Part shown: positions 1 through 64,000 of the stretch, in pieces
Numbering within the stretch: position 1 is the first letter of the stretch
How the letters are laid out: every line of letters starts with the position of its first letter
NCBI RefSeq assembly: GCF_001677435.1
Contig: NZ_CP016268.1
Span: forward strand, 795,001-859,000
Length of the DNA stretch: 64,000 nt
Origin: Woeseia oceani
Lineage (GTDB): Bacteria > Pseudomonadota > Gammaproteobacteria > Steroidobacterales > Woeseiaceae
Reading direction: 5' to 3'
The notes under the pieces: generated by a model
The model's input: the letters and a program-made list of their open reading frames with translations, nothing else
Database searches by the model: none
Told to the model about the DNA's origin: nothing
Program-made: the position numbers and the translations under genes

Positions 1-206
<206 letters not shown>

Positions 207-362
207 TATAACACCAAAACACTTTGGTGAACGTGTGACGGGAAGTGCGATACTTGAATTCTCAGATGTCAGAAATTTTTCCAGATTGTTGATTTATTCG
301 GCGATCGAGACCGAGTTGCGCGTTCGCAGTGGACGCATAGCTATCTTGATTGCCAACCAGTT

Positions 363-481
363 TGCCTGGCGGCAATAGCGAGTGGGAACCACCCGATCCC
401 TTTTCGAACTCGGAAGTGAAAACGCTCAGCGCCGATGGTAGTGTGGGGTCTCCCCATGTGAGAGTAGGACACCGCCAGGCT
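363..481 (+). rRNA. rrf: 5S ribosomal RNA
   Basis: The gene begins TGCCTGGCGGC and ends ACCGCCAGGC, so the two ends pair as the 5S helix I. In between lie the conserved CGAACTCGGAAGTGAAAACG and GTGTGGGGTCTCCCCATG elements. Length (~119 nt) is normal. It is the last gene of the rRNA operon and is followed by an intrinsic terminator. No intact second 5S gene is present; only its last ~27 nt recur at 665-693. Confidence 0.95.
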
Positions 482-494
482 TTTAATCGAAAAC

Positions 495-525
495 GCCGCA
501 GCCCTTGGTTGCGGCTTTTTTTTTT
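495..525 (+). terminator. rRNA operon terminator, copy 1
   Basis: The stem GCCGCA / TGCGGC (495-500 with 510-515) is followed by ten T residues (516-525), a standard intrinsic terminator directly after the 5S gene. Confidence 0.85.
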
Positions 526-703
526 GGGGAGACCCCACGCTTGATTATTGTGGGGTCGCGCTGCTTTGCAGCGCACGGTGCGGCGCCACGGGTTCCGGAG
601 TTGGTCACTGAAGATCAATCCTCACCTGCCGGCCGTGGATCTGGTCACTTGGGCAGGAGGATTGCCCATGTGAGAGTAGGACACCGCCAGGCTTTTAATC
701 GAA

Positions 704-737
704 AACGCCGCAGCCCTTTATTGCGGCGTTTTTTTTT
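704..737 (+). terminator. rRNA operon terminator, copy 2
   Basis: This is the second copy of the terminator inside the 212-bp-period duplication. The stem here is longer, AACGCCGCA / TGCGGCGTT (704-712 with 722-730), and runs into nine T residues. Two substitutions relative to copy 1 lengthen the stem, so this copy may be the stronger stop. Confidence 0.8.
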
Positions 738-935
738 GGGGAGACCCCACGCTTGATTAGTGTGGGGTCGCGCTGCTTCGCAGCGCACGGTGCGGCGCCA
801 CGGGTTCCGGAGTTGGTCACTGAAGATCAATCCTCAACTGCCGGACGTGGACCAGGTGAACCAATTAATTTCGCGAAATTGCCAACGGCGGTTTGGCTAT
901 TGGCAAGTAACTTAATTGCGCACAGCCGGAAATGT

Positions 936-2780
936 TCAGAAGCCAAAGAGCAGCGCAGCTTCCACTATTCGCGCATCATAGGACTCAATGTTGTCCTCAT
1001 TGAAATCGATTTGCCGAAGGTTGAGTCGAAGCGCGTAATTCTGCGGTAGCCGAACCTCGGCAAAACCACTCAGCTCCTCGCGGCGGACAGCAATACTGCC
1101 ATCGTTATCGTATTGTCGGTATGCTCCGCCAATTGTCCATCGCTCATTGGCCTTGAAAACCAACGATGCGTCGACACTCGCGCTTTGCGCGCTCCACGTG
1201 TAGCCAAACAAGTCCTGCCGGCTGCCACCAATCACTGTTCGGTCAATTCGCCTGCTTGCGTCATAATCACTGATTCCCGCTGAAAACTGCCAGCGTGCCG
1301 TTGAATAAGATGTTCGAAACACTGTCTGCCGGACATCCGAGCCCCAGTTGCTCCTTGCGTTGCTGGAATCTGTGCGCGAATGCGATCCGGTGAACGAGAG
1401 CCCGCTGTCAAATGTGTATCGGGCGCGAAGGCGGTACCGCCTGACATCGGCTGGCGCAGCTAGCGTGAAAGGATCGTCGATATCAGTCTCGTTAATGCTC
1501 GCCCGCAGGCTCAAATGCTTGTCCGGACGATAGTCGAGCATTGCGTAAAAGCCGTCGGTCGACGTTTTCTCGTCAGGGCTGACAGCCGGCGCACTTGTCG
1601 GGAATACGCTGAAACGAACGTCACGTTGATCCGCATACCATCCCACCGACACGCTCAGCTCGCGGTTCGCCGCGAACTGCAGTCCCGCTTCGACGCTGTT
1701 CGTGGTGACATCCCAATCGCTGCCGATCGCCGCGACTCCGCCCGTTACATCCGAGGCAAACTGTTCGAAATCCCGCCGGGATACTCCGCCGGTGACCGCA
1801 AAGCGGTCATTGAGTGCATAGGACAGGTCAAGTTCGAAAACATTGGTATCGCGATCCGCAGTTACACTGTTGCTCTCGTCGCTGCTGTACGGGTTACCGG
1901 TGTATCCGGTGCCCTGGGCCGTTTCATTGGCAGTCGTCCTCATGTCGAGATTGCCGAACATTGCCGCAAATCGCAGTTCAAGCCGTTCGTTTGGCCAGGC
2001 ATCGACGCGCAAGAGGTGTTCGTGTCCCCTGTATTCATAGGGTTGCTGGAGGAAGAAATTGTCCAGCGTTGTCAGGTTATCCGGGTTTTCTCCGGCCGAA
2101 CTGCCTGCGAGAAACGTTGTTGAGTCGCTTTCGAATTCTCTCAGCCGCTCCTCAACCGATACTGCAAGATGTTCCCATTGGTAGCGAAAAATGCCGCGAA
2201 GCAAGCGCATCTCCTCGTCTATCGGCTTTTCCATCTCAAATTCATTGCGTTCGAAATCAAGTGTTGTCGTACTATCGCCGCGCCGGCCGTACCGTTGAAA
2301 ATCGACAGTCGCGGTGGCTCGTTCGCTCAGGGTGCCCACCAGTGAAACGTTGTCGCGCACCCGGGAAAAATCGTAGTGGTGATAATCACCGCCGGTCGAT
2401 CCATTGATACTGGCGTTTTCCGGGAGAATGAGGATGTCCTCGTACACATAATCGCTGCGTTGCCGCGTGGCAGTGAAATGCCACTGACCGTACTTTCGGA
2501 CTTCGAGCCTGGCACTCTCAAAAGGATCACCACCCAATCCGTACAGATCGATATTGACGAGATCTGGTCCATTGCCATCCCCCGATTCGGGTCTATAGGC
2601 TACTGTCGCCTGGAGCAATCGGGGCCCTTCTTCGAGGTTCACATCCTCAGCGTATTTTGGCGTATCGCCATCGAGCGACACAGCACGGTAACCAATGGCA
2701 ATTTCGCCTGTTAGTTCATCGGTCAACGAGAGACCGGGAGCGACGGCCGCCATCACCAGTAACCACGGTCGAACGCTCAT
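936..2780 (-). CDS. MtrB/PioB-family outer-membrane beta-barrel protein
   Basis: A 614-residue protein with an N-terminal signal sequence followed by alternating amphipathic strands rich in Tyr, Arg and Asp and ending in a terminal Phe, as expected for an outer-membrane barrel. Members of this family form the sheath that holds a multihaem cytochrome in the outer membrane so that electrons can cross it. The start was placed at 2780 because that ATG overlaps the stop of the upstream decaheme cytochrome gene in an ATGA arrangement, and the signal sequence begins there; a longer frame to 2837 exists. The partner cytochrome is the adjacent gene. No outer-surface decaheme (MtrC/OmcA type) follows within the window. 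The family call comes from my recognition of sequence and context, not from a profile search. Confidence 0.8.
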   Translation of the reverse strand: MSVRPWLLVMAAVAPGLSLTDELTGEIAIGYRAVSLDGDTPKYAEDVNLEEGPRLLQATVAYRPESGDGNGPDLVNIDLYGLGGDPFESARLEVRKYGQWHFTATRQRSDYVYEDILILPENASINGSTGGDYHHYDFSRVRDNVSLVGTLSERATATVDFQRYGRRGDSTTTLDFERNEFEMEKPIDEEMRLLRGIFRYQWEHLAVSVEERLREFESDSTTFLAGSSAGENPDNLTTLDNFFLQQPYEYRGHEHLLRVDAWPNERLELRFAAMFGNLDMRTTANETAQGTGYTGNPYSSDESNSVTADRDTNVFELDLSYALNDRFAVTGGVSRRDFEQFASDVTGGVAAIGSDWDVTTNSVEAGLQFAANRELSVSVGWYADQRDVRFSVFPTSAPAVSPDEKTSTDGFYAMLDYRPDKHLSLRASINETDIDDPFTLAAPADVRRYRLRARYTFDSGLSFTGSHSRTDSSNARSNWGSDVRQTVFRTSYSTARWQFSAGISDYDASRRIDRTVIGGSRQDLFGYTWSAQSASVDASLVFKANERWTIGGAYRQYDNDGSIAVRREELSGFAEVRLPQNYALRLNLRQIDFNEDNIESYDARIVEAALLFGF

Positions 2781-3604
2781 TTGAGAAATCCGGGGTCGAG
2801 ATTGGAGCCGTGTATCGTCACATGACAATTTGTGCAAACGGTATTGGTCCCGAAGCGGGGGTCACCGACCGGTGCAAAACTCAGGTGAAATTGTGGTACC
2901 TCCGCGTGACAGGCATAACATAGTTCACCAGTCTGCTGATGCGTCAGCAGGTGGCGGTTAGCGCTGCCATGAGGTGTATGACAGGCTATGCAGCCGTCAA
3001 CGCGGGACGCATCGTGTTCGAACAGGAACGGGCCATCTTTGTCGGCATGGCAATCGGTACAAACTGATTCTTTGGCACTTCCAAGTCGCGGAACGAATTG
3101 ACGGTCGTGTGGATTGTGACAGGACACGCAGGTAAGAGAGTTTTCCTGTAACCGATGGCGTTTGTTGAAGGCGAACTCGGCAAGTACGTCCTCATGGCAA
3201 GCAGCACAATTGGCGGAGCCCTCATCTATACGCTCGAAGCCCGCCGGCAGTGCGGTCTTCTCCTTGCCCCCGTGCACCGAATGACAGTCGATACACGCGA
3301 CCCCTGCCCGGGTATGGGCGCCATTTGTTGAGTGTTGGTCGGTGTGACAGCCAGTACAGGTCTGGTTCTGGCGCTGCAGTGCTTCGCCGACAAAGGCAAA
3401 CACTTTGTCGGGTTCAAACGGGTGCCCCGTTCCGTCACCATGGCAGGAAGTGCACGCCGCGGAGGGATCATCGGTTGTTATGAGCGCCTTGTGCGGCTGG
3501 TTCAGGAGTTCCGCAGCATGCTCGGCATGACAGGCGACGCAATTGGCATTCGCACTGAACGCCAGTAACGAGAAGACACAGCACGTAAGGGCAAGTCTGA
3601 TCAT
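2777..3604 (-). CDS. Decaheme c-type cytochrome, DmsE/MtrA type
   Basis: A 275-residue secreted cytochrome with a signal peptide (residues 1-20, ending near SANA) and exactly ten CxxCH haem-binding motifs: CVACH, CTSCH, CTGCH, CIDCH, CAACH, CVSCH, CTDCH, CIACH, CYACH and CTNCH. Ten haems in ~255 mature residues match the MtrA/DmsE/PioA family. These sit inside an MtrB-type barrel and wire the periplasm to the cell surface. The start at 3604 was chosen because the signal peptide begins there; an in-frame extension to 3637 would add 11 polar residues. It is the first gene of a two-gene operon with the barrel gene. It lies divergent from nqrA across ~110 bp that must hold both promoters. Direction of electron flow (metal/DMSO reduction or Fe(II) oxidation) cannot be told from sequence. 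Confidence 0.92.
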   Translation of the reverse strand: MIRLALTCCVFSLLAFSANANCVACHAEHAAELLNQPHKALITTDDPSAACTSCHGDGTGHPFEPDKVFAFVGEALQRQNQTCTGCHTDQHSTNGAHTRAGVACIDCHSVHGGKEKTALPAGFERIDEGSANCAACHEDVLAEFAFNKRHRLQENSLTCVSCHNPHDRQFVPRLGSAKESVCTDCHADKDGPFLFEHDASRVDGCIACHTPHGSANRHLLTHQQTGELCYACHAEVPQFHLSFAPVGDPRFGTNTVCTNCHVTIHGSNLDPGFLK

Positions 3605-3714
3605 CGAACCGCTCTCTGTACCCCAGTCCGTAGACATTAGCAGGTACCGTCTTCGCAGTACTCTAGGTGAAAGTACGTAGTGCCGCGCACCGCATGCACG
3701 GTGAAAATGTTGAA

Positions 3715-5010
3715 ATGCGTATCGAACTCAAACGTGGCCTCGATATCACGCTTGCCGGCGCGCCGTTGCAGCGTATTGAAGGCACGCTCACGAGCTCCAG
3801 GGTCGGCGTGCAGCCCGCTGATTTCGGCGGGTTGCGGCCCAGGCTTGTGGTTGCTGTGGGTGATCGGGTGCAGGCTGGTGACGTGTTATTTCGAGACAGG
3901 CACGATCCGCGAATTGCCTGCACGTCGCTGGTTTCCGGTCGTGTAGTCGATATTCGCCGCGGCAATAAGCGACGCATCTGCGAAGTCATCGTGGCCCGGG
4001 AAGGTAGCCAGGTCGCAGCCTTCCCGTCGCACAGCGCTAATACGCTGACGAGCCTGCCGCTCGATGATTTGCGCGATACTTTGCTTCGCTCAGGTATGTG
4101 GGCCGCTATGCGAGCGCGGCCGCATGATTGTATCGCCTCGCCAGCGATAGAACCCCGAGCGCTCTTTGTCACCGCAATCGATACGCGCCCGCATGCGCCC
4201 GACCCGGCAGTGGTGTTGCACGACGAAACAGACTCCTTTGTTGCCGGAATCAAGGTACTGTCACGATTGTCGAACGGTAATACCTACGTTTGCGTTGCGC
4301 CGAATTCGAGCATACCGGTGCCGGAATGCCGGCGCATAAAGCGGCTCGAATTTGCCGGACCGCACCCGGCCGGGCTGGCCGGTACACACCTGCATTCAGT
4401 CGGTTTGCCAATCGCGCGCGACGCCGATCTTTGGCATGTGGGCTACCAGGATGTCGCCGCGATCGGGCACCTGATGCTGACAGGCACCGTGTCCGCGCGA
4501 CGCGTCATCTCGCTGTCAGGACCCGGTGCTACGCATCCGCGACTGGTGCACGCGATGCCTGGTTTGGATCTGCAGCAGCTATCGAACGAATGGAATGGTC
4601 CGGTGGGGATTACGGTGTCCGGTTCGCCCCTCGACGGCGTCGAAGGTGCGCGATACCTGGGGCGTTATCATAACCAGGTAACCTTGTTGCCCAACGAAAC
4701 GGTCGCGCCGCACCGCGGTCTGCGCGCATTGTTTGGTAGCGCGGTATCCACGCAGGCGTCCATCAATCTTCGCACCAGGCGATATGGCATGCTTCCGCTC
4801 GAAGTCTTCGAGCGTGTATGGCCGTACCGCTCGGCACCACAAGTGCTGCTGCGCGCACTGCTTGCCAACGACGAAGAAACGGCAGAACGGCATGGGTGCC
4901 TGGGCCTGGTCGAGGAAGACCTTGCGCTTTGCAACTACGTTTGTCCCAGCCGCAATGAGTACGGTGACGCTTTGCGTCGTACGCTCGATGCCATCGAGTC
5001 TTCGCGGTGA
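3715..5010 (+). CDS. nqrA: Na+-translocating NADH:quinone reductase subunit A
   Basis: First gene of a complete nqrABCDEF operon. The 431-residue product carries the NqrA signature near its C-terminus (GCLGLVEEDLALCNYVCP, then EYG) and the N-terminal KRGLDITLAGAP segment typical of the family. NqrA is the peripheral cytoplasmic subunit linked to quinone binding. The start at 3715 gives the usual NqrA N-terminus; earlier in-frame ATGs at 3667 and 3694 would add residues that do not look like the family. The stop overlaps the GTG start of nqrB by 4 bp. The gene is divergent from the decaheme cytochrome. Confidence 0.92.
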   Translation: MRIELKRGLDITLAGAPLQRIEGTLTSSRVGVQPADFGGLRPRLVVAVGDRVQAGDVLFRDRHDPRIACTSLVSGRVVDIRRGNKRRICEVIVAREGSQVAAFPSHSANTLTSLPLDDLRDTLLRSGMWAAMRARPHDCIASPAIEPRALFVTAIDTRPHAPDPAVVLHDETDSFVAGIKVLSRLSNGNTYVCVAPNSSIPVPECRRIKRLEFAGPHPAGLAGTHLHSVGLPIARDADLWHVGYQDVAAIGHLMLTGTVSARRVISLSGPGATHPRLVHAMPGLDLQQLSNEWNGPVGITVSGSPLDGVEGARYLGRYHNQVTLLPNETVAPHRGLRALFGSAVSTQASINLRTRRYGMLPLEVFERVWPYRSAPQVLLRALLANDEETAERHGCLGLVEEDLALCNYVCPSRNEYGDALRRTLDAIESSR

Positions 5011-6101
5011 ACGTTGCGTATGGGCAAGCCTCGTCGCAATCGCTGACTGCGCCGATCAGGCTTTTCAGCGGCAACAAACAGCCCGGGAAAATGCTGTTGT
5101 GCAATTCACGCGGTACTGGCCCGCTGCTGCGTTTGTTCGTTCTCGCCTCGCTTCCCGCAGCACTGGTCGGGGCCTGGAATGCTGGCCGCGACTGGCTCGC
5201 GGTGAGCAGCGACGTCGCCGATTGGCGGCAACAATTGTTCGCCATCTCAGGCCTTCCTGCGAGCAGCACGGTAACGGAGTTGTTGGCCGGACTTTCTTTC
5301 CTTGTACCGTTGCTGCTGGTCGCTATTGCTGTCAGTGCTGCCTGGGAGTTTGTCTTCGCATCGCTGCGGCGGCGCAGCATCGATCCCGGTTGGTTGATGT
5401 CCAGCTGGCTGTTCGTGCTGCTCCTGCCTCCTCAGACGCCACTAACACTTGCCGCAATCGGAATGAGTTTTGGTGCGGTGATAGGCAAGCACGTGTTCGG
5501 TGGCACGGGGCGGTACATCACCAGTCCGACTGCGGTCGGTGCGCTGTTTCTGCATTTCGCCTACCCGGCGATCGCGCCGGCAGCGACAAGCTGGAGTCTC
5601 ATTGCAGAACAAGGCGCAACGCAGACTGTGGCGGACGGTGTTACCTGGCTGACGCTGTTTGCCGGTCGGGAAACTGGCATGCTCGGCACGGCCTCTGCGC
5701 TGGCCTGCATGCTTGGTGCCCTGTGGTTGCTGCTGACCGGCGCTGCATCGGCGCGGACCTTGGCGGGCGGACTGGTTGGTTTGTTGTTTGCTGGATGGAT
5801 TGCATTTCAGTGCGGTGGCAATTTGCCCGCCCACTGGCAGTTCGCGTTAGGCAACGCGGCATTTTGCTGGGCGTTCATACTTACGGATCCAACCACATTG
5901 CCACTGACCAGAAGCGGTCGCTGGTTGCACGGTTTCGCTTTCGGCTCGCTAATCGTTCTTATGCGGGAAGCCGATCCGGCGCGGCCCGAAAGTGCGCTGT
6001 TTGCCGTGGTGCTCGCCGCACTTTTCGTACCATTGATTGATTACGTCACAGCGCTAGCAGCCCGCCGGAAATACGCTAATGCACTCGAGCTGGCGCAATG
6101 A
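5007..6101 (+). CDS. nqrB: Na+-translocating NADH:quinone reductase subunit B
   Basis: A 364-residue multi-spanning membrane subunit that carries a covalently bound FMN and takes part in the Na+ path. The conserved segments SFGAVIGKHVFGGTGR and LHFAYPA are present. The flavinylation site normally reads SGAT; here residues 202-205 read QGAT, so the acceptor Thr (205) is kept but the preceding Ser is changed. The protein is shorter than the ~410 residues usual for NqrB, mostly at the N-terminus. GTG start overlapping nqrA (GTGA); its stop overlaps nqrC (ATGA). The ApbE flavin transferase that modifies this subunit is not in the window. Confidence 0.9.
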   Translation: MNVAYGQASSQSLTAPIRLFSGNKQPGKMLLCNSRGTGPLLRLFVLASLPAALVGAWNAGRDWLAVSSDVADWRQQLFAISGLPASSTVTELLAGLSFLVPLLLVAIAVSAAWEFVFASLRRRSIDPGWLMSSWLFVLLLPPQTPLTLAAIGMSFGAVIGKHVFGGTGRYITSPTAVGALFLHFAYPAIAPAATSWSLIAEQGATQTVADGVTWLTLFAGRETGMLGTASALACMLGALWLLLTGAASARTLAGGLVGLLFAGWIAFQCGGNLPAHWQFALGNAAFCWAFILTDPTTLPLTRSGRWLHGFAFGSLIVLMREADPARPESALFAVVLAALFVPLIDYVTALAARRKYANALELAQ

Positions 6102-6835
6102 ACGTCGATACGGTACCGCGCACACTGCTTGTCGCGACCCTGATCGCCCTGATCTGCTCGGTGATGGTTGCGGCGGCCGTTGATGCGCTCCGACCTGTGC
6201 AGGAAGGCTACCAGCTTCTGGATCGTAACCGCAGCATAGTCGAGGCAGCGGGTCGGTTGCCGTCGGAAGCGGCGAATGATCGCGAGATCATCAGCAACTT
6301 TCTCGAGCTGGAAGCACACGTGGTTGAGTTGCGCAGCGGTCAGTATCTTCCTCGAACAGATGCTCACACATTCGATCACTGGGCGGATCCTCGGGATGAA
6401 GCGGCAACCAACAGCAGCTCCGGCAACGAACGCGTTCCGGTCTATATCGTCCGTCGCGCTGGCAAGATCGAGCGCATTGTCCTGCCGGTCCACGGGCCGG
6501 GAATGTGGGACACGATCTATGCCTATATCGCACTTGCGGCGGACTTCAACACAGTCCAGGACCTCGTCATCTACAAGCACGGTGAAACTCCTGCGATAGG
6601 TGATCGAATTGAAGATCCGGAATGGCTGCAACAATGGCAGGGCAAACGCATATACGACGAACAGGGCGAGGTGCGCATTAGCGTAAGCCGGAGAGCCGAG
6701 CAGCGTCACGGCGTGGACCTCATCAGTGGCGCGTCGATTACCAGTGATGCGGTCGGCACACTTGTCGCACAGTGGTTTGGCGCGGACGGGTACAAGCCGT
6801 ATTTGGACCGGTTGCGGCAGGAGGCTTCGAACTGA
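6098..6835 (+). CDS. nqrC: Na+-translocating NADH:quinone reductase subunit C
   Basis: A 245-residue protein with one N-terminal membrane anchor (about residues 8-28) and a periplasmic FMN-binding domain. It shows the HGETPAIGD motif (161-169) and the flavinylation motif DLISGASITS (207-216). The FMN acceptor is Ser213 where most NqrC proteins have Thr. The known consensus allows Ser or Thr, so function is likely retained. It is coupled to nqrB by an ATGA overlap and to nqrD by TGATG. Confidence 0.92.
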   Translation: MNVDTVPRTLLVATLIALICSVMVAAAVDALRPVQEGYQLLDRNRSIVEAAGRLPSEAANDREIISNFLELEAHVVELRSGQYLPRTDAHTFDHWADPRDEAATNSSSGNERVPVYIVRRAGKIERIVLPVHGPGMWDTIYAYIALAADFNTVQDLVIYKHGETPAIGDRIEDPEWLQQWQGKRIYDEQGEVRISVSRRAEQRHGVDLISGASITSDAVGTLVAQWFGADGYKPYLDRLRQEASN

Positions 6836-7473
6836 TGTCAGCTTTCACATCGCGACTCCGCGCTCCCTTGCTCGATGACAATCCGATAACCGTGCAGGTG
6901 CTCGGGCTGTGTTCCGCCCTTGCTGTGTCCCGTTCGCTGGAGCCTGCGCTGATCATGGCAGCGTCCGTGCTGGCAGTGCTGCTATTTTCGAACACTGTCG
7001 TCAGCCTGATACGGGGACTGATGCCGCGCAGCATACGATTGATCCTGGAGGTCACGCTGATCGCATCGGCGGTCATCGTAGTTGATGAGTTCCTGAAGGC
7101 ATTCGCCCCCGAAGTCTCGCGCACCTTGTCAGTCTTCGTCGGGCTCATCATCACCAACTGTATCGTACTTGGACGCGTTGAATCCTTCGCTCTTCATAAC
7201 CGTGTAATGGACAGTATTGCCGATGCACTCGGCAATGGGCTTGGTTTCGGCGCCATACTTATAAGCGTTGCTGCCACGCGTGAACTGCTTGGCAGCGGTA
7301 CGCTGTTGGGTCGAGCAATGTTGCCGGAATCGTTCCCGAAGAACGAGATGATGCTGTACGCACCCAGTGCGTTTTTCCTGATTGGGTTCGTCATCTGGGG
7401 CAGCCGCGCCTGGCAACGCCGCTGGCGTGCGGCGGCACTTACAACGACACTGATGCAACCGCCGGTTCGATGA
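6835..7473 (+). CDS. nqrD: Na+-translocating NADH:quinone reductase subunit D
   Basis: A 212-residue integral membrane protein of about six helices. It contains the two conserved Cys (in LGLCSALAVS and TNCIVLGR) that, with their NqrE counterparts, ligate the intramembrane iron-sulfur centre. The start at 6835 was chosen because the ATG overlaps the nqrC stop by one base and is preceded by GGAGG; a longer frame from 6772 lies wholly inside nqrC. Confidence 0.93.
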   Translation: MSAFTSRLRAPLLDDNPITVQVLGLCSALAVSRSLEPALIMAASVLAVLLFSNTVVSLIRGLMPRSIRLILEVTLIASAVIVVDEFLKAFAPEVSRTLSVFVGLIITNCIVLGRVESFALHNRVMDSIADALGNGLGFGAILISVAATRELLGSGTLLGRAMLPESFPKNEMMLYAPSAFFLIGFVIWGSRAWQRRWRAAALTTTLMQPPVR

Positions 7474-8078
7474 GTGACTTCCTGAACATTGTTTTTCGGG
7501 CAATGGTGGTCGAGAACCTGGCGCTCGTCTTTCTGCTCGGCATGTGTACATACATCGCTGTTTCGAAGCGGGTCGACACGGCGATCGGGCTCGGCATTGC
7601 CGTGTCGGTCGTCATTCTGATCACGGTGCCTGTCAACCAGCTTATCTACAACTATCTGCTGGCCCCTGGCGCGCTCTCGTGGGCTGGTTACCCTGAACTC
7701 GATTTGTCCTTCCTGCGTTTTATCGCGTTTATTGGTGTCATTGCTGCGCTGGTACAGATACTCGAGATGGTGCTTGACCGGTCCTTCCCGCGTTTGCATC
7801 AGGCACTTGGAATTTACCTGCCATTGTTGACGGTGAATTGCGCCATCCTCGGTGCTTCATTGTTGATGGCGCAACGCAGCCTTGGCTTTGTTGACAGTGT
7901 GGCGTACGGGCTGGGAGTCGGCATAGGCTGGGCGCTGGCGGTGATTGTGTTCGCTGCGATAAGAGAACGACTACGCTACAGCGATGCACCTGAGGATCTG
8001 AAAGGACTCGGCCTCTCGTTCATCGTAACGGGCCTGATTGCGTTCGCGTTTGCCGGTCTGTCCGGTATCGAGATCTAG
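7470..8078 (+). CDS. nqrE: Na+-translocating NADH:quinone reductase subunit E
   Basis: A 202-residue integral membrane protein, an inverted-topology relative of NqrD. The cluster-ligating Cys occur in LLGMCTYIAVSK and LTVNCAILG. Length and hydrophobic pattern fit the family. ATGA overlap with nqrD. Confidence 0.93.
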   Translation: MSDFLNIVFRAMVVENLALVFLLGMCTYIAVSKRVDTAIGLGIAVSVVILITVPVNQLIYNYLLAPGALSWAGYPELDLSFLRFIAFIGVIAALVQILEMVLDRSFPRLHQALGIYLPLLTVNCAILGASLLMAQRSLGFVDSVAYGLGVGIGWALAVIVFAAIRERLRYSDAPEDLKGLGLSFIVTGLIAFAFAGLSGIEI

Positions 8079-8079
8079 G

Positions 8080-9303
8080 ATGGGCGAAACGGTGATCATA
8101 GTCGGTATTTCCACCACGATAGTGCTGTTACTGTCTTCGATCGTGCTGCTCGCGCGACATTTTCTGGTGCCGTCCGGTACCGCAGAGATCACCCTCAACG
8201 GCCAGAGATCGCTGCAAGTAGCGCGAGGGGAGAAACTGCTGGATGCGCTCGCGTACAACAATATTCTGCTACCCGCCGCCTGTGGCGGCCGCGGTTCGTG
8301 CGGGCAATGCCGTGTCACTGTCATTGCGGGCGGCGGCGAGATTTTGCCGACCGAACGTAACTTGATCAGCCGCCGCGAAGCGGCGAGCGGTACGCGACTC
8401 GCCTGCATGGTAAATGTTCGTGACAATCTCGCGATCCGCGTAGCGGATGAATTGCTGGAGGCCCGCCAGTCATTGGGCCGGGTGCGCTCCAATCACAATG
8501 TGTCCACCTACCTGAAAGAAATTGTCCTTGAACTTCCAGAGGGTAAGGGCCTTGGGCACGAGGCTGGCGACTATGTTCTTATCGAGGCTCCGCCGGGAAA
8601 GACGCGTTTTGCCGATTTTGCAATTCCGGAAGAATACCGGGAAGTCTGGCAGCGCGATGGCCTGTTTGCGCTTGAAGCTGAACGGGAGGTTGCTGAGAAG
8701 CGCGCGTACTCGATTGCGAGCGCGCCGCAGGAAGCCGGTACAATACGGTTGATCGTGCGCATTGCTTTGCCGCCCGCGAACGCCTCCGCGAGAACGCCGC
8801 CAGGGCTCGTATCGTCGTTCCTTTTTTCCCTTGCCGCTGGTGACACTGTCGAGATGTCAGGACCTTTCGGTGAATTCCATGCGCGGGACTCGGCTGCCGA
8901 AATGGTGTTGATCGGTGGCGGTGCCGGTATCGCCCCGTTACGCGCGATTCTGCAAGACCAGCTCGTCGGTCAGAAGACTGCGAGACGTATCAGTCTCTGG
9001 TATGGAGCGCGCGACAAGGCCGATATCTGCCTTGCTGACGAATTCGAGGCTTTGGCGCGCGAGTACGAAAACTTCAGCTGGCATGTAGCCCTGTCCGATC
9101 GCAAGGCCGACCCCGGCTGGAGTGGCCCGCGGGGCTTCATTCATGCGGTCGTCCGGGACACCTATCTCGCCAATCACCCGGCACCGGAGGATGCAGAGTA
9201 CTATTTGTGTGGACCTCCGCTGATGAGCAGTGCAGTTGTGGCAATGCTGGAGGACTTTGGCGTGGAGGCGGACAGCATACTGTTCGATAACTTCGGCACA
9301 TGA
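8080..9303 (+). CDS. nqrF: Na+-translocating NADH:quinone reductase subunit F (NADH-oxidising)
   Basis: A 407-residue electron-entry subunit with the expected domain order. An N-terminal membrane helix (residues ~3-25) is followed by a 2Fe-2S ferredoxin domain with the Cys motif CGGRGSCGQC, then a FAD domain with RAYSIAS. The NADH domain contains GGGAGIAPLR and, near the C-terminus, CGPPLM. It accepts hydride from NADH and passes electrons through FAD and 2Fe-2S to the membrane subunits. The start at 8080 follows the nqrE stop by one base; an earlier frame lies inside nqrE. The stop overlaps the next small gene (ATGA). Confidence 0.95.
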   Translation: MGETVIIVGISTTIVLLLSSIVLLARHFLVPSGTAEITLNGQRSLQVARGEKLLDALAYNNILLPAACGGRGSCGQCRVTVIAGGGEILPTERNLISRREAASGTRLACMVNVRDNLAIRVADELLEARQSLGRVRSNHNVSTYLKEIVLELPEGKGLGHEAGDYVLIEAPPGKTRFADFAIPEEYREVWQRDGLFALEAEREVAEKRAYSIASAPQEAGTIRLIVRIALPPANASARTPPGLVSSFLFSLAAGDTVEMSGPFGEFHARDSAAEMVLIGGGAGIAPLRAILQDQLVGQKTARRISLWYGARDKADICLADEFEALAREYENFSWHVALSDRKADPGWSGPRGFIHAVVRDTYLANHPAPEDAEYYLCGPPLMSSAVVAMLEDFGVEADSILFDNFGT

Positions 9304-9458
9304 CTATATTCATTGCAACGTTTGTTGCGTTCTGCCTGATGATGGCGGCCATGGCACTCGGCATGCTGTTGGGACGCACACAAGAACTCAAGCGCGGCTG
9401 CGGGCGCGAATGCGAGTGCCTGGATCGTGCCAGGCCACGTGAGGAATGTCGCCGATGA
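9300..9458 (+). CDS. nqrM: Small Cys-rich membrane protein, NqrM-like NQR maturation factor
   Basis: A 52-residue frame starting on an ATG that overlaps the nqrF stop (ATGA). It has one hydrophobic helix (residues ~3-24) followed by a basic, Cys-rich tail with Cys34, Cys38, Cys40 and Cys50. NqrM (DUF539) proteins, known to be needed for assembly of the NQR iron centre, have this plan of one helix plus four Cys and usually sit right after nqrF. This copy is shorter than typical members and its Cys spacing looks divergent, so the symbol is an inference from position and architecture. It is coupled to the CBS gene by another ATGA. Confidence 0.65.
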   Translation: MTIFIATFVAFCLMMAAMALGMLLGRTQELKRGCGRECECLDRARPREECRR

Positions 9459-9883
9459 TTCATCCATTACGTGTGCGTGACTTCATGACAACCAAACTCC
9501 ACACCACGGAGCCGGATGCCGACATCATGTCGGCGGTCAAGATACTTGTTGACCAGAACATCTCCGGGCTGCTGGTTATAGACAACCATGGCGCTCTCAA
9601 GGGCATCCTGACCGAGCGCGACTGTATCGGTGTTGCTCTGGATGCCGGCTACTTTGATGAAGCAGGCGGTCGCGTAAGCAATTACATGTCCAGCGACATA
9701 GAGACCGTCGACGTCGATCTCAGTCTGCTTGATCTTGCCGAACAGTTCGTGCGCCGAAGCTTTCGTCGCTACCCGGTTACAGAGGACAATAAACTGGTCG
9801 GCGTGATCGCGAGACGGGACGTCCTGAAGGCACTGACCAGCGGCGCGTGGTTTTCGATTCCGGGCAACACACCGAGGAGATGA
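9455..9883 (+). CDS. CBS-domain pair protein
   Basis: A 142-residue soluble protein made of two CBS motifs. The first is around residues 5-60 (containing VKILVDQNISGLLVIDN and GILTERD), the second around 75-130 (ending GVIARRDVLKAL). Paired CBS motifs bind adenine nucleotides and act as energy or ionic sensors. There is no attached enzyme domain. The ATG at 9455 overlaps the NqrM-like stop, and its own stop overlaps the ATG triplets of the next gene. This makes it a translationally coupled member of the nqr operon and a candidate nucleotide-responsive regulator of it; that role is inference. Confidence 0.85.
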   Translation: MIHPLRVRDFMTTKLHTTEPDADIMSAVKILVDQNISGLLVIDNHGALKGILTERDCIGVALDAGYFDEAGGRVSNYMSSDIETVDVDLSLLDLAEQFVRRSFRRYPVTEDNKLVGVIARRDVLKALTSGAWFSIPGNTPRR

Positions 9884-9885
9884 TG

Positions 9886-10176
9886 ATGAGTAGGATTAAA
9901 ACAGTGGCCGTGTTTGCCTCGACGGTGGCGATCGCGGTATTTGCGCTCACTGCATTGCAAACGCGCGACGTCGTTGCACACAGTGAACCCGCAACAACCA
10001 GCTGTGCAAACTGCCACCAGGGCAAGCTCAGCTTTGCCGGAAAGGATAGTCAGGAACTGGCGGTGCGCATTCATGCTGTGCTTAACGGCGAAATACGGCA
10101 TCCACCACTCGGTCTTGATGATGTGAGCGATGCGGCAATACAGCAACTTGCCGAACAACTCGCGGCTAGAAAATAG
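9886..10176 (+). CDS. Small monohaem cytochrome c
   Basis: A 96-residue secreted protein with an N-terminal hydrophobic signal (or anchor) segment and one haem motif, CANCH. No Met follows the haem motif, so the sixth haem ligand is probably one of the downstream His (in RIHAVL or IRHPPL) rather than Met. GAGGAG at 9874-9879 is spaced best for the ATG at 9886; ATGs at 9880 and 9883 are also in frame. Last gene of the nqr operon; a periplasmic c-type cytochrome there is unusual and hints at an electron link to the divergent decaheme conduit. Confidence 0.85.
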   Translation: MSRIKTVAVFASTVAIAVFALTALQTRDVVAHSEPATTSCANCHQGKLSFAGKDSQELAVRIHAVLNGEIRHPPLGLDDVSDAAIQQLAEQLAARK

Positions 10177-10266
10177 GTCGCGATCAGGCTCGCAGGCTAT
10201 GGCTGATTAGGTGGGTGTTAACGTGTTGCCGGATAAGTGCCAAGATGGCAGGGTGGCTCAGGTGTG

Positions 10267-11250
10267 CTAGTTAGCCTGTAATTTTTCGCAGAACAGCGAG
10301 CTGCCGGAGCGCTGATACCATTCGTTGATCCCATCCCATATGCCCTGGGCGGACTCGGCATACCAGAACAGGTCCAGATCCTCTGGATCGATTACCCCGT
10401 TCGCGGCCAGTGCCTCAGAGTCGAGAATTCTGCGCCAGAATGACTCACCTACCAACACGATAGGCACAGGAATAATCTTGCGTGTCTGGGCCAAAGTCAG
10501 CACGTCGAACAGCTCGTCAAGGGTACCGAAGCCGCCTGGGAAAAAAACCAGCGCGCGAGCGCGCATCAGGAAGTGCAGTTTGCGAATGCCAAAGTAGCGT
10601 ACGGAGAAGCAAAGCCCGGGACTCACATAGGGGTTTGGAAACTGTTCATGCGGCAACGTGATGTTCAGCCCGATGCTCTTCGCGCCAACGTCAAACGCAC
10701 CCCGGTTGGCAGCTTCCATGATGCCGGGTCCACCGCCCGTCATGACGGTGAGACGGCAGTCGGCCGGTCCATCGCCGGCCCGGCCGACGATGGCGCCAAA
10801 CTCCCGCGCAATAGTGTAGTAGTGGCTTATTTTTAGAATGCGTTTTGCGACCTTGAGGCGAGCAGCGATCTCAACATCGTCAGGATTGTTTTCCAGCAAT
10901 TGATTCAGCTCGGCAACGCGCCGCTGAGCTTCTGCTGGTTCAACAATGCGCGTGCCACCGAATACCACCAACGTGTTCTGCACACCCGCCTGACGCATCA
11001 GCAAGTCCGGTTTCATGTAGTCCAGACCGAGCCTTGCACCTCGGACGAGGTCGTCCTGCAGAAAGGTTGAGTCCTTGTCCGCTTCACGATAGCTGTCACT
11101 GGCAACCAGTGCAGCGACCCGCGCGGCCGCGTCGGGGTCGTCAAACTGTGACTTGATACTTTGCGACGGTAGTGGCGACTTGCGTTTCGCGGGATCGACC
11201 GGTGGTGGTACAACGCAGGCGCGACCCTTATCTCTTCTCTTGTCATTCAC
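10267..11250 (-). CDS. LOG-family nucleotide phosphoribohydrolase
   Basis: A 327-residue protein with the family's two hallmark motifs, GGGPGIMEAANRGA and PGGFGTLDELFD, in a Rossmann-like core. Enzymes of this family release a base from nucleoside 5'-monophosphates; many bacterial copies are annotated as cytokinin-activating or as nucleosidases. About 90 N-terminal residues precede the core, typical of the long bacterial form. The start is a GTG at 11250, four bases after the stop of the upstream metallo-hydrolase gene, so the two are probably co-transcribed. Confidence 0.9.
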   Translation of the reverse strand: MNDKRRDKGRACVVPPPVDPAKRKSPLPSQSIKSQFDDPDAAARVAALVASDSYREADKDSTFLQDDLVRGARLGLDYMKPDLLMRQAGVQNTLVVFGGTRIVEPAEAQRRVAELNQLLENNPDDVEIAARLKVAKRILKISHYYTIAREFGAIVGRAGDGPADCRLTVMTGGGPGIMEAANRGAFDVGAKSIGLNITLPHEQFPNPYVSPGLCFSVRYFGIRKLHFLMRARALVFFPGGFGTLDELFDVLTLAQTRKIIPVPIVLVGESFWRRILDSEALAANGVIDPEDLDLFWYAESAQGIWDGINEWYQRSGSSLFCEKLQAN

Positions 11251-11254
11251 GAAG

Positions 11255-12640
11255 CTAGATCTCTATTTTCTGCCCACGGACAGCAATCGAGGCCGGTGCG
11301 TTCAGCGTCTCGCGCAGTTTCTCTTGCAGTGCTTGCTGCGCTTTCGGCTCACCATGCACAAGGTAGAGCGGCGGCCGGTTCGCAAAGTTTCGGTACCAGT
11401 CAATGAGATCAGCCTGGTCGCCGTGAGCGGACAAACCTCCCACTGTGTGGATCTGCGCGCGAACAGGCAGTGTTTCGCCCCATAGCCGAATCTCGGTTTC
11501 GCCATCGACGAGTCGCCTGCCGAGTGTGCCGTGCGCCTGAAAACCGATCAAAATGACATGGCACTCAGCCCGGTCAATATTGTTTTTCAGGTGGTGATGG
11601 ATGCGCCCGCCCGTGCACATGCCACTGCCCGCGATGATGATGGCCCCTGACCGTATCGTATTGATCCCCATAGACTCTTCGGTCGTCATGGTCGCGTGAA
11701 AGTTCGGCAGATTCGGCAATTCGGAACCAGGGCGAAACAGCTCGGCGCCATACAAGTGACGAAAGCGGGCGTAGACTTTGGTTGCCTCTATGCCCATGGG
11801 GCTGTCGAGGTAAATGTGCCAGTCAGCAAGACCCCATCGCTTGTAGTTTTGCGACATCAGGTACAGGAGGTCCTGGGTTCTGCCAACGGTAAAAGCCGGT
11901 ATCAGGATGTTGCCTTTGCTGGCTCTCGCACGTTGAAAGATGTCAGCCAGTTCAATCAGCGTTTCGTCAAACGAGCGATGCAAACGGTCGCCATAGGTGC
12001 TTTCCATTAATACCGCATCGGCGTGTTTGAGGCGTTTTGGCGGCTCCATCACTGGCGCGTCCCGGTAGCCAAGGTCGCCGGTGAATACCAATGTACGGCT
12101 GGCAGTGCCGTCGCTACAACGTAGCTCGACGATCGCCGAGCCAAGAATGTGCCCGGCGTCCAGGAACCGTAGCCACAGGCCTGGCAAGATTTCCGTCGAT
12201 TCTTCGTAGCGAAAGCTACGGAAAAGCTTAAGGGAATCTTCAGCGTCAGCTCGCGTGTACAGAGCTTCTACCGGTTCTTCGCCTTTCTTGTCACGCTTGC
12301 GATTTTCCCACTCAGCATCCTTTTCATGCAGGTATCCCGAGTCCGGAAGCATGATTGAACAAAGTTCACGGGTCGCATTCTGGGTGTACACCGGCCCCGT
12401 ATATCCACGCTTTGCCAGTAGTGGAACACGCCCCGAGTGATCGATATGCGCATGGCTCAATATGACCGCGTCAATATCTTTAATCGGCACCGGAAACGGC
12501 TCGGCATTGCGCAGTTCGTCCTTGCGACCACCCTGTACGAGGCCGCATTCGAGCAAGACGGTATGCTGACCCGTGCGGATCACGTACAAGGAACCGGTGA
12601 CCTCTTCGGTCGCGCCAAAAAACTGTAGCTCAAACTTCAT
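11255..12640 (-). CDS. Beta-CASP metallo-beta-lactamase-fold hydrolase (RNase-like)
   Basis: A 461-residue protein with the metal-binding motif SHAHIDHSG near residue 60. It also has beta-CASP elements: GSGMCTGGRIHHHL, the His in VGGLSAHGDQ, and the C-terminal VHGEPKAQQAL. Proteins of this group act on RNA in archaea and bacteria, though the substrate of this subgroup is not known. The start at 12640 gives the family N-terminus (MKFELQFFG); a longer frame to 12679 adds 13 residues. Upstream partner of the LOG gene. Confidence 0.88.
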   Translation of the reverse strand: MKFELQFFGATEEVTGSLYVIRTGQHTVLLECGLVQGGRKDELRNAEPFPVPIKDIDAVILSHAHIDHSGRVPLLAKRGYTGPVYTQNATRELCSIMLPDSGYLHEKDAEWENRKRDKKGEEPVEALYTRADAEDSLKLFRSFRYEESTEILPGLWLRFLDAGHILGSAIVELRCSDGTASRTLVFTGDLGYRDAPVMEPPKRLKHADAVLMESTYGDRLHRSFDETLIELADIFQRARASKGNILIPAFTVGRTQDLLYLMSQNYKRWGLADWHIYLDSPMGIEATKVYARFRHLYGAELFRPGSELPNLPNFHATMTTEESMGINTIRSGAIIIAGSGMCTGGRIHHHLKNNIDRAECHVILIGFQAHGTLGRRLVDGETEIRLWGETLPVRAQIHTVGGLSAHGDQADLIDWYRNFANRPPLYLVHGEPKAQQALQEKLRETLNAPASIAVRGQKIEI

Positions 12641-12862
12641 TACTGCGACCGCCCGCTGCAAATTTCCGACAATCAGCAAGCAGAATTCTATGAACGGGGC
12701 AGAGGTTCAATACGTAGATATACTCGCGAAAACCGGAGAATGCGCGACCACTTTGTGTAGCCGCGCACGGTCAACAGCGATCCGCAGTGCCAGCGCATGC
12801 TTTTCCGCTGTCGCATTGAGTTGCTGGCAGGTCAATTCAGTACCTGCCAGCGTGCACCTGGA

Positions 12863-13321
12863 CTAATACGTGTAAACCGGATAACGGTAGCTTGGCCGTT
12901 TGACAACCTCGTATCGGGAGTCAAGGAAAGCAACGATGTCGATCAGCTGCGTTACCGTCATGACGTCATTGTAGACTGGCATGATCGATTCACCGTTCTG
13001 TGCAATTTCCTGCTTGAACAGGTTTCGCGCCAGTTTGTGCGACGGATTGATAACTGAGGTGACAAGCTCGTTGTAGCTCTTTACCTTCGATACGTTGCCG
13101 CCGAGCAGCATGGTAACCGGGCCCATTTCTTCGGCGGCAGGCAGGTCCAATCCGCTCACGGTATGACACGCTGTGCATTCCAGCGAGACGAACGCCTCCT
13201 GACCGGCGGTGGCATCGCCTTCCGGCAGTACGAGCTGTTGACCTGAATTCGCGCCGCTTTGGCAAGCAGCAAGCCCGACGAACAGCGCTGCAATCGACGC
13301 GAGATGTGTGGCTTTTTTCAT
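12863..13321 (-). CDS. Monohaem cytochrome c lipoprotein
   Basis: A 152-residue protein with a lipoprotein signal peptide (lipobox LAAC at about residue 20) and one haem motif, CTACH, near residue 50. A likely distal Met lies in SIMPVYND. The C-terminal helix VTQLIDIVAFLDSRY is typical of class I cytochromes c. It is probably membrane-anchored on the periplasmic face and would shuttle electrons locally. Monocistronic as far as can be seen. Confidence 0.88.
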   Translation of the reverse strand: MKKATHLASIAALFVGLAACQSGANSGQQLVLPEGDATAGQEAFVSLECTACHTVSGLDLPAAEEMGPVTMLLGGNVSKVKSYNELVTSVINPSHKLARNLFKQEIAQNGESIMPVYNDVMTVTQLIDIVAFLDSRYEVVKRPSYRYPVYTY

Positions 13322-13728
13322 CGTAAACCCTCTTGAGTTTCAGTGACGCGCAGTGTTTCGGCACGTTTTCTGTTTGATTCGCTACAGCGTGGAGTGGAAT
13401 GCGGATTGGCAGCAGGCGTGCTTGCTGCCTGTCAGGCCACCCCTGTTCTGCAACAGTGGCGCACGTGGCATCGACTTCCGGTGCATGGCGAATACCCTGA
13501 AATGATCAATCATAGCGGCACCGTCGCCCATCCGGGAAAACACCTAGAAAGCACGAGCACCGGGTTACAGGGGTGTTCATGCCAATGCCTGTGTGCACAT
13601 CCACGCTTTTCGACCGGAGCATGACTATCCAGGCTGTGTACAAATAGGTAGTAACCCGGATTGCCAGTTATTCCGGTCGCTTCAGTATGCAAGTCGCGTA
13701 TCGGAATGCAAGCAATCAGGAATACAAC
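13322..13728. other. Intergenic region without a supported gene
   Basis: About 400 bp between the leftward cytochrome and the rightward OsmC gene, so it should hold two divergent promoters. A 7-bp inverted repeat, GGCAGCA / TGCTGCC, is present near 13408-13429 without a T tract. I see no convincing gene, RNA or riboswitch. Confidence 0.4.
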
Positions 13729-14163
13729 ATGCATAGTTACCCACACCTGTATGCCGTTTCAGCAGATGCCGGTCTTGAAGGCGATGTTCGGCTGACAAGC
13801 AACGGTTTAGCCGAAATCTCCTCCGCACCACCCGCGGAATTTGGCGGCCCTGGCGATCAATGGTCGCCGGAAACATTGCTGGTAGCGGCGGTTGCGGACT
13901 GCTTCGTACTGACTTTTCGGGCTATAGCCCGCGCATCGAAGCTCGAATGGGTCGCGTTGAAGTGCGAAGTTGAAGGCGTACTCGATCGCACAGACAAAGT
14001 TGTGCGCTTTACCGAGTTCAAACTCAAAGTGCTACTCCACGTACCGCAGGGTACGAACGAGCAACAGGCAAAGCGTATCCTGGAAAAATCCGAGAACGGT
14101 TGCCTGATTACCAATTCACTCAAATCGGATACACAACTTGAAGCGGAAGTACGCGCCGGATAG
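13729..14163 (+). CDS. OsmC/Ohr-family protein
   Basis: A 144-residue protein with the OsmC fold pattern. There is a glycine-rich N-terminal part (PPAEFGGPGDQWSPETLL), a helix with the first reactive Cys (VAAVADCFVLTFRAIA) and the second Cys in KSENGCLITNS. These two Cys are the redox pair used to reduce organic hydroperoxides. The start at 13729 is supported by AGGA about 8 bases upstream; an earlier ATG at 13687 lacks support. Confidence 0.9.
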   Translation: MHSYPHLYAVSADAGLEGDVRLTSNGLAEISSAPPAEFGGPGDQWSPETLLVAAVADCFVLTFRAIARASKLEWVALKCEVEGVLDRTDKVVRFTEFKLKVLLHVPQGTNEQQAKRILEKSENGCLITNSLKSDTQLEAEVRAG

Positions 14164-14377
14164 TGAGCAGAATGACAAAGGGTCTCGAGCCGAACCGGCT
14201 ACCGCGACGGGCGTATCATGTCTGGATATCGGGATGGCGCGCCAAAACGGCAAGCGAAGGATCGCTTGTTTGAATCGCTCCGCATGTAATGTTTTGTAAC
14301 CGGCGTAGCTTCCCCTCTTACATGCCGTCCGGTTCGCCGCTATGTTCGGTGTCAATAAAATGAGGCGAGAGCGTGTT

Positions 14378-14923
14378 ATGAATTTACGGTCCCGGATTTT
14401 CACGCCGCTACTTGCGTCGCTTGTTGCGGTGTTTCAAAGCAGCTGCGTAGGTGCTCCCGATGGAGTGCAAGCCGTCTCCGGCTTCGAACTCAATCGCTAC
14501 CTCGGCACCTGGTATGAGATCGCCCGACTCGATCACCGCTTTGAAAGGGGGATGTCGGACGTTACCGCTACCTACAGCCTGCGTGACGATGGTGGTATCA
14601 ACGTGGTCAATCGTGGCTACAAAGCGTCATCCGGTGAATGGAACGATGCAACAGGCAAGGCCTATTTTGTCGGCGCCCCGGATACAGGTCAGTTGAAGGT
14701 CTCGTTTTTTGGCCCGTTCTACGGCGGTTACAACATCATTGCGCTCGACAAGGACGACTACCAGTATGCATTAATAGCAGGGCCAGACAGGGGGTACTTA
14801 TGGATACTGGCTCGTTCGCGCACGCTTGAGCCGGCGGTGCTCTCGGCATTGATCGCCAAAGCCAGAAGGCTGAACTTCCCCACGGATGAGCTGATTTTCG
14901 TTGATCACCTTTTACCGGACTAG
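14378..14923 (+). CDS. Lipocalin family protein, Blc-like outer-membrane lipoprotein
   Basis: A 181-residue protein with a signal peptide ending in a Cys (QSSCVGAP) and the lipocalin motif 1 as YLGTWYEIARLDHRFERG. Further lipocalin strands follow, including YNIIALDKDDYQYALIAG and the YLWILARS segment. Bacterial lipocalins of this type bind fatty acids or lysophospholipids at the outer membrane. The start at 14378 is the one that precedes the signal peptide; ATGs at 14342 and 14360 are in frame. Confidence 0.92.
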   Translation: MNLRSRIFTPLLASLVAVFQSSCVGAPDGVQAVSGFELNRYLGTWYEIARLDHRFERGMSDVTATYSLRDDGGINVVNRGYKASSGEWNDATGKAYFVGAPDTGQLKVSFFGPFYGGYNIIALDKDDYQYALIAGPDRGYLWILARSRTLEPAVLSALIAKARRLNFPTDELIFVDHLLPD

Positions 14924-15013
14924 CACCGGACTCCGCGAGCGCTCAGGCGGCTACAAGTCGCGGACTTCGAAAGTGGCTATTGCTGCGCCACGCGCACAGC
15001 GGGCCGAGGTCAA

Positions 15014-16114
15014 CTATGCCTGAACTGTCTTGCCCGTCAGTTCCTGATACAGCGCAATCGTTTTGGTGACTGTATCCTCGTTGCGAAAATGGCTGGCGAT
15101 CCGGGTCCGGGCGGCTTTCCCCATTCGTTCTCGCAAATCCGGGTCTCTGTACAAACGTTCGAATGCTGTTGCCAACGCTTGCGGATCGTGAACCGGCACA
15201 ATCAGCCCGCTTTCGCCATCGACCACCAGTTCAGGGCTTCCGCCGCTGTCCGTGACAACGGGAGGCACGCCGTAGGCCATGGCTTCTATGACCGATCTCG
15301 GCAAGCCCTCGCGTTTGGTTGATGCCAGACAAAAGACATCACTCGCCGCGCTGATGCTTGGTGCGTCCTTGCGATAGCCCGGGCGATGGATGCGGCTCGC
15401 CGCCGCGCTGGCGGCGATCTGGCGATCCAGCCGGGGCCCGGTCATATTGCCGACCAATAGCAAATGCGCCGGGATATCGGCGGGCAGGAGACCCATTGCT
15501 TCGACCAGGACTTCGACGCCTTTTCTGGGCCGGTAATTGGCAACGCAGGTGATAACGAAAGCATCGGCAGGCAAGCCCAGTTCGGCGAGGTCGGCGGGAC
15601 TCTGGTCATACCATTCCAGCCGGTGTCCCTTGTGGATTGTGACCGGCCGGTGGTCCGGCATCCTCAGGAACGCGGGTTGCATCTGCAGGAAATGCCGCCG
15701 AATGGCCTCGCACACGCAGATAATCCGATCTATCCGCGGGTTCAGGTAGCGCATCCACGACATGGGGTCGAGAAAGCTGACCGCGCCCACAATGCCCCGG
15801 TAGGCAACCACTTTGATGTCTCGCCCGCGCACTGCCCGTAATACGTTTGTTATCGCTTTGTTATTAAACGTATGGACGATGTCGTACTGACGCCGATCAA
15901 ACTCCTGCTGCAACCGGCGTATGCCTGCCTTGTCAAAGTTCTTCCGCAGTGGCAGATCTATGATCGGTACCCCGGCGTCGGTCAGCCGCGCGAGATTCGG
16001 GCTTTCTGACTGGCAGCTCACGGTGATGTCGATGCCGGCACGGTGCATACCGATGAACGATTCTATGGTCGGGCGATCGCTGTCATCAACGATGCAGAGG
16101 ACGCGAATACTCAT
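15014..16114 (-). CDS. Group 4 glycosyltransferase
   Basis: A 366-residue GT-B fold enzyme. The C-terminal half carries the GT4 donor-binding pattern EGLPRSVIEAMAYGVPPV followed by GGSPELV, plus the VANYRPRKGVEVLVEA segment. It should transfer a sugar from a nucleotide donor to an envelope glycan or lipid; the acceptor cannot be predicted. Divergent from the methyltransferase gene at 16286. Confidence 0.9.
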   Translation of the reverse strand: MSIRVLCIVDDSDRPTIESFIGMHRAGIDITVSCQSESPNLARLTDAGVPIIDLPLRKNFDKAGIRRLQQEFDRRQYDIVHTFNNKAITNVLRAVRGRDIKVVAYRGIVGAVSFLDPMSWMRYLNPRIDRIICVCEAIRRHFLQMQPAFLRMPDHRPVTIHKGHRLEWYDQSPADLAELGLPADAFVITCVANYRPRKGVEVLVEAMGLLPADIPAHLLLVGNMTGPRLDRQIAASAAASRIHRPGYRKDAPSISAASDVFCLASTKREGLPRSVIEAMAYGVPPVVTDSGGSPELVVDGESGLIVPVHDPQALATAFERLYRDPDLRERMGKAARTRIASHFRNEDTVTKTIALYQELTGKTVQA

Positions 16115-16285
16115 GACTGACCCCGCCCGGCAACACGCTCGTGCGCTGCTGCGCCCAATCCCGGGGCGTCTACTGCTCGCAATATAAGCATGTGATATTC
16201 ATAAGGAAAGTTGCGGATCGACCACTGAGGTTCGTCATTCTACCGCATGCTAATATGCGCATCCGACTTTTATCCGGAGCCAAGC

Positions 16286-17077
16286 ATGCTCGCCGAATGC
16301 CGACTTTGCGGTAGTCACGATTTGCGTCTGTGCATGAGTGACGGGCGCAACCGCGATCTGCATTACTACCGTTGCCGTCATTGTGCGCTTTGGAATTACG
16401 ATCTCAGTCTGGGTCTGGACCAGACGCAGTACACGGAGCGCTACGTCAGCCCCCTCGATCCTGATCACAAGTCCAACAAGGACGTCGCACAGAGCTGGCG
16501 GTTTTTAAAACCGCACCTTGCCGAAACCGGCAGAATTATGGACATCGGCTGCGGCAACGCCTGTCTCTTGCATCTGGCGCGTGAGGCCGGATGGCAAGTC
16601 CAGGGCATGGAACTCTCGGCGTCCGCCGCCGAAGCGATACGTCGCGATCAAGGCATAGATGTAACCGTCGCCAATTTTCTTGAATACGAAAATGCAGAAG
16701 GGCAATGTTACGACGTTGTCGTCTTGCGGCATGTGCTCGAACATCTGCCGGACTCCGTGCTTGCGATGCAAAAGATAGCCGCCCTGCTCAAGCCCGGCGG
16801 CCTGGCTTTGCTCGAATTCCCGAATACCCGTTCATTCAGCTACGCGCTTAAGCGCTTCCTGAAGAACAGGGGTTTGCGCAACCGCAAGTATTCGGACGCA
16901 TGGCGCCCGGGCCATTGCAATGAATTCTGCCGGCAGTCATTTGAAGTTTTGCTGCAAAAGACAGGCTTTGAGCTGGTGGTTTGGCAGACGTATTCCTCCA
17001 AACCGCTGGCCGATGCCTTCTACCGGTTGTTCCCCGTAGCCAGTAAGGCGCGGGCACTGGTGCGGTACCGACCCTGA
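16286..17077 (+). CDS. Class I SAM-dependent methyltransferase with N-terminal zinc-binding motif
   Basis: A 263-residue protein. Residues 4-36 hold four Cys arranged as two pairs (CRLCG and CRHC), likely a zinc-binding knuckle. Then comes the SAM motif I as MDIGCGNACLL and post-motifs VVVLRHVLEHLPD and LKPGGLALLEFPN. This plan is common in methyltransferases of surface-polysaccharide clusters, consistent with the glycosyltransferase next door. The start at 16286 places the zinc motif at the N-terminus; an earlier frame from 16247 exists. Confidence 0.87.
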   Translation: MLAECRLCGSHDLRLCMSDGRNRDLHYYRCRHCALWNYDLSLGLDQTQYTERYVSPLDPDHKSNKDVAQSWRFLKPHLAETGRIMDIGCGNACLLHLAREAGWQVQGMELSASAAEAIRRDQGIDVTVANFLEYENAEGQCYDVVVLRHVLEHLPDSVLAMQKIAALLKPGGLALLEFPNTRSFSYALKRFLKNRGLRNRKYSDAWRPGHCNEFCRQSFEVLLQKTGFELVVWQTYSSKPLADAFYRLFPVASKARALVRYRP

Positions 17078-17261
17078 GTCTGCTGCCCGTCTGGCGGGGA
17101 AACTCAGGCTGGCGTGATGCATCCGGGTGTGAATGCCGCGGCCCTGTTGCGGCCACCGGGATGGTTCCCTCTGAAATAGCAATTTTTTGCGTCTTTGCCT
17201 ATCTTAGGGCCTGCTCGAACACCCCTAACTGTTGACGATAATCAGGACGATTCCAATAGCC

Positions 17262-19316
17262 ATGACTGGATTAACCCGCACTCCTGGAAAGCTGTTTTTG
17301 GGCTCGCTGTTGCTCACCGCCTGGTCAGCAAACTCACTCGCTGAAGATACTCTCGATGAGATCGTCGTTTCGGCAACCCGCCTTGACACTTCGATACGAG
17401 AAGCAGCCCGATCGGTGTCCCTGATTACCAAGGAACGGATTCAGAACGGCACGCAACAACTGGGTCTGGATGAGGCGCTTGCCGGGGTTCCCGGCCTGTA
17501 CATGCAGAACCGTTATAACTTTGCGCAGGACCTCCGGATTTCATTGCGCGGTTTCGGCGCACGCTCAGGCTTTGGTGTGCGTGGTGTCAAGATCATTATC
17601 GATGGGATACCGGAAACCTTGCCGGATGGTCAGGCGCAGGTTGATAGCATCGATCTCGGTTCCACAGACCGCATCGAGGTATTGCGCGGCCCGGCGTCAT
17701 CAATGTACGGCAACAGCTCTGGCGGCGTTATCGCCATTGAGAGCGAGCTTGGTAAAGGCCCGGCCTTTGTTGAAGCCAACGTGGGCGCAGGGGAATTGGG
17801 CTACAGCAAAGTGGGCATCAAGACGGGCGGCCGCGCCGGTGATGTCGACTACCTCTTCAACCTGTCGAGTCAGGACTTTGAAGGCTGGCGCGAACAATCA
17901 GACTCAGAGAGTCGTATGCTTAACGCCAAGCTGGGTGTGCCCATAGGCAGCAAGGACCGATTGACCGTGGCATTCAATCTGAGTGACCAGCCGACGGCGG
18001 ACGACCCTGGTGGTATCAATGCGGCGCAGGCAGCAGCCGACCCCCGATCTGCGCGTGACGTCAATCTGACCTTCGATTCCGGTGAGTCCATGGATCAGCA
18101 GCGGGTGGGCCTGGTCTATGAACGCGTGCGTGACACCGGAACGCTTTCTTTGCACAACTATTACCTTTGGCGTGACTTTGCCAACAAGCTTCCGTTCGGT
18201 AGTGGTGGCATCGTTGAGTTTGATCGCTTTGTCTATGGCGCCGGTCTGCAATACCGTCCCGTAGGCTGGTTGCCTGAGAGTTTTGATCTCGTCTTCGGCA
18301 TTGATCTTGACCGGCAGGACGACGACCGTCGCCGTTTCGACAATGAAAATGGTGAATACGGTGCGCTGTCCTTCGAGCAGCGGGAGCAAGTAGCAAGCAA
18401 TGCGGTTTTCGTCCAAACCCAGTACGCGCTCAACGAAATGTGGACGCTTAGTGGCGGGCTACGTTACGACGACATTACCTTTGACGTAAGCGATCAGTTT
18501 CTGGCCGATGGAGACGATACCGGCGAGGTCAGTTTCGATCAGCTAAGCCCGTCGTTAGGCGCCAATGCGGATTTCGGCAGCTATATCCTGTTCGCGTCAT
18601 GGAGCAGTTCTTTCGAAACGCCGACCACGACGGAGCTCGCGAACCCCGATACCAGCGGTGGATTCAATGCCGCGCTCGTCCCGCAACGAGCCGATAATTT
18701 TGAAATAGGGTTCAAGACGGGTAACGACGACCTGTATTTCGAGCTTGCTGCGTTCCAGATAGATATCAAAGACGAACTGGTACCTTTTGAGCTGGCCGGT
18801 TTTCCTGGTCGTACCTTCTACGCCAACGCAGGTCGGTCGGATCGGCGCGGAATCGAAACAGCCGTGTCCTGGAATCACGACAGTGGCTTCGGCATAGACG
18901 CCTCCTACACCTGGTCTGATTTTACGTACGATGAGTTCGTTGACGAGAACGGTACTGACTATGCCGGCAAGGAACTGCCGGGCTTGCCGGGACAGTTCGC
19001 TTATCTGGGTGTGCATTACCGGTCCATGTCGGGACTCGCGGCAACGCTTGAAGCGGTCTATTCCGGGGATCTCTACGCGGATAATGCGAATACGGCGGCG
19101 GTAGACGCCTACACAGTCAGCAACCTGCGACTGTACGACGAGTATGACTATGGTCGCTGGCAGATCCGACCGTACATCGGTATCAACAACCTGTTTAACG
19201 AGCGCTATAACAGCAATATCCGTATCAATGCATTCGGTGCGCGTTACTATGAGCCGGCTCCGGACCGGAATGTGTACCTTGGCGTTACGGTTAATTTTCA
19301 ACCGGGCGGTCGCTAG
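17262..19316 (+). CDS. TonB-dependent outer-membrane receptor
   Basis: A 684-residue receptor with a signal peptide, then a TonB box-like segment (DTLDEIVVSATR). A plug domain follows with RGFGARSGFGVRGVKI and RIEVLRGPASSMYGNSSGGVI, then a 22-strand-type barrel ending NVYLGVTVNFQPGGR. It would import a siderophore, cofactor or sugar with TonB energy; the ligand is not predictable. The ATG at 17262 is preferred to the TTG at 17232. Confidence 0.93.
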   Translation: MTGLTRTPGKLFLGSLLLTAWSANSLAEDTLDEIVVSATRLDTSIREAARSVSLITKERIQNGTQQLGLDEALAGVPGLYMQNRYNFAQDLRISLRGFGARSGFGVRGVKIIIDGIPETLPDGQAQVDSIDLGSTDRIEVLRGPASSMYGNSSGGVIAIESELGKGPAFVEANVGAGELGYSKVGIKTGGRAGDVDYLFNLSSQDFEGWREQSDSESRMLNAKLGVPIGSKDRLTVAFNLSDQPTADDPGGINAAQAAADPRSARDVNLTFDSGESMDQQRVGLVYERVRDTGTLSLHNYYLWRDFANKLPFGSGGIVEFDRFVYGAGLQYRPVGWLPESFDLVFGIDLDRQDDDRRRFDNENGEYGALSFEQREQVASNAVFVQTQYALNEMWTLSGGLRYDDITFDVSDQFLADGDDTGEVSFDQLSPSLGANADFGSYILFASWSSSFETPTTTELANPDTSGGFNAALVPQRADNFEIGFKTGNDDLYFELAAFQIDIKDELVPFELAGFPGRTFYANAGRSDRRGIETAVSWNHDSGFGIDASYTWSDFTYDEFVDENGTDYAGKELPGLPGQFAYLGVHYRSMSGLAATLEAVYSGDLYADNANTAAVDAYTVSNLRLYDEYDYGRWQIRPYIGINNLFNERYNSNIRINAFGARYYEPAPDRNVYLGVTVNFQPGGR

Positions 19317-19406
19317 AGTTTCCGCTGCGGCCATATTCGTTCGCTGCGTGAAGAGACGCAGATAAGGCTGTTGTCGCTACCACGCCCGATCGAAAGAGGG
19401 TAGAGC

Positions 19407-21137
19407 ATGCGCAGGATGTACTTGAGCGGGATGGCTTTGTTGCTGGTTGCGTGTGGCAGTGAGTCCGATGTAGGCCAGCACCCGCAAGCTGACCTGCTGT
19501 TGATCAACGGCAATATCCGAACGGTTGATGATCAGCGCCCGCTGGTCCAGGCCCTCGCCGTTAGCGGTGATCGCATCGCGGCCCTCGGCAGCAACGAAGC
19601 ATTGTCTGCCTGGCGCGGCGAGCAAACCCAGGTCATCGATTTGCAAGGCAAGACGGCGATACCGGGGTTCATCGAAGGCCACGGTCACTACACATCGTTC
19701 GGCGATTCGCTGATGACGCTCGACTTCCGTTATGCGGACAGTTTCGATGCCATAGTTGCGATGGTCGCTGATGCCGCGAAGGAAACGCCGGCCGGCGAAT
19801 GGATCGTCGGGCGAGGCTGGCATCAGGACAAGTGGAAGACGCAGCCAGTACCGTCAGTGGAAGGGCTGCCGTTGCGCGACAAGCTCAGCGCCGCAACACC
19901 GGATCATCCGGTGATGCTCATACATACCAGCGGACATGCTGTATTCGTCAATCAGAAAGCGATGACGCTTGTGGAGCTCGACGGCAAGACGGTGCCGCCG
20001 GATGGCGGTGAAATTGTCCTGACGGACGACGGCCGGCCTATAGGCATGATGCGCGAGTCAGCCCAGGATCTGTTTCGTGCCGCCTTCGCGCGCCACCAGT
20101 CGTTGCGTTCGAACGCAGTAATTGAAGCGGAAATGCGCCGCAAGGTGAAACTTGCCGGTGAAGAATCATTGCGCCACGGCATTACGTCGTTTCAGGATCT
20201 CGGCACGCGATTCGCGGAAGTGGATCTGCTGAAGACCATGGCCGATGAAGCCAACTTGCCGGTTCGGTTGTGGATGGCTTTTGAAGAGCAAGCCGCTGAC
20301 ATGCAGGGTCGTCTCGCCGATTACCGCATGATCGGCTATGGCAATAACTTTCTGACCGTGCGCGCCATCGGCGAAAAAGTACTCGACGGCGCGCTCGGGA
20401 CGCACGGTGGTTGGTTGCTGGAACCCTACACGGATTTGCCGCGCAGTCATGGTCTCAATGTGGTGCCGATTGCAGAGATCGAAGCCTCCGCGCGCCTCGC
20501 CATGCAGCACGACTACCAGCTCGCAATACAGGGTATCGGCGACCGCGCCTATCGGGAGTTGTTGAACATTTACGCGGCTGAGTTTGCTCGTCATCCGGAC
20601 AAGACCGACCTGCGTTGGCGTATCGAACACGCCCAGGTCATTCACCCCGTCGATGTGCAGCGCACGGTTGAGCTGGATGTTATTCCGGCGGTCCAGGGCA
20701 TTTTCGCCTGCTCGGATGGCCCTTGGGTTGAGGAGCGGCTCGGTCCGCAACGCACAGCGGAGCGTGGCTATATATTCAATACGCTCTATGAAGCTGGTGC
20801 GGTCCCGACCAACGGCACTGACCCACCCGTGGATGAGATCAGCCCTATTGCCAGCTTCCATTGTTCGGTTACGCGGCAACTGCCGGATGGCAGTTACTTC
20901 CAGCCGGACGAAGTGTATACGCGAGAAGTCGCGCTTTACTCGTACACAATGGGCAACGCTATTGCCGCTTTCGAGGACGGTATCAAAGGTTCCCTCACGC
21001 CCGGCAAACTGGCCGACATAACTGTTCTGTCACAGGATCTCATTACTGTGCCGGATGACGACATCATGGATACAGAAATCGTGATGACCATCCTCGGCGG
21101 TAAAGTTGTCTATCAGGACGGCGAGATTCAACCGTAG
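19407..21137 (+). CDS. Amidohydrolase family lipoprotein (YtcJ-like)
   Basis: A 576-residue protein with a lipoprotein signal peptide (lipobox LLVACG) and an amidohydrolase-3 core. The metal-binding motif is FIEGHGHYTSFG. Later His residues include HTSGHAVF and RIEHAQVIH, and the metal-site Asp occurs near TNGTDPPVDE. The family hydrolyses C-N bonds of amides or cyclic amides. Export as a lipoprotein is typical of proteobacterial members. It follows the TonB receptor by ~90 bp in the same direction, so the substrate may be what the receptor imports; that is inference. Confidence 0.9.
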   Translation: MRRMYLSGMALLLVACGSESDVGQHPQADLLLINGNIRTVDDQRPLVQALAVSGDRIAALGSNEALSAWRGEQTQVIDLQGKTAIPGFIEGHGHYTSFGDSLMTLDFRYADSFDAIVAMVADAAKETPAGEWIVGRGWHQDKWKTQPVPSVEGLPLRDKLSAATPDHPVMLIHTSGHAVFVNQKAMTLVELDGKTVPPDGGEIVLTDDGRPIGMMRESAQDLFRAAFARHQSLRSNAVIEAEMRRKVKLAGEESLRHGITSFQDLGTRFAEVDLLKTMADEANLPVRLWMAFEEQAADMQGRLADYRMIGYGNNFLTVRAIGEKVLDGALGTHGGWLLEPYTDLPRSHGLNVVPIAEIEASARLAMQHDYQLAIQGIGDRAYRELLNIYAAEFARHPDKTDLRWRIEHAQVIHPVDVQRTVELDVIPAVQGIFACSDGPWVEERLGPQRTAERGYIFNTLYEAGAVPTNGTDPPVDEISPIASFHCSVTRQLPDGSYFQPDEVYTREVALYSYTMGNAIAAFEDGIKGSLTPGKLADITVLSQDLITVPDDDIMDTEIVMTILGGKVVYQDGEIQP

Positions 21138-21216
21138 TTTGCTGAAGTCGACGGCAGCGGCTGCTGCTCGTCAGTTCGCGTCGGCAGGCGTGTACCGAAA
21201 TTGCTGGCAGCGCTAT

Positions 21217-23013
21217 TTACTCCGCGGCCAGCTCGGCGGGATACCATCCCCTAACTGAATTGATCAGGCCGATCTCGTCAGCCGCCCGAAGTTGCTCCAG
21301 TGTGACGACTTCTTCCGTGATCTTGCCCACTGACAAAGAGTGGCGACGCTCGGTGCCAGCCAGCAAGCCGCAGTGCACGGGCGGCGTTACCCATTTGTTG
21401 CCAAAACGGACTACAACGTTGGCGATACTGCTTTCCGTAATTTCCCCGGATTTATTCCACAGCAGGACATCATCGGCAGGCCCAACATCATCAAGTGCCT
21501 CGTTGTAGAGCCGACGTTGTGTGGTCTTGTGATAAACGAACGGGCTGCCGGTATCAATTGGCTTTTTCGCGATGTGCAGCACGGTGTGTTTACCGGGTAG
21601 CGACAGGTTCTGCATGGTGATCGTCGCGATGCCGGCGCGCGTGACGGTCAGCCGTACGCGCAGGGCTGCAGCAGTAGCGGTAGCCATCGCCGCATTGAGC
21701 TGTGCAAGAATACTCCGCCGATCGCAGCAGAAGTCAAAATAGTCAGCGGATGCGACCAAGCGATCGAGGTGGTAGTCGAGTAAGTGAAAACCACTGTCCG
21801 GGGTCCAGCGCAGTGTTTCCAGTAGCTGGAAGTTGCGATCGTCACTGGTCGTTGCAAGCACGCGTGACTTGGCGAGGCACTCGCGATATTCGTCGTCCGG
21901 TATTGAATCCCAGACGATTCCTCCACCGACGCCATAGGTCGCCGTCTTGGTCGCGTGCTCGATTAATGCGGTACGGATTGCGACACTGAACTGGGCGGTT
22001 CGGTTCGGCCCTATCCAGCCTATCGCACCCGTATAGACATTCCGTGGCGTGTCTTCCAGTCTCTTGATCAACTGCATGCTGGATGCTTTGGGCGCACCAG
22101 TGATGGACGCGGAGGGAAACAAGGCGGCAAAGATGTCGCTGATCGTGCTGTCGCTGAGTGCCGTTACGCTCGAAGTCATCTGCCAGACTGTAGGAAACTT
22201 GCGCAGGTCATACAGTGACGCCGCTGTCACCGAACCGGGGCGGGCGACGCGTCCCAGGTCATTGCGAATCATATCCGTGATCATGACGTTCTCGGCACGG
22301 TTCTTGGTCGAGGCCTGCAGTGTCGAGGCCTGTGCTTTATCGGTCTCCGTGGTCAGGCCCCGTTCTGCCGTGCCCTTCATCGGTTCGCAGCGCAATCCTG
22401 CGCCGTCCAGGCGGAAAAAAAGTTCTGGTGAGGCCGAGACTATGCTGTGCCCGGAAAACTCCAGTAGCGCCGCGTACGGGGCGTCAGCGGCAATGTCGGC
22501 GAACAGTGCGGCCGCATCCAGTGCACGATCCGCTGTCAGTCGTGTTGTGTAGTTCACCTGATACGTATTGCCGAGCGCGATTTGTTCGCGAATGTTCGCC
22601 AGATGGGCGATGTACTGCTCCCGGCCGGTCGTCATGCGCCAGTTTGCGGCCTGGGCGTTGGCGGAGGCGGTGAGCGGCGGCTCGGACAATCGCTGCGGCG
22701 CATCAAACAGACCGAGCATGAGCAACGGCAAGCCTCCGGGCGCATGAGTCTGCAGGGCGCGGTCAAATGCAGGGGCGGCTTCATAGGCGATGTAACCTGC
22801 GGCATAGCCCTCTTGTCCAGTGACGAATGTTTCCGCTGTTTTCAGCATCGGGACGACATCGGCAATGCAACGCGCGGTGAGGACCGCCCGTGGTTCCCGG
22901 AACAGGAACCACTCGGTATCGCTATTGCGCAGCAAGCATCGAGTCATCGCTGATTGGGTTGGGTGCCGACTGAGAGGGCTGCGAAGGTTGGCATAGCCAG
23001 GTGTCGCTGTCAC
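21217..23013 (-). CDS. pabBC: Fused aminodeoxychorismate synthase component I / 4-amino-4-deoxychorismate lyase
   Basis: A 598-residue fusion. The N-terminal ~330 residues are a chorismate-utilising enzyme (GNTYQVNYTTR, EPMKGTAERG, SITGAPKASSMQLIK). The C-terminal ~230 are a class IV PLP aminotransferase-fold lyase (YHKTTQRRLYNEAL with the PLP Lys, then SGEITESSIANVVV and GLLAGTERR). Together they make p-aminobenzoate for folate from chorismate, with a separate glutamine amidotransferase (PabA) not seen here. The start is a GTG at 23013; an ATG at 22947 is an alternative. Confidence 0.93.
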   Translation of the reverse strand: MTATPGYANLRSPLSRHPTQSAMTRCLLRNSDTEWFLFREPRAVLTARCIADVVPMLKTAETFVTGQEGYAAGYIAYEAAPAFDRALQTHAPGGLPLLMLGLFDAPQRLSEPPLTASANAQAANWRMTTGREQYIAHLANIREQIALGNTYQVNYTTRLTADRALDAAALFADIAADAPYAALLEFSGHSIVSASPELFFRLDGAGLRCEPMKGTAERGLTTETDKAQASTLQASTKNRAENVMITDMIRNDLGRVARPGSVTAASLYDLRKFPTVWQMTSSVTALSDSTISDIFAALFPSASITGAPKASSMQLIKRLEDTPRNVYTGAIGWIGPNRTAQFSVAIRTALIEHATKTATYGVGGGIVWDSIPDDEYRECLAKSRVLATTSDDRNFQLLETLRWTPDSGFHLLDYHLDRLVASADYFDFCCDRRSILAQLNAAMATATAAALRVRLTVTRAGIATITMQNLSLPGKHTVLHIAKKPIDTGSPFVYHKTTQRRLYNEALDDVGPADDVLLWNKSGEITESSIANVVVRFGNKWVTPPVHCGLLAGTERRHSLSVGKITEEVVTLEQLRAADEIGLINSVRGWYPAELAAE

Positions 23014-23105
23014 CTTCGGCAGGATGCAAGCCCGGCTGGCCAGCGGCCGGTTATTGATCTAAAACGTGGGCCGGCGGCTTTCAGGTACGCGCAACAGGCC
23101 GGGAA

Positions 23106-23140
23106 ATAAAAAGGGCCCTACCGATTGCCGGTAAGGCCCT
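23106..23140 (-). terminator. Intrinsic terminator of the amine-oxidase operon
   Basis: On the minus strand a stem of about 11 bp with one mismatch (AGGGCC-TTACC against GGTAGGGCCCT, loop about 5 nt) is followed by five T residues. It lies 26 bp past the RidA-like stop. Confidence 0.8.
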
Positions 23141-23165
23141 GGATACAGCCACTGGCCGTTACAGT

Positions 23166-23663
23166 TTAGTCGTCGCTGCGCGCAAGAATGATTTCGATTT
23201 CAACCAGCATGCCTTCACCGGCGAGGCCTGCGACCTGCACCGCCGAACGAGCCGGCAGATTGGGTTGCTCGGCCGTGCCGAAATACTTTGTATAGGCGCG
23301 CATGAAACCGGCGAAGTCCATCTTGCCGCCGAGCTCTTCATCACCAACGAGAAACACGGTCATCTTCACGGTATCGCCGAAATCAAGCCCGAGATTCTCG
23401 AGCGAAGCTTCCATGCGCTTGAACACGCTTAACGATTGCGCTTCTGTATCGCCCCAGTACTCGCGACTACCGCGCTCTGCATCGGGGTTAACAGGGCCGG
23501 GTACCGTGCCACTGTGATAGACGATCGTGGTATTGGCGGAGGTTTCGACTGCCTGAGCAATAGGGAATGTCGAGTTATTCGGCAACGGGTGGCGGGTGAC
23601 ATCGCCGGCATTGGCGCATGCGCCTGCCAACAATAGTAATCCAACGAGTGCTGATTGCTTCAT
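23166..23663 (-). CDS. Exported RidA-family imine/enamine deaminase
   Basis: A 165-residue protein with an N-terminal signal sequence (about residues 1-20, LLLLAGACANAG; the Cys could be lipidated, but the lipobox has Ala at -3). It is followed by a RidA/YjgF fold domain. The conserved Arg lies in PARSAVQVAGL, and the trailing VEIEIILAR is the family C-terminus. RidA proteins hydrolyse reactive imines and enamines released by amine- or amino-acid-oxidising flavoenzymes, and most are cytoplasmic. The start at 23663 is chosen because GGAAGAGA precedes it and the signal begins there. It is the last gene of the operon with the amine oxidase and cytochrome c4, which gives it an obvious substrate source. 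Confidence 0.88.
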   Translation of the reverse strand: MKQSALVGLLLLAGACANAGDVTRHPLPNNSTFPIAQAVETSANTTIVYHSGTVPGPVNPDAERGSREYWGDTEAQSLSVFKRMEASLENLGLDFGDTVKMTVFLVGDEELGGKMDFAGFMRAYTKYFGTAEQPNLPARSAVQVAGLAGEGMLVEIEIILARSDD

Positions 23664-23703
23664 GGTGGTCTCTTCCTTCACGATGGGTAATAGGGTGGAT
23701 GCG

Positions 23704-24333
23704 TTATTTGCGCAAGCTGGCAATATAGCGAACGACATCTTTCATTGCTTGTTCATCGGCCAGTAGTCCTGCAGCGGCCTGCATTTGCATGCCGTAAGCA
23801 TCTTCGGGGTTGTTGCCGCGCACGCCGCTCTTAAAGTTCTTGAGTTGAGTCAACAGGTACCAGTCATTTAAGCCGCTAAGCGGTGGGCTCGCAAGCAATT
23901 CGTTACCGCTCGCATCCGCTTTGTGGCACGCCGCACAACTGCTGTACAACGCTTTGCCCCGGTTGATGTCGCCCTGAATGGTTGTTGCCGGTGGCGCCGA
24001 GCTTACACTGCGAACGTAGGTAGCTACCTGGTTGATTTCCTTTTCGCTAAGCACCTCAGCCATGGGGCGCATTTCCTGGCCGTAGGTATCGTCCGGGTGC
24101 GCACCACGCCAACCGTTCTTGAATGATTGCAACTGTCGGCTGATGTACCAGCGCTCCATACCGGACAAGCGCGGCGCCTGGATGACGCTGTTGCCGCCCA
24201 TTTGAATACCGTGGCAAACGGTGCAATAGACGAATTCATCGGCGGGCACTACATTCTCGTCGGCGATTACTGAGGCCGGATAACTTGCACCAAGGGTTAG
24301 CAACAGTGCTGTCAGAACTGAAATCCGTTTCAT
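23704..24333 (-). CDS. Dihaem cytochrome c4-type protein
   Basis: A 209-residue periplasmic protein with a signal peptide and two homologous cytochrome c domains. Haem motifs are CTVCH (about residue 37) and CAACH (about residue 133). Each is followed by the c4 pattern of APRLSGMERWYISRQLQSFKNGWRG or PPLSGLNDWYLLTQLKNFKSGVRG and a distal Met (in MRPMAEVL and MQMQAAAG). c4 cytochromes carry electrons to terminal oxidases. It starts 4 bp after the amine oxidase stop and is most likely its electron acceptor. Confidence 0.93.
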   Translation of the reverse strand: MKRISVLTALLLTLGASYPASVIADENVVPADEFVYCTVCHGIQMGGNSVIQAPRLSGMERWYISRQLQSFKNGWRGAHPDDTYGQEMRPMAEVLSEKEINQVATYVRSVSSAPPATTIQGDINRGKALYSSCAACHKADASGNELLASPPLSGLNDWYLLTQLKNFKSGVRGNNPEDAYGMQMQAAAGLLADEQAMKDVVRYIASLRK

Positions 24334-24337
24334 CGTC

Positions 24338-25918
24338 TTACCCCTTTGCCGTCGACATTTCAGCTCGCACCCGGCTATCGAGATCCTGTAACGCGTTTGT
24401 TGCCGAGGCAAATGCACCTTCCTGCCAACTGGAGTGGAAGCTGATCTGATCGCCAATCATGTAATGCCTGCCAGCAGGTGCCTGGATGGTTTTGAATTTC
24501 GTTTCAGCATCATCGACACCGCGGAAGGAGTTGCCGCAACCCATCATGTGATTCATGCGGCCCCAGGGCACGCTGATGCCGGTATCTATATAGTCTGTAT
24601 ACCCCGGGTGCACCTTCTCGCCCATGCGGGCCGCTGCTTTGATGCGATCCGACGTGCTCATCCGTTCGAAACGATTTGACTGTTCCGGGCCAAACGCATA
24701 CGCCGCAAGCACAACGCCTTTCTGTTTGAAGATGCCGTGCGATGGGTACCAGATCTGGTTGATGTCCTGATTGGTGTAAGAGATGCCACCGTAGATATTT
24801 TCGCGCTCCCAGAAGCGCTCTTTCATCTGCAGGCCGATTTTGAAGAAATTGCCCCGGCGCATTTCGGTCAGTGCAGCGACGTAGTCTTTTGGCAAGTTGT
24901 TCGGTATGCCATTGATAAAATGCGATGGGATGCTGTTGAAACAGTAGTCGGCCTCGATCTTGCGTCGTCGTCCCTTGTGGTTGTAGACAATATCAACACC
25001 ATCTTCGCGCAACTGTATGGACTGAACCTGTGCATTAAGCGTGACGTCGGTTCGCATATTGCGCAAAAAGCCTTTGACGAGATTGTCCATGCCGCCTTTC
25101 GGAGTCATCAGAGGCGCGGCCCAGTCTTCGGCGTGATTGAAGTGCATGCCGCGTTGCCAAAAGCTGCTTTTCAGAATTTCGGAAAAGTCGAGTGTCCCTT
25201 TCAGCTCGCCGTGTTTGAGAAAACCACCGGATGCATAGCCGGCACGCGCAGAGCCTTTGTACAACGCGTTGTCATTGAGATCGCCGTAGTTCTTTATGAA
25301 CGCGAGTAGTTGCTCTTTTTCTTCGTCTGAAATCGGCTGCTCGAACTGATTGGCGTCTACTGCTTTATGCAGTAGTTCCGACATGAAGCCGCGCGCATCT
25401 GTCGTGTATTCGCGAACCCGGACACGTTTGCCGCCAAAGGCGTTGTCATCCTGTGTCCAGGCCAGACGGTTATCGTTGGCCATGATGTCGAGCTCAACAC
25501 CGAGCTCGCGGCAATAGTGCATGGCACGTTGGTGATGACCGGGCAAGCGAGCAGGGCCACCGTTGAAATACAGGTGCGGTTCGTCATCAAAATTAACGGT
25601 CTGGGCGTTACCCATTTCGTCGACAACATCACCGTGTCGGTAGGTAACATTGCGGCCACCTGCGCGGTTTGATGCCTCAAGTACAGTTACGTCGTAGCCT
25701 GCGCGTTCAAGCTCATACGCCGATGTCAGACCGGCGATGCCTGCACCGAGTATCACTACGCTTTTCTTGTTTCGGCCGACGTGCAGAAGATCGAGATAGG
25801 GCATTTCGCCCGTATCGGGCATCAGACCCATTGCTCTGCTGGTCTGATAAACAGCAGTAGCACCACCTACGGCACCGACAATGTTAAGAAAGTGCCGTCG
25901 TGATATTTGATCAGTCAT
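24338..25918 (-). CDS. Tat-exported FAD-dependent amine oxidase family protein
   Basis: A 526-residue flavoprotein. It begins with a twin-arginine signal (SRRHFLN at residues 6-12, then a hydrophobic stretch). The FAD dinucleotide motif is GAGIAGLTSAYELERAGYDV and EASNRAGGRN. The C-terminal FAD-contact segment is GDQISFHSSWQEGAFAS. This layout is that of the flavin-containing amine/L-amino-acid oxidase superfamily. Tat export means it folds with FAD before secretion and works in the periplasm. Because a dihaem cytochrome c follows within 4 bp, it may act as a dehydrogenase passing electrons to the cytochrome instead of to O2. The substrate is unknown. Confidence 0.9.
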   Translation of the reverse strand: MTDQISRRHFLNIVGAVGGATAVYQTSRAMGLMPDTGEMPYLDLLHVGRNKKSVVILGAGIAGLTSAYELERAGYDVTVLEASNRAGGRNVTYRHGDVVDEMGNAQTVNFDDEPHLYFNGGPARLPGHHQRAMHYCRELGVELDIMANDNRLAWTQDDNAFGGKRVRVREYTTDARGFMSELLHKAVDANQFEQPISDEEKEQLLAFIKNYGDLNDNALYKGSARAGYASGGFLKHGELKGTLDFSEILKSSFWQRGMHFNHAEDWAAPLMTPKGGMDNLVKGFLRNMRTDVTLNAQVQSIQLREDGVDIVYNHKGRRRKIEADYCFNSIPSHFINGIPNNLPKDYVAALTEMRRGNFFKIGLQMKERFWERENIYGGISYTNQDINQIWYPSHGIFKQKGVVLAAYAFGPEQSNRFERMSTSDRIKAAARMGEKVHPGYTDYIDTGISVPWGRMNHMMGCGNSFRGVDDAETKFKTIQAPAGRHYMIGDQISFHSSWQEGAFASATNALQDLDSRVRAEMSTAKG

Positions 25919-26394
25919 ATGTGGTCTTCTTTCTTTGATGCGAATCTGCGCAAGTACTTGTGCCATAGCCGCAGGCGTAAGAATCAGGTGCCAGCACCGA
26001 GTGTTGGTGTGTACGGAACACGATAAGTTCCGCGCTGGATATGACTGGTCCGGTGTCGGCTTTGCAGAGATCGCAGCGACAACCGGCTAGCTTTGCTACC
26101 GCCATTGCGAACTCAAAGTACTCCCCCCTATGAAGCAACGATCAGCGTTAATCTGCGACGACTAAGCAAGACCGTGCAGGTATTAGGCATGATAACCCGG
26201 CGGATTTCAACGGCAGCAAGAGAGCCGAATAAGCCTATAAATTACGGCTGAAATCAACATGCCCGGTAGTCGCACAAGGCAACGTACAGACATCGCTTGG
26301 TGCGTTTGCAACCGTGTTTGATGTCCGGTTGTTGCTTGCGAAAGTAATGTTATGGTGAGTCTTTGCTGCGCAGGGCCGGCGGTATGCCTGATGT
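25919..26394. other. Intergenic region upstream of the amine-oxidase operon
   Basis: About 475 bp holding the promoter region of the leftward amine-oxidase operon. One short inverted repeat CGGAAC / GTTCCG is visible near 26018-26036. No supported gene or RNA. Confidence 0.4.
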
Positions 26395-26748
26395 CTAGAG
26401 TCCGGTTTCGCTCAACAAAAACAGGTCAGTCAAAAGGGCCCGCAGATGGATCGACGCATTCAGATTATCGACCAGTTCTGAACTGATTTTCTGCTGCGAG
26501 AGTACCAGTGATATCGCCGCCAATGACTTCCTCGCGTCTTCAATGGTTATTACGGAAAAGTCGTGACTGGAATCGGCAAGCTGTTCACAAATGTTCGCTG
26601 CCGCTTCGCTCATTCCGGTCAGTATTGTGCGGACCTCGGACGGGGCGGATTCGCCCTCGTCAGTGTCACGGCCTTGCGCGGCGTACGCCAGCAGAAATTC
26701 GTAGCCAGATTCGACGACATCGATCTGGTCATTTAGTGTGTTACTCAC
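26395..26748 (-). CDS. Hypothetical protein
   Basis: A 117-residue, mostly helical acidic soluble protein without Cys pairs, membrane segments or a motif I recognise. It lies ~50 bp downstream of the cytochrome b gene in the same direction and could be the last gene of the molybdenum-hydroxylase operon. Support is position plus uninterrupted frame only. Confidence 0.5.
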   Translation of the reverse strand: MSNTLNDQIDVVESGYEFLLAYAAQGRDTDEGESAPSEVRTILTGMSEAAANICEQLADSSHDFSVITIEDARKSLAAISLVLSQQKISSELVDNLNASIHLRALLTDLFLLSETGL

Positions 26749-26795
26749 AGAAATGATTTGCTCTTGTTGCGGAGAGGGCGGGTATCGTATCGCGC

Positions 26796-27554
26796 TCAGG
26801 CTGACTCGTCAGGCGACCAGCGACTGGCGTCATGATTGGCATCAAGTTCGTCTCTTGAGACCCAACCTTTCAGCATTGAGCGCAGGTAAAACAGCTTCTC
26901 CGGACGAACACCGAAATACACGTGCAACGAGATCGTTGCGACGAGTAGCAATGTTGACAGTCCGTGTATGAAAAACAACCAACCGAGGGTCGCTTCCGAC
27001 AGGGAGTTGGTGCGGTTCCACCACGGTGTGTCGATCATCGCGAACAGGCCAATGCCGGTTGCGATAACAGCCAGTGTGAGAACGGTTACGCCGAGGTGCA
27101 TGCACTTCTGAGCCAGCGAATACTTGCCGGGTTTGACAGTGTCGTCGAACGGTTCTTTCAGGTCGCGGGGGCTGATCCACATGGACTTGAGGTCCTGCCA
27201 GAACAGCGAGCGCACAATGTGGAAAACCACAACCACCGTGAGCACGATGCCAGCCACCCAGTGGATGGTCAGCCATGAAAACTCGATGCCAATAATGGGC
27301 AAGATGCCCGTGATCAACAGTACGAATATGCTCGCAGCCATGACCCAGTGAAACAAGCGGTCGATGCCGTCATGGCGTTTTAGCCGCGGACCATCGCTGG
27401 ACGGTTTGCGTGGTTTTTTCCGGGCGGCCTTGTATACCGCGTGTACCGCGATAAACAGGAACGACACGATAAGAATGACCCAAAGCAGATCCCAGGATAC
27501 CCCCAGCAAAACTTCCCGGCCCCAGACGTCGTTCTTGAATGTTGCGATATCCAT
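26796..27554 (-). CDS. Cytochrome b561/b-type membrane subunit
   Basis: A 252-residue membrane protein with about five helices. Paired His suit b-haem ligation: RLFHWVMAAS, LTIHWVAGI, VFHIVRSLF, FFIHGLSTL and ISLHVYFGV. The pattern resembles formate dehydrogenase gamma / b561 subunits that pass electrons between quinone and a periplasmic enzyme. The ATG at 27554 lies 3 bp after the stop of the FAD subunit gene. This ties it to the molybdenum hydroxylase as a membrane electron acceptor or donor. Confidence 0.88.
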   Translation of the reverse strand: MDIATFKNDVWGREVLLGVSWDLLWVILIVSFLFIAVHAVYKAARKKPRKPSSDGPRLKRHDGIDRLFHWVMAASIFVLLITGILPIIGIEFSWLTIHWVAGIVLTVVVVFHIVRSLFWQDLKSMWISPRDLKEPFDDTVKPGKYSLAQKCMHLGVTVLTLAVIATGIGLFAMIDTPWWNRTNSLSEATLGWLFFIHGLSTLLLVATISLHVYFGVRPEKLFYLRSMLKGWVSRDELDANHDASRWSPDESA

Positions 27555-27557
27555 CAA

Positions 27558-28547
27558 TTAGCCCCGCATCGCCCGCCGGACGAGATTTTCCATCAACGGC
27601 ATTTTGAAGTGATTGTAATTAAGCGGTCTGGCGCCTTGTGCTGCCAACGGCGCAAGCTTGTCGCCCGTCGCATCGCCCAGTGACTGGCCGCGCGCGGCTT
27701 GCTCCACCTTGTTTAGCCGGTAAGGTACAGCGGCAACTCCGCCGCAAACAAACCGGCATTCGCCAATGACGTTGTCGCTGACGTCCATGGCGACCGCGAT
27801 GCTGACCAGGGCGAAGTCCCAGACATTGCGATCCGCCACTTTCTCGAAATAGAAGCGTTTGCCGGCCCACTTGCTGGGCAGTCGGACAGCGGCCAGAATT
27901 TCACCGGGTTCCAGCGAGGTCATGCGTGTGATGTGTGTTGCCGGGCCGGCGAAAAATTTGCTGGCCGGCACCGTGCGTTCACCATCGACGCTGTTGATGA
28001 CCATGGTTGCATCGAGCGCGACCATCGCGGTGGCGGTGTCCGACGGGCTCACCGCTACGCATCGACTGGCGCCGAACAATGCGTGCTCGCGATTCATGCC
28101 CTCCGGACTGTCCGCGTAACAAAGGTTGCCGCCTGCCCGATAACAGGAGAGGCCGCGGCGGTAATACCAGCAGCGCGTGTCCTGCACGAGGTTGCCACCG
28201 AGCGTGCCGACATTGCGAATCTGTGGGCTGGCAACACGTGACGCGGCATCGACCAGCAAACGGTAGCGTTCCTTCAGCAGCGGGTTACGGATAATGTCGC
28301 GTAACGTCGTTGCAGCACCGATCTCAATGCCATCGGCCGTCTCGCGAATACCCTTCAAGGCCTCGATGCCGTTCAGGTCAATCATCGCTTGCGGGTTCTT
28401 GGCGCGGTCTTTCAGCCAGCCGTAGGTATCCTGGCCGCCGCCGAGGAGCCAGCCTTGTTCGCCCAGTCGGTCAGCCAGTTCCAGCGCGTCGTCGAGTTCC
28501 GCGGGCTGGTAGAGCTGTACATTGGGCATGACATCGAAAGAAGCCAT
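27558..28547 (-). CDS. FAD-binding subunit of a PaoB-like molybdenum hydroxylase
   Basis: A 329-residue member of the xanthine dehydrogenase FAD-subunit family. The FAD loop motifs LLGGGQDTYG and NVGTLGGNLVQD are present. Between residues ~125 and 165 it has four Cys (in RCWYYRRGLSC, GGNLCYA and GASRCVAV). This is the arrangement that binds an additional 4Fe-4S cluster in PaoB of E. coli and in HcrB. The start at 28547 overlaps nothing and follows the catalytic-subunit stop by 7 bp. It passes electrons from the 2Fe-2S subunit onward, here probably to the adjacent cytochrome b. Confidence 0.9.
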   Translation of the reverse strand: MASFDVMPNVQLYQPAELDDALELADRLGEQGWLLGGGQDTYGWLKDRAKNPQAMIDLNGIEALKGIRETADGIEIGAATTLRDIIRNPLLKERYRLLVDAASRVASPQIRNVGTLGGNLVQDTRCWYYRRGLSCYRAGGNLCYADSPEGMNREHALFGASRCVAVSPSDTATAMVALDATMVINSVDGERTVPASKFFAGPATHITRMTSLEPGEILAAVRLPSKWAGKRFYFEKVADRNVWDFALVSIAVAMDVSDNVIGECRFVCGGVAAVPYRLNKVEQAARGQSLGDATGDKLAPLAAQGARPLNYNHFKMPLMENLVRRAMRG

Positions 28548-28554
28548 ATCTACC

Positions 28555-30966
28555 TCAGAAGTTGTTGGTCTGTAACGGCTTGAACGACTGATCACGTCCC
28601 GCTACGTAGTTCAGAATCATGTCAGGACTAACGGGTGTGCGACCGAATACATGTCCGTCGAGCGCATCCGCAATCGCCGAGGTCAGTGCGGCCACTGAGC
28701 AGCCCATTGCCGGCTCGCCAATGCCGCGGGCGCCGAACGGGCTTTGTGGATCCGGAATATCAACAGCGCCAGTCTTTATCTCTGACGGTGTATCCAGGTA
28801 GGAAGGAATCCGGCACTGGTGATAGCCGACGTTGGCCGGCAAGCCGTTTTGCGGGTCATAGACATGACGTTCAAGTCCGGCCATTCCCATGCCCCAAACA
28901 GCACCGCCGCGCATCTGTGCAGCGAGCCCTTGCGGATGCACGACTTTGCCGCACTCGGCAATGCCGACGTAATCGAGAATCTCGTATTTGCCGGTTTCGA
29001 GGTCGAGTTCAATCTCAGCGAACGCGACCGCGAGGCCGGGTATCGTGCCTTCCTGGTGCAGCTTGTCTTTGGCGACGCCGATGAGGCCGGTGCCGGCAAT
29101 GTTTTGCACGGCCCGTACCGTGATCTCATGAATGTCATCGGGATAGGTTTCGCCACTGAGCGCGCCGCCGAGCTGGACGGCTTTCGCTGCCGCTTCCGCG
29201 TAGCTCATGCCGCTGGCCGCATTGCTGGCGAGAAACACGCGCTGGCCATCGATGTCGTAGTCGTCAGCACTGCCACCGAGTGTGGCGGCGGCGACTTGCT
29301 TGAGTTTATCGACGGCATCCATTGCGGCCACGTAATTGGCCCGTTGATGGGTGAAGCTGGTGTTGCTGCCAGCCTGGTAGCTGCTCCACGGCAGGTTCGC
29401 TTCCGTCGAGCCGTGGTGAATGACGCAATCTTCCCAGTTGCATTTCAGCACTTCTGCGGCGGCCCGGGTCGTAGAGGCATAGCTGTACGTACCCAGATTG
29501 CCAACGCCACTGTGCAGATGAATCTTGCCATCCGGCGTTATCCGCACCAGGCCGTCGTAGCCCTTGTCGCCAGCCGAGTGATAACCCTGGCCGACGCCGA
29601 GGCCGCGAATCTTGCTGCCGTTCTTGCGCGGCTTGTATTTCTTGGCCGCCCAGTCGAACATCTCGGCACCCATTTCCAGCGCTTCTTTCATGTATGCGCT
29701 GGTGATCGAATGCTGGTCGGCGTACACGGTTGTTGCATTGTTCGCGGCATTGACCTTGCGCAACTCAACGCGGTCCATGTTGAGCTGCTTGGCAGCCTTG
29801 TCCATGATCGGTGCCATCACGGCGGCAATCTGGTTTTGGCCAGGCCCGCGTTGCGCGCCCCGTGGCGTAGTGTTGGTCAGTACCGGCAATCCGCGGAAGC
29901 GCATGGACAGCGGGTCGTAAACGAGCGATACCGCACCGGCAGCCGACGAACCGTCGCCGCCAGTCGCATTGGGTCCGATGTCTTCAATAATGAACATGTC
30001 GGCGGCGGTCATGCGACCGTCGGCGGCAAAACCAATTTTCATCCAGCCCTGGAAGCCCACGCGCGCCGAGCCTACGTAATATTCCTGTTCCCGGGTGATG
30101 CGCAACTGCACCGGTCGACCGATCTTCTTCGAGAACCAGCCGGGCAGAGCAGCCATCGGGTAGGCGCCGATCTTGGAGCCGAAGCCGCCACCGGTGTGCT
30201 CACTGACCAGTACGACATCTTTCATTTCGACTTCGAGCAGGCGCGCGAGACCGGGCATCCAGAAGCTCTGGCTTTGTGCGGAGCCGTACACATAACAGGT
30301 TCCGTTTTGCCAGTAAGCCATGGCGGTACGGGGTTCCATGCTCATGTGCGCATAGCCGGTCGTGACAAACGGCTCTTCGATGATTACCGACGCTTCAGCA
30401 AAACCTTTGTCGACATCGCCGTAAGACCATTCGTTCGCGTGCTCGCCGGTCGGTTCTTTACCGGCGCGGAATTCGGCGATTTGTTCCGGGGTCCATTTGA
30501 TATTGCGAAACCCGGAGCCTTCACGGGAGCGCACATAGACGTTGCCTTCTTCGCGGGCGTCCGGCCCGTTCTCGATCAGGCTGTCGAGCGGGTCTACCGC
30601 GAACGGCAGCGGTTCGATGGTTACCTTGATGGCCGCCAACGCATTCTCAGCCGTGGTTTCATCTTCTGCCGCCACCGCCAGGATCGGGTCGCCAACGTAC
30701 ACCGGCGTGTTCGTCAGGATGGCCGCGTTCGGCGCTTCCATGACGGGGACGTCGTCGGCGGTCAGTATGCCGATAACACCGGGCATGTTTTCCGCAGCGC
30801 TGGTGTCTATGTTGGTGACCCGGCCGTGGGCCATCGGGCTGGTGTACAACCGGGCGTAAACCATGCCTTCCGCGCGGAAGTCCTCGGCGTACTTGGCTTT
30901 GCCGGTGACTTTGCCCTTGATGTCTGGCGGCGTGAAGTCCTTGCCTATGTGTTTGTAGTCGCTCAT
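28555..30966 (-). CDS. Molybdopterin-binding catalytic subunit of a xanthine dehydrogenase-family enzyme
   Basis: An 803-residue catalytic subunit. The GGGFGSK motif (in SEHTGGGFGSKIG), TTPRGAQRGPGQNQ and the C-terminal GARGIGEPAMG, whose Glu is the catalytic base, are all present. Such enzymes hydroxylate aldehydes or N-heterocycles at a molybdenum centre. PaoC-type proteins oxidise aromatic aldehydes; the substrate here is not determinable. Its ATG overlaps the 2Fe-2S subunit stop by one base (TGATG). It has no signal of its own and would be co-exported with the Tat-tagged subunit. Confidence 0.92.
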   Translation of the reverse strand: MSDYKHIGKDFTPPDIKGKVTGKAKYAEDFRAEGMVYARLYTSPMAHGRVTNIDTSAAENMPGVIGILTADDVPVMEAPNAAILTNTPVYVGDPILAVAAEDETTAENALAAIKVTIEPLPFAVDPLDSLIENGPDAREEGNVYVRSREGSGFRNIKWTPEQIAEFRAGKEPTGEHANEWSYGDVDKGFAEASVIIEEPFVTTGYAHMSMEPRTAMAYWQNGTCYVYGSAQSQSFWMPGLARLLEVEMKDVVLVSEHTGGGFGSKIGAYPMAALPGWFSKKIGRPVQLRITREQEYYVGSARVGFQGWMKIGFAADGRMTAADMFIIEDIGPNATGGDGSSAAGAVSLVYDPLSMRFRGLPVLTNTTPRGAQRGPGQNQIAAVMAPIMDKAAKQLNMDRVELRKVNAANNATTVYADQHSITSAYMKEALEMGAEMFDWAAKKYKPRKNGSKIRGLGVGQGYHSAGDKGYDGLVRITPDGKIHLHSGVGNLGTYSYASTTRAAAEVLKCNWEDCVIHHGSTEANLPWSSYQAGSNTSFTHQRANYVAAMDAVDKLKQVAAATLGGSADDYDIDGQRVFLASNAASGMSYAEAAAKAVQLGGALSGETYPDDIHEITVRAVQNIAGTGLIGVAKDKLHQEGTIPGLAVAFAEIELDLETGKYEILDYVGIAECGKVVHPQGLAAQMRGGAVWGMGMAGLERHVYDPQNGLPANVGYHQCRIPSYLDTPSEIKTGAVDIPDPQSPFGARGIGEPAMGCSVAALTSAIADALDGHVFGRTPVSPDMILNYVAGRDQSFKPLQTNNF

Positions 30967-31550
30967 CAGCCATTCTCCGCGGCGCGCATCACGCCGTTGA
31001 GGTAGTTGTCATACGCGCCGCAACGGCAAAGGTTGCCGGACAGTGCCTGGCGCACTTCCTCGCGACTCGGATGCGGATTCTCGTTCAGGAGCGCGACAGC
31101 CGACATGACCTGCCCGGGGGTGCAAAATCCGCACTGCGGTGCAAGTTCCTGAATAAAGGCCTGTTGCACCGGATGCAAGGTGCCATCGGCGCCAGCAACG
31201 CCTTCGATGGTTTGTAACTGCCGCGAACCGACGCTGTGCGTTAGCGTCGAGCAGGAGTAGTTGGTTACGCCGTCAATGATGACCGTGCAGGCGCCGCATT
31301 CGCCGCGATTACAGCCGATTTTGGTGCCCGTCAGGCCCAGCTTGTAACGCAGCGTGTACGCCAGCGTTTCCTGCGGCATGACGTCGACGCGTCGCGTCTT
31401 GCCGTTCACGTTCAGGGAAATCAGGCGTTCTACCGTGCCTTGGGGTCGGTTCTGGGCCATGGCCGCATGAACACCTGCGTTGGTCGCTGCAGCGGCGCTG
31501 GAGGCAATGACTGCCTTGATAAAGCGCCGGCGTGAAAGTCTCGGATTCAC
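30966..31550 (-). CDS. Tat-exported 2Fe-2S subunit of the molybdenum hydroxylase
   Basis: A 194-residue protein with a Tat signal (SRRRFIKAV near the N-terminus, then a hydrophobic Ala-rich stretch). Two 2Fe-2S clusters follow: the plant-type site CNRGECGACTV with a later Cys, and the helical-domain site CGFCTPGQ with GNLCRCGAY. It is the PaoA equivalent. No ATG lies close to the signal; the GTG at 31550, with AGG upstream, gives a proper Tat leader. The frame stays open to 31691. First gene of the operon. Confidence 0.9.
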   Translation of the reverse strand: MNPRLSRRRFIKAVIASSAAAATNAGVHAAMAQNRPQGTVERLISLNVNGKTRRVDVMPQETLAYTLRYKLGLTGTKIGCNRGECGACTVIIDGVTNYSCSTLTHSVGSRQLQTIEGVAGADGTLHPVQQAFIQELAPQCGFCTPGQVMSAVALLNENPHPSREEVRQALSGNLCRCGAYDNYLNGVMRAAENG

Positions 31551-31978
31551 TGCCTTGATACCTGCCTGTCTGTCGCGAAAGAAAAAGGGACGGATGTCGG
31601 CGGACAGTCCGTATTCTGCGATCTGGTGCTGCCTGGTACTGGCGTTCCCCCCGCCGGCTTCTCGATGCTGCACGTGCTGGTGAATGAACACAAGCGACGC
31701 GCATTATCCTCACTAATTTTCACCCGTCTGGCCAACAATGCAACCGTTGCCGGGGAAACCGTGAGATTTTCCGGGCCGCCGGCGCTCAGCGCGGCATGGA
31801 ACGCCACACGCGGACCGGAATGACAACGGGGCGTTCTTGATAGTGCTCGTGCCGCATCGTCACGGCTGTCTGCTGCGCCAGGTGGCCAGCAATTCCGGCC
31901 GATGCGCGTAACTTGCTCCAGCAAGTCGATTGGCCGCCTACGCAAGTATGCGCGTCGCAATTGCGTCTCCGATGAACT
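31551..31978. other. Intergenic region upstream of the molybdenum-hydroxylase operon
   Basis: About 430 bp. Leftward frames in it (for example 31547-31960) have no family-like features or start signals. I see no RNA gene. It should hold the promoter of the operon. Confidence 0.4.
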
Positions 31979-32461
31979 CTAAGTCAGGTAGGCGCTTGCA
32001 AGCAGTAGTGCGACGCAGGCCACCGCAGCTACACCAATGCGCTTGCGAACCAGTGCCGTGATAATAAACGGTGTCGATATTGCGAATGCCTGGTACCAGC
32101 CCGGCACCATGGCTTGATCAGTGCTGCCGAACAGCCGCTCGGCGCCGCCGAAGGTCATGACCAGCAAGCTGACGAATACAATCACGAACGCCAGCACTTT
32201 TCTGAGCGCGCCGGACTCTGTCTCATCGTGGTCAGCATAGTCTCGCTCTGACTCGTTGCCCGACCAAGCTCCGGCAGAAGTTACGCCAAGATTGCTCTGG
32301 GTCTGCCGTTGGCGCGCGGTCTGGCGTTGCCGTTCCATCGCTTCCTGTTGCTGGCGGCGCTGCACTTCGGCGTTGTAGCTCACCCATCCGGTGGACGAGT
32401 TGGTCGGTGCGCCCGACCCGAATCGAGCTGCCTGCTGGCCCTTGAGGTGATCGTTGGACAT
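31979..32461 (-). CDS. Hypothetical membrane protein with Gln/Arg-rich N-terminal region
   Basis: A 160-residue protein. The first ~85 residues are hydrophilic and rich in Gln, Arg and Ser (RRQQQEAMERQRQTARQR), probably helical or disordered. They are followed by three hydrophobic helices (about residues 88-108, 120-137 and 142-158). The start at 32461 is set by a good ribosome-binding site (GGAGGA). No family recognised. Confidence 0.7.
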   Translation of the reverse strand: MSNDHLKGQQAARFGSGAPTNSSTGWVSYNAEVQRRQQQEAMERQRQTARQRQTQSNLGVTSAGAWSGNESERDYADHDETESGALRKVLAFVIVFVSLLVMTFGGAERLFGSTDQAMVPGWYQAFAISTPFIITALVRKRIGVAAVACVALLLASAYLT

Positions 32462-32716
32462 GCTTTCCTCCGTAGCGAGGGTTCGAATGACGGCGCGGGT
32501 CGAGGTCCTGGTCAGCCCGGGATCGTCAGCTCGATCAACCGGGGTATAAATTGTGCAGCAGCATAGTCGCAGGCCCACATGCGGCATTGCGCTTCCGGGT
32601 GGTCGTACCTGGTGCGATAGTCAGCGCTGCCACCAGTGCCAGCGTGATCCGGTGTACGTCTCGCAACGAGTATACGGCGAGGCTATGCTGCGTGCATCTC
32701 GAGGCATATTCCGGAC

Positions 32717-32751
32717 ACAAAAAAGCCCCGCTGCGTTGGCAACGGGGCTTT
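32717..32751 (-). terminator. Intrinsic terminator of the NHL-propeller gene
   Basis: A perfect 9-bp stem (AAAGCCCCG / CGGGGCTTT, 32722-32730 with 32743-32751) is followed on the minus strand by a run of T residues. It lies 23 bp past the stop at 32774. Confidence 0.88.
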
Positions 32752-32773
32752 CGAATCGCGCGGACAAGTTGGT

Positions 32774-33958
32774 TTACAGCTTGTCAGCAGGCCACGGTGT
32801 GCCTTGATCCATGACCGTTACGGGCTTCATGCCCTGGTAGCTGAACTTCTGCAGGCGTTTGCCTTCGTAAGTTTCCGTTGTGTAGATGTTGCCCTTCGAG
32901 TCAGTCGCGATGCCGTGTACCGCGAAGAACTGGCCCGGATTGCGGCCGCCGTCACCGAAATTGGTGAGTATTTCCAGCGACTCGCGTTCGATGATGAAGA
33001 TTTTCCGGTTTGTGCCGTCGGCGAGGTAAATGTAGGTCTGGTCGTCGTCAGCCGAGAAGGAGATATCCCACACCGAGCCATCGCCGAGGCTGTTGGGCTT
33101 GACGAAGAGCTCACGAACAAATGTACCGTCGGTCTTGAACACTTGTAGCCGGTTGTTGACCCGGTCACAAACGTAGACGAGGCCGTCATGCGAAGGCTGA
33201 GCGCAATGCACCGGGTTGCGGAACTGTTGCGCGGGTTCCTGTCCCGGGCGGAACGGGCCGAGGTTGGTGTCGTCCGGCTCGTTGCCGTAAGCGCCCCAAT
33301 AGCGTTTTAGGGCGCCGGTATCAGCATCCAGTACGGCGACGCGTTTGTTGCGGTAGCCGTCCGCCACATAGGCTTCATTCGCCGATGGATCAAACGATAT
33401 TTCAGCCACACTGCCGAAGTTTTTCGGGTCATGACTGTCGGTCGGTGATCCGGGCGTGCCGTATTGCGCGATGAACTTGCCGTCGCGAGTGAACTTCAGA
33501 ATGTGTGAGTCCGTTGGGCCGTTGCCGCCGATCCAGATGTTGTCTTTGTGATCGACAGTGATGCCATGGTTCGACGTTGGCCAGTCGTATCCTTCGTTCG
33601 GTCCGCCCCAGTGATTCACCAGGTTCCCCGCCGGGTCGAACTCGAGAACATTCGGTGCCGGTATGCAGCAATCTGCTTTGACCGGGTCGGTCGCGGCGCC
33701 GATTTCAGTACGTTCATTGAACGTGTCACGTCGGTGAATGATGTAGACGTGATCACGCGAATCAACCGCGAGTCCGATGGTTGCGCCAAGGATCCAGTGG
33801 TTCGGCAACGGCTTCGGCCAGAAAGGATCGACGACGAATGACGGTGCTTGCTTGGTCTGCGCGGTTGCGCTGTTGTCCAGTGCTTTCTGTCCGCAGCCGA
33901 GTGCAACGATCATGGCGATCACTGCAGTAGCAGCGTAAACGTGTTTCTTTGTCATCAT
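32774..33958 (-). CDS. NHL-repeat six-bladed beta-propeller lipoprotein (PAL-like)
   Basis: A 394-residue lipoprotein (signal peptide with lipobox ALGC) whose body is a chain of NHL-type blades. Recognisable repeats include GLAVDSRDHVYIIHR, GITVDHKDNIWIGG, ISFDPSANEAYVADG and GIATDSKGNIYTTET. The overall plan resembles the propeller of peptidyl-alpha-hydroxyglycine alpha-amidating lyase and related bacterial proteins. The function of bacterial copies is unclear. GGGGGGAG lies just upstream of two adjacent ATGs (33958 and 33955). Confidence 0.85.
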   Translation of the reverse strand: MMTKKHVYAATAVIAMIVALGCGQKALDNSATAQTKQAPSFVVDPFWPKPLPNHWILGATIGLAVDSRDHVYIIHRRDTFNERTEIGAATDPVKADCCIPAPNVLEFDPAGNLVNHWGGPNEGYDWPTSNHGITVDHKDNIWIGGNGPTDSHILKFTRDGKFIAQYGTPGSPTDSHDPKNFGSVAEISFDPSANEAYVADGYRNKRVAVLDADTGALKRYWGAYGNEPDDTNLGPFRPGQEPAQQFRNPVHCAQPSHDGLVYVCDRVNNRLQVFKTDGTFVRELFVKPNSLGDGSVWDISFSADDDQTYIYLADGTNRKIFIIERESLEILTNFGDGGRNPGQFFAVHGIATDSKGNIYTTETYEGKRLQKFSYQGMKPVTVMDQGTPWPADKL

Positions 33959-34141
33959 CCGTGCTCCCCCCCCAAAATAGACCGTGACGATGTGCAGCGA
34001 CAGCGTTGCTGTCAAGCGCAGCATAATACTATCGCGCCGGAAGCACAGTGCCACCTGAATCAGATGAAATCATTTATCGCGGCAGTAAATCCCGCTATTG
34101 TCGGCGACCATTGATCGGCAGAGAGGAAGGTTACCATTGCA

Positions 34142-35479
34142 ATGACCTCATTGATGCGCAGGATAAGACCGCTTCTGGTATTGACGCTCTTGTTGCCGAT
34201 CCTGGCTCCACCGATTGCGGATGCTCACGAAATTCCAACCGAAGTTGTCGTCCAAAGCTACGTCAAACCCGAAGGTTCCGAGCTCAAGCTGCTCGTGCGG
34301 GTGCCGCTGGAAGCCATGCGCGATGTCGTTTTTCCGCTGCGCGGGCCGGGTTTTCTCGACCTCGAGAACATTGATGAAACGTTGCACGACGCAGCAACAA
34401 TCTGGATTGCTAACGAAGTACAGCTATTCGAAGGCGGTGTGGAGATAGACAGCTATACGATTTCCGCGGTGCGGCTGTCGCTGCCGTCCGATCGCTCTTT
34501 CAGGACTTATGAAGCAGCACTGGCGAACGTGCAAAGTGCACCATTGCCGACCAGCACCGAGCTGTACTACCAGCAAGCATTGCTTGATGTCCTTATCGAG
34601 TACCCGATACAGGCAGATACTGCCGAATTTTCCATTAACCCGAATTTCCGACGACTCGGTCTGAACACCACGACTGTCGTTCGTTTCCTCGCGCCCGGCG
34701 CGAGCGAACGTCTGTTCGAGTTTTCCAACGACCCTGGCGTCGTGCACCTGGATCCGCGCTGGCATCACGCCTTCGCTCGATTCGTGGTGTTCGGTTTCGA
34801 ACATATTCTTGACGGCATTGATCATTTGCTCTTCGTCATGTGCCTCATTATTCCGTTTCGCCGTATCCGGCCGCTTGTGGTGATTGTCACTTCGTTTACA
34901 GTCGCGCATTCGATCACGCTGATGGGTTCCGCATTCGGCATTACGCCGAGTGCCATCTGGTTTCCATCGTTGATCGAATCATTGATAGCGGCGTCGATCG
35001 TCTATATGGCGCTGGAAAACATGGTGGGTTCCCGCTGGGAAAGACGTTGGCTGGTGGCCTTCGGCTTCGGACTGGTCCACGGCTTCGGGTTTTCTTTCGC
35101 GCTTGCCGAAACAATGCAGTTTGCCGGCGGGCACTTGCTGACATCGTTGCTGGCTTTCAATCTTGGCGTAGAAGCAGGGCAGATTCTTATCATCCTGATC
35201 GCTGTGCCTCTGCTTAACTTATTATTCCGCGCAGGTTTGCCGGAGCGGGCAGGGACCATCATTCTGTCGGCGATACTCGCGCACAGCGGTTGGCACTGGA
35301 TGAGTGATCGTTTCAGCGAGTTCTTTGCCTACAACCACAGCTTGCCAGACCTTAACGCGGCGTTCTTCGCCTTGCTCATGCGCTGGATGTTGCTGGCAGG
35401 AATTACCGGCCTGATCGTCTGGTTTATGTATAGCGTTTTCTCTCGCTTTGTCGCCAGACAAAAGGGGAAAACGACTTAG
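34142..35479 (+). CDS. HupE/UreJ-family membrane protein
   Basis: A 445-residue protein with a signal peptide and a ~180-residue periplasmic domain. The C-terminal half is of multiple helices beginning with the family motif FGFEHILDGIDHLLFVMCL. HupE/UreJ proteins are linked to Ni, Co or Cu handling, but neither hydrogenase nor urease genes are nearby. It ends ~80 bp before cstA in the same direction. No metal-uptake neighbour supports a specific substrate. Confidence 0.87.
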   Translation: MTSLMRRIRPLLVLTLLLPILAPPIADAHEIPTEVVVQSYVKPEGSELKLLVRVPLEAMRDVVFPLRGPGFLDLENIDETLHDAATIWIANEVQLFEGGVEIDSYTISAVRLSLPSDRSFRTYEAALANVQSAPLPTSTELYYQQALLDVLIEYPIQADTAEFSINPNFRRLGLNTTTVVRFLAPGASERLFEFSNDPGVVHLDPRWHHAFARFVVFGFEHILDGIDHLLFVMCLIIPFRRIRPLVVIVTSFTVAHSITLMGSAFGITPSAIWFPSLIESLIAASIVYMALENMVGSRWERRWLVAFGFGLVHGFGFSFALAETMQFAGGHLLTSLLAFNLGVEAGQILIILIAVPLLNLLFRAGLPERAGTIILSAILAHSGWHWMSDRFSEFFAYNHSLPDLNAAFFALLMRWMLLAGITGLIVWFMYSVFSRFVARQKGKTT

Positions 35480-35491
35480 CTTTCACTAACC

Positions 35492-35540
35492 GGCGGCACG
35501 CGCTAAGCTCTGCCGCCAAATTCCGCTAAGCGGGCGGCAG
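35492..35540 (+). promoter_or_regulatory. cstA leader with two mutually exclusive hairpins
   Basis: Three segments compete for pairing: A GGCGGCA (35492-35498), B CTGCCGCC (35510-35517) and C GGCGGCAG (35533-35540). A pairs with B over 7 bp, or B pairs with C over 8 bp. CGCTAAGC occurs twice (35501-35508 and 35524-35531). The structure ends 10 bases before the GGGGGG ribosome-binding site of cstA. Function is inferred only. Confidence 0.45.
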
Positions 35541-35561
35541 AAAAATTACTGGGGGGTAGGC

Positions 35562-37244
35562 ATGCAATCCATCATGATTGTGCTACTTGGAATAGTCGGC
35601 ATGACGTTCGGCTGGTTCGTGTATTCCAGGTTCATCGCGACAAAAATTTATCGACTGGATCCGGACTTTGTCACGCCGGCACATGAGTTTAATGATGGGG
35701 TCGACTACTGCCCAACCAACAAGTTCGTGCTGTGGGGGCATCACTTCACGTCCGTTGCCGGTGCCGCACCGATCGTCGGTCCGGCCATTGCCGTTTACTG
35801 GGGCTGGGTACCCGCCGTCTTGTGGGTAACGATCGGCACGGTGTTTTTCGCCGGCGTTCACGATTTCGGTGCATTGTGGGCAAGCGCACGACACAAGGGC
35901 AAATCAATTGGCGCATTGTCGGAAGACGTGATTGGCAAACGCACGCGTGCGTTGTTCATGATCGTTATCTTCCTGGTGCTGCTGATGGTAAACGCCGTGT
36001 TTGGCGTCGTGATCGCCAATGCATTCATTGGCACGCCGAGCGCCGTGGTTCCGGCATGGTCGGCGATCCTGGTGGCGCTGCTAATCGGTCAGTTTCTCCG
36101 GCGTGGATTCAATCTGACTCTGCTGTCGGTGCTCGGCGTTATTGCGCTGTACGCGTCGATTTACATTGGCAGTGTCGTACCGATGGAGTTGCCTGATTCG
36201 ATGTTCGGGCTGACGGCCAATGCGAACTGGATCATCCTGCTGTTCATCTACGCGTCAATTGCATCGATGTTGCCGGTGTGGGTACTGCTGCAACCGCGCG
36301 ATTTCATTAACGGCATGCAGTTGTTCGTCGGCCTGTTCCTGTTGTACGGCGCTGTCCTCCTGTCGCTTCCGGATATTTCCGCGCCGGCATTCAATACGCA
36401 GATGGTCGAAGGCGCGCCGTCATTGATGCCATTGTTGTTTGTCACTATCGCTTGCGGTGCGGTATCCGGTTTCCACGGCATCGTGTCGTCCGGTACCAGT
36501 TCCAAGCAACTCGACAAGGAAACGGATGCGCGGTTTGTCGGTTACCTTGGCGCAATCGGTGAAGGTTCGCTCGCGTTGATCACCATCGTTGCTGTAAGTG
36601 GTGTGGCGTTGGCGGCAACGCCCGAACTCTGGCATCAGATCTACGAAAAATACGGCACGGCCGGTGCGGGGACTTTCATCCAGGGCGGCGCGCAGATGAT
36701 TCATAATGGCTGGGGATTGCCGATAGGCATCTCGACAACGTTGCTGGCGACGATGGTTGTGTTGTTCGCGGGTACAACCATGGATTCGGGCGTTCGTCTG
36801 CAGCGCTATATCATCCAGGAGTGGGGTGAAATTTACGGCATCCCGGTCTTCAGGAACGGCATTGTGGCGACCCTGGTTGCGGTGACCTGCTGTTTGCTGC
36901 TGGCCTTCGGTGCCGGCGGCGCGGGCGGTTCCGGTGGTCTTATCATCTGGCCATTGTTCGGTTCCACGAACCAGATTCTCGCAGGCATGACCTTGCTGGT
37001 GCTCAGTGTAATGTTGATCAAGCTGGGGCGCCCGGCGCGTTACACGTTGATACCAATGGTGTTCGTAATGATCACGTCTTGCTGGGCCGCGCTGATCAAG
37101 CTGCAGGAGTTCTGGCTGGCCGAGAACTGGCTGCTCGTGACCATTGACCTCATCGTGCTCATTACCAGCGTGCTTGTCATCCTCGAGGCGATATCCGTAA
37201 TCGCCAAGTTTCGTAGCGATAACAGCGTCGTGTCGAAGAGCTAG
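35562..37244 (+). CDS. cstA: Carbon starvation CstA-family transporter
   Basis: A 560-residue protein with about 15 membrane helices. Family motifs include HHFTSVAGAAPIVGPAIAV, FFAGVHDFGALWAS, GFHGIVSSGTSSKQ and FGSTNQILAGMTL. CstA proteins take up pyruvate or peptides and are induced on carbon limitation. The start follows a strong GGGGGG ribosome-binding site. Upstream HupE-like gene is in the same direction; a bidirectional terminator follows. Confidence 0.93.
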   Translation: MQSIMIVLLGIVGMTFGWFVYSRFIATKIYRLDPDFVTPAHEFNDGVDYCPTNKFVLWGHHFTSVAGAAPIVGPAIAVYWGWVPAVLWVTIGTVFFAGVHDFGALWASARHKGKSIGALSEDVIGKRTRALFMIVIFLVLLMVNAVFGVVIANAFIGTPSAVVPAWSAILVALLIGQFLRRGFNLTLLSVLGVIALYASIYIGSVVPMELPDSMFGLTANANWIILLFIYASIASMLPVWVLLQPRDFINGMQLFVGLFLLYGAVLLSLPDISAPAFNTQMVEGAPSLMPLLFVTIACGAVSGFHGIVSSGTSSKQLDKETDARFVGYLGAIGEGSLALITIVAVSGVALAATPELWHQIYEKYGTAGAGTFIQGGAQMIHNGWGLPIGISTTLLATMVVLFAGTTMDSGVRLQRYIIQEWGEIYGIPVFRNGIVATLVAVTCCLLLAFGAGGAGGSGGLIIWPLFGSTNQILAGMTLLVLSVMLIKLGRPARYTLIPMVFVMITSCWAALIKLQEFWLAENWLLVTIDLIVLITSVLVILEAISVIAKFRSDNSVVSKS

Positions 37245-37277
37245 ACGATTCTTTTCCGGATTGATTTCCGGTCAGGC

Positions 37278-37310
37278 AAAAAAAAGGCAGCCCGATGGCT
37301 GCCTTTTTTT
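37278..37310. terminator. Bidirectional terminator between cstA and TonB receptor gene
   Basis: The stem GGCAGCC / GGCTGCC (37286-37292 with 37297-37303, loop CGAT) is flanked by eight A residues on the left and seven T residues on the right. It can therefore end both the rightward cstA and the leftward receptor transcripts. Confidence 0.9.
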
Positions 37311-37346
37311 GTGTTCTGCTGGTCTTTTCGAGCCGCACCGGGTTGC

Positions 37347-39515
37347 TCAAAACTGTCCGCGCAATCCCACTATGTGTTCGCGGCGGTAGTATTGGTCGCG
37401 GACTTCGCGGCGCAGCAAAATGCCATCGGCCACGTTACCGTCGTAGCGCTCCCGGAACCGGCGACCGTGGCCGTCGAATACGAGGCGGGTGTCGAACCAG
37501 AGCACGATGCGATCTGTCAATCGGTATTGCATGTTCACGCTGGTGCGGGGGTTTACGGACTGCGAAGATTCGCGGTAGTTGATGTCGTTCGCGTAACGCT
37601 TGCCGTTCCAGTCGACTTCAATGTTGTAATTGAAGCGCAAGCTCGGTAGGTCGTGACGGAAATTGATTCCATACTGGGTTTTGTTCCGGTAGCTCATTTT
37701 TCGTTTATCGCCCGTAAACGGGTCCGTCGCTTCGCTGTCGCGGACGGTAAAATTGGCATCCAGCACCGCACCCTCCAGACCGATGGTTGCGAGGCGGAAG
37801 CTGCCTTTCAGCGTCAGCCCCATAACCATGGCATCGCCAATGTTGCCGGCCGCTGAAGTGCTGTCTGTTACCGGGATATTGTCGATGTGGTCTTCAATGT
37901 CCCGATAGAACAGCTGCGCTTCCAGAACTCCGGTGTCATTTGTCAGGCGACGTTCGTACGCGAGTTGGTAACGCCATGATTTTTCTGGCTCCAGGTCCGG
38001 ATTTCCGGCGGCGACCTGAACGTCGTCGCTGTTGAAATTGGCGACGAAGTCGCTGAAGTTGAGCTGGCTGATCGTCCGTTCGGCTGAGCCACGGAGCTGA
38101 TTCGAATCGTCGATGTCCCAGCGCAGGTCAAAGCGCGGCTTCACGTAGGTAAATGCTCGAGAGGTATCTACGTCCTGGCCTTCCTGAGAGATTTTCGAGT
38201 GCTCCACGTTCAGGGCGCTTTCCAGCGCCATGGTGTCACTGAACTGCCAGAAGTGGGTGCTGAAGAACTCAAAGCGGTCTTCATTAACGTCGGAGTCCGC
38301 ATTGAACAGGGTTACCGGTGTCAACGTGCCGTCATTCCCGACTGCGAACAACGCGACATCCGTTTCCAGTGTGTTTCTTGCGCCCTCGGCACCCAGCTCC
38401 ACGTTTTGACCGTTGCGCAGCGTCCAGCTGTAGGAGCTGCGAATAATGGTCTCGGTCCGTACCGAGTCGGTCTCAACCAGCGACTGTGCCGGCACGTTAC
38501 CGGGGTCGGTGGAGGTCTGCGCGATGCGCTCACCTTCCTGTTCGTCTTCAAGCGCGTAGATAAGCCGGGTTTTCAGCACGCCGCGGCCGATTTCCTGTTC
38601 CAGATCGCCGCCGAGCTCCCACTCCAGCGCCTGCTCGGTCGACGTGTTTTCCAGCGTGTTGGTGTCCGCAACGCCGACGACGAACACCTGCGTGGTTTCG
38701 TTCTTGAATTCGTCGCGATCAGCGATGCGGCCATTCAGGTTAAGCATATCGCCGTTTGCGAAGCTCCAGCCAACGGAGCTGTTCAACACCAGCGCTTCTT
38801 TGAGTTCGGGCTCGTTGATTTCGCGGCGCTCGGTCAGTACCCCGCTATCCGGCGTGAAGTATTCTTCGTAGCGGTCTACATCGTTGCCGCGGTTGTACGG
38901 TCCCAGTTCGGCGCTGACCAGGTAATTCAGGCGACCCGCCGAGTTGCTGTAGGAGATCAGGCCATCGAGCTCGGTGTCGTTGCCGTAAAAGCCGGAATGG
39001 AGCTGCCAGGAGCCGGCCCCTCCGGAAATTTCTTCGCTAAGGACCACATTTATCAACGTGCCTTCGCTGCGCACGTCGAGGCCGGGACTGGTGCCGCGAA
39101 TCAGTTCCACGCGTGATACCAGGTTGGCCTGGATGCGTTGCATGGCACTGCCGATGTCATTGGACTTGCCCGAAAGGCGCTTGCCATTGATCAGGATCTG
39201 GTCGCCACCGGAGCCGAAACCGCGTTTGTCTTTTTTGTTGTTATTGCCCCCGTTTCTGGGCAGGAGCTCCGCACCACCCGGCACCCAGCGCAACATGTCA
39301 GCGGCAGTAACTGCCTGATAAGCCTCGAAATACTGGGATTCGTAAGTCACCTTGCTGCCGTCTTCGGAGGTCCAGACACCGGCGGCTATGACGGTGCGCT
39401 CCGGGTCGGCCATGAGGATGGCCGAGTCACCTTCAGCCTGTGCCGTGCCCGGGTGGATCATTATCAGCCCAAATACGAGGGCCAGCAGGCCGCAAAAGTT
39501 ACGCTTTAACGCCAC
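37347..39515 (-). CDS. TonB-dependent outer-membrane receptor
   Basis: A 722-residue receptor: signal peptide ending near GTAQA, a plug domain (MLRWVPGG, then QILINGKRLSGK and RVELIRGTSPGLDVRSEGTLINVVL) and a long barrel ending in a terminal Phe. The plug has a polar insertion rich in Asn, Lys and Gly between the first plug strand and ILINGKR. The ligand is not predictable. It is divergent from the next TonB receptor across a ~600-bp gap. Confidence 0.9.
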   Translation of the reverse strand: MALKRNFCGLLALVFGLIMIHPGTAQAEGDSAILMADPERTVIAAGVWTSEDGSKVTYESQYFEAYQAVTAADMLRWVPGGAELLPRNGGNNNKKDKRGFGSGGDQILINGKRLSGKSNDIGSAMQRIQANLVSRVELIRGTSPGLDVRSEGTLINVVLSEEISGGAGSWQLHSGFYGNDTELDGLISYSNSAGRLNYLVSAELGPYNRGNDVDRYEEYFTPDSGVLTERREINEPELKEALVLNSSVGWSFANGDMLNLNGRIADRDEFKNETTQVFVVGVADTNTLENTSTEQALEWELGGDLEQEIGRGVLKTRLIYALEDEQEGERIAQTSTDPGNVPAQSLVETDSVRTETIIRSSYSWTLRNGQNVELGAEGARNTLETDVALFAVGNDGTLTPVTLFNADSDVNEDRFEFFSTHFWQFSDTMALESALNVEHSKISQEGQDVDTSRAFTYVKPRFDLRWDIDDSNQLRGSAERTISQLNFSDFVANFNSDDVQVAAGNPDLEPEKSWRYQLAYERRLTNDTGVLEAQLFYRDIEDHIDNIPVTDSTSAAGNIGDAMVMGLTLKGSFRLATIGLEGAVLDANFTVRDSEATDPFTGDKRKMSYRNKTQYGINFRHDLPSLRFNYNIEVDWNGKRYANDINYRESSQSVNPRTSVNMQYRLTDRIVLWFDTRLVFDGHGRRFRERYDGNVADGILLRREVRDQYYRREHIVGLRGQF

Positions 39516-40121
39516 AAATACACCTTACAAATCAATCATCAACACGAGGAACGGCTAGCCAGACTGGCTGTCGGGTCGCAAGGCTCGCATAACCATTGGT
39601 TTGAAAACAGTGTTTTATCTGTAACCGGTTAACTGCGTCACAAACTGGTCGATTGCACGTAGCCCGGGGGGGGAACTGGCGGCCAGCAACGGCTGCAGCC
39701 AAGAGCCGGCGTTGCGTGTTCGGGGTGTGCGGTCGCAAGGCGGGTGTGGCGCTCCCGAGACAACCGGCCAGTCCGGGCAAGAATCCAACGGATGGTGGCA
39801 ACACGCCTCGGCAGACCCGGGCAAGCAGTATCGGGACGACGATAAAAACAATGTTGCGTGTTTGCCACGGTGGTCGGAAATTGCCATTTAGGGCGCATAT
39901 GAATGGCGAAACTAAAGGATTTTACGGTAACTGTATTATTGTTGCCGTTCAGCCACAGGAGATTCCGGCTGAAACTAAAAAAAAGCTTCTAGCGGCATGT
40001 CGAATGCTGTATTTTCAGTCGGGAGAATGCTTCAATCACCTGGTCGCTGTCTGTTCCACTGCAAGGTGTTGCAAGAAAGCGATCAACATAATGCAGCTTC
40101 AATATTTGGGGGAGAATGCAC
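39516..40121. other. Intergenic region between divergent TonB receptor genes
   Basis: About 600 bp without a supported gene. It holds promoters for both receptors. A hairpin TTCAGCC / GGCTGAA (39948-39954 with 39967-39973) followed by an A-rich stretch lies ~150 bp before the rightward start, possibly in its leader. Frames such as 39653-40138 have no start signal or family character. Confidence 0.45.
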
Positions 40122-42944
40122 ATGCGGAATTTACCTAAGTCCCTTCGGTGGCTTATGTCTGCCTCTGCTATAGCACTGGTCGCACCGGGAATGTCTACAG
40201 TGTCGTTGGCGCAGCAGAATCGAGCCGACGAGCCGATTGAGGAAATCATTACAACGGGGACCCGCCGTGCTCAGCGCAGCGCGGCCGATTCCTCTGTGCC
40301 TATTGACGTAGTCAGCGGCCAGGAATTAGAGAACATGGGCACGACCGACCTCGACGACATGCTTCGCAATACGGTGCCGTCTTACAACGTCACTAGGCAG
40401 GCAATCTCCGATGCGGCCACCTTGGTACGCCCGGCGACTTTGCGCGGTTTGCCACCGGATAACTCGCTGGTGCTGGTTAACGGTAAGCGCCGCCACCGTT
40501 CCGGTGTTATCGCTGAACTGGGTGGCTCACTCGCCGCCGGTTCACAGGGCGCTGACATCTCTGCCATCCCGGCTCTCGCTATCAAACAGACGGAAATACT
40601 GCGAGATGGTGCAGCCGCACAGTACGGTTCTGATGCTATTGCCGGTGTAATGAACTTCGTACTGCGTGACGACCGCGATGGCGTGACCGTGGAAGCGCGT
40701 ACCGGCGAATACATGGAGGGCGACGGTACTCTGTTTCAGCTTTCCGGTAACGCCGGTTTTCCGCTTGGCGATGACGGTTTTATCAACATCACCGGCCAAT
40801 GGATGGAACAGGACGAGACCGTTCGCAGCTTGCAGCGGACTGACGCAACCAACCTGATAGCGGCAGGCAACACTGCCGTCCGGCAACCCTATACTCAGCT
40901 CTGGGGCGGACCGGAGTACCGGGATAACTACAACGTCTTTATCAATATGGGTATTCAGTTAACACCATCGCAGGAACTGTACGCGTTCGGTAACGTCGGT
41001 GGCCGGGAGACGGAAGGCGATTTCTTCTACCGCAATCCGAACGACCGCGGCGGCGTTTACACTGCCGGTTTCGGTGGTGAGACTTATCGCGCAATTGTCG
41101 ACACCAATGTCGAGCGTGGTATGCAGAACTACGTGTCGAACTGTCCCGCGCTGGTCAGCCCTGGCTCCGGTGGCAGTGGCCCGCTGAACCAGGCAGCGGT
41201 CGATGCAGACAATGCCGCTCTGGCTGCTTTGCCTGCCAATTGCTGGGTTGTGAATCAGGAAATGCCGGGCGGTTACACGCCGCGTTTTGGCGGTACGCTC
41301 GAAGATACGTCGATTGTCGGCGGTATTCGCGGCGAGTTCGAGAATGGCATGTCCTACGATTTCAGTGGCAGCTACGGCCGAAACTCCGTCAGTTTTTTCC
41401 TGAATAACACCTGGAACCCGTCAAACGGTCCGGATGGCTTTGTCAACGGAGCGCTGCAGCGTGACTTTAACGTGGGCACGTACACGCAATCCGAGACCAA
41501 CTTCAATGTGGACTTTGTAATGCCGATTAAGGTCGATGCTTTCGCATCGGACCTGAGCTTCGCATTCGGTGCGGAGTATCGCGACGAGGTTTTTGCGGTT
41601 CGTATCGGTGAAGAAGCCTCCTGGCAGGACGGTCGTTTCGCCTACAACAGCGGCGTAGGTACCAATTGCTACGGAGACGGCGTTAACTGCCAGGTCAATG
41701 GCGACGGCGATCCGATTCCATTGGCGGACCTCAGTGTTGGTGCGCACGGTTTTGCGGGCTTTAGCCCGAATCAGGCCGGTGAGTTCGGTCGTTCCAACGT
41801 TGCCATGTACGGTGAACTGGAAGCTGATATCGTACAAAACTTTACGCTGGCGCTGGCTTTGCGCTTCGAAGACTTCGAAGATTTCGGTGATACGACCAAC
41901 GGCAAGATTTCTGCACGCTGGGCGCTGACCGATACGTTTGCAGTCCGCGGTTCAGCCAGTACCGGTTTCCGTGCACCGACGCCAGGTCAGTCGAACGTCA
42001 CTAAGGTGTCGAGTACGGTAACTGACGGTGAACTGTTGCAACGCGGCCAGATTCCGCCGACCAACCAGATCGCTCAGTTCCTCGGTGCCGAGGCATTGCA
42101 GCCGGAAGATGCAACGAACTTCTCGGCCGGCATGGTCTGGGAGATCAGCGACACCCTGAATCTTACGGTCGATATATTCCAGATCGAGCTGGAAGACCGT
42201 ATCGCTCAGACCGGTACCATTGACATCACCTCGACACCGATTCCGGCCGGTGCAAGTTGCCCGAATACGCAAGCCCTGCCGGTTGGGAACGAGTCGCGGA
42301 ACCTTGCTCGCTGTCTTGAGGAAATCGGGGTTCCGGGTGCGTCTAGCCTGAGTGCCGTGTCGTTTTACACCAATGACTTTGCCACTACTACAACGGGTGT
42401 CGATCTTGTCGCAACGTACAATACGGACTTCGGCAATGCTGGCAACGGGTCGTTAACAGCTGCCTGGAACTACACTAAGACGGAAGTTGATAGTGCTGGT
42501 TCGGAGGTTTCACGCAATCGAGTTGTAGATCTTGAGCACTTTAATCCGCGAAATCGCGGTATCTTTACCTACAATCATTTTGTTGGTAACTGGCGTCTGC
42601 TCGCACGCGCGAGTTTTTATGACGATTGGGTCAGCTCAAGCTTCTCGAGCGATCCGACGCCACGAGGGCCGAATGGTACCAATTACACGTTGGACTGCAA
42701 CAAGGCTAACTTCAACGATCACTGCAATGATTCGCAGTGGATCTTTGATGTTGAAGCTGGGTACACATTTAGCGACACGTGGTCTGCCATAGTTGGCGTC
42801 CAGAATCTGGCTGACGAAATGGGACCGCTTGATCAGGATAACTTCGACGGCAGCATTACATCGGGTAACAAGTACGACACCGGAACGCCATACGGCTTCG
42901 ACGGTGGCTTCTGGTACTTCCGTCTGCGGGCGGACTTCGACTAA
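40122..42944 (+). CDS. Large TonB-dependent outer-membrane receptor
   Basis: A 940-residue receptor with a signal peptide, a TonB-box region (EPIEEIITTGTRRAQR), and a plug domain (DLDDMLRNTVPSYNV, then LRGLPPDNSLVLVNGKRRHR and ILRDGAAAQYGSDAIAGVMNFVL). The barrel includes TGFRAPTPGQSNVTKVSS and ends FWYFRLRADFD. Large receptors with an NGKRRHRS-like plug are common in marine and soil proteobacteria and often import oligosaccharides or peptides. GGGGGAG at 40107-40114 is correctly spaced for the ATG at 40122, not the one at 40116. Confidence 0.92.
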   Translation: MRNLPKSLRWLMSASAIALVAPGMSTVSLAQQNRADEPIEEIITTGTRRAQRSAADSSVPIDVVSGQELENMGTTDLDDMLRNTVPSYNVTRQAISDAATLVRPATLRGLPPDNSLVLVNGKRRHRSGVIAELGGSLAAGSQGADISAIPALAIKQTEILRDGAAAQYGSDAIAGVMNFVLRDDRDGVTVEARTGEYMEGDGTLFQLSGNAGFPLGDDGFINITGQWMEQDETVRSLQRTDATNLIAAGNTAVRQPYTQLWGGPEYRDNYNVFINMGIQLTPSQELYAFGNVGGRETEGDFFYRNPNDRGGVYTAGFGGETYRAIVDTNVERGMQNYVSNCPALVSPGSGGSGPLNQAAVDADNAALAALPANCWVVNQEMPGGYTPRFGGTLEDTSIVGGIRGEFENGMSYDFSGSYGRNSVSFFLNNTWNPSNGPDGFVNGALQRDFNVGTYTQSETNFNVDFVMPIKVDAFASDLSFAFGAEYRDEVFAVRIGEEASWQDGRFAYNSGVGTNCYGDGVNCQVNGDGDPIPLADLSVGAHGFAGFSPNQAGEFGRSNVAMYGELEADIVQNFTLALALRFEDFEDFGDTTNGKISARWALTDTFAVRGSASTGFRAPTPGQSNVTKVSSTVTDGELLQRGQIPPTNQIAQFLGAEALQPEDATNFSAGMVWEISDTLNLTVDIFQIELEDRIAQTGTIDITSTPIPAGASCPNTQALPVGNESRNLARCLEEIGVPGASSLSAVSFYTNDFATTTTGVDLVATYNTDFGNAGNGSLTAAWNYTKTEVDSAGSEVSRNRVVDLEHFNPRNRGIFTYNHFVGNWRLLARASFYDDWVSSSFSSDPTPRGPNGTNYTLDCNKANFNDHCNDSQWIFDVEAGYTFSDTWSAIVGVQNLADEMGPLDQDNFDGSITSGNKYDTGTPYGFDGGFWYFRLRADFD

Positions 42945-42987
42945 GCCGCAAGGCTGCTCACGCTTGAATCGGGCGTGAGGTTCGAAT

Positions 42988-43021
42988 AAATGGCGCTTTC
43001 CTTCGGGTAAGCGCCATTTTT
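42988..43021 (+). terminator. Intrinsic terminator of the large TonB receptor gene
   Basis: A stem of about 10 bp (AATGGCGCTT with AAGCGCCATT, 42989-42998 region paired with 43009-43018) with a loop containing TTCG is followed by T residues. Confidence 0.88.
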
Positions 43022-43109
43022 CGTGCTGTTGTCTGCTGGACCAGCGCTGGTTGTTCCGGCGGCAGTTGCGTGTCGTAAACCACTGCGGGCTATGCCGCTA
43101 GTTGTTGAG

Positions 43110-44051
43110 TCAGGCTGTCGACTGATCTATCCAGTCGATGACGAAACGCGTGAATTCGTCACGATTGGTTTCATTGAGCATCTCGTGGCGGGCGTCGTCG
43201 AAAAGGTTCAGTGTTACGTTCTCATGCCCTGTGTGGGTCCAACGCGCGGCGAGTCTTGCCATTCCGCGCCGGCCACCGACCGGGTCGTTGCTGCCACCGG
43301 TAATCAGTACCGGCAAGTCTGCAGGTACGGATCTGAGCGCCCGGGTTGTACCGATTTCCAGCAATCCGCCGATGAGGTCGAGCCAGAGTTGCGCGCTGGG
43401 AACTGCGCCGCAGTGCGGATCGGCCAGGTAACGATCGACCTCCCGGGTGTCGCGAGACAACCAGTCGAACGCCGTGCGCGCCGGTTCAAAGCGTTGGTTA
43501 AACGCGCCGAATGCCTGCTTGTTCAGCAGGGGACTGCGGTGTTTTTTGTCGTGCCGTTTGCTTTCCAGCCAGGCGGCGAATTGGCCAAGGCGCAATTGCA
43601 GGCGCGGTGCGTATGTCGAGCCTGACAGGACTAATGCGTCCACAGCGCCCGGGTGCCGCATGACAAACGACTGGGCGATATAACTGCCCATGCTGTGACC
43701 CAGCATGGCGAGCGGCCGGTCCTCAAACTCTTTGCGTACAGCCGCGTTGACGACTCTTACGTCAGCAATGACCTTGTCCCAGCCTGCGTCGTCGGCGAAG
43801 TGTCCAAGTGCCTCCGCCGTGCAGGCGACACCGTGTCCACGGTGATCGTGGGCGACAACCGTGAGGTTGCGGGCGGTACATGCGGCGGCAAATCGTTCAT
43901 AGCGTGCGGCGTGTTCGGACAGGCCATGCACTACCTGCACCAGTCCTCGAGGTGCCGCGAGGGGTCGCCAGAGGTTTACCGAAATAAGCTGTCCGTCGTC
44001 GGCTGGCAGCGTTTGTTGTTCATGCGTGGCGCCCGTTGCCGGATCAGTCAC
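43110..44051 (-). CDS. Alpha/beta hydrolase, monoacylglycerol lipase-like
   Basis: A 313-residue soluble hydrolase. It has the oxyanion-region VVHGLSEHAARYERFA, the nucleophile elbow GHSMGS, a later Asp and the catalytic His in DARHEMLNE. The domain matches the serine aminopeptidase S33/lysophospholipase group that cleaves monoglycerides and lysolipids. The start overlaps the end of the upstream K+ channel gene by 8 bp. Confidence 0.9.
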   Translation of the reverse strand: MTDPATGATHEQQTLPADDGQLISVNLWRPLAAPRGLVQVVHGLSEHAARYERFAAACTARNLTVVAHDHRGHGVACTAEALGHFADDAGWDKVIADVRVVNAAVRKEFEDRPLAMLGHSMGSYIAQSFVMRHPGAVDALVLSGSTYAPRLQLRLGQFAAWLESKRHDKKHRSPLLNKQAFGAFNQRFEPARTAFDWLSRDTREVDRYLADPHCGAVPSAQLWLDLIGGLLEIGTTRALRSVPADLPVLITGGSNDPVGGRRGMARLAARWTHTGHENVTLNLFDDARHEMLNETNRDEFTRFVIDWIDQSTA

Positions 44052-44490
44052 GGCCGAAGTCCCAGGACTTTTGCATCACCAGAAAGGTAAACGAGGCAGA
44101 CCAGGTGATGAAGGTCAGGCCGGCAATGGCCTCGGTTCCGGTCATGAAGCGAATTGCGCCGGTAGGGACAATGTCGCCGAAGCCCAGCGTCGTAAATACG
44201 GACGCGGAATAGTATACGCAGTCCAGTAGCGACATGGCTCCCGTGCCGGTAAGCGTGCCATTCTCGCCAAATGACAGCAGCAGGAAGTAGCTGCTGCCGA
44301 AGATCCATATCTCTGCAATGTGCAGCGTCAGCAAGCTGAGAATCAATGTGACGATTCGTGAGCGGTGCCGGTCGTTGGGCAACGGTACCCGTTTGCTGAT
44401 GATGCGCAGCGTTTCGTAGTGCAGCACGACACAGGCGACAACCGCGGCGGCAGTGACCAATGCGGTGATCCAATAGCCGGATGAGATCAT
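44044..44490 (-). CDS. Two-helix potassium channel-family protein
   Basis: A 148-residue membrane protein with a pore loop carrying the K+ selectivity filter variant TLGFGDIVP between hydrophobic helices. An extra N-terminal helix and a middle helix give about four segments in all. No cytoplasmic RCK domain is attached. The start at 44490 is supported by AAGG about six bases upstream; ATG at 44538 is an alternative. Co-directional with the hydrolase (overlap 8 bp). Confidence 0.85.
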   Translation of the reverse strand: MISSGYWITALVTAAAVVACVVLHYETLRIISKRVPLPNDRHRSRIVTLILSLLTLHIAEIWIFGSSYFLLLSFGENGTLTGTGAMSLLDCVYYSASVFTTLGFGDIVPTGAIRFMTGTEAIAGLTFITWSASFTFLVMQKSWDFGRD

Positions 44491-44657
44491 CAAACCTTCT
44501 GCTCCGAGCGATGCGTTGCATGCGGTAGTGAATGGCAAGCATACTCAAAAAGACGTATGGGTGTCGCGTTGACGCAGGTTCGGCCGCAAGCGCTTCGTAG
44601 CACTATCGTTTGTTGGCAAATGCCTGGCTCTTACTCCCGTTCGAAAAGGACTCGATC

Positions 44658-45287
44658 ATGCAACTACTCGACTGTACCCGTGCACCCAACCCGCGCCGCG
44701 TGCGCATATTTATGGCCGAGAAAGGTATCGAGTTGCCACGCCGCGAAATCGATCTCAGCGCCGGGGAGCAGTTCAGTGAAGCGTTTCGCCGTATAAACCC
44801 GGAATGCGCGGTGCCGGTGCTCGAACTCGATGATGGCAGCGCTATTTGTGAGGTGCTCGCAATCTGCGACTATCTGGAGTCACAGTTCCCGGGCCAGGCG
44901 CTGCTGGGCGAGAACGCCCGGCAGCGCGCGGAGGTGCTGATGTGGAACTCGCGGCTGGAATTCAACGGTCTGCTGGCGGTCGCCGAATACATTCGGAATA
45001 CGCTGAAGGGTTTCAAGGACCGGGCCATTTCCGGCGCGCAGAACTACCCGCAGATTCCCGAGCTTGCCGAACGCGGCCGGTTACGCGCTATCGCGTATTT
45101 CCAGCGTCTCGATGCGCATCTGGACGGACGCGAGTTCATCGCGACAGAGCGTTACACGCTCGCCGATATTTCGGCACAGGTCGCTGTTGATTTCGCACGC
45201 TGGCTGAAACTCGATCTCACCGCAGACTGCGCAAACTTACGACGCTGGCACGAGGCCGTTTCTGCGCGCCCGAGCGCCAGCGCCTAG
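44658..45287 (+). CDS. Glutathione S-transferase family protein
   Basis: A 209-residue protein with an N-terminal thioredoxin-like domain (LLDCTRAPNPRRVRIFMAEKG, then PECAVPVLELDDGSAICE with the cis-Pro and Glu/Ser of the glutathione site). A helical C-terminal domain follows, with TLADISAQVAVDFA. The start at 44658 has AAGGA upstream. Role in detoxification is by family only. Confidence 0.92.
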   Translation: MQLLDCTRAPNPRRVRIFMAEKGIELPRREIDLSAGEQFSEAFRRINPECAVPVLELDDGSAICEVLAICDYLESQFPGQALLGENARQRAEVLMWNSRLEFNGLLAVAEYIRNTLKGFKDRAISGAQNYPQIPELAERGRLRAIAYFQRLDAHLDGREFIATERYTLADISAQVAVDFARWLKLDLTADCANLRRWHEAVSARPSASA

Positions 45288-45311
45288 GTTGTCTGCGTAT
45301 TGCTCCCGCGA

Positions 45312-45773
45312 CTAGCGGATGGCGCGTAACGAGCGAAACCCGAGTACCAGGAGCAGCAGCAGTTTGCTCAGTTCCAGTACCGCGTAGGTGCCGTGTGCGT
45401 ACGACGCGGCCGGCTCGATACCGCTGACGATCATATGACTGCGCTCGGCAAGTATGGGTAGCAGCCAGATCGATTGGGCGAGCACGATCATCGCCAACCC
45501 ACCGGCCAATGCCCACAGCGAGCGCGCCAGCGCCGAGCTTCTGACGAGTATCAATACCAGTATCAGCGCCACCAGTTCGGCTTTGTTAAGTGCGGCGAAT
45601 ACGACCCGGCCAACGTCCAGCGCCGCAATCCGGCTGAGTTCCGGGGCGGTGAATTTGACCGGGGCTTCCAGCAGCGAAATGCCTGCCGTCATGCCAAACC
45701 AGACGAAACACAACCAGCCCGGATTGCGCAGCAAGCGCAGATAGGGCTTCAGCCGGTCCTTCATTAGGCGCAT
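45312..45773 (-). CDS. Hypothetical four-helix membrane protein
   Basis: A 153-residue protein with four hydrophobic helices (about residues 20-38, 58-78, 83-105 and 130-148). The loop EAPVKFTAPELSR lies after the first helix. No family recognised with certainty. GGGGAAG lies ~11 bp before the ATG at 45773. The reading frame extends to 45926, overlapping the divergent CtlX-like gene, so the shorter start is preferred. Confidence 0.72.
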   Translation of the reverse strand: MRLMKDRLKPYLRLLRNPGWLCFVWFGMTAGISLLEAPVKFTAPELSRIAALDVGRVVFAALNKAELVALILVLILVRSSALARSLWALAGGLAMIVLAQSIWLLPILAERSHMIVSGIEPAASYAHGTYAVLELSKLLLLLVLGFRSLRAIR

Positions 45774-45834
45774 AATTCTTTGCTTCCCCGTACGCAGTTG
45801 TTCGGGCGATGGCCCAAACGGCAGATGAAACCAT

Positions 45835-46776
45835 ATGACCTCAAGCGCTGAATCACAACTCGCCAATGCCGTGCTGATGATTCGGCCCGTGCGCTTTTTC
45901 AGTAATCCGCTGACGGCAGCGTCCAACCGCTTTCAGGGCAAGACCTCGCTAACCGCCGACGAACAGCAGTCCGCGGCATTGGCCGAGTTCAACGGGCTCG
46001 CGGCTGCACTTGAACGGGCCGGTGTCGATGTCGTCGTTGTCGATGACACGGCAGAGCCGCCGACGCCGGACGCCGTGTTTCCGAACAACTGGATCAGTAC
46101 CCATGCCGATGGCACGGTCGTGCTCTACCCGATGGAGGCCGAGAACCGCCGTACCGAGCGTCGTCAGGACATCATCGACGGGCTGGCACAGCAACACGGT
46201 TTTCACGTTCGTCGGGTGATCGATCTGTCGCCGCATGAAGAACGCGGCCACTATCTGGAAGGAACCGGCAGCCTGGTGCTGGACCGGGTGAACCGGCTGG
46301 CGTATGCCTGCCTGTCGTCACGTACCCACCTCGACGTGCTTGGCGATTTCGCGCAACAGCTTGATTACGATGTGCTTGCCTTCGACGCCGTCGATAGCAA
46401 CGGCGCGGCGATTTATCACACCAATGTGCTCATGAACGTCGGCGAGACGCTCGCCGTGATTTGCCTGCAGGCGATACGCGACGCTGCACAACGCGAGGCT
46501 GTGCAGAAAAGTCTCATTGATTCCGGGCACGCTCTGGTCGATCTCAGCTATGAACAGCTCGAGTCATTCGCTGGCAACATGCTGGAGTTGCGGGCGAAAG
46601 ACGGGGGACGGGTACTGGCCATGTCAGCGCAGGCACATCAGTCCCTGACCGATGCGCAACGGGCAGCGATCGAGGCGGTTGCCACAATAGTCAGCGCACC
46701 CATTGACCGCATAGAAGCATCGGCCGGTGGCAGTGTGCGCTGCATGCTGGCCGAACTGCATCTGCCACGCGGTTAA
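45835..46776 (+). CDS. Arginine deiminase-related hydrolase (CtlX-like)
   Basis: A 313-residue member of the guanidino-group-modifying superfamily. Typical elements are MIRPVRF near the N-terminus, the substrate-site VFPNNWISTH, the catalytic His region IYHTNVLMNVG and the nucleophile Cys in GGSVRCMLAE. CtlX-type enzymes are associated with citrulline or arginine catabolism. Confidence 0.88.
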   Translation: MTSSAESQLANAVLMIRPVRFFSNPLTAASNRFQGKTSLTADEQQSAALAEFNGLAAALERAGVDVVVVDDTAEPPTPDAVFPNNWISTHADGTVVLYPMEAENRRTERRQDIIDGLAQQHGFHVRRVIDLSPHEERGHYLEGTGSLVLDRVNRLAYACLSSRTHLDVLGDFAQQLDYDVLAFDAVDSNGAAIYHTNVLMNVGETLAVICLQAIRDAAQREAVQKSLIDSGHALVDLSYEQLESFAGNMLELRAKDGGRVLAMSAQAHQSLTDAQRAAIEAVATIVSAPIDRIEASAGGSVRCMLAELHLPRG

Positions 46777-47108
46777 CAATACGGCACGGACCGGGTTTCA
46801 ATGCCGGTAGCCGGTCGCTGTTACGCATCCGTTTTGCTGCAGCCATCGGCGGCCCGCAGCAATCGGGGCAAGACCAACTCATTGATCCTTGCGACAGCCT
46901 GATCGCTCCAGGCGTGGTCGGCCTGTCGGCTCGATTCTTACTGGCGACACTTTCTCACTCGTCTGTTTGTCGAGATGCAAAAACAACGCAACTCTGATCA
47001 ACACTAGGTTTCGGTTGACGGTTGCGTAGCTGGCGTTCGTGACGGTTACGTCTTACTCTTTCCGCAGTTACAAATCCGATGTACCTGAACCAGCCTAAGA
47101 GCCCGTCT
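46777..47108. other. Intergenic region without a supported gene
   Basis: About 330 bp between two co-directional genes. No terminator with a clear T tract, no RNA gene and no convincing frame. Confidence 0.35.
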
Positions 47109-48920
47109 ATGTCCGCCCCCCACTGCTACACAATTACACCCGTTAACCCGGGTGCGCACTTGTTTGAAGTCGTCCTGACGATCGCGGAGCCGGACCCCGC
47201 CGGACAGGAGATTGCCATTCCCGCCTGGATACCCGGCAGTTACATGATTCGCGATTACGCGAAGCACGTGGTTTCGATCAAGGCGGAAGCGGACGGCGAG
47301 GCGGTGGAGTTGCTGGCACTCGACAAGAGTCGCTGGCAGGCAGCACCGGTTGCAACCCGCCTGATAATTACCGCCGAGATTTTCGCCTTCGATCCCAGCG
47401 TGCGCGGCGCACACCTGGATACAACCCATGCCTACTTCAACGGGCCTTGCGTGTTCGCGGCCGTTGTCGGTCAGGAGGAGCGGGAGTGCATCGTCGATAT
47501 CTGTCCGCCGCCGGCACCGGTTGGCAAAGACTGGCGCGTAGCCACGTCCATGCAAAGAGAGGGCGCGGAGGTCTACGGTTTCGGCACTTACAAGGCGAGC
47601 AATTACGACGAGTTGATTGATCACCCGGTTGAGATCGGCGACCTGCAGATCGGGGAATTCGCCGCTCGCGGTATTCCGCATGCGATCGCGATACGCGGCA
47701 ACGCGCGCGTCGACATGGCTCGTCTGTGTCACGACCTTGAGACGGTGTGTTCGCAGCACCTCGATTTTCTCGGTGCACCGGCTGGCTTTGATCGTTACCT
47801 GTTCTTGTTACACGTCGTGAACGATGGCTACGGCGGGCTGGAGCATCGCTGGTCGTCCAGCCTGGTTTGCGCGCGCAGCGATCTGCCGAAGCGCTGCGAC
47901 GCTACGGTATCCAGCGGTTATCGACGCTTTCTCGGCTTGTGCAGTCACGAGTACTTCCACTTGTGGAACGTGAAGCGCTTGCGTCCCGCCGCGTTTATCC
48001 CGTTCGATTTGCAGAACGAAACCTACACCGGTCTGATGTGGGTGTTCGAGGGCATTACCTCGTACTACGACGATCTCGCGCTCGTGCGTTCCGGTCTGAT
48101 CACGCCCGAGAGTTATCTCGAGCTGCTCGGCCAGAACATCACCCGGATTCAGCGCACGCAGGGCCGGTTCCGGCAAAGCGTCGAGGAGTCGAGTTTTTAT
48201 GCCTGGACCAAGTTCTACAAGCAGGACGCGAACGCGAGTAACGCCATCATCAGCTACTACGCGAAAGGTGCGTTGGTCGCGCTTGCTCTGGATTTACAGC
48301 TGCGGCATGGCACGGATGGCAAAGTTACGCTGGATGACGTTTTGCAGGAATGCTGGCAGCGTTATGCCGTGCTGGACGTGGGCATGCCCGAGCGCGGGCT
48401 GGAATCCGTTGCCGCGGAATTATCCGGCATGGAGCTGGGTGATTTCTTCGAGCGCTATGTGCGCGGGACGGCAGACCTGCCCATTGCCGCTCTGCTTAAA
48501 GAAGTCGGCGTTGCATTGCACTGGCGAGCGGCGGAAGGCGGCAGCGATGCCGGCGGCAAAGCCCCGGCCGGCAAACAGGCGCTGTCCTGGCTGGGAGCCA
48601 AACTTGTGGATGCAGCCGGCAGCAGCGTGTTCCGGATAGTGCACGCGGGCAGCCCGGCGGAGAAAGCCGGTATAGCGCCTGACGACGAAGCCGTGGCGTT
48701 CGATCACGTGCGCCTGACCGCCAGCAATCTCGATCAGCACCTTCGCGAGCATCTTCCCGGCGACCAGGTGGCGGTGACCGTGTATCGACGTGATGAACTG
48801 CTGGAGCTTAAAGTGAAGCTGGAGGCAGCCCCGGAAGACACGGCCTACCTGACGTTCGACAACGACATTGCCGATTCAGTGCAAACGACGCGTCGTTCCT
48901 GGTTGGGGCAGTCAGGCTGA
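47109..48920 (+). CDS. M61-family metallopeptidase with PDZ domain
   Basis: A 603-residue protein. It has the N-terminal M61 domain (IPAWIPGSYMIRDYAKHV), the zinc site HEYFHLWNVKRLRP with the downstream Glu in FEGITSYYDD, and a C-terminal PDZ-like region (about residues 500-580, VHAGSPAEKAGIAPDDE). The family includes glycyl aminopeptidases. There is no clear signal peptide. ATGs at 47079 and 47109 are both possible; neither has a strong ribosome-binding site. Confidence 0.9.
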   Translation: MSAPHCYTITPVNPGAHLFEVVLTIAEPDPAGQEIAIPAWIPGSYMIRDYAKHVVSIKAEADGEAVELLALDKSRWQAAPVATRLIITAEIFAFDPSVRGAHLDTTHAYFNGPCVFAAVVGQEERECIVDICPPPAPVGKDWRVATSMQREGAEVYGFGTYKASNYDELIDHPVEIGDLQIGEFAARGIPHAIAIRGNARVDMARLCHDLETVCSQHLDFLGAPAGFDRYLFLLHVVNDGYGGLEHRWSSSLVCARSDLPKRCDATVSSGYRRFLGLCSHEYFHLWNVKRLRPAAFIPFDLQNETYTGLMWVFEGITSYYDDLALVRSGLITPESYLELLGQNITRIQRTQGRFRQSVEESSFYAWTKFYKQDANASNAIISYYAKGALVALALDLQLRHGTDGKVTLDDVLQECWQRYAVLDVGMPERGLESVAAELSGMELGDFFERYVRGTADLPIAALLKEVGVALHWRAAEGGSDAGGKAPAGKQALSWLGAKLVDAAGSSVFRIVHAGSPAEKAGIAPDDEAVAFDHVRLTASNLDQHLREHLPGDQVAVTVYRRDELLELKVKLEAAPEDTAYLTFDNDIADSVQTTRRSWLGQSG

Positions 48921-48935
48921 GCGCTTGTTAGCAGC

Positions 48936-49421
48936 TTGAAGAGGCAGGTGCATGCCGTGCCCGGGCCATTGAATCACCGTTCCCGTGAGGTGGCGGAAGA
49001 CATTCATCGGGTCTTTCAGGCGGCTTACCGAATTGAGGCAGAGCTGATCGGGGTCACCGATTTCCCGCCGCTGGAACGTGAGCCGGAACAAATTCGTACT
49101 GCGCCCACTTGCTTTCTCGGCTGTTGGTCGGGAACAGAGCTTGCCGCCGTTATGGAATACGAATGTAACGGTATGCACCTGAGTATCGACAGTCTGGTTG
49201 TGCATCCGCATTATTTCCGACAAGGCCTGGCCAGCAACTTGTTGCGGTCACGGCTGGCACTGGCCGACTGGCAAACGGCCAACGTTGAGACAGCCGCGAA
49301 GAACGACCCCGCTATCGCGCTGTACGAGAGGTTCGGCTTCTCGGTGTCGGCGCGCTGGGCAACGAAAGCAGGGATCGACAAAGTTCGTTTGTCGCTGGCT
49401 CGCGCGAACAACGACCGATAG
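48936..49421 (+). CDS. GNAT-family N-acetyltransferase
   Basis: A 161-residue acetyltransferase-fold protein. The acetyl-CoA motif A appears as [20 protein letters not shown] and the later motif B as [19 protein letters not shown]. The substrate is unknown. The frame begins with a TTG at 48936; GTGs at 48948 and 48957 are alternatives, the latter better spaced from AGAGGCAGG. Probably co-transcribed with the M61 gene (15 bp gap). Confidence 0.83.
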
Positions 49422-49458
49422 CAGACCAACAACAGGCAAGTTACTTCAAAGGCAGATC

Positions 49459-50241
49459 ATGGGCAGACTAACCGGCAAGACAGCATTGGTAACCGGCGCG
49501 GCGCGCGGTATTGGTGAGGCGATCGCTCGTGCGTTTGTGCAGGAAGGGGCATCGGTCGTGCTGAGCGATATCGACAATGACACCGGCGTGAAACTCGCGG
49601 CAGATCTTGGCGCGGAGTATCAGTCGCTGGACGTACGGCAAGAAGCCGACTGGGCGCGCGTGATTGGCGGGATGGAACGACTCGATATCCTCGTCAACAA
49701 TGCCGGCATCACGGGCTTCGAAGCCGGTTGGGTCAGCCACGACCCGGAGCACGCGTCACTGGATGACTGGCATGCCGTGCACCGGACAAACCTGGATGGT
49801 GTGTTTCTTGGCTGCAAATACGCGATCAAAGCGATGCGTGCGGCAGGTGCGGGCTCCATCATCAATATTTCGTCACGTTCGGGCCTGGTGGGTATACCGG
49901 CAGCCAGCGCGTACGCCTCGTCCAAGGCCGCCGTCCGCAATCACACCAAAACCGTTGCGCTGTACTGCGCGGAACAAGGGCTTAATATCCGCTGCAACTC
50001 CATACACCCGGCAGCCATACAGACGCCGATGTGGGAGCCGATGCTGGGCGCTGGCCCGGAGCGTGCCGAACGTATGGCGGCGTTCGTGAAAGACACGCCG
50101 CTGCAGCGTTTTGGCGAGCCGTCTGAAGTGGCGGCGATTGCGGTGCTGCTCGCGTCCGACGAAGCGGCGTACATGACCGGCACAGAGCTCAACATCGATG
50201 GTGGCATTCTGGCCGGTTCAGCGGCCGCGCCGGGCAAGTAA
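49459..50241 (+). CDS. Short-chain dehydrogenase/reductase
   Basis: A 260-residue classical SDR: cofactor motif [16 protein letters not shown], the catalytic Ser in NISSRSG, and YASSK. The C-terminal [20 protein letters not shown] is also typical. An acidic residue after the second beta strand (LSDIDN) suggests NAD over NADP. The start at 49459 follows AAAGGCAG. Substrate not determinable. Confidence 0.92.
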
Positions 50242-50243
50242 GC

Positions 50244-51311
50244 CTATCCCCGTTCGTACCACTGTTTGGAATCGTTCACGACCCGCACGACCAGCAGCAT
50301 GATCGGCACCTCGATCAATACGCCGACGACGGTGGCCAGGGCGGCACCCGATTCGAATCCAAACAGGCTGATGGCGACCGCGACCGCCAGCTCAAAAAAG
50401 TTACTCGCCCCGATCAGCGCCGACGGGCAGGCAATATTGTGTCTTTCGCCGACCAGGCGATTCAGCCAATAGGCCAGGCCGGAATTCAGCAGGACCTGGA
50501 TCAGAATGGGCACGGCCAGCAGCGCAATGATCAATGGCTGCTGGATAATGGCATTGCCCTGAAACGCAAACAGCAGCACGAGCATGGCGAGCAAGGCAAC
50601 GGTTGACCACGGCCCAATGCGTTCCATGGTGGCATCAAGATGCGCCTGCCCATTACGTAGCAGCCGTCGGCGCCAGGCTTGGGCGATGAACAACGGCACA
50701 ACGATGTACAGGACAACCGAGGTCAGCAAGGTATCCCACGGCACGGATATCGCCGAGATGCCGAGTAACAAGCCAACGATGGGTGCAAACGCGAACACCA
50801 TGATGGTGTCGTTCAGCGCGACCTGCGAAAGCGTAAAGAGCGGATCTCCTTTGCTGAGCCGGCTCCAGACAAAGACCATGGCCGTGCAGGGCGCGGCCGC
50901 CAGCAGGATCAGGCCGGCGATGTAACTGTCGATCTGGTCGGCGGGCAAATACGGCGCGAACAGGTGCCGAATGAACAACCAGCCAAGCAGCGCCATCGAG
51001 AACGGCTTTACGAGCCAGTTGATGAACAACGTAACGCCAATGCCGCGCACGTGCTGACGCACTTCGTGCAACGCGGTGAAGTCCACCTTCACCAGCATGG
51101 GAATGATCATTACCCAGATCAGCAGGCCTACCGGTATGTTGACGTTCGCGAACTCAACTGTACCGAGAGTACGGAACACACCCGGCAACACCTGCCCGGC
51201 GCCAATGCCGATGACGATGCAGGCAAATACCCAGACGGTCAGGTACCGCTCGAAAAAACTAATGGCTGATTGCTCGTCGCCGATGGTTTGCACTTCTTGT
51301 TGCGCTGACAT
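50244..51311 (-). CDS. acr3: ACR3-family arsenite efflux permease
   Basis: A 355-residue membrane protein with ten predicted helices. The ACR3 Cys lies in AAAPCTAMVFVWS, and SALIGASNFFELAVA and ATVVGVLIEVP occur near the end. It exports arsenite. Last gene of arsR-arsC-acr3, starting 2 bp after arsC. Confidence 0.93.
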   Translation of the reverse strand: MSAQQEVQTIGDEQSAISFFERYLTVWVFACIVIGIGAGQVLPGVFRTLGTVEFANVNIPVGLLIWVMIIPMLVKVDFTALHEVRQHVRGIGVTLFINWLVKPFSMALLGWLFIRHLFAPYLPADQIDSYIAGLILLAAAPCTAMVFVWSRLSKGDPLFTLSQVALNDTIMVFAFAPIVGLLLGISAISVPWDTLLTSVVLYIVVPLFIAQAWRRRLLRNGQAHLDATMERIGPWSTVALLAMLVLLFAFQGNAIIQQPLIIALLAVPILIQVLLNSGLAYWLNRLVGERHNIACPSALIGASNFFELAVAVAISLFGFESGAALATVVGVLIEVPIMLLVVRVVNDSKQWYERG

Positions 51312-51313
51312 GC

Positions 51314-51724
51314 TTACTCCTGTGCCTGCAACGCGTTCTGGATGGCGGGCAGAAGTTTGCTCTTAATGTCATCGCGCACCGCAACGAAACTCTCCAGCGG
51401 TTCACCGTGCGGATCGTGCAGGGGGAAATGCAGGCGCGGGATGTCGCCGGGGAAAACAGGGCAGGACTCTTTCGCGTTGTCGCACACGGTAACGACGAGA
51501 TCGATGTCCTCGTGCAGCACCGCATCAATGTCTTTCGGGTGCAGGGTGTCGGTTTCGAGCCCGGCGAGCCGCAAGGCTTCGATGGCACCGTCAGCCACCT
51601 TGGGTTGCGGTTGGGTACCGGCGGAGATCGCGCGCACTTTGCCGCGCCACTGGTTATTGATGAGCGCTTCGGCCATTTGCGAGCGGCACGAGTTGCCCGT
51701 GCACAAGACGAGGACTGTTTTCAT
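51314..51724 (-). CDS. arsC: Arsenate reductase, thioredoxin-coupled type
   Basis: A 136-residue LMW-phosphatase-fold reductase. The nucleophile is Cys8 in CTGNSCR (CX5R), with Cys81 and Cys88 in CDNAKESC, the three Cys used for thioredoxin-coupled reduction of arsenate. The ATG overlaps the arsR stop (ATGA). Confidence 0.94.
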   Translation of the reverse strand: MKTVLVLCTGNSCRSQMAEALINNQWRGKVRAISAGTQPQPKVADGAIEALRLAGLETDTLHPKDIDAVLHEDIDLVVTVCDNAKESCPVFPGDIPRLHFPLHDPHGEPLESFVAVRDDIKSKLLPAIQNALQAQE

Positions 51725-52050
51725 AATGTTTTTCGTTTTTTCTTGGTGAGGCTGGGCAGGCACTGTTCGCCTTCACAGCAGTTGCTGGTGAGGAACGCGA
51801 TCAGCTTGTCCATCGTGCTGAAGTTCGCGGAATAGTGGATGAAACGACTCTCGCGCTGTCCCTGAATCAGGCCGACGCGGCTCAGGTGCGCGAGATGAAA
51901 CGACAGTGTTGCCGGCGCGGTACCCAGTTTCTCGCCGATGGCGCTGGCATTCATGCCTTCGGGCCCGGCTTCCACCAGCAGGCGAAAAATAGTGAGCCTG
52001 GATTCGTGGCCCAGCGCTGCCAGCAGTTCGGCGGTTTCTAAGGTTTCCAT
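51721..52050 (-). CDS. arsR: ArsR-family arsenic-responsive repressor
   Basis: A 109-residue winged-helix repressor with recognition helix around APATLSFHLAHLSRVGLI. The metal site is C-terminal (Cys91, Cys92 and Cys97 in NCCEGEQC). This resembles the Acidithiobacillus-type ArsR instead of the classical helix-3 CVC site. No ribosome-binding site precedes the ATG, and a candidate operator lies directly upstream. Confidence 0.93.
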   Translation of the reverse strand: METLETAELLAALGHESRLTIFRLLVEAGPEGMNASAIGEKLGTAPATLSFHLAHLSRVGLIQGQRESRFIHYSANFSTMDKLIAFLTSNCCEGEQCLPSLTKKKRKTL

Positions 52051-52051
52051 A

Positions 52052-52069
52052 ATTCGAGTATTATCGAAA
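52052..52069 (-). promoter_or_regulatory. Candidate ArsR operator overlapping the arsR -10 element
   Basis: A perfect inverted repeat TTCGA-N6-TCGAA (52053-52068) lies two bases before the arsR start. On the minus strand it covers GATAAT, a good -10 match placed so that transcription would begin at or within a few bases of the ATG. No strong -35 is visible. Confidence 0.55.
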
Positions 52070-52256
52070 TGACAGGCGCGCAGAATAGACAGGTGCCCGC
52101 CCGCCGTCAAGGCCGGCGGTGCCGGAATAGCCCGCACGGAGCAGAGGAAAACATCGCGGTCAGGCACTCCGGCCGGAAATACCGCCGGTTCAGCCGTTCT
52201 CTGGCTGCGGCCGTGCCCGGGAAAGTGCCGCCGTCCGTGGTGCTGCGCGCACCGCG

Positions 52257-53156
52257 CTAGATCAGGTTCAGCGCACCGGGCAACAAGTCGATCTCGAAGT
52301 CCGTTTGCGGCGGCAGGTTTTCGCCGTCGAGGTGCGCGGGCACGGCTGAGGACGCGTGCACGTGACAGCTCGTGATCGGAACATGATGAACCTCGGCTTC
52401 ACGCATGTGCTCGCCTTTGAGGAGTGTGGGTACCAGTCGCAGGATGCGCCGGCGTGACAGTGCTTCCGCGTACACGAGGTCCAGCAAGCCATCGTTGATC
52501 CTGGCCATCGGAGCAATCGGAAACATGCCGCCTACCCACTGACCGTTGCTGAAGTTCGCGAGCGTGAACCGGCCCTCTATGCACTGATCATCAAAAGTGA
52601 TTTTCATGTGCGGCGTCGCCACGCCCGATATCAGCCCGCGCATGACCGCGAGCAAATAGACGAGGTCGCCAATCGGCAGCCGGATCGACGCAGCTATCGC
52701 CGAGACCTTGGCATCGAAGCCGATGCCCGCACCGTTCGCGAAGTAGCGGCCGTTGAGCCGACCGACATCCACTGTCCGCGTTGGGGTTTCACCCGAAAGG
52801 CGATCCGCCAGCAACTCGGCCGCGTCATTGGCGTGTTCGGGTATGGCATTGGCTTTGGCGAAGTCATTGCCGGTGCCGAGCGGGATCACGCCGAGCGCGG
52901 TTTTGCTGTCGCAGGCGAGGAGGCCATTGACCGCTTCGTGAATGCTGCCATCGCCGCCGGCCACGATGACGGCACGGTGACCCGCCTCGGCCAGTTGCCG
53001 TACCCGCTTTTCAATGTGGCCAGGTGCGGTGCTCGACTCCATCGTGACCGGTACGCCAAGCCGTTTGAGCTCGTCATGCACCGATGCCATCTGGCGGACG
53101 GCACGGCCGCGCCCGGCAACAGGATTAAAGATGAGCGGGACAGACGGCATCGGCAT
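52257..53156 (-). CDS. Diacylglycerol/lipid kinase-family protein (YegS/DgkB type)
   Basis: A 299-residue protein with the lipid-kinase motifs FNPVAGRGRA at the N-terminus, GGDGSIHEAVNGL, and PLGTGNDFAKA. These form the nucleotide site of the diacylglycerol kinase catalytic fold. It phosphorylates a lipid such as diacylglycerol. Divergent from plsY, a neighbour of related lipid function. Confidence 0.92.
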   Translation of the reverse strand: MPMPSVPLIFNPVAGRGRAVRQMASVHDELKRLGVPVTMESSTAPGHIEKRVRQLAEAGHRAVIVAGGDGSIHEAVNGLLACDSKTALGVIPLGTGNDFAKANAIPEHANDAAELLADRLSGETPTRTVDVGRLNGRYFANGAGIGFDAKVSAIAASIRLPIGDLVYLLAVMRGLISGVATPHMKITFDDQCIEGRFTLANFSNGQWVGGMFPIAPMARINDGLLDLVYAEALSRRRILRLVPTLLKGEHMREAEVHHVPITSCHVHASSAVPAHLDGENLPPQTDFEIDLLPGALNLI

Positions 53157-53224
53157 TTGGTCCGGTAATGATCCGGGCGGATGCTACAATGCGCGCAGCC
53201 CCGCCACCATACCGTTTTGTACTC

Positions 53225-53875
53225 ATGCTCGAACTTGGACTGAAAATACTTCTTAGTTACCTGCTGGGCTCCCTGATGGGGTCGATGATCATGGGTCGTC
53301 TCGTCGGCGGCGTTGATATCCGCACGATGGGCAGCGGCAATGCGGGCGGCACCAATGCCCTGCGTACCCAGGGCTGGATGTTCGCCCTCGGAGTCGTGGC
53401 CATCGATGTGGGCAAGGGCATGATCGCTACCGGCGTCATTCCCGGCCTTAACCTGCCGTTCGCGGCAGAAGATCCCGAGATTTCACGCCTCTGGCTCATG
53501 ATCGCCTGCGCGACGGCCTCGGTGGTTGGGCACGTCTGGCCGGTCTGGCACGGTTTCCGTGGCGGCAAAGGCGCCGCGACGCTGATGGGTACGCTCGCCG
53601 TGCTCGCGCCGTGGCTGCTCTTCCCCATTATTCTTATCTGGGCGTGGGTGCTGGTGCTGTTCGGCTATGTCGGCTTGGCAACGATGGTGGCCAGCGTGTC
53701 CGCGCCGCTCGCCGTCGCCCTGATGCGCCTGCCGCACGATCAGCCGCTCTTTATCTATTGCGCGGTGCTGTCGCTGTACATTATTTTCAGTCATCGTTCC
53801 AACATTCAACGGATGCGGGCGGGTACCGAACACCGCAACGACCGCCTTATGCTGTTCAAGAAAAACCGGGGCTAG
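53225..53875 (+). CDS. plsY: Acyl-phosphate:glycerol-3-phosphate acyltransferase PlsY
   Basis: A 216-residue integral membrane enzyme that starts phosphatidic acid synthesis from acyl-phosphate. Motifs are MGSGNAGGTNALRTQG, WPVWHGFRGGKGAATL and the last-loop HRSNIQRMRAGTE. The ATG at 53225 gives the usual N-terminal helix; an earlier frame from 53168 overlaps the divergent kinase promoter. Followed after 3 bp by birA. Confidence 0.95.
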   Translation: MLELGLKILLSYLLGSLMGSMIMGRLVGGVDIRTMGSGNAGGTNALRTQGWMFALGVVAIDVGKGMIATGVIPGLNLPFAAEDPEISRLWLMIACATASVVGHVWPVWHGFRGGKGAATLMGTLAVLAPWLLFPIILIWAWVLVLFGYVGLATMVASVSAPLAVALMRLPHDQPLFIYCAVLSLYIIFSHRSNIQRMRAGTEHRNDRLMLFKKNRG

Positions 53876-53878
53876 ACT

Positions 53879-54703
53879 GTGCCAGGAATGCTCGACGCGG
53901 ACCTGATCTACCGTGCACTCAGCGAGACCAGCCGCAGCGGCCTCGACAGCTTCGATGTGCTCGACGTCGTGCCCTCAACCAACACCTGGCTCATGCAACA
54001 GGACACGCACGAACGCGGCCGCTTCCGCGTCGTGCTGGCCGAGCACCAGACCAACGGCCGTGGTCGCCAGAACAAGCGCTGGGTATCGCCGCCGCGCGCC
54101 GGCATCAGCCTGTCCATCGCTTATACGTTCAACCGCAACCCCGGCAATCTGTCCTGCGTCACGCTGGCGGCCGGCGTCGGTGTCGCCAACGCCTTGCAAT
54201 CGTTCGGCCTCAACACCGTCAAACTGAAATGGCCCAATGACATCTATGTCGGTGGTGCCAAACTGGGTGGCATCCTCACCGACGCGCAAACCGCACCCGG
54301 CAGCCGTATCACGATGATTTTGGGCGTGGGCATCAATGTCGATATCGGCACAGTCAGCAACACGGACGAGTACGCCAACATCGACTACACCATCACGGAC
54401 TTACAAAGCCACGTGATGCAGCAGTTGAACCGTTCGAAGGTGGCGGGAACGGTCATCGACCAACTGATAAGCACCGTGCTGCGTTTCGAGGAAGAGGGCC
54501 TGGCGCCGTTCCGGGCCGACTGGAACAAGTACGACTGGCTCAGATCCAAACAAATCGACGTGACCATGCCGGATTGCCAGCTGAGCGGCGCCGCTGACGG
54601 TATTGACAGCAATGGCGCGCTGCGGGTCATGACGGAGCACGGTCTGCGACGCGTTTACACCGGCTCCATTACCGTGCGGGGCGCCCGGGAGACGGAGGCG
54701 TGA
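53879..54703 (+). CDS. birA: Biotin--[acetyl-CoA carboxylase] ligase without HTH domain
   Basis: A 274-residue catalytic ligase. The biotin-adenylation loop is EHQTNGRGRQNKRWVSPP, followed by KWPNDIYVGGAKLGGILTD and a C-terminal cap (GALRVMTEHGLRRVYTGSI). It lacks the DNA-binding domain of bifunctional BirA, so it is not expected to repress the bio operon. GTG start at 53879 (ATG at 53888 possible). Overlaps coaX by 4 bp. Confidence 0.93.
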   Translation: MPGMLDADLIYRALSETSRSGLDSFDVLDVVPSTNTWLMQQDTHERGRFRVVLAEHQTNGRGRQNKRWVSPPRAGISLSIAYTFNRNPGNLSCVTLAAGVGVANALQSFGLNTVKLKWPNDIYVGGAKLGGILTDAQTAPGSRITMILGVGINVDIGTVSNTDEYANIDYTITDLQSHVMQQLNRSKVAGTVIDQLISTVLRFEEEGLAPFRADWNKYDWLRSKQIDVTMPDCQLSGAADGIDSNGALRVMTEHGLRRVYTGSITVRGARETEA

Positions 54704-55470
54704 GTGAACGCCGTGTGTTGTTGTTCGACATCGGTAACACGCGTCTGAAATGGGGTCTTGCACACGGGACCGGTTTGCGTCGCACCGGCAGCATTTCGCA
54801 CGAGAAGCTGGCCGATGCCGGCTTTGCGGCCCTGACAACGCGCCTTCCGGAAGGTGTCGAAACCGTTCTGGCGAGCAACGTGGCAGGCGCCAGTTTCGCC
54901 ACCCGGCTGTCCGGCATTATCGGCCTGCATTATTCGCTGGACGTCCACTTTGCGCGCAGTACGGCAAGTGCCTACGGCGTCACCAACAGTTACAAGCAGC
55001 CTCGCCGTATGGGTGTCGATCGCTGGGTGGCAATGATTGGCGCGCACCGTATGTACAACACCGCACTGTGCGTTGTTGATGCGGGTACGGCGGTAACCAT
55101 CGATGCACTGGACAAGAACGGCCAGCATCTCGGCGGACAGATACTGCCGGGCTTCAGCCTGATGACCTCGGCATTGAACAGCGATACCAGCGATTTACCG
55201 GCCGTCAAACGTGCGCCACGAAAAGCGGATGATGATTTACACGCCTTCGCCAGCAGCACCGGCAGTGCGATTTACAACGGCTCGCTGGCGGCCGTTTGCG
55301 GCGCCATCGAACGCGCGTTGCGCAGTTTGCGCTCGGCGGGTTACCGGCCGAAGCTGGTGTTGACCGGCGGAGATGCGACGCGCATTCTGGATGAATTGGA
55401 CGGGGCCGCTGAACACTGCCCCAATCTTGTGTTGCAAGGGCTCGCGATCATGGCGCAGGACATACAATGA
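54700..55470 (+). CDS. coaX: Type III pantothenate kinase
   Basis: A 256-residue kinase of the acetate/sugar-kinase fold that phosphorylates pantothenate, the first step of CoA synthesis. Motifs: LLFDIGNTRLKWG (phosphate loop), GVDRWVAMIGAH, CVVDAGTAVTIDALD and GGQILPGF. GTG start overlapping birA (GTGA); the birA-coaX-SPOR order is common in gammaproteobacteria. Confidence 0.94.
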   Translation: MSERRVLLFDIGNTRLKWGLAHGTGLRRTGSISHEKLADAGFAALTTRLPEGVETVLASNVAGASFATRLSGIIGLHYSLDVHFARSTASAYGVTNSYKQPRRMGVDRWVAMIGAHRMYNTALCVVDAGTAVTIDALDKNGQHLGGQILPGFSLMTSALNSDTSDLPAVKRAPRKADDDLHAFASSTGSAIYNGSLAAVCGAIERALRSLRSAGYRPKLVLTGGDATRILDELDGAAEHCPNLVLQGLAIMAQDIQ

Positions 55471-56153
55471 GAAACCTGCTGTTGCTGTTGTTGCTGGCGA
55501 ACGTGCTGTACTTCATGTGGGGCAAGTTTGTTGCTTCGCCGGATAGCACCGGCGTTGCGCTGGTCACTGAAAGCAAGCTCGGCCCGAAGCTGCAACTGGC
55601 CGATGCCAAGAGCATTGAAACCGCTGTCGAGAATGCCGAACAAACGGTCGTTGCCCGGCCCTCGGAAATCGAAGCGCATTTCGGCCGTTCCTGCGTAACC
55701 ATCGGCCCGTTGCGTGAGAGCAGCGAAGCGGACGGCGCGCTCGCGGACATCGAAGACGAAGGCTTGCAGGGCACGGTGCGCGCCACCCAGGGCGAGGTGT
55801 TCGTGGGCCACTGGGTACAGGTGCGCGACATTCCGGACCGTGCCACCGCCAACGAGATGCTGCGCAAACTGCAGGACGGCGGTCTCGGTGAGGCCTACAT
55901 CGTCGAAACACCCGAAGAGGGCGTCAAGATTTCCCTGGGGCTGTTCGGTGATCTGTCCGGTGCAGAACGCATCGAGTTGCAAGCCAAGTCGATGGACCTG
56001 CCCGCCGAGATCACCAACCGCATGCGAAATGCGACGGTGTTCTACGTGGACATTGGCTTGCCACCCGGACGCGGTGCCACCACCCTCATCGAACGCTACG
56101 GCGAAGACCGCGTGCTGCTGCGCGATGCCGCCACCTGTCCGCGCAGCGATTAG
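55467..56153 (+). CDS. SPOR-domain-like membrane-anchored protein
   Basis: A 228-residue protein with an N-terminal helix (residues 3-19) and a C-terminal domain containing two SPOR-like halves. These include CVTIGPLRESSEADGALADI and VQVRDIPDRATANEMLRKL, then GLFGDLSGAERIELQ. SPOR domains bind denuded peptidoglycan. ATG overlaps coaX stop (ATGA), so it is the last gene of the birA-coaX operon. Confidence 0.82.
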   Translation: MRNLLLLLLLANVLYFMWGKFVASPDSTGVALVTESKLGPKLQLADAKSIETAVENAEQTVVARPSEIEAHFGRSCVTIGPLRESSEADGALADIEDEGLQGTVRATQGEVFVGHWVQVRDIPDRATANEMLRKLQDGGLGEAYIVETPEEGVKISLGLFGDLSGAERIELQAKSMDLPAEITNRMRNATVFYVDIGLPPGRGATTLIERYGEDRVLLRDAATCPRSD

Positions 56154-56174
56154 CCAGCACCCGCTACAGCCGAA

Positions 56175-56561
56175 CTAGTACACGCTGGTTTTCTGGAACC
56201 ACACCGCGCCCGTCAGCAACCGGTAGACGGACACCACAATGGGTATGGCGCAGAGCAACCATACGATCGCGCCAACGACCGGTCCCATCATGCTGGCAAC
56301 GACGGCGAGAATGATCGGCATCGTGATGCCGTACCAGATCGTTTCCATGCGCCCGTAAATTCGTCCCCGGTTGTGGATGTAACCCTTTTGCGCATGGCAA
56401 TTGGGGCAGTGCGTCGCGCCGAGGTTCATGACTTCGCGACAGAACGGACACTGCTCCTGATCGTCGCGGATAACCCGCGGCATGGGCGCGCCGCACTTCG
56501 GGCAACTGGCGGCGGAATCCGATACCTGGTTGTCACAGTCTTTGCATTTAACAAGTGCCAT
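56175..56561 (-). CDS. Small zinc-ribbon membrane protein
   Basis: A 128-residue protein with two zinc ribbons (CKDCDNQVSDSAASCPKCGAP and CPFCREVMNLGATHCPNCH), then two hydrophobic helices (about residues 76-110). Function unknown; such proteins are widespread in bacteria. Confidence 0.85.
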   Translation of the reverse strand: MALVKCKDCDNQVSDSAASCPKCGAPMPRVIRDDQEQCPFCREVMNLGATHCPNCHAQKGYIHNRGRIYGRMETIWYGITMPIILAVVASMMGPVVGAIVWLLCAIPIVVSVYRLLTGAVWFQKTSVY

Positions 56562-56595
56562 AGTTTTCTCCTTCGGTAGTGCTGTTCAACCGGCC

Positions 56596-56874
56596 TTACG
56601 GTGCGTTGCGAACCAGTGCGAGCCCCATCGGTCCGCGCAGCTCGTTGTCGTGAATATCCAGAACGACCGTGCCCTGCGGACTGCTGACCAGCACCTGCTC
56701 GCCGTCCACCCGGTAGCGCGCGGCCACCGTGGTGCCGAGCACCGTGATGCGCAGCTGGCCGTCGTCCAGGAATTCGTAGGTGCTGAGGCCGGTTTCCTCG
56801 GTCCAGACCCCGGCAATGTCCGGCTCGCAGGCAGCCAGCAGGAGGAGCATCGGGCAGAGCAGCAGTGCGCGCAT
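56596..56874 (-). CDS. Small hypothetical lipoprotein
   Basis: A 92-residue protein with a clear lipobox (LLLLAACEPD) and a beta-rich body of alternating strands (GVWTEETGLSTYEFLDDG, then VLVSSPQGTVVLDI). No family assigned. Co-directional with the zinc-ribbon gene. Confidence 0.75.
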   Translation of the reverse strand: MRALLLCPMLLLLAACEPDIAGVWTEETGLSTYEFLDDGQLRITVLGTTVAARYRVDGEQVLVSSPQGTVVLDIHDNELRGPMGLALVRNAP

Positions 56875-56956
56875 GATCGGGTCCTCAGGAAAGCAGTGAC
56901 CACCGTGCGCCGGATGGCAAAGTTGTGCATCCGCAGTTAACGGCAGATTGCGGCAG

Positions 56957-56985
56957 TTAGCGGATCAATTGAGCTGTGCTATAAC
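56957..56985 (+). promoter_or_regulatory. Candidate sigma-70 promoter of the TPR protein gene
   Basis: TTAGCG and TATAAC are separated by exactly 17 bp, with the transcription start expected near 56992. The -10 is good, the -35 weak. If real, the coding start must lie after 56992, supporting the TTG at 57023. Confidence 0.4.
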
Positions 56986-57022
56986 CTTGGCTCCATTTTG
57001 TGCCGCCCGGAGCCCGCGAAAC

Positions 57023-59065
57023 TTGCACGAACCGCCGAACAAACAGCGACGACGCGGCGTACAGGCCTCGCGTGTTCGCTTGACCAAAGCGCTGGCCGAT
57101 GCCGGCTTGCGAACGCAGGCGGCACTGGCCGAGCGAATTGCCGATAAAGAAGATCTCGACAGCCCGCCGCGTGATGCGGTTAGCCGTGCATTTCGCGAGT
57201 TGCCTGTTGAGCTGACGACGCTGGAACGCATCGCCCGCGCACTCGATGTTGAAGTGCACACCTTGTACCTCACTGCCGATGAAGTGCCCGACGCCCGGCC
57301 AGAGCCGCGCGCGGATGCGGCAGCAAACGGGCCGCGAGCCGCGGCAGAAGACGATGACGACGAACCAAAGCCACGGGAAATGGATGGCCTGACGATGCTG
57401 TTCGCGTTGGTCATCGTCGTACTGCTGGCGGCGTACTGGCTGTATGACCGCTGGCAACCGCAGGCCGGTGATCAGCCATTAACGGGCGTATCGGCACCGC
57501 TGCTGGATCTCGGTACGGCCAAACTCGTGGTGCAGTTCATCGAGGGTGATGACAATGGCCGTCTCGCTGCGGCCATACGTTCACGCCTGGCTGAGCATTT
57601 CTCAGTAGCCTCGCCAACAGCCGCTGCGTTGACCTCCAACCTCGCCACCAATGAAACGGCGGAGACCTTGCGCACAGATGGGGTGGTGGAAGGCGAGTTG
57701 GTTACCGTTGGTCGCCTGAGTGCTGTGCGCGTCTATTTGTACGCGGCGGGTCAGCGTCACCAGGTGTGGGCGGAGAGTTTTCCGGCGGTGGCGTTTGCTG
57801 ATCAGGTTGACGGTATTGCAACGAACGTAAGCAACGCAGTACTGCGCGCAACCGGTCAGGCGTCAGTCAATACGCCACGGCATTTTCCACTGGTGCCGGT
57901 GCAGAACGATTACCTCGAAGGCGAGTACCACCTGGACAGGCCTTCCAGCGAGCTGAACATCAAGCGCGCCCAAAGCCGCTTTGAAGCAGCACTGCGCCAG
58001 GATGCCAACTACGCACGCGCACACGCGGGGCTCTGCCAGACACTGCTGGAAGAACACTGGATGGCGAGCGAAGAACGCGCGTTACAGGATGCGGCCCGAG
58101 CGTGCGGACAAGCGTTGCAACTGGACGCCGACGACCCGGTAGTGGCCACCGCACACGCGCACTTCCTGCGGCGCACCGGACGCAACGACGAAGCCATGCA
58201 GTTGTATGCCGAGATTATTGAACGCGCGCCGAAGGATTCGGCGGCGTACTACGGCTACGCGAACAGCCTGTTGGCCGAGTGGCGGGAAAGCAGTGACGAA
58301 GCTGTTATGGAACAAGCAAAGGCAATGGCGAGTAAGGCCGCGGAAGTTGACCCGCAGGTGTGGAAGCCGCTGTTCGCACTGGCAACGATGTACTGGTTCG
58401 ACGGCGATGTTGAGCAGGCCATTGCCATCAGCGAGAAGGCAAGGGCGCGCGACGAGAACGAATACGTGCTGGCGAACCTCGGCAGTTTCTACTTGTGCGA
58501 CGGCGCGTTTGAGAAAGCACTGGAGGCCTACCGGGTAGCGCAACAACTCGCGCCGGAATCCTACGTGGGCGATGAGTTCATCGGGCTTACGCATTACTAC
58601 CTCGGCGACTACGAACAATCCGCCGAGCTGCGGCAACGCGCGATCAACAAGGTGGCAACGGGCGAGCCGGAGATTCACGAAATGTGGGGCAGCCTCGCTG
58701 ACTCGCAACGCATGGCCGGCAATACGGAGGCGGCGATAGCGGCCTACCGCCGCGCGGCAGAGATCGCCGAGCGCGATTACCTGCGCGGCACCCAACCCGC
58801 CGCCGACCAGGCCGCCCGCGCGTGGTACTACACCGCACTGGCCTCACTGGAGCCGGGCAGCGTACCGGCCGCGATAGCGCACAGCATCGACGATGACCTG
58901 GACCGGATTGAGGCCGAAGTGACGGAAGCCTCGGCCCACCGCCGCATGGCCCAGACCTTCATGCTGCGCGGCGAAACCGACAAGGCCAAAGCGGCCATCG
59001 ACCGCGCAGCCACCGTCTGCCAGGGCTACCGGCAGATGCCGGATCTGGCGGGGTTGCGGGACTAA
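57023..59065 (+). CDS. CadC-like protein with N-terminal helix-turn-helix, one membrane helix and TPR repeats
   Basis: A ~680-residue protein. About residues 10-90 resemble an XRE-type DNA-binding domain (ALADAGLRTQAALAERIADK, later LTTLERIARALDVEVHTLYL). An acidic linker and one membrane helix (TMLFALVIVVLLAAYWLYD) follow. The C-terminal half is made of TPR repeats, such as ARAHAGLCQTLLEEHWMA, DAMQLYAEIIERAPKDSA-like segments and EAIAAYRRAAEIAERD. The plan is that of a membrane-bound regulator sensing periplasmic partners. No ATG fits; TTG at 57023 with CGGAG upstream is preferred over TTG at 56948. Confidence 0.72.
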   Translation: MHEPPNKQRRRGVQASRVRLTKALADAGLRTQAALAERIADKEDLDSPPRDAVSRAFRELPVELTTLERIARALDVEVHTLYLTADEVPDARPEPRADAAANGPRAAAEDDDDEPKPREMDGLTMLFALVIVVLLAAYWLYDRWQPQAGDQPLTGVSAPLLDLGTAKLVVQFIEGDDNGRLAAAIRSRLAEHFSVASPTAAALTSNLATNETAETLRTDGVVEGELVTVGRLSAVRVYLYAAGQRHQVWAESFPAVAFADQVDGIATNVSNAVLRATGQASVNTPRHFPLVPVQNDYLEGEYHLDRPSSELNIKRAQSRFEAALRQDANYARAHAGLCQTLLEEHWMASEERALQDAARACGQALQLDADDPVVATAHAHFLRRTGRNDEAMQLYAEIIERAPKDSAAYYGYANSLLAEWRESSDEAVMEQAKAMASKAAEVDPQVWKPLFALATMYWFDGDVEQAIAISEKARARDENEYVLANLGSFYLCDGAFEKALEAYRVAQQLAPESYVGDEFIGLTHYYLGDYEQSAELRQRAINKVATGEPEIHEMWGSLADSQRMAGNTEAAIAAYRRAAEIAERDYLRGTQPAADQAARAWYYTALASLEPGSVPAAIAHSIDDDLDRIEAEVTEASAHRRMAQTFMLRGETDKAKAAIDRAATVCQGYRQMPDLAGLRD

Positions 59066-59192
59066 TGCGGGGTAGCGGGGCTGTTCGGCCCTGCCGGATG
59101 GCGATTGAGGCTCAAAAACCACCCGGAACACTTGCCCCGCCGCGACGAAACACCAATAATGCGCGCCTGCGATTCCGCAGTCCTGCCAAAAT

Positions 59193-59268
59193 GCCGGTAT
59201 AGCTCAGTTGGTAGAGCAACTGATTTGTAATCAGTAGGTCCCGAGTTCGACTCTTGGTGCCGGCACCA
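59193..59268 (+). tRNA. tRNA-Thr (anticodon TGT)
   Basis: A 76-nt tRNA with an encoded CCA. The acceptor stem is GCCGGTA / TGCCGGC, the anticodon stem ACTGA / TCAGT, and the loop TTTGTAA places the anticodon TGT at 59226-59228. The T-loop reads GAGTTCGACTC. It borders the accessory island that follows. Confidence 0.97.
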
Positions 59269-59273
59269 CCTAA

Positions 59274-59402
59274 CCTGTTGCCCTGCTGGGAAATTCAACC
59301 AAGCAGGGTAGCGAAACGGTTTTAGTTAAAACCGCACTAAAACCGTCCCTGCCGGGAATCATCGAGGCAGCCGCCCGAAAAGGCAAGGCCGAGAGCGTTG
59401 CG
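59274..59402 (+). other. Post-tRNA region: two hairpins and an open reading-frame tail
   Basis: Two inverted repeats follow the tRNA. The first is CCCTGCT / AGCAGGG (59281-59287 with 59302-59308). The second is a perfect 11-bp pair, ACGGTTTTAGT / ACTAAAACCGT (59316-59326 with 59336-59346). In one frame a ~42-residue stretch ends LPGIIEAAARKGKAESVAAR then TAA at 59400-59402. It looks protein-like but has no start codon. It could be the worn C-terminus of a lost gene such as an integrase, but I cannot identify it. Confidence 0.35.
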
Positions 59403-59407
59403 GCACG

Positions 59408-60685
59408 CTAATCTTCGCGTCGGACGTGCTGCCTGTACAGAAAATCGCAGTCCGCGCCGGAGAACGTGTCCGCGGCATGAAGCGTTGCCTCGTACCGTTG
59501 GATGTGCAGTCGCTCAATCTCAAAAACCTGCTCTAGAGACGGTACGTTGTACTCGCCGCAAGTTAACTCCATTATTTCTTCTAAGACTAGGTCTAAGTAC
59601 TCGTGGCCATTTTCAATCAACGCTCCGATATACTTGGGAGTGCGACCAGTGTGTACGATTAGGTTTCTGGTCCTGTAGAGTCTACGAAGCTCCCACTCGA
59701 CTCTCTGGGAGTGCGCGTCTATGAGCGTTGCCAGTTTCTCCGGTGACGAGAAAGTCTCCGAAAGTCGGAATATGCGGTACCGAAGCAGGTGGTAATCCAA
59801 AAGTGCGGCGTAAAGCTCACTCCGGACACCTTCATTAGCCGGATCAGCCAATAGTCGCAGCATCTTTATCTTTATCTGTATCGGTTGCTTCTTTGCGTCC
59901 GGAATCTTGCTCAAAAATTTCCGCGCATACTGTTGGTTCCAAGAAACCAAATCAAACACAGCACGATCTATCAGTCTTTTCACGTACGTTAATCGCACGA
60001 ATGGGTCTATCGACCGCACAATATTGTTTACCTTATTGCGCTTAACCGACGATGGAACCAAGGTCTCTAATGCGATCCAAAGATTAAGTAGCTGGTTCTC
60101 CGGGACATCGTTTGTTACACAGATTCCGTGTAGATCGACAATTCGGCTAAATTTCTGGAAACCGCCATCCCGCCAAAGCGCGATGTTTTCTAACAGCCAG
60201 TTTAGCTGCTGCGACGCTTTATCGGCTCGAAGGTCAAAACTTCGCTGCATCGCGTTCCCAGTTGACGAAATCATCTGCGGAGAATCGACACAGTACTGCC
60301 GAATCAGGGTTCGATCCTGCCAGCCGATTTGTTCCTTGTGGTGGAAAAGCGTAAAAAGGTCTTGGAGCATATCGAGGCGCCGATCCGCATGCTCTCTGGC
60401 CGAGATGCAGTCATAGTGCCGGGTATCCTTAACTTCTAGAAATATCTCGTCGTCTGCTAAAACGAAATTGTGTCTTTTCGCGAAATCTTCCAAGTCATCG
60501 GGTAGTTCGCCAAGAATTTCTAGATCAAACTTCGCTAGCGCGGATTCGACCTCGCAAATAAGTTTGTTTGCTATGTAATAGACATCAAACTCATGCTCAA
60601 CTGGAATAATTGTCTGCACAAAATCGCCAAACTGCTCGGGTAATCCCCCCGGAAAGTAGCGGCGTTTGGAAGTAGAATTTTCCAC
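59408..60685 (-). CDS. HEPN-domain-containing protein, 5' end disrupted by IS3
   Basis: A 425-codon frame. Residues ~198-210 read LLNLWIALETLV and 340-345 read RNLIVH followed by TGR. This pairing is typical of Apea-like HEPN proteins, where Rx4-6H is the RNase active motif. The first nine codons (including the GTG start at 60685) come from the left end of the IS, so the true N-terminus is missing or displaced. Base composition is lower in GC than the core genes, consistent with acquisition. HEPN proteins are common in defence and toxin systems; whether this one still functions is doubtful. Confidence 0.6.
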   Translation of the reverse strand: MENSTSKRRYFPGGLPEQFGDFVQTIIPVEHEFDVYYIANKLICEVESALAKFDLEILGELPDDLEDFAKRHNFVLADDEIFLEVKDTRHYDCISAREHADRRLDMLQDLFTLFHHKEQIGWQDRTLIRQYCVDSPQMISSTGNAMQRSFDLRADKASQQLNWLLENIALWRDGGFQKFSRIVDLHGICVTNDVPENQLLNLWIALETLVPSSVKRNKVNNIVRSIDPFVRLTYVKRLIDRAVFDLVSWNQQYARKFLSKIPDAKKQPIQIKIKMLRLLADPANEGVRSELYAALLDYHLLRYRIFRLSETFSSPEKLATLIDAHSQRVEWELRRLYRTRNLIVHTGRTPKYIGALIENGHEYLDLVLEEIMELTCGEYNVPSLEQVFEIERLHIQRYEATLHAADTFSGADCDFLYRQHVRRED

Positions 60686-60702
60686 CTAAGGAGATTCTAC
60701 AG

Positions 60703-60969
60703 ATGAAGAAGCCGAAGTTTTCGGAAAGCAAGATTTTTCAGGTACTTAAAGAAGCCGAGTCCGGCGTGCCGGTACCAGAGCTGTGCCGCAAGTACGGCAT
60801 GAGCAACGCCAGTTTCTACAACTGGCGGTCGAAGTATGGCGGCATGCAGGTGTCGGACATGAAGCGGCTGAAGGAGCTAGAGGAGGAGAACCGGCGTTTA
60901 AAGAAGATGTACGCCGAGTCACAGATGGACGCCGAGATCTTGCGGGACGCCCTGGCGGGAAAGTACTGA
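60703..60969 (+). CDS. IS3-family transposase OrfA
   Basis: An 88-residue DNA-binding protein with a helix-turn-helix ([21 protein letters not shown]) followed by a leucine-zipper-like helix ([20 protein letters not shown]). Near its end the heptamer G-GGA-AAG (60957-60963) is in the right phase for -1 ribosomal frameshifting into OrfB. AAGGAG lies upstream of the ATG. Confidence 0.93.
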
Positions 60970-60989
60970 GGCCATCTCAACGCAAGGAG

Positions 60990-61790
60990 ATGGCCACTAA
61001 TGTCGTGGCGGCGCAGGGCCTGTCGATCCGTCGTGCTTGCCGCGTGTTTTCGATCTCAGAGACCTGCTATCGGTACCAGCCGAAGCTAAGCGACGACAAC
61101 GCGCTGATTGCAGACTGGTTGCTGCGTCTGACCTACGCCAACCGGCGCTGGGGCTTTGGACTGTGTTTTCTGTATCTCAGGAGCGTCCAGGGGCTGCCGT
61201 ACAACCACAAACGGGTCTATCGGATCTACTGCGAGCTGGAGCTGAACTTGCGGATCAAGCCAAAACGTAGGCTCAAGCGCGACAAGCCGGATCCACTGGC
61301 CGTGCCCAGGAAGAAGAACACCGTTTGGTCGATCGACTTCATGCACGACCGGCTCGAAGATAGCCGAGCGTTCCGGACGTTCAACGTACTTGATGATTAC
61401 AACCGCGAAGGGCTGGGCATCGAAGTCGATCTGTCGTTGCCCTCGGCAAGAATCATTCGTGCTCTTGATCAAATCATCGAGTGGCGAGGGCAACCACAAG
61501 TTATCCGAGCCGACAATGGGCCGGAAAATATCAGCGCCGAGTTCCGTGCCTGGGCAATGACGCGTGGCATCCACCTGCTATTTATCCAACCCGGCAAGCC
61601 GCAGCAGAATGCCTATGTCGAACGCTTCAACCGGACCGTGCGACATGAATGGCTGGATGAGCATCTGTTCGAATCAATTGAACACACACAACAGACAGCA
61701 ACCGAATGGCTGTGGCGCTACAATGCCGAACGCCCCAACATGGCGCTTGGCGGAATTACCCCGTATCAGAAGTTGGCAAATGCCGCATGA
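60990..61790 (+). CDS. IS3-family transposase OrfB (DDE catalytic domain)
   Basis: A frame -1 relative to OrfA. It contains the DDE integrase core: Asp in [10 protein letters not shown], Asp in [10 protein letters not shown] and Glu in [12 protein letters not shown], 35 residues apart as expected. The active transposase is the OrfA-OrfB fusion made by frameshifting at 60957-60963; an internal ATG at 60990 could give OrfB alone. The frame is intact, so the element may still move. Confidence 0.93.
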
Positions 61791-61803
61791 CATCTACTTC
61801 TGA

Positions 61804-61838
61804 GCGCTGCTAAAAATGGGAGGATTACCGCGTGGCAT
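61804..61838 (-). other. Possible displaced 5' end of the HEPN gene
   Basis: On the minus strand, an ATG at 61838 begins MPRGNPPIFSS and runs into the right IS end at 61803. On the other side of the IS the HEPN frame resumes as RYFPGGLPEQ. Joining the two could restore an N-terminus, but the reading phase depends on the exact IS ends and target duplication. Confidence 0.4.
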
Positions 61839-61955
61839 ACCCCGTGCAGAATGGACAGAGGGCCAGCAGCAACATAAAGACGAGTGCGCCGACCTAACAG
61901 TTATATCCAGCGATCTGGTACTGTTTCCGCGACAACCTGGCCTTGGGATTTGTGT

Positions 61956-63008
61956 ATGGAACTGCCTGATCGGCTTCAGCAATACGTAGACGCCATTTCG
62001 GCGAGCGGTCTCACCTTGTACGACCCAATAGAAATCGGCGATCCAGATTTGTGGATTCCTTCGGCCGAATTAGAGCAGATATTGGATTTGTCGCTGGCTG
62101 GCTACTCAGTAGCAGGGCTTCCACTCCGAACAAGATCTAAGGTAGTCAATCAAGAGATTTGTAAGGCGCTTGGTTATCCTGTCCCAAAGTCATTCACGAA
62201 AACCAACCCTAGGTTTCCCGGACAAGACTTCGACAAGTACACGCAGAAGGCAAACAATCTTCAAATATGGAACGAAGAAATCTCGCCGACTCGCCGTTAT
62301 GCGGTAATCCGCATTGGGCCCGACGACGTCATCAGCAAAGTCAAGGTCGTATCAGGAGATGTGCTCGCTTTCTTGGATACGACTGGCACGCTTACTCAGA
62401 AGTATCAGGCTCGCCTCAATCCCGGAGCGGATGCCGCGGAATTGGTTTCGGAACAGGACACCGAAAACGTAACGGCACTGCTACACACTAATGCGCAGGC
62501 AGATTTAAGCGAATCTAGCCCGGTCGCATTGCCCTCGGACGAGACATTTTTGCCAGTTGCCGAGGTCCACAGGCGATTGTTGGGGTTGCTTGGATCAACA
62601 TTTCCCGACCCCGGGTCAGACCAGGAACGTAATCGTGGTGGCGACCTGCACAGATTAGCGTGCTTGGCGTTGGGGTACCCGGGGTATGCAGACAACGGTC
62701 AGTTTCCCGACATCAGAAACCAATTAACAGAGGTCAAGCTTCAAACGTCGCCAACAATAGATCTCGGTTTGGTAACACCAGACAGTACCAGTCCGCTGGA
62801 TATGCCCAAGATCAAAGGTAGGCAGTTAAGGCACTGCGATGTGCGATATGCGATGTTCCATGGAAGTATTACGGATGGCGTAGTGCATCTAGAAAGGCTC
62901 TACGTTACAACCGGTGCCGATTTCTTCGGTCGGTTCCCACAATTCGGCGGAAAGGTCCTAAACAAAAAGATTCAAATTCCGTTGCCGTCAGACTTCTTCC
63001 ATGCATAG
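61956..63008 (+). CDS. Candidate type II restriction endonuclease
   Basis: A 350-residue soluble protein. Around residues 250-262 it reads FPDIRNQLTEVKLQ, a PD-(D/E)xK nuclease arrangement with Asp252, Glu259 and Lys261. No other nuclease motif is evident. It converges with, and overlaps by 21 bp, the methylase gene 62988-64000, the usual pairing for a type II system. The ATG at 61956 is preferred to an ATG at 61884. The call rests on the motif plus the methylase neighbour. Confidence 0.65.
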   Translation: MELPDRLQQYVDAISASGLTLYDPIEIGDPDLWIPSAELEQILDLSLAGYSVAGLPLRTRSKVVNQEICKALGYPVPKSFTKTNPRFPGQDFDKYTQKANNLQIWNEEISPTRRYAVIRIGPDDVISKVKVVSGDVLAFLDTTGTLTQKYQARLNPGADAAELVSEQDTENVTALLHTNAQADLSESSPVALPSDETFLPVAEVHRRLLGLLGSTFPDPGSDQERNRGGDLHRLACLALGYPGYADNGQFPDIRNQLTEVKLQTSPTIDLGLVTPDSTSPLDMPKIKGRQLRHCDVRYAMFHGSITDGVVHLERLYVTTGADFFGRFPQFGGKVLNKKIQIPLPSDFFHA

Positions 63009-64000
63009 GCCGAATGCTTGGTAAACCAACTGCGAGAGCTGCACTTCTTGCGCGCTGGTGTCCTCCATTCCCGTTGTTTCGTAGATAGCCTTTGCCATCT
63101 CCACAATCTGCTTCGAGGAATCCGAAGCTGGGTCAGGAAGTGGGAACTCCTGCACGTACTGGGTAATAAAGCGCCGACGACCGGCGTAAAGTTGGTTCCT
63201 AAAACTGTGGTCGTAAAATTCTTCTGCAAAAGTAGAGTTCGCCACGCCTAATACTAGCCACAGGATTTCTTCCTCATGGCCGTTTTCGGATACGAGCCAA
63301 TAGCAATCACCGTTTACAATCGAGCCGTTTCGGTCCAACCAGAATACTGGCTCTTGCGATATATCGCGGAAAACGATTTTCGGCTTCTCGAAGTCGGCGG
63401 GCTTTTGTGGCACCCAAATCTCGTACCAGTTTCTGCCGGCTTTTCGTACGTAGGTTCTCCGCTCCAGTGTCTCCCGGTGCTTAAGTAGATAGGCTTTTGT
63501 ATGTGGCTTATCGTCCAATGCGATAGCTCTACGGCGGCCATCGACTGTCTCGTGTGTGTAGAGAATCTGCGTCGTAGGTACTTCCTGCATTGGCCGAAAT
63601 CGGTTTGCGATAAGGTGCGTTGTCAGTGGTCGCAACGCTTCAATTGCGCCTTCAGTCTCCTCTTCGGTCCAGTCCTTTCGGATAAAGACCTTGTCGGCTG
63701 TGGTCTTAACCCCCACACGTATCTTCCCAATATCGCGGAATTTCCTCCACGTGTGGGCCTGGACGGTTTCAAGCCAGCAGTCGGACGCCTCGGTTGCAAT
63801 ACGCCATACTCCGTCAGACTTCTCGGTAGTAAATAGTCGACCCTGTTGTACCCGAAAGCGACGGGAATCCGAGACTTCTACAACGCCATTCTTCGACAAA
63901 CCTTCAACCGGGTTGTCGACCAATATCTCTGCTTCATCTTTGGTTTCATATATCGAAGTAAACGCAGCATCACTACTGCTGCAGCTTTGCTGTTCGTTAC
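62988..64000 (-). CDS. Adenine-specific DNA methylase, C-terminal part (runs off the window)
   Basis: The frame is open from the window end at 64000 to a stop at 62988, giving the last ~337 residues. It has the target-recognition style of TaqI/Eco57I-like N6-adenine methylases. Segments include KIRVGVKTTADKVFIRKDW, LIANRFRPMQEV, KPKIVFRDISQEPVFWLD and NQLYAGRRRFITQYVQEFPLPDP. The catalytic NPPY motif and SAM site must lie outside the window. The frame passes a TTG at 63923 that should not be taken as the start. Partner of the convergent endonuclease. Confidence 0.8.
   Translation of the reverse strand, partial: NEQQSCSSSDAAFTSIYETKDEAEILVDNPVEGLSKNGVVEVSDSRRFRVQQGRLFTTEKSDGVWRIATEASDCWLETVQAHTWRKFRDIGKIRVGVKTTADKVFIRKDWTEEETEGAIEALRPLTTHLIANRFRPMQEVPTTQILYTHETVDGRRRAIALDDKPHTKAYLLKHRETLERRTYVRKAGRNWYEIWVPQKPADFEKPKIVFRDISQEPVFWLDRNGSIVNGDCYWLVSENGHEEEILWLVLGVANSTFAEEFYDHSFRNQLYAGRRRFITQYVQEFPLPDPASDSSKQIVEMAKAIYETTGMEDTSAQEVQLSQLVYQAFGLCMEEV

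Follow-up and report, generated by a model that had tools for sequence, protein, structure and literature searches.

Why should a flavoenzyme, a dihaem cytochrome and a Rid protein, each with an export-type N-terminus, be encoded side by side in Woeseia oceani? The question arises from a 64,000-nucleotide stretch of contig NZ_CP016268.1 (positions 795,001 to 859,000; hereafter the window), in which a first-pass annotation saw a complete periplasmic pathway for respiring amines without release of peroxide. The answer towards which we lean, with somewhat better than even confidence, is that the operon is a periplasmic L-amino-acid dehydrogenase module. To judge from the gene content, the exported flavoenzyme, the dihaem cytochrome and the exported Rid probably act jointly to oxidise amino acids outside the cytoplasm.

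Layout of the operon

The three genes lie on the minus strand in the order FAD oxidoreductase (FAO; 24338..25918), dihaem c4-type cytochrome (23704..24333) and Rid (23166..23663), with 4 bp between the FAO stop and the cytochrome and 40 bp between the cytochrome and Rid. An intrinsic-terminator-like hairpin (minus strand, 23112..23140) stands directly beyond the last stop codon. This is the arrangement first described, down to the 4-bp gap, the signal peptide on Rid and the closing terminator. The hairpin has 13 pairs, eight of them G-C, a T-rich tail and the longest stem of the scan; terminator-like sites as a class are not rare, with seven between 22.9 and 26.9 kb where shuffled sequence gave 4.6 ± 2.1. 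The same interval yielded no promoter-like site (2.7 ± 1.8 in shuffles). Gene spacing and hairpin fit co-transcription of the trio.

The cytochrome (209 aa, with an N-terminal signal peptide) matches PF00034 in two stretches (1.3e-21). It has the features of a cytochrome c4: two class I c-type domains, two CxxCH motifs and a size of about 20 kDa; the nearest solved structure is a cytochrome c4 (1etp, E 1.4e-15). The original description of this gene as a dihaem c4 cytochrome therefore stands.

The flavoenzyme and its electron acceptor

Counted from the ATG at 25918, the FAO is 526 aa long (a second in-frame ATG is at 25966). Its N-terminus, MTDQISRRHFLNIVGAVGG, carries a Tat-type SRRxFL motif (SRRHFL) and a hydrophobic core. 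The protein matches PF01593 (2e-37); its top match among PDB sequences is the L-amino-acid oxidase (LAAO) of R. opacus (2jae, E 4.3e-82), and its structure model gives a Z of 49.9 to 2jae over 468 aligned residues (34.4 to venom LAAOs). NicA2 was not seen among the 60 of 99 PDB matches listed. These matches place it in the Amino_oxidase fold. Across an alignment of 153 FAO rows (146 distinct sequences) the FAD-binding Rossmann motif is evident (G58, G60 and E81 in all rows); R124 is likewise invariant, Y407 is kept in 151 and K360 in 150, the remaining three having Arg. R124, Y407 and K360 align with an Arg, a Tyr and a Lys of 2jae, which we take to be its catalytic residues. This alignment, with the nearness of R. 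opacus LAAO in sequence and fold, favours the dehydrogenase module. A loss of the flavin-side lysine was also considered (I379 stands against Lys in venom LAAOs) and rejected, as the alignment places the conserved lysine at K360; since it is present, no claim about O2 reactivity is drawn from it.

One Arg and one Tyr are described as touching the substrate carboxyl in LAAOs (PMC9331233; PMC9814856). With R. opacus LAAO nearest and this carboxylate-binding pair conserved, an alpha-amino acid is a likelier substrate than an amine. The first-pass annotation was right to see a Tat-type FAD enzyme here; its ‘amine oxidase’, and the amine substrate that went with it, give way to an LAAO-like reading.

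Substrate class, electron path, Rid activity, the oxidase used and physiological purpose are what we infer from these features, as follows. The Tat-exported FAO would oxidise the alpha-C-N bond of L-amino acids, giving imino acids; the reduced flavin would pass single electrons to the dihaem c4 cytochrome, and these would then reach a terminal oxidase; in the same compartment, the exported Rid3-like protein would speed imino acid hydrolysis to 2-oxo acid and ammonium.

A search at class level (E 1e-100) returned only the window itself among 274 genomes, the cut-off being too strict; follow-up FAO searches were made at order level (E 1e-60; 9 of 97 genomes) and then at phylum level. Of 80 named relatives, 62 have a c4-type cytochrome (by profile) encoded on the FAO strand no more than 1 kb downstream, 61 have a Rid within 3 kb, and 55 have both, which is above chance; the three-gene set, for which a search had been proposed, thus recurs. 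In the farther part of the FAO family a monohaem cytochrome c adjoins the FAO instead of c4, so that a cytochrome remains in this place even where its type differs. Both observations favour the dehydrogenase module, as does an SDF-family (glutamate/dicarboxylate-type) symporter between cytochrome and Rid in 19 of the 80 loci (family match run on one). It is weakened by relatives that have enough downstream sequence and yet no Rid (14 of 80) or no c4-type cytochrome at all (5 of 80).

A second account, improbable in our judgement but deserving some weight, is that of a periplasmic L-amino-acid oxidase: O2 would be used and peroxide made, the cytochrome would help to clear peroxide or belong to unrelated respiration, and reactive imines would be removed by Rid. 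The nearest structure, R. opacus LAAO, is classed as an oxidase, and sequence cannot tell dehydrogenase from oxidase (PMC12224317). In that study, an adjacent cytochrome c was a predictor of dehydrogenase function in the FAO superfamily: Tat FAOs with such a neighbour were mostly poor oxidases (the B. anthina enzyme showed both activities), and those without it mostly behaved as oxidases. The c4-paired enzymes were slow to reduce their cytochromes in solution (290-2700 per M per s), outpacing their own reaction with O2 by a factor of only about two to five (PMC12224317). Slow c4-linked FAOs and the oxidase status of R. opacus LAAO weaken the dehydrogenase module and suit direct use of O2; the claim that peroxide is not released, which sequence cannot show, is unsupported as it was written.

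The gene neighbourhoods bear on both accounts. Nine loci of one family (L136, L149-L156) combine a Tat-type FAO and an exported-looking Rid with no cytochrome found within 1.5 kb, as an O2-using enzyme would allow; they too count against the dehydrogenase module. The pattern used to find cytochromes misses some, as L118, L124 and L132 have a right-sized gap before Rid, and the ‘no cytochrome’ calls of the pattern count and the FAO tree therefore overstate absence. What speaks against the O2-using enzyme is the retention of a cytochrome, despite the change of type, beside the FAOs of two deeply diverged branches of the FAO tree (121 rows, the set left after removal of repeats and of all even-numbered loci in the range L046-L096).

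The Rid protein and its compartment

The last gene of the operon matches PF01042 (1.7e-16). Among PDB sequences its product is nearest to PSPTO3006 (1e-34) and PFL1385 (2.3e-34), the best other Rid scoring 1.8e-8, which would place it closest to the Rid3 subfamily. Its R139, within the stretch PARSAVQV, falls opposite the PART Arg of PFL_1385 and PSPTO_3006, a position that presumably corresponds to RidA Arg105. Those two proteins are reported to deaminate imines derived from Leu, Gln, Phe, Met, His and Arg (PMC5619798), and this action on amino-acid-derived imines is a further point in favour of the dehydrogenase module. Of the proposed ‘RidA with its own signal peptide’, the Rid domain and the signal-type N-terminus hold, and the name is better replaced by Rid3-like.

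The N-terminus, MKQSALVGLLLLAGACANAGDV, is hydrophobic, as it is in the Rids of relatives. A lipoprotein (type II) signal, suggested by the AGAC of the window Rid, is disfavoured: the Rids of L018-L021 and L025 have AQA, AQA, AHA, ATA and ANA before DV at that site, making type I cleavage likelier. The statement that RidA proteins are normally cytoplasmic needs qualification, as three of the six Rid-domain proteins of the Woeseia oceani genome have export-like N-termini.

Across 99 linked Rids, called by a hydrophobicity rule and one inspection, 93 appear to be exported and four cytoplasmic, with the other two left undecided. The count leaves out ten rows: the window itself (L114), repeats (L141, L144, L145, L148 and L157), two loci with no Rid (L002 and L003) and two with exported-looking Rids (L007 and L008); L009-L015 fall outside its two sets, and L115 and L079, which share an identical FAO, are both counted. 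Most of the FAOs examined have a Tat-type motif, and the four cytoplasmic-looking Rids adjoin the only FAOs with two acidic residues in the Tat core, which is thereby broken; in these four loci a cytochrome was not found within about 1.5 kb of the FAO. Export status of FAO and Rid thus agrees, exceptions included, which supports the common extracytoplasmic compartment first envisaged and favours the dehydrogenase module. The weight of this agreement is reduced by the hydrophobicity rule behind the calls, and because the four genomes form one clade, so that the co-loss of export counts as one event.

Neighbouring genes and known systems

The genes around the operon suggest a different elaboration. 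Upstream, on the minus strand, follow a 117-aa helical protein that no Pfam or NCBIfam family matches (26395..26748; predicted fold of five helices at pLDDT 82), a cytochrome b561-type membrane protein (26796..27557; PF01292 1.7e-19), the FAD subunit (27558..28595; PF00941 9.5e-48) and molybdenum-cofactor subunit (28555..30966; PF02738 and PF20256) of one xanthine-dehydrogenase-family enzyme, and a 2Fe-2S subunit with a Tat-type SRRRFIK motif (30966..31691; PF01799 8.5e-32). All are syntenic in near relatives, with homologues of the 117-aa protein in 8 of 80 loci, of the b561-type protein in 7 and of each subunit in 6. Beyond them is an NHL-repeat protein (minus strand, 32774..34054; PF01436); 8 of 80 loci have a related ORF, and L034, L037 and L039, three of these eight, are without the molybdenum genes. 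On the plus strand, an amidohydrolase with a lipoprotein-like N-terminus (19407..21137; PF07969 7.3e-85; 4 of 80 loci) and a TonB-dependent receptor (17232..19316; PF00593 1.8e-47; 6 of 80) converge with the operon.

These neighbours might mark a pathway dedicated to one amine or modified amino acid, not the common amino acids, in which the molybdenum enzyme, amidohydrolase and TonB receptor take part. We hold this to be unlikely. Linkage of the upstream and convergent genes in near relatives speaks for it, as does the molybdenum subunit's second PDB match, the nicotine-pathway enzyme 6-hydroxypseudooxynicotine dehydrogenase (after 4-hydroxybenzoyl-CoA reductase and before PaoC). Set against this are the invariant or nearly invariant Arg/Tyr pair, the 476 bp between the FAO start and the next upstream gene, and the absence of these neighbours both from the majority of the 80 relatives and from L023 and L027, which belong to the same supported clade in the FAO tree.

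The dehydrogenase module leaves the 117-aa protein and the molybdenum enzyme unexplained. A wider proposal, which we offer tentatively and think rather doubtful in its entirety, would make FAO-linked Rid3-type proteins dedicated envelope imino-acid hydrolases (soluble, lipoprotein or membrane-tethered) that track cytochrome-linked L-amino-acid dehydrogenases into their compartment. In the window's subclade, the module would be joined by a molybdenum oxidoreductase of periplasmic type that has a cytochrome b561 of its own; the two-step envelope pathway so formed, from amino acid to further oxidised product, would feed the respiratory chain at two points. As of 2017, loss of any Rid1-7 protein was reported to be tied to no phenotype (PMC5619798); a Rid that shares the export status of one flavoenzyme gives part of the family a definite, testable function. 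The operon also raises the possibility that another group of enzymes called ‘amino acid oxidases’ are respiratory dehydrogenases, which bears on where marine and soil bacteria convert free amino acids to ammonium and keto acids.

The trio is real and not new. The lao-cccA-ridA cluster of Gluconacetobacter diazotrophicus, published in 2016, comprises the same three genes, its LAAO having a Tat-type signal; cytochrome c and RidA were proposed as helpers of the LAAO, and Caulobacter crescentus and Xanthomonas were reported to keep the same order (PMC5053998). In the window, too, LAAO-like, cytochrome c and Rid genes are adjacent on one strand. The role studied there differs (indole-3-acetic acid synthesis), and the available text mentions neither RidA export nor haem count.

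The cytochrome-c-using FAO dehydrogenases (NicA2, Pnao and clades 1-3 of PMC12224317) also have a Tat signal and an adjacent cytochrome c, as does the window FAO with its SRRHFL motif and c4 gene; this favours the dehydrogenase module. Clade 1 has dihaem c4-type cytochromes of about 20 kDa, a type also seen in the window. Those FAOs were sampled around NicA2, whereas the window FAO is nearest R. opacus LAAO; the term RidA is absent from that paper, whereas the window FAO has a linked Rid.

R. opacus LAAO shares fold and substrate-carboxylate residues with the window FAO. We know of no Tat signal or cytochrome or Rid partner genes for it.

Chlamydomonas LAO1 and LAO2/RIDA also pair an extracytoplasmic L-amino acid oxidase with a Rid from clustered genes; this system is eukaryotic and makes peroxide, and the available text names no cytochrome in the algal cluster (PMC10805672). 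In the literature searched, it is the only case we found of a Rid exported together with its enzyme. A RidA-family gene in PMC9537276 was set aside as a parallel: it belongs to a cytoplasmic chitin-monomer pathway, with no FAD enzyme or cytochrome partner named in the available part. PFL_1385 and PSPTO_3006, the window Rid's closest relatives with solved structures, are active imine deaminases; the words ‘signal’ and ‘periplasm’ are absent from the paper on Rid3 proteins (PMC5619798), and PFL_1385 has a signal-peptide-like N-terminus in alignment with the window Rid. In L139 and L140 the Rids resemble PSPTO_3006 and represent the form that lacks such an N-terminus.

The gene trio, cytochrome-c-using FAOs and the periplasmic LAAO/RIDA pair of Chlamydomonas are thus already published. 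What the present comparison adds, from sequence, is a Rid whose predicted export matches that of its enzyme, a c4-type clade of LAAO-like enzymes and a molybdenum-enzyme locus linked to the trio in near relatives.

The operon and its proteins

One way to read this locus is from its gene order. The minus strand carries a compact operon in which a flavoenzyme gene is followed by cytochrome, Rid and hairpin, in that order. The FAD oxidoreductase (FAO; 24338-25918, 526 aa) has a Tat-type N-terminus, SRRHFLNIVGAVGG, and matches PF01593 (2e-37). The cytochrome (23704-24333, 209 aa) starts 4 bp past it, with two CxxCH motifs and a PF00034 match (1.3e-21); 40 bp beyond lies the Rid protein (23166-23663, 165 aa), with a hydrophobic N-terminus and a PF01042 match (1.7e-16). 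A hairpin of 13 pairs with a T-rich tail (23112-23140) follows. The set claimed by the first-pass annotation (Tat flavoenzyme, two-haem cytochrome 4 bp on, Rid with its own signal, terminator) is borne out by ORFs, Pfam families and hairpin. The nearest named relative, a Woeseia record (L040), has 72 percent identity in FAO and 82 percent in Rid. In two related genomes (L007:3068-4225 and L008:327-1550), the cytochrome frame continues stop-free into that of Rid and contains an ATG preceded by CAGGAG as well as an internal signal peptide; this may be either a fusion or a frame in which translation restarts at the internal ATG.

The same annotation supposed an amine as substrate; here it needs amending. 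By sequence, the best solved-structure match of FAO is the L-amino acid oxidase (LAAO) of Rhodococcus opacus, 2jae (E 4.3e-82, residues 45-520), the next PDB matches, reconstructed and venom LAAOs, being far behind (5.7e-31). A predicted structure, built from 20 relatives (pLDDT 81), gives Z 49.9 over 468 residues against 2jae, versus at most 34.4 for venom LAAOs and 31.4 for human MAO-A. LAAOs are described as holding the substrate carboxyl by an Arg and a Tyr (PMC9331233, PMC9814856); R124 and Y407 of FAO are the alignment partners of such residues in 2jae, and K360 pairs with a 2jae lysine. Among 153 aligned rows, 146 of them distinct, R124 is kept in all 153, Y407 in 151 (Phe in two) and K360 in 150 (Arg in three). 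Because the nearest structure is an LAAO and the carboxylate pair is conserved, the likeliest substrate would be an alpha-amino acid rather than a simple amine.

Two FAOs elsewhere in the same genome (L002 and L003) are 35 and 37 percent identical to this one; neither a c4-type (dihaem) cytochrome nor a Rid was found nearby, in stretches (L016, L017) searched for at least 5 kb on each side. These stretches encode Tat-type LAAO-like enzymes at L016:5109-6737 and L017:6119-7765, the former with a lipobox-like GMAGC.

The Rid protein is closest in the PDB to PSPTO3006 (1e-34) and PFL1385 (2.3e-34), with the next Rid only at 1.8e-8. Both are Rid3 members, reported to deaminate amino-acid-oxidase-made imines of Leu, Gln, Phe, Met and His, and also iminoarginine (PMC5619798). 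The Arg of active Rid3 proteins is retained, in the motif PARSAVQV.

Distribution and surroundings of the gene set

A genome-collection scan yielded 157 relatives; the 80 best (L018-L097) were retained. Among these 80, a c4-type cytochrome identified by profile lies on the same strand within 1 kb downstream of FAO in 62, and anywhere in the fetched stretch in 72; a Rid lies within 3 kb of FAO in 61; near cytochrome and near Rid occur together in 55. Five of the 19 without Rid have too short a downstream sequence (L022, L026, L031, L087, L088); in the other 14, none was found within a fetched stretch of adequate length. Similarly, three of the eight without a c4-type cytochrome are short stretches (L028, L031, L087); none was found in the fetched stretch of L043, L055, L068, L072 and L093. 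In L044, L046, L048, L056, L059, L083 and L095, a c4-type gene lies about 5.4-5.7 kb upstream on the opposite strand, and there is no Rid; in L059, TonB-receptor-like and regulator-like ORFs separate that gene from FAO.

In further genomes, FAO relatives at E 1e-70 are present in 27 of 398 drawn from the phylum, in 18 of 198 belonging to one family (where L139 was the query) and in 16 of 289 from another class. After repeat removal there are 55 further loci, 38 with Rid and 25 with a CxxCH ORF, the latter counted with a simple motif pattern that overlooks some cytochromes; many of these cytochromes are monohaem, and family scans of two gave matches to PF13442 and PF00034. A quick FAO tree (121 rows) splits, with support 100, into 60 rows (52 c4-type, one labelled monohaem, four with none, three unknown) and 61 rows (21 monohaem, one labelled c4, 37 with none, two unknown). 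Both off-type labels are doubtful: L039 because its ORF carries ambiguous letters where the first haem site lies, L127 because a monohaem ORF lies downstream.

Six near relatives (L018-L021, L024, L025) carry, upstream of the operon, genes for Tat-type 2Fe-2S, molybdenum and FAD subunits and cytochrome b561; the L040 stretch starts at cytochrome b561. The corresponding genes here (26796-31691), adjoining the operon in those six, encode a xanthine-dehydrogenase-family molybdenum enzyme that includes a Tat-type 2Fe-2S subunit, and a cytochrome b561. Neighbour counts are lower bounds, as several stretches end at contig ends: a related NHL-repeat ORF occurs in at least 8 of 80 loci (among them L034, L037 and L039, without molybdenum genes); homologues of a 117-aa helical protein between cytochrome b561 and FAO (26395-26748; no match in Pfam or NCBIfam) in at least 8; a TonB receptor converging from downstream in at least 6; and a converging amidohydrolase in at least 4. 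The stretches examined for L023 and L027, which fall in the same supported clade of FAOs, showed none of these neighbours. In another part of the tree, 19 of 80 loci have a symporter gene of the SDF family interposed between those of cytochrome and Rid, the family match having been run on L045 alone (L045:8437-9849; PF00375, 9e-97); L064 is a twentieth, without Rid.

Predicted export of linked Rid proteins

Export was scored for the 99 Rids linked to FAO genes (61 + 38). An automatic rule predicts export of 92: 67 are type-I-like, 11 are lipobox-like, and in 14 a hydrophobic segment precedes the domain by at least 60 residues. Four of these 14 (L033, L035, L036, L038) are signal-peptide-like, followed by an extra segment, and ten resemble a membrane anchor; those with a long N-terminal extension and a transmembrane-like segment, seemingly membrane-anchored, are L050, L051, L053, L054, L060, L061, L063, L073, L081 and L091. 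Inspection adds L023 (MKTIQSLVVIAALAL), for 93 of 99 predicted exported. Two (L058, L097) are undecided, with no usable start in frame.

The remaining four (L139, L140, L146, L147) start MSDSIQRTS immediately ahead of the domain and are predicted to be cytoplasmic. Exactly these four loci have FAOs with two acidic residues in the Tat core (GGEQAAKDALAAL and the like); all other FAOs with a recognised Tat motif have at most one; the motif went unrecognised in six rows, all of them lacking a Rid. In the four loci, a search out to about 1.5 kb yielded no cytochrome. Their FAOs form a single clade (support 100), near groups retaining both signals; the pattern therefore counts as one co-loss, not four. 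Such co-loss would be expected if Rid must share the flavoenzyme's compartment.

In the Woeseia oceani genome, three of six Rid-domain proteins have export-like N-termini, namely the operon's own Rid, L100 (41544-41873, lipoprotein-like) and L103 (3487840-3488229, Tat-like); exported Rid domains therefore occur outside the operon too.

Proposed pathway and published systems

Gene order, residues and N-terminal signals can be read from the sequence, while substrate, electron path and Rid action are inferred. Most likely, the flavoenzyme would oxidize a periplasmic amino acid to the imino acid and pass its electrons to c4, and Rid would hydrolyse the imino acid to 2-oxo acid and ammonium. The electron path has points against it. 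For published c4-linked FAOs the rates are 290-2700 per M per s with their own cytochromes and 160-590 with O2 (PMC12224317); the slow c4 rates count against that path, and the authors' suggestion is that c4 in cells is bound to the membrane. Nine loci of one family, with Tat-type FAO and exported Rid and no cytochrome found nearby, also count against it.

Regular export of linked bacterial Rids, and loss of that export together with the FAO signal, were not found in print in a literature search of limited coverage. The gene trio, Tat FAOs that use cytochrome c and the Chlamydomonas periplasmic pair are already known. A further paper, PMC9396064, reportedly also bears on cytochrome-c-using FAOs. 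That FAOs with Tat signals use cytochrome c is established in PMC12224317, whose clade 1 may or may not be the c4-type clade of LAAO-like FAOs here. Clustering of Rid and FAO genes was reported in 2015 (PMC4433059), and for Chlamydomonas a periplasmic LAAO is on record together with RIDA (PMC10805672). The same trio is in print as lao-cccA-ridA of G. diazotrophicus, like the present operon in its three genes; there the LAAO is predicted to be periplasmic, and the cytochrome and RidA are proposed as its helpers (PMC5053998).
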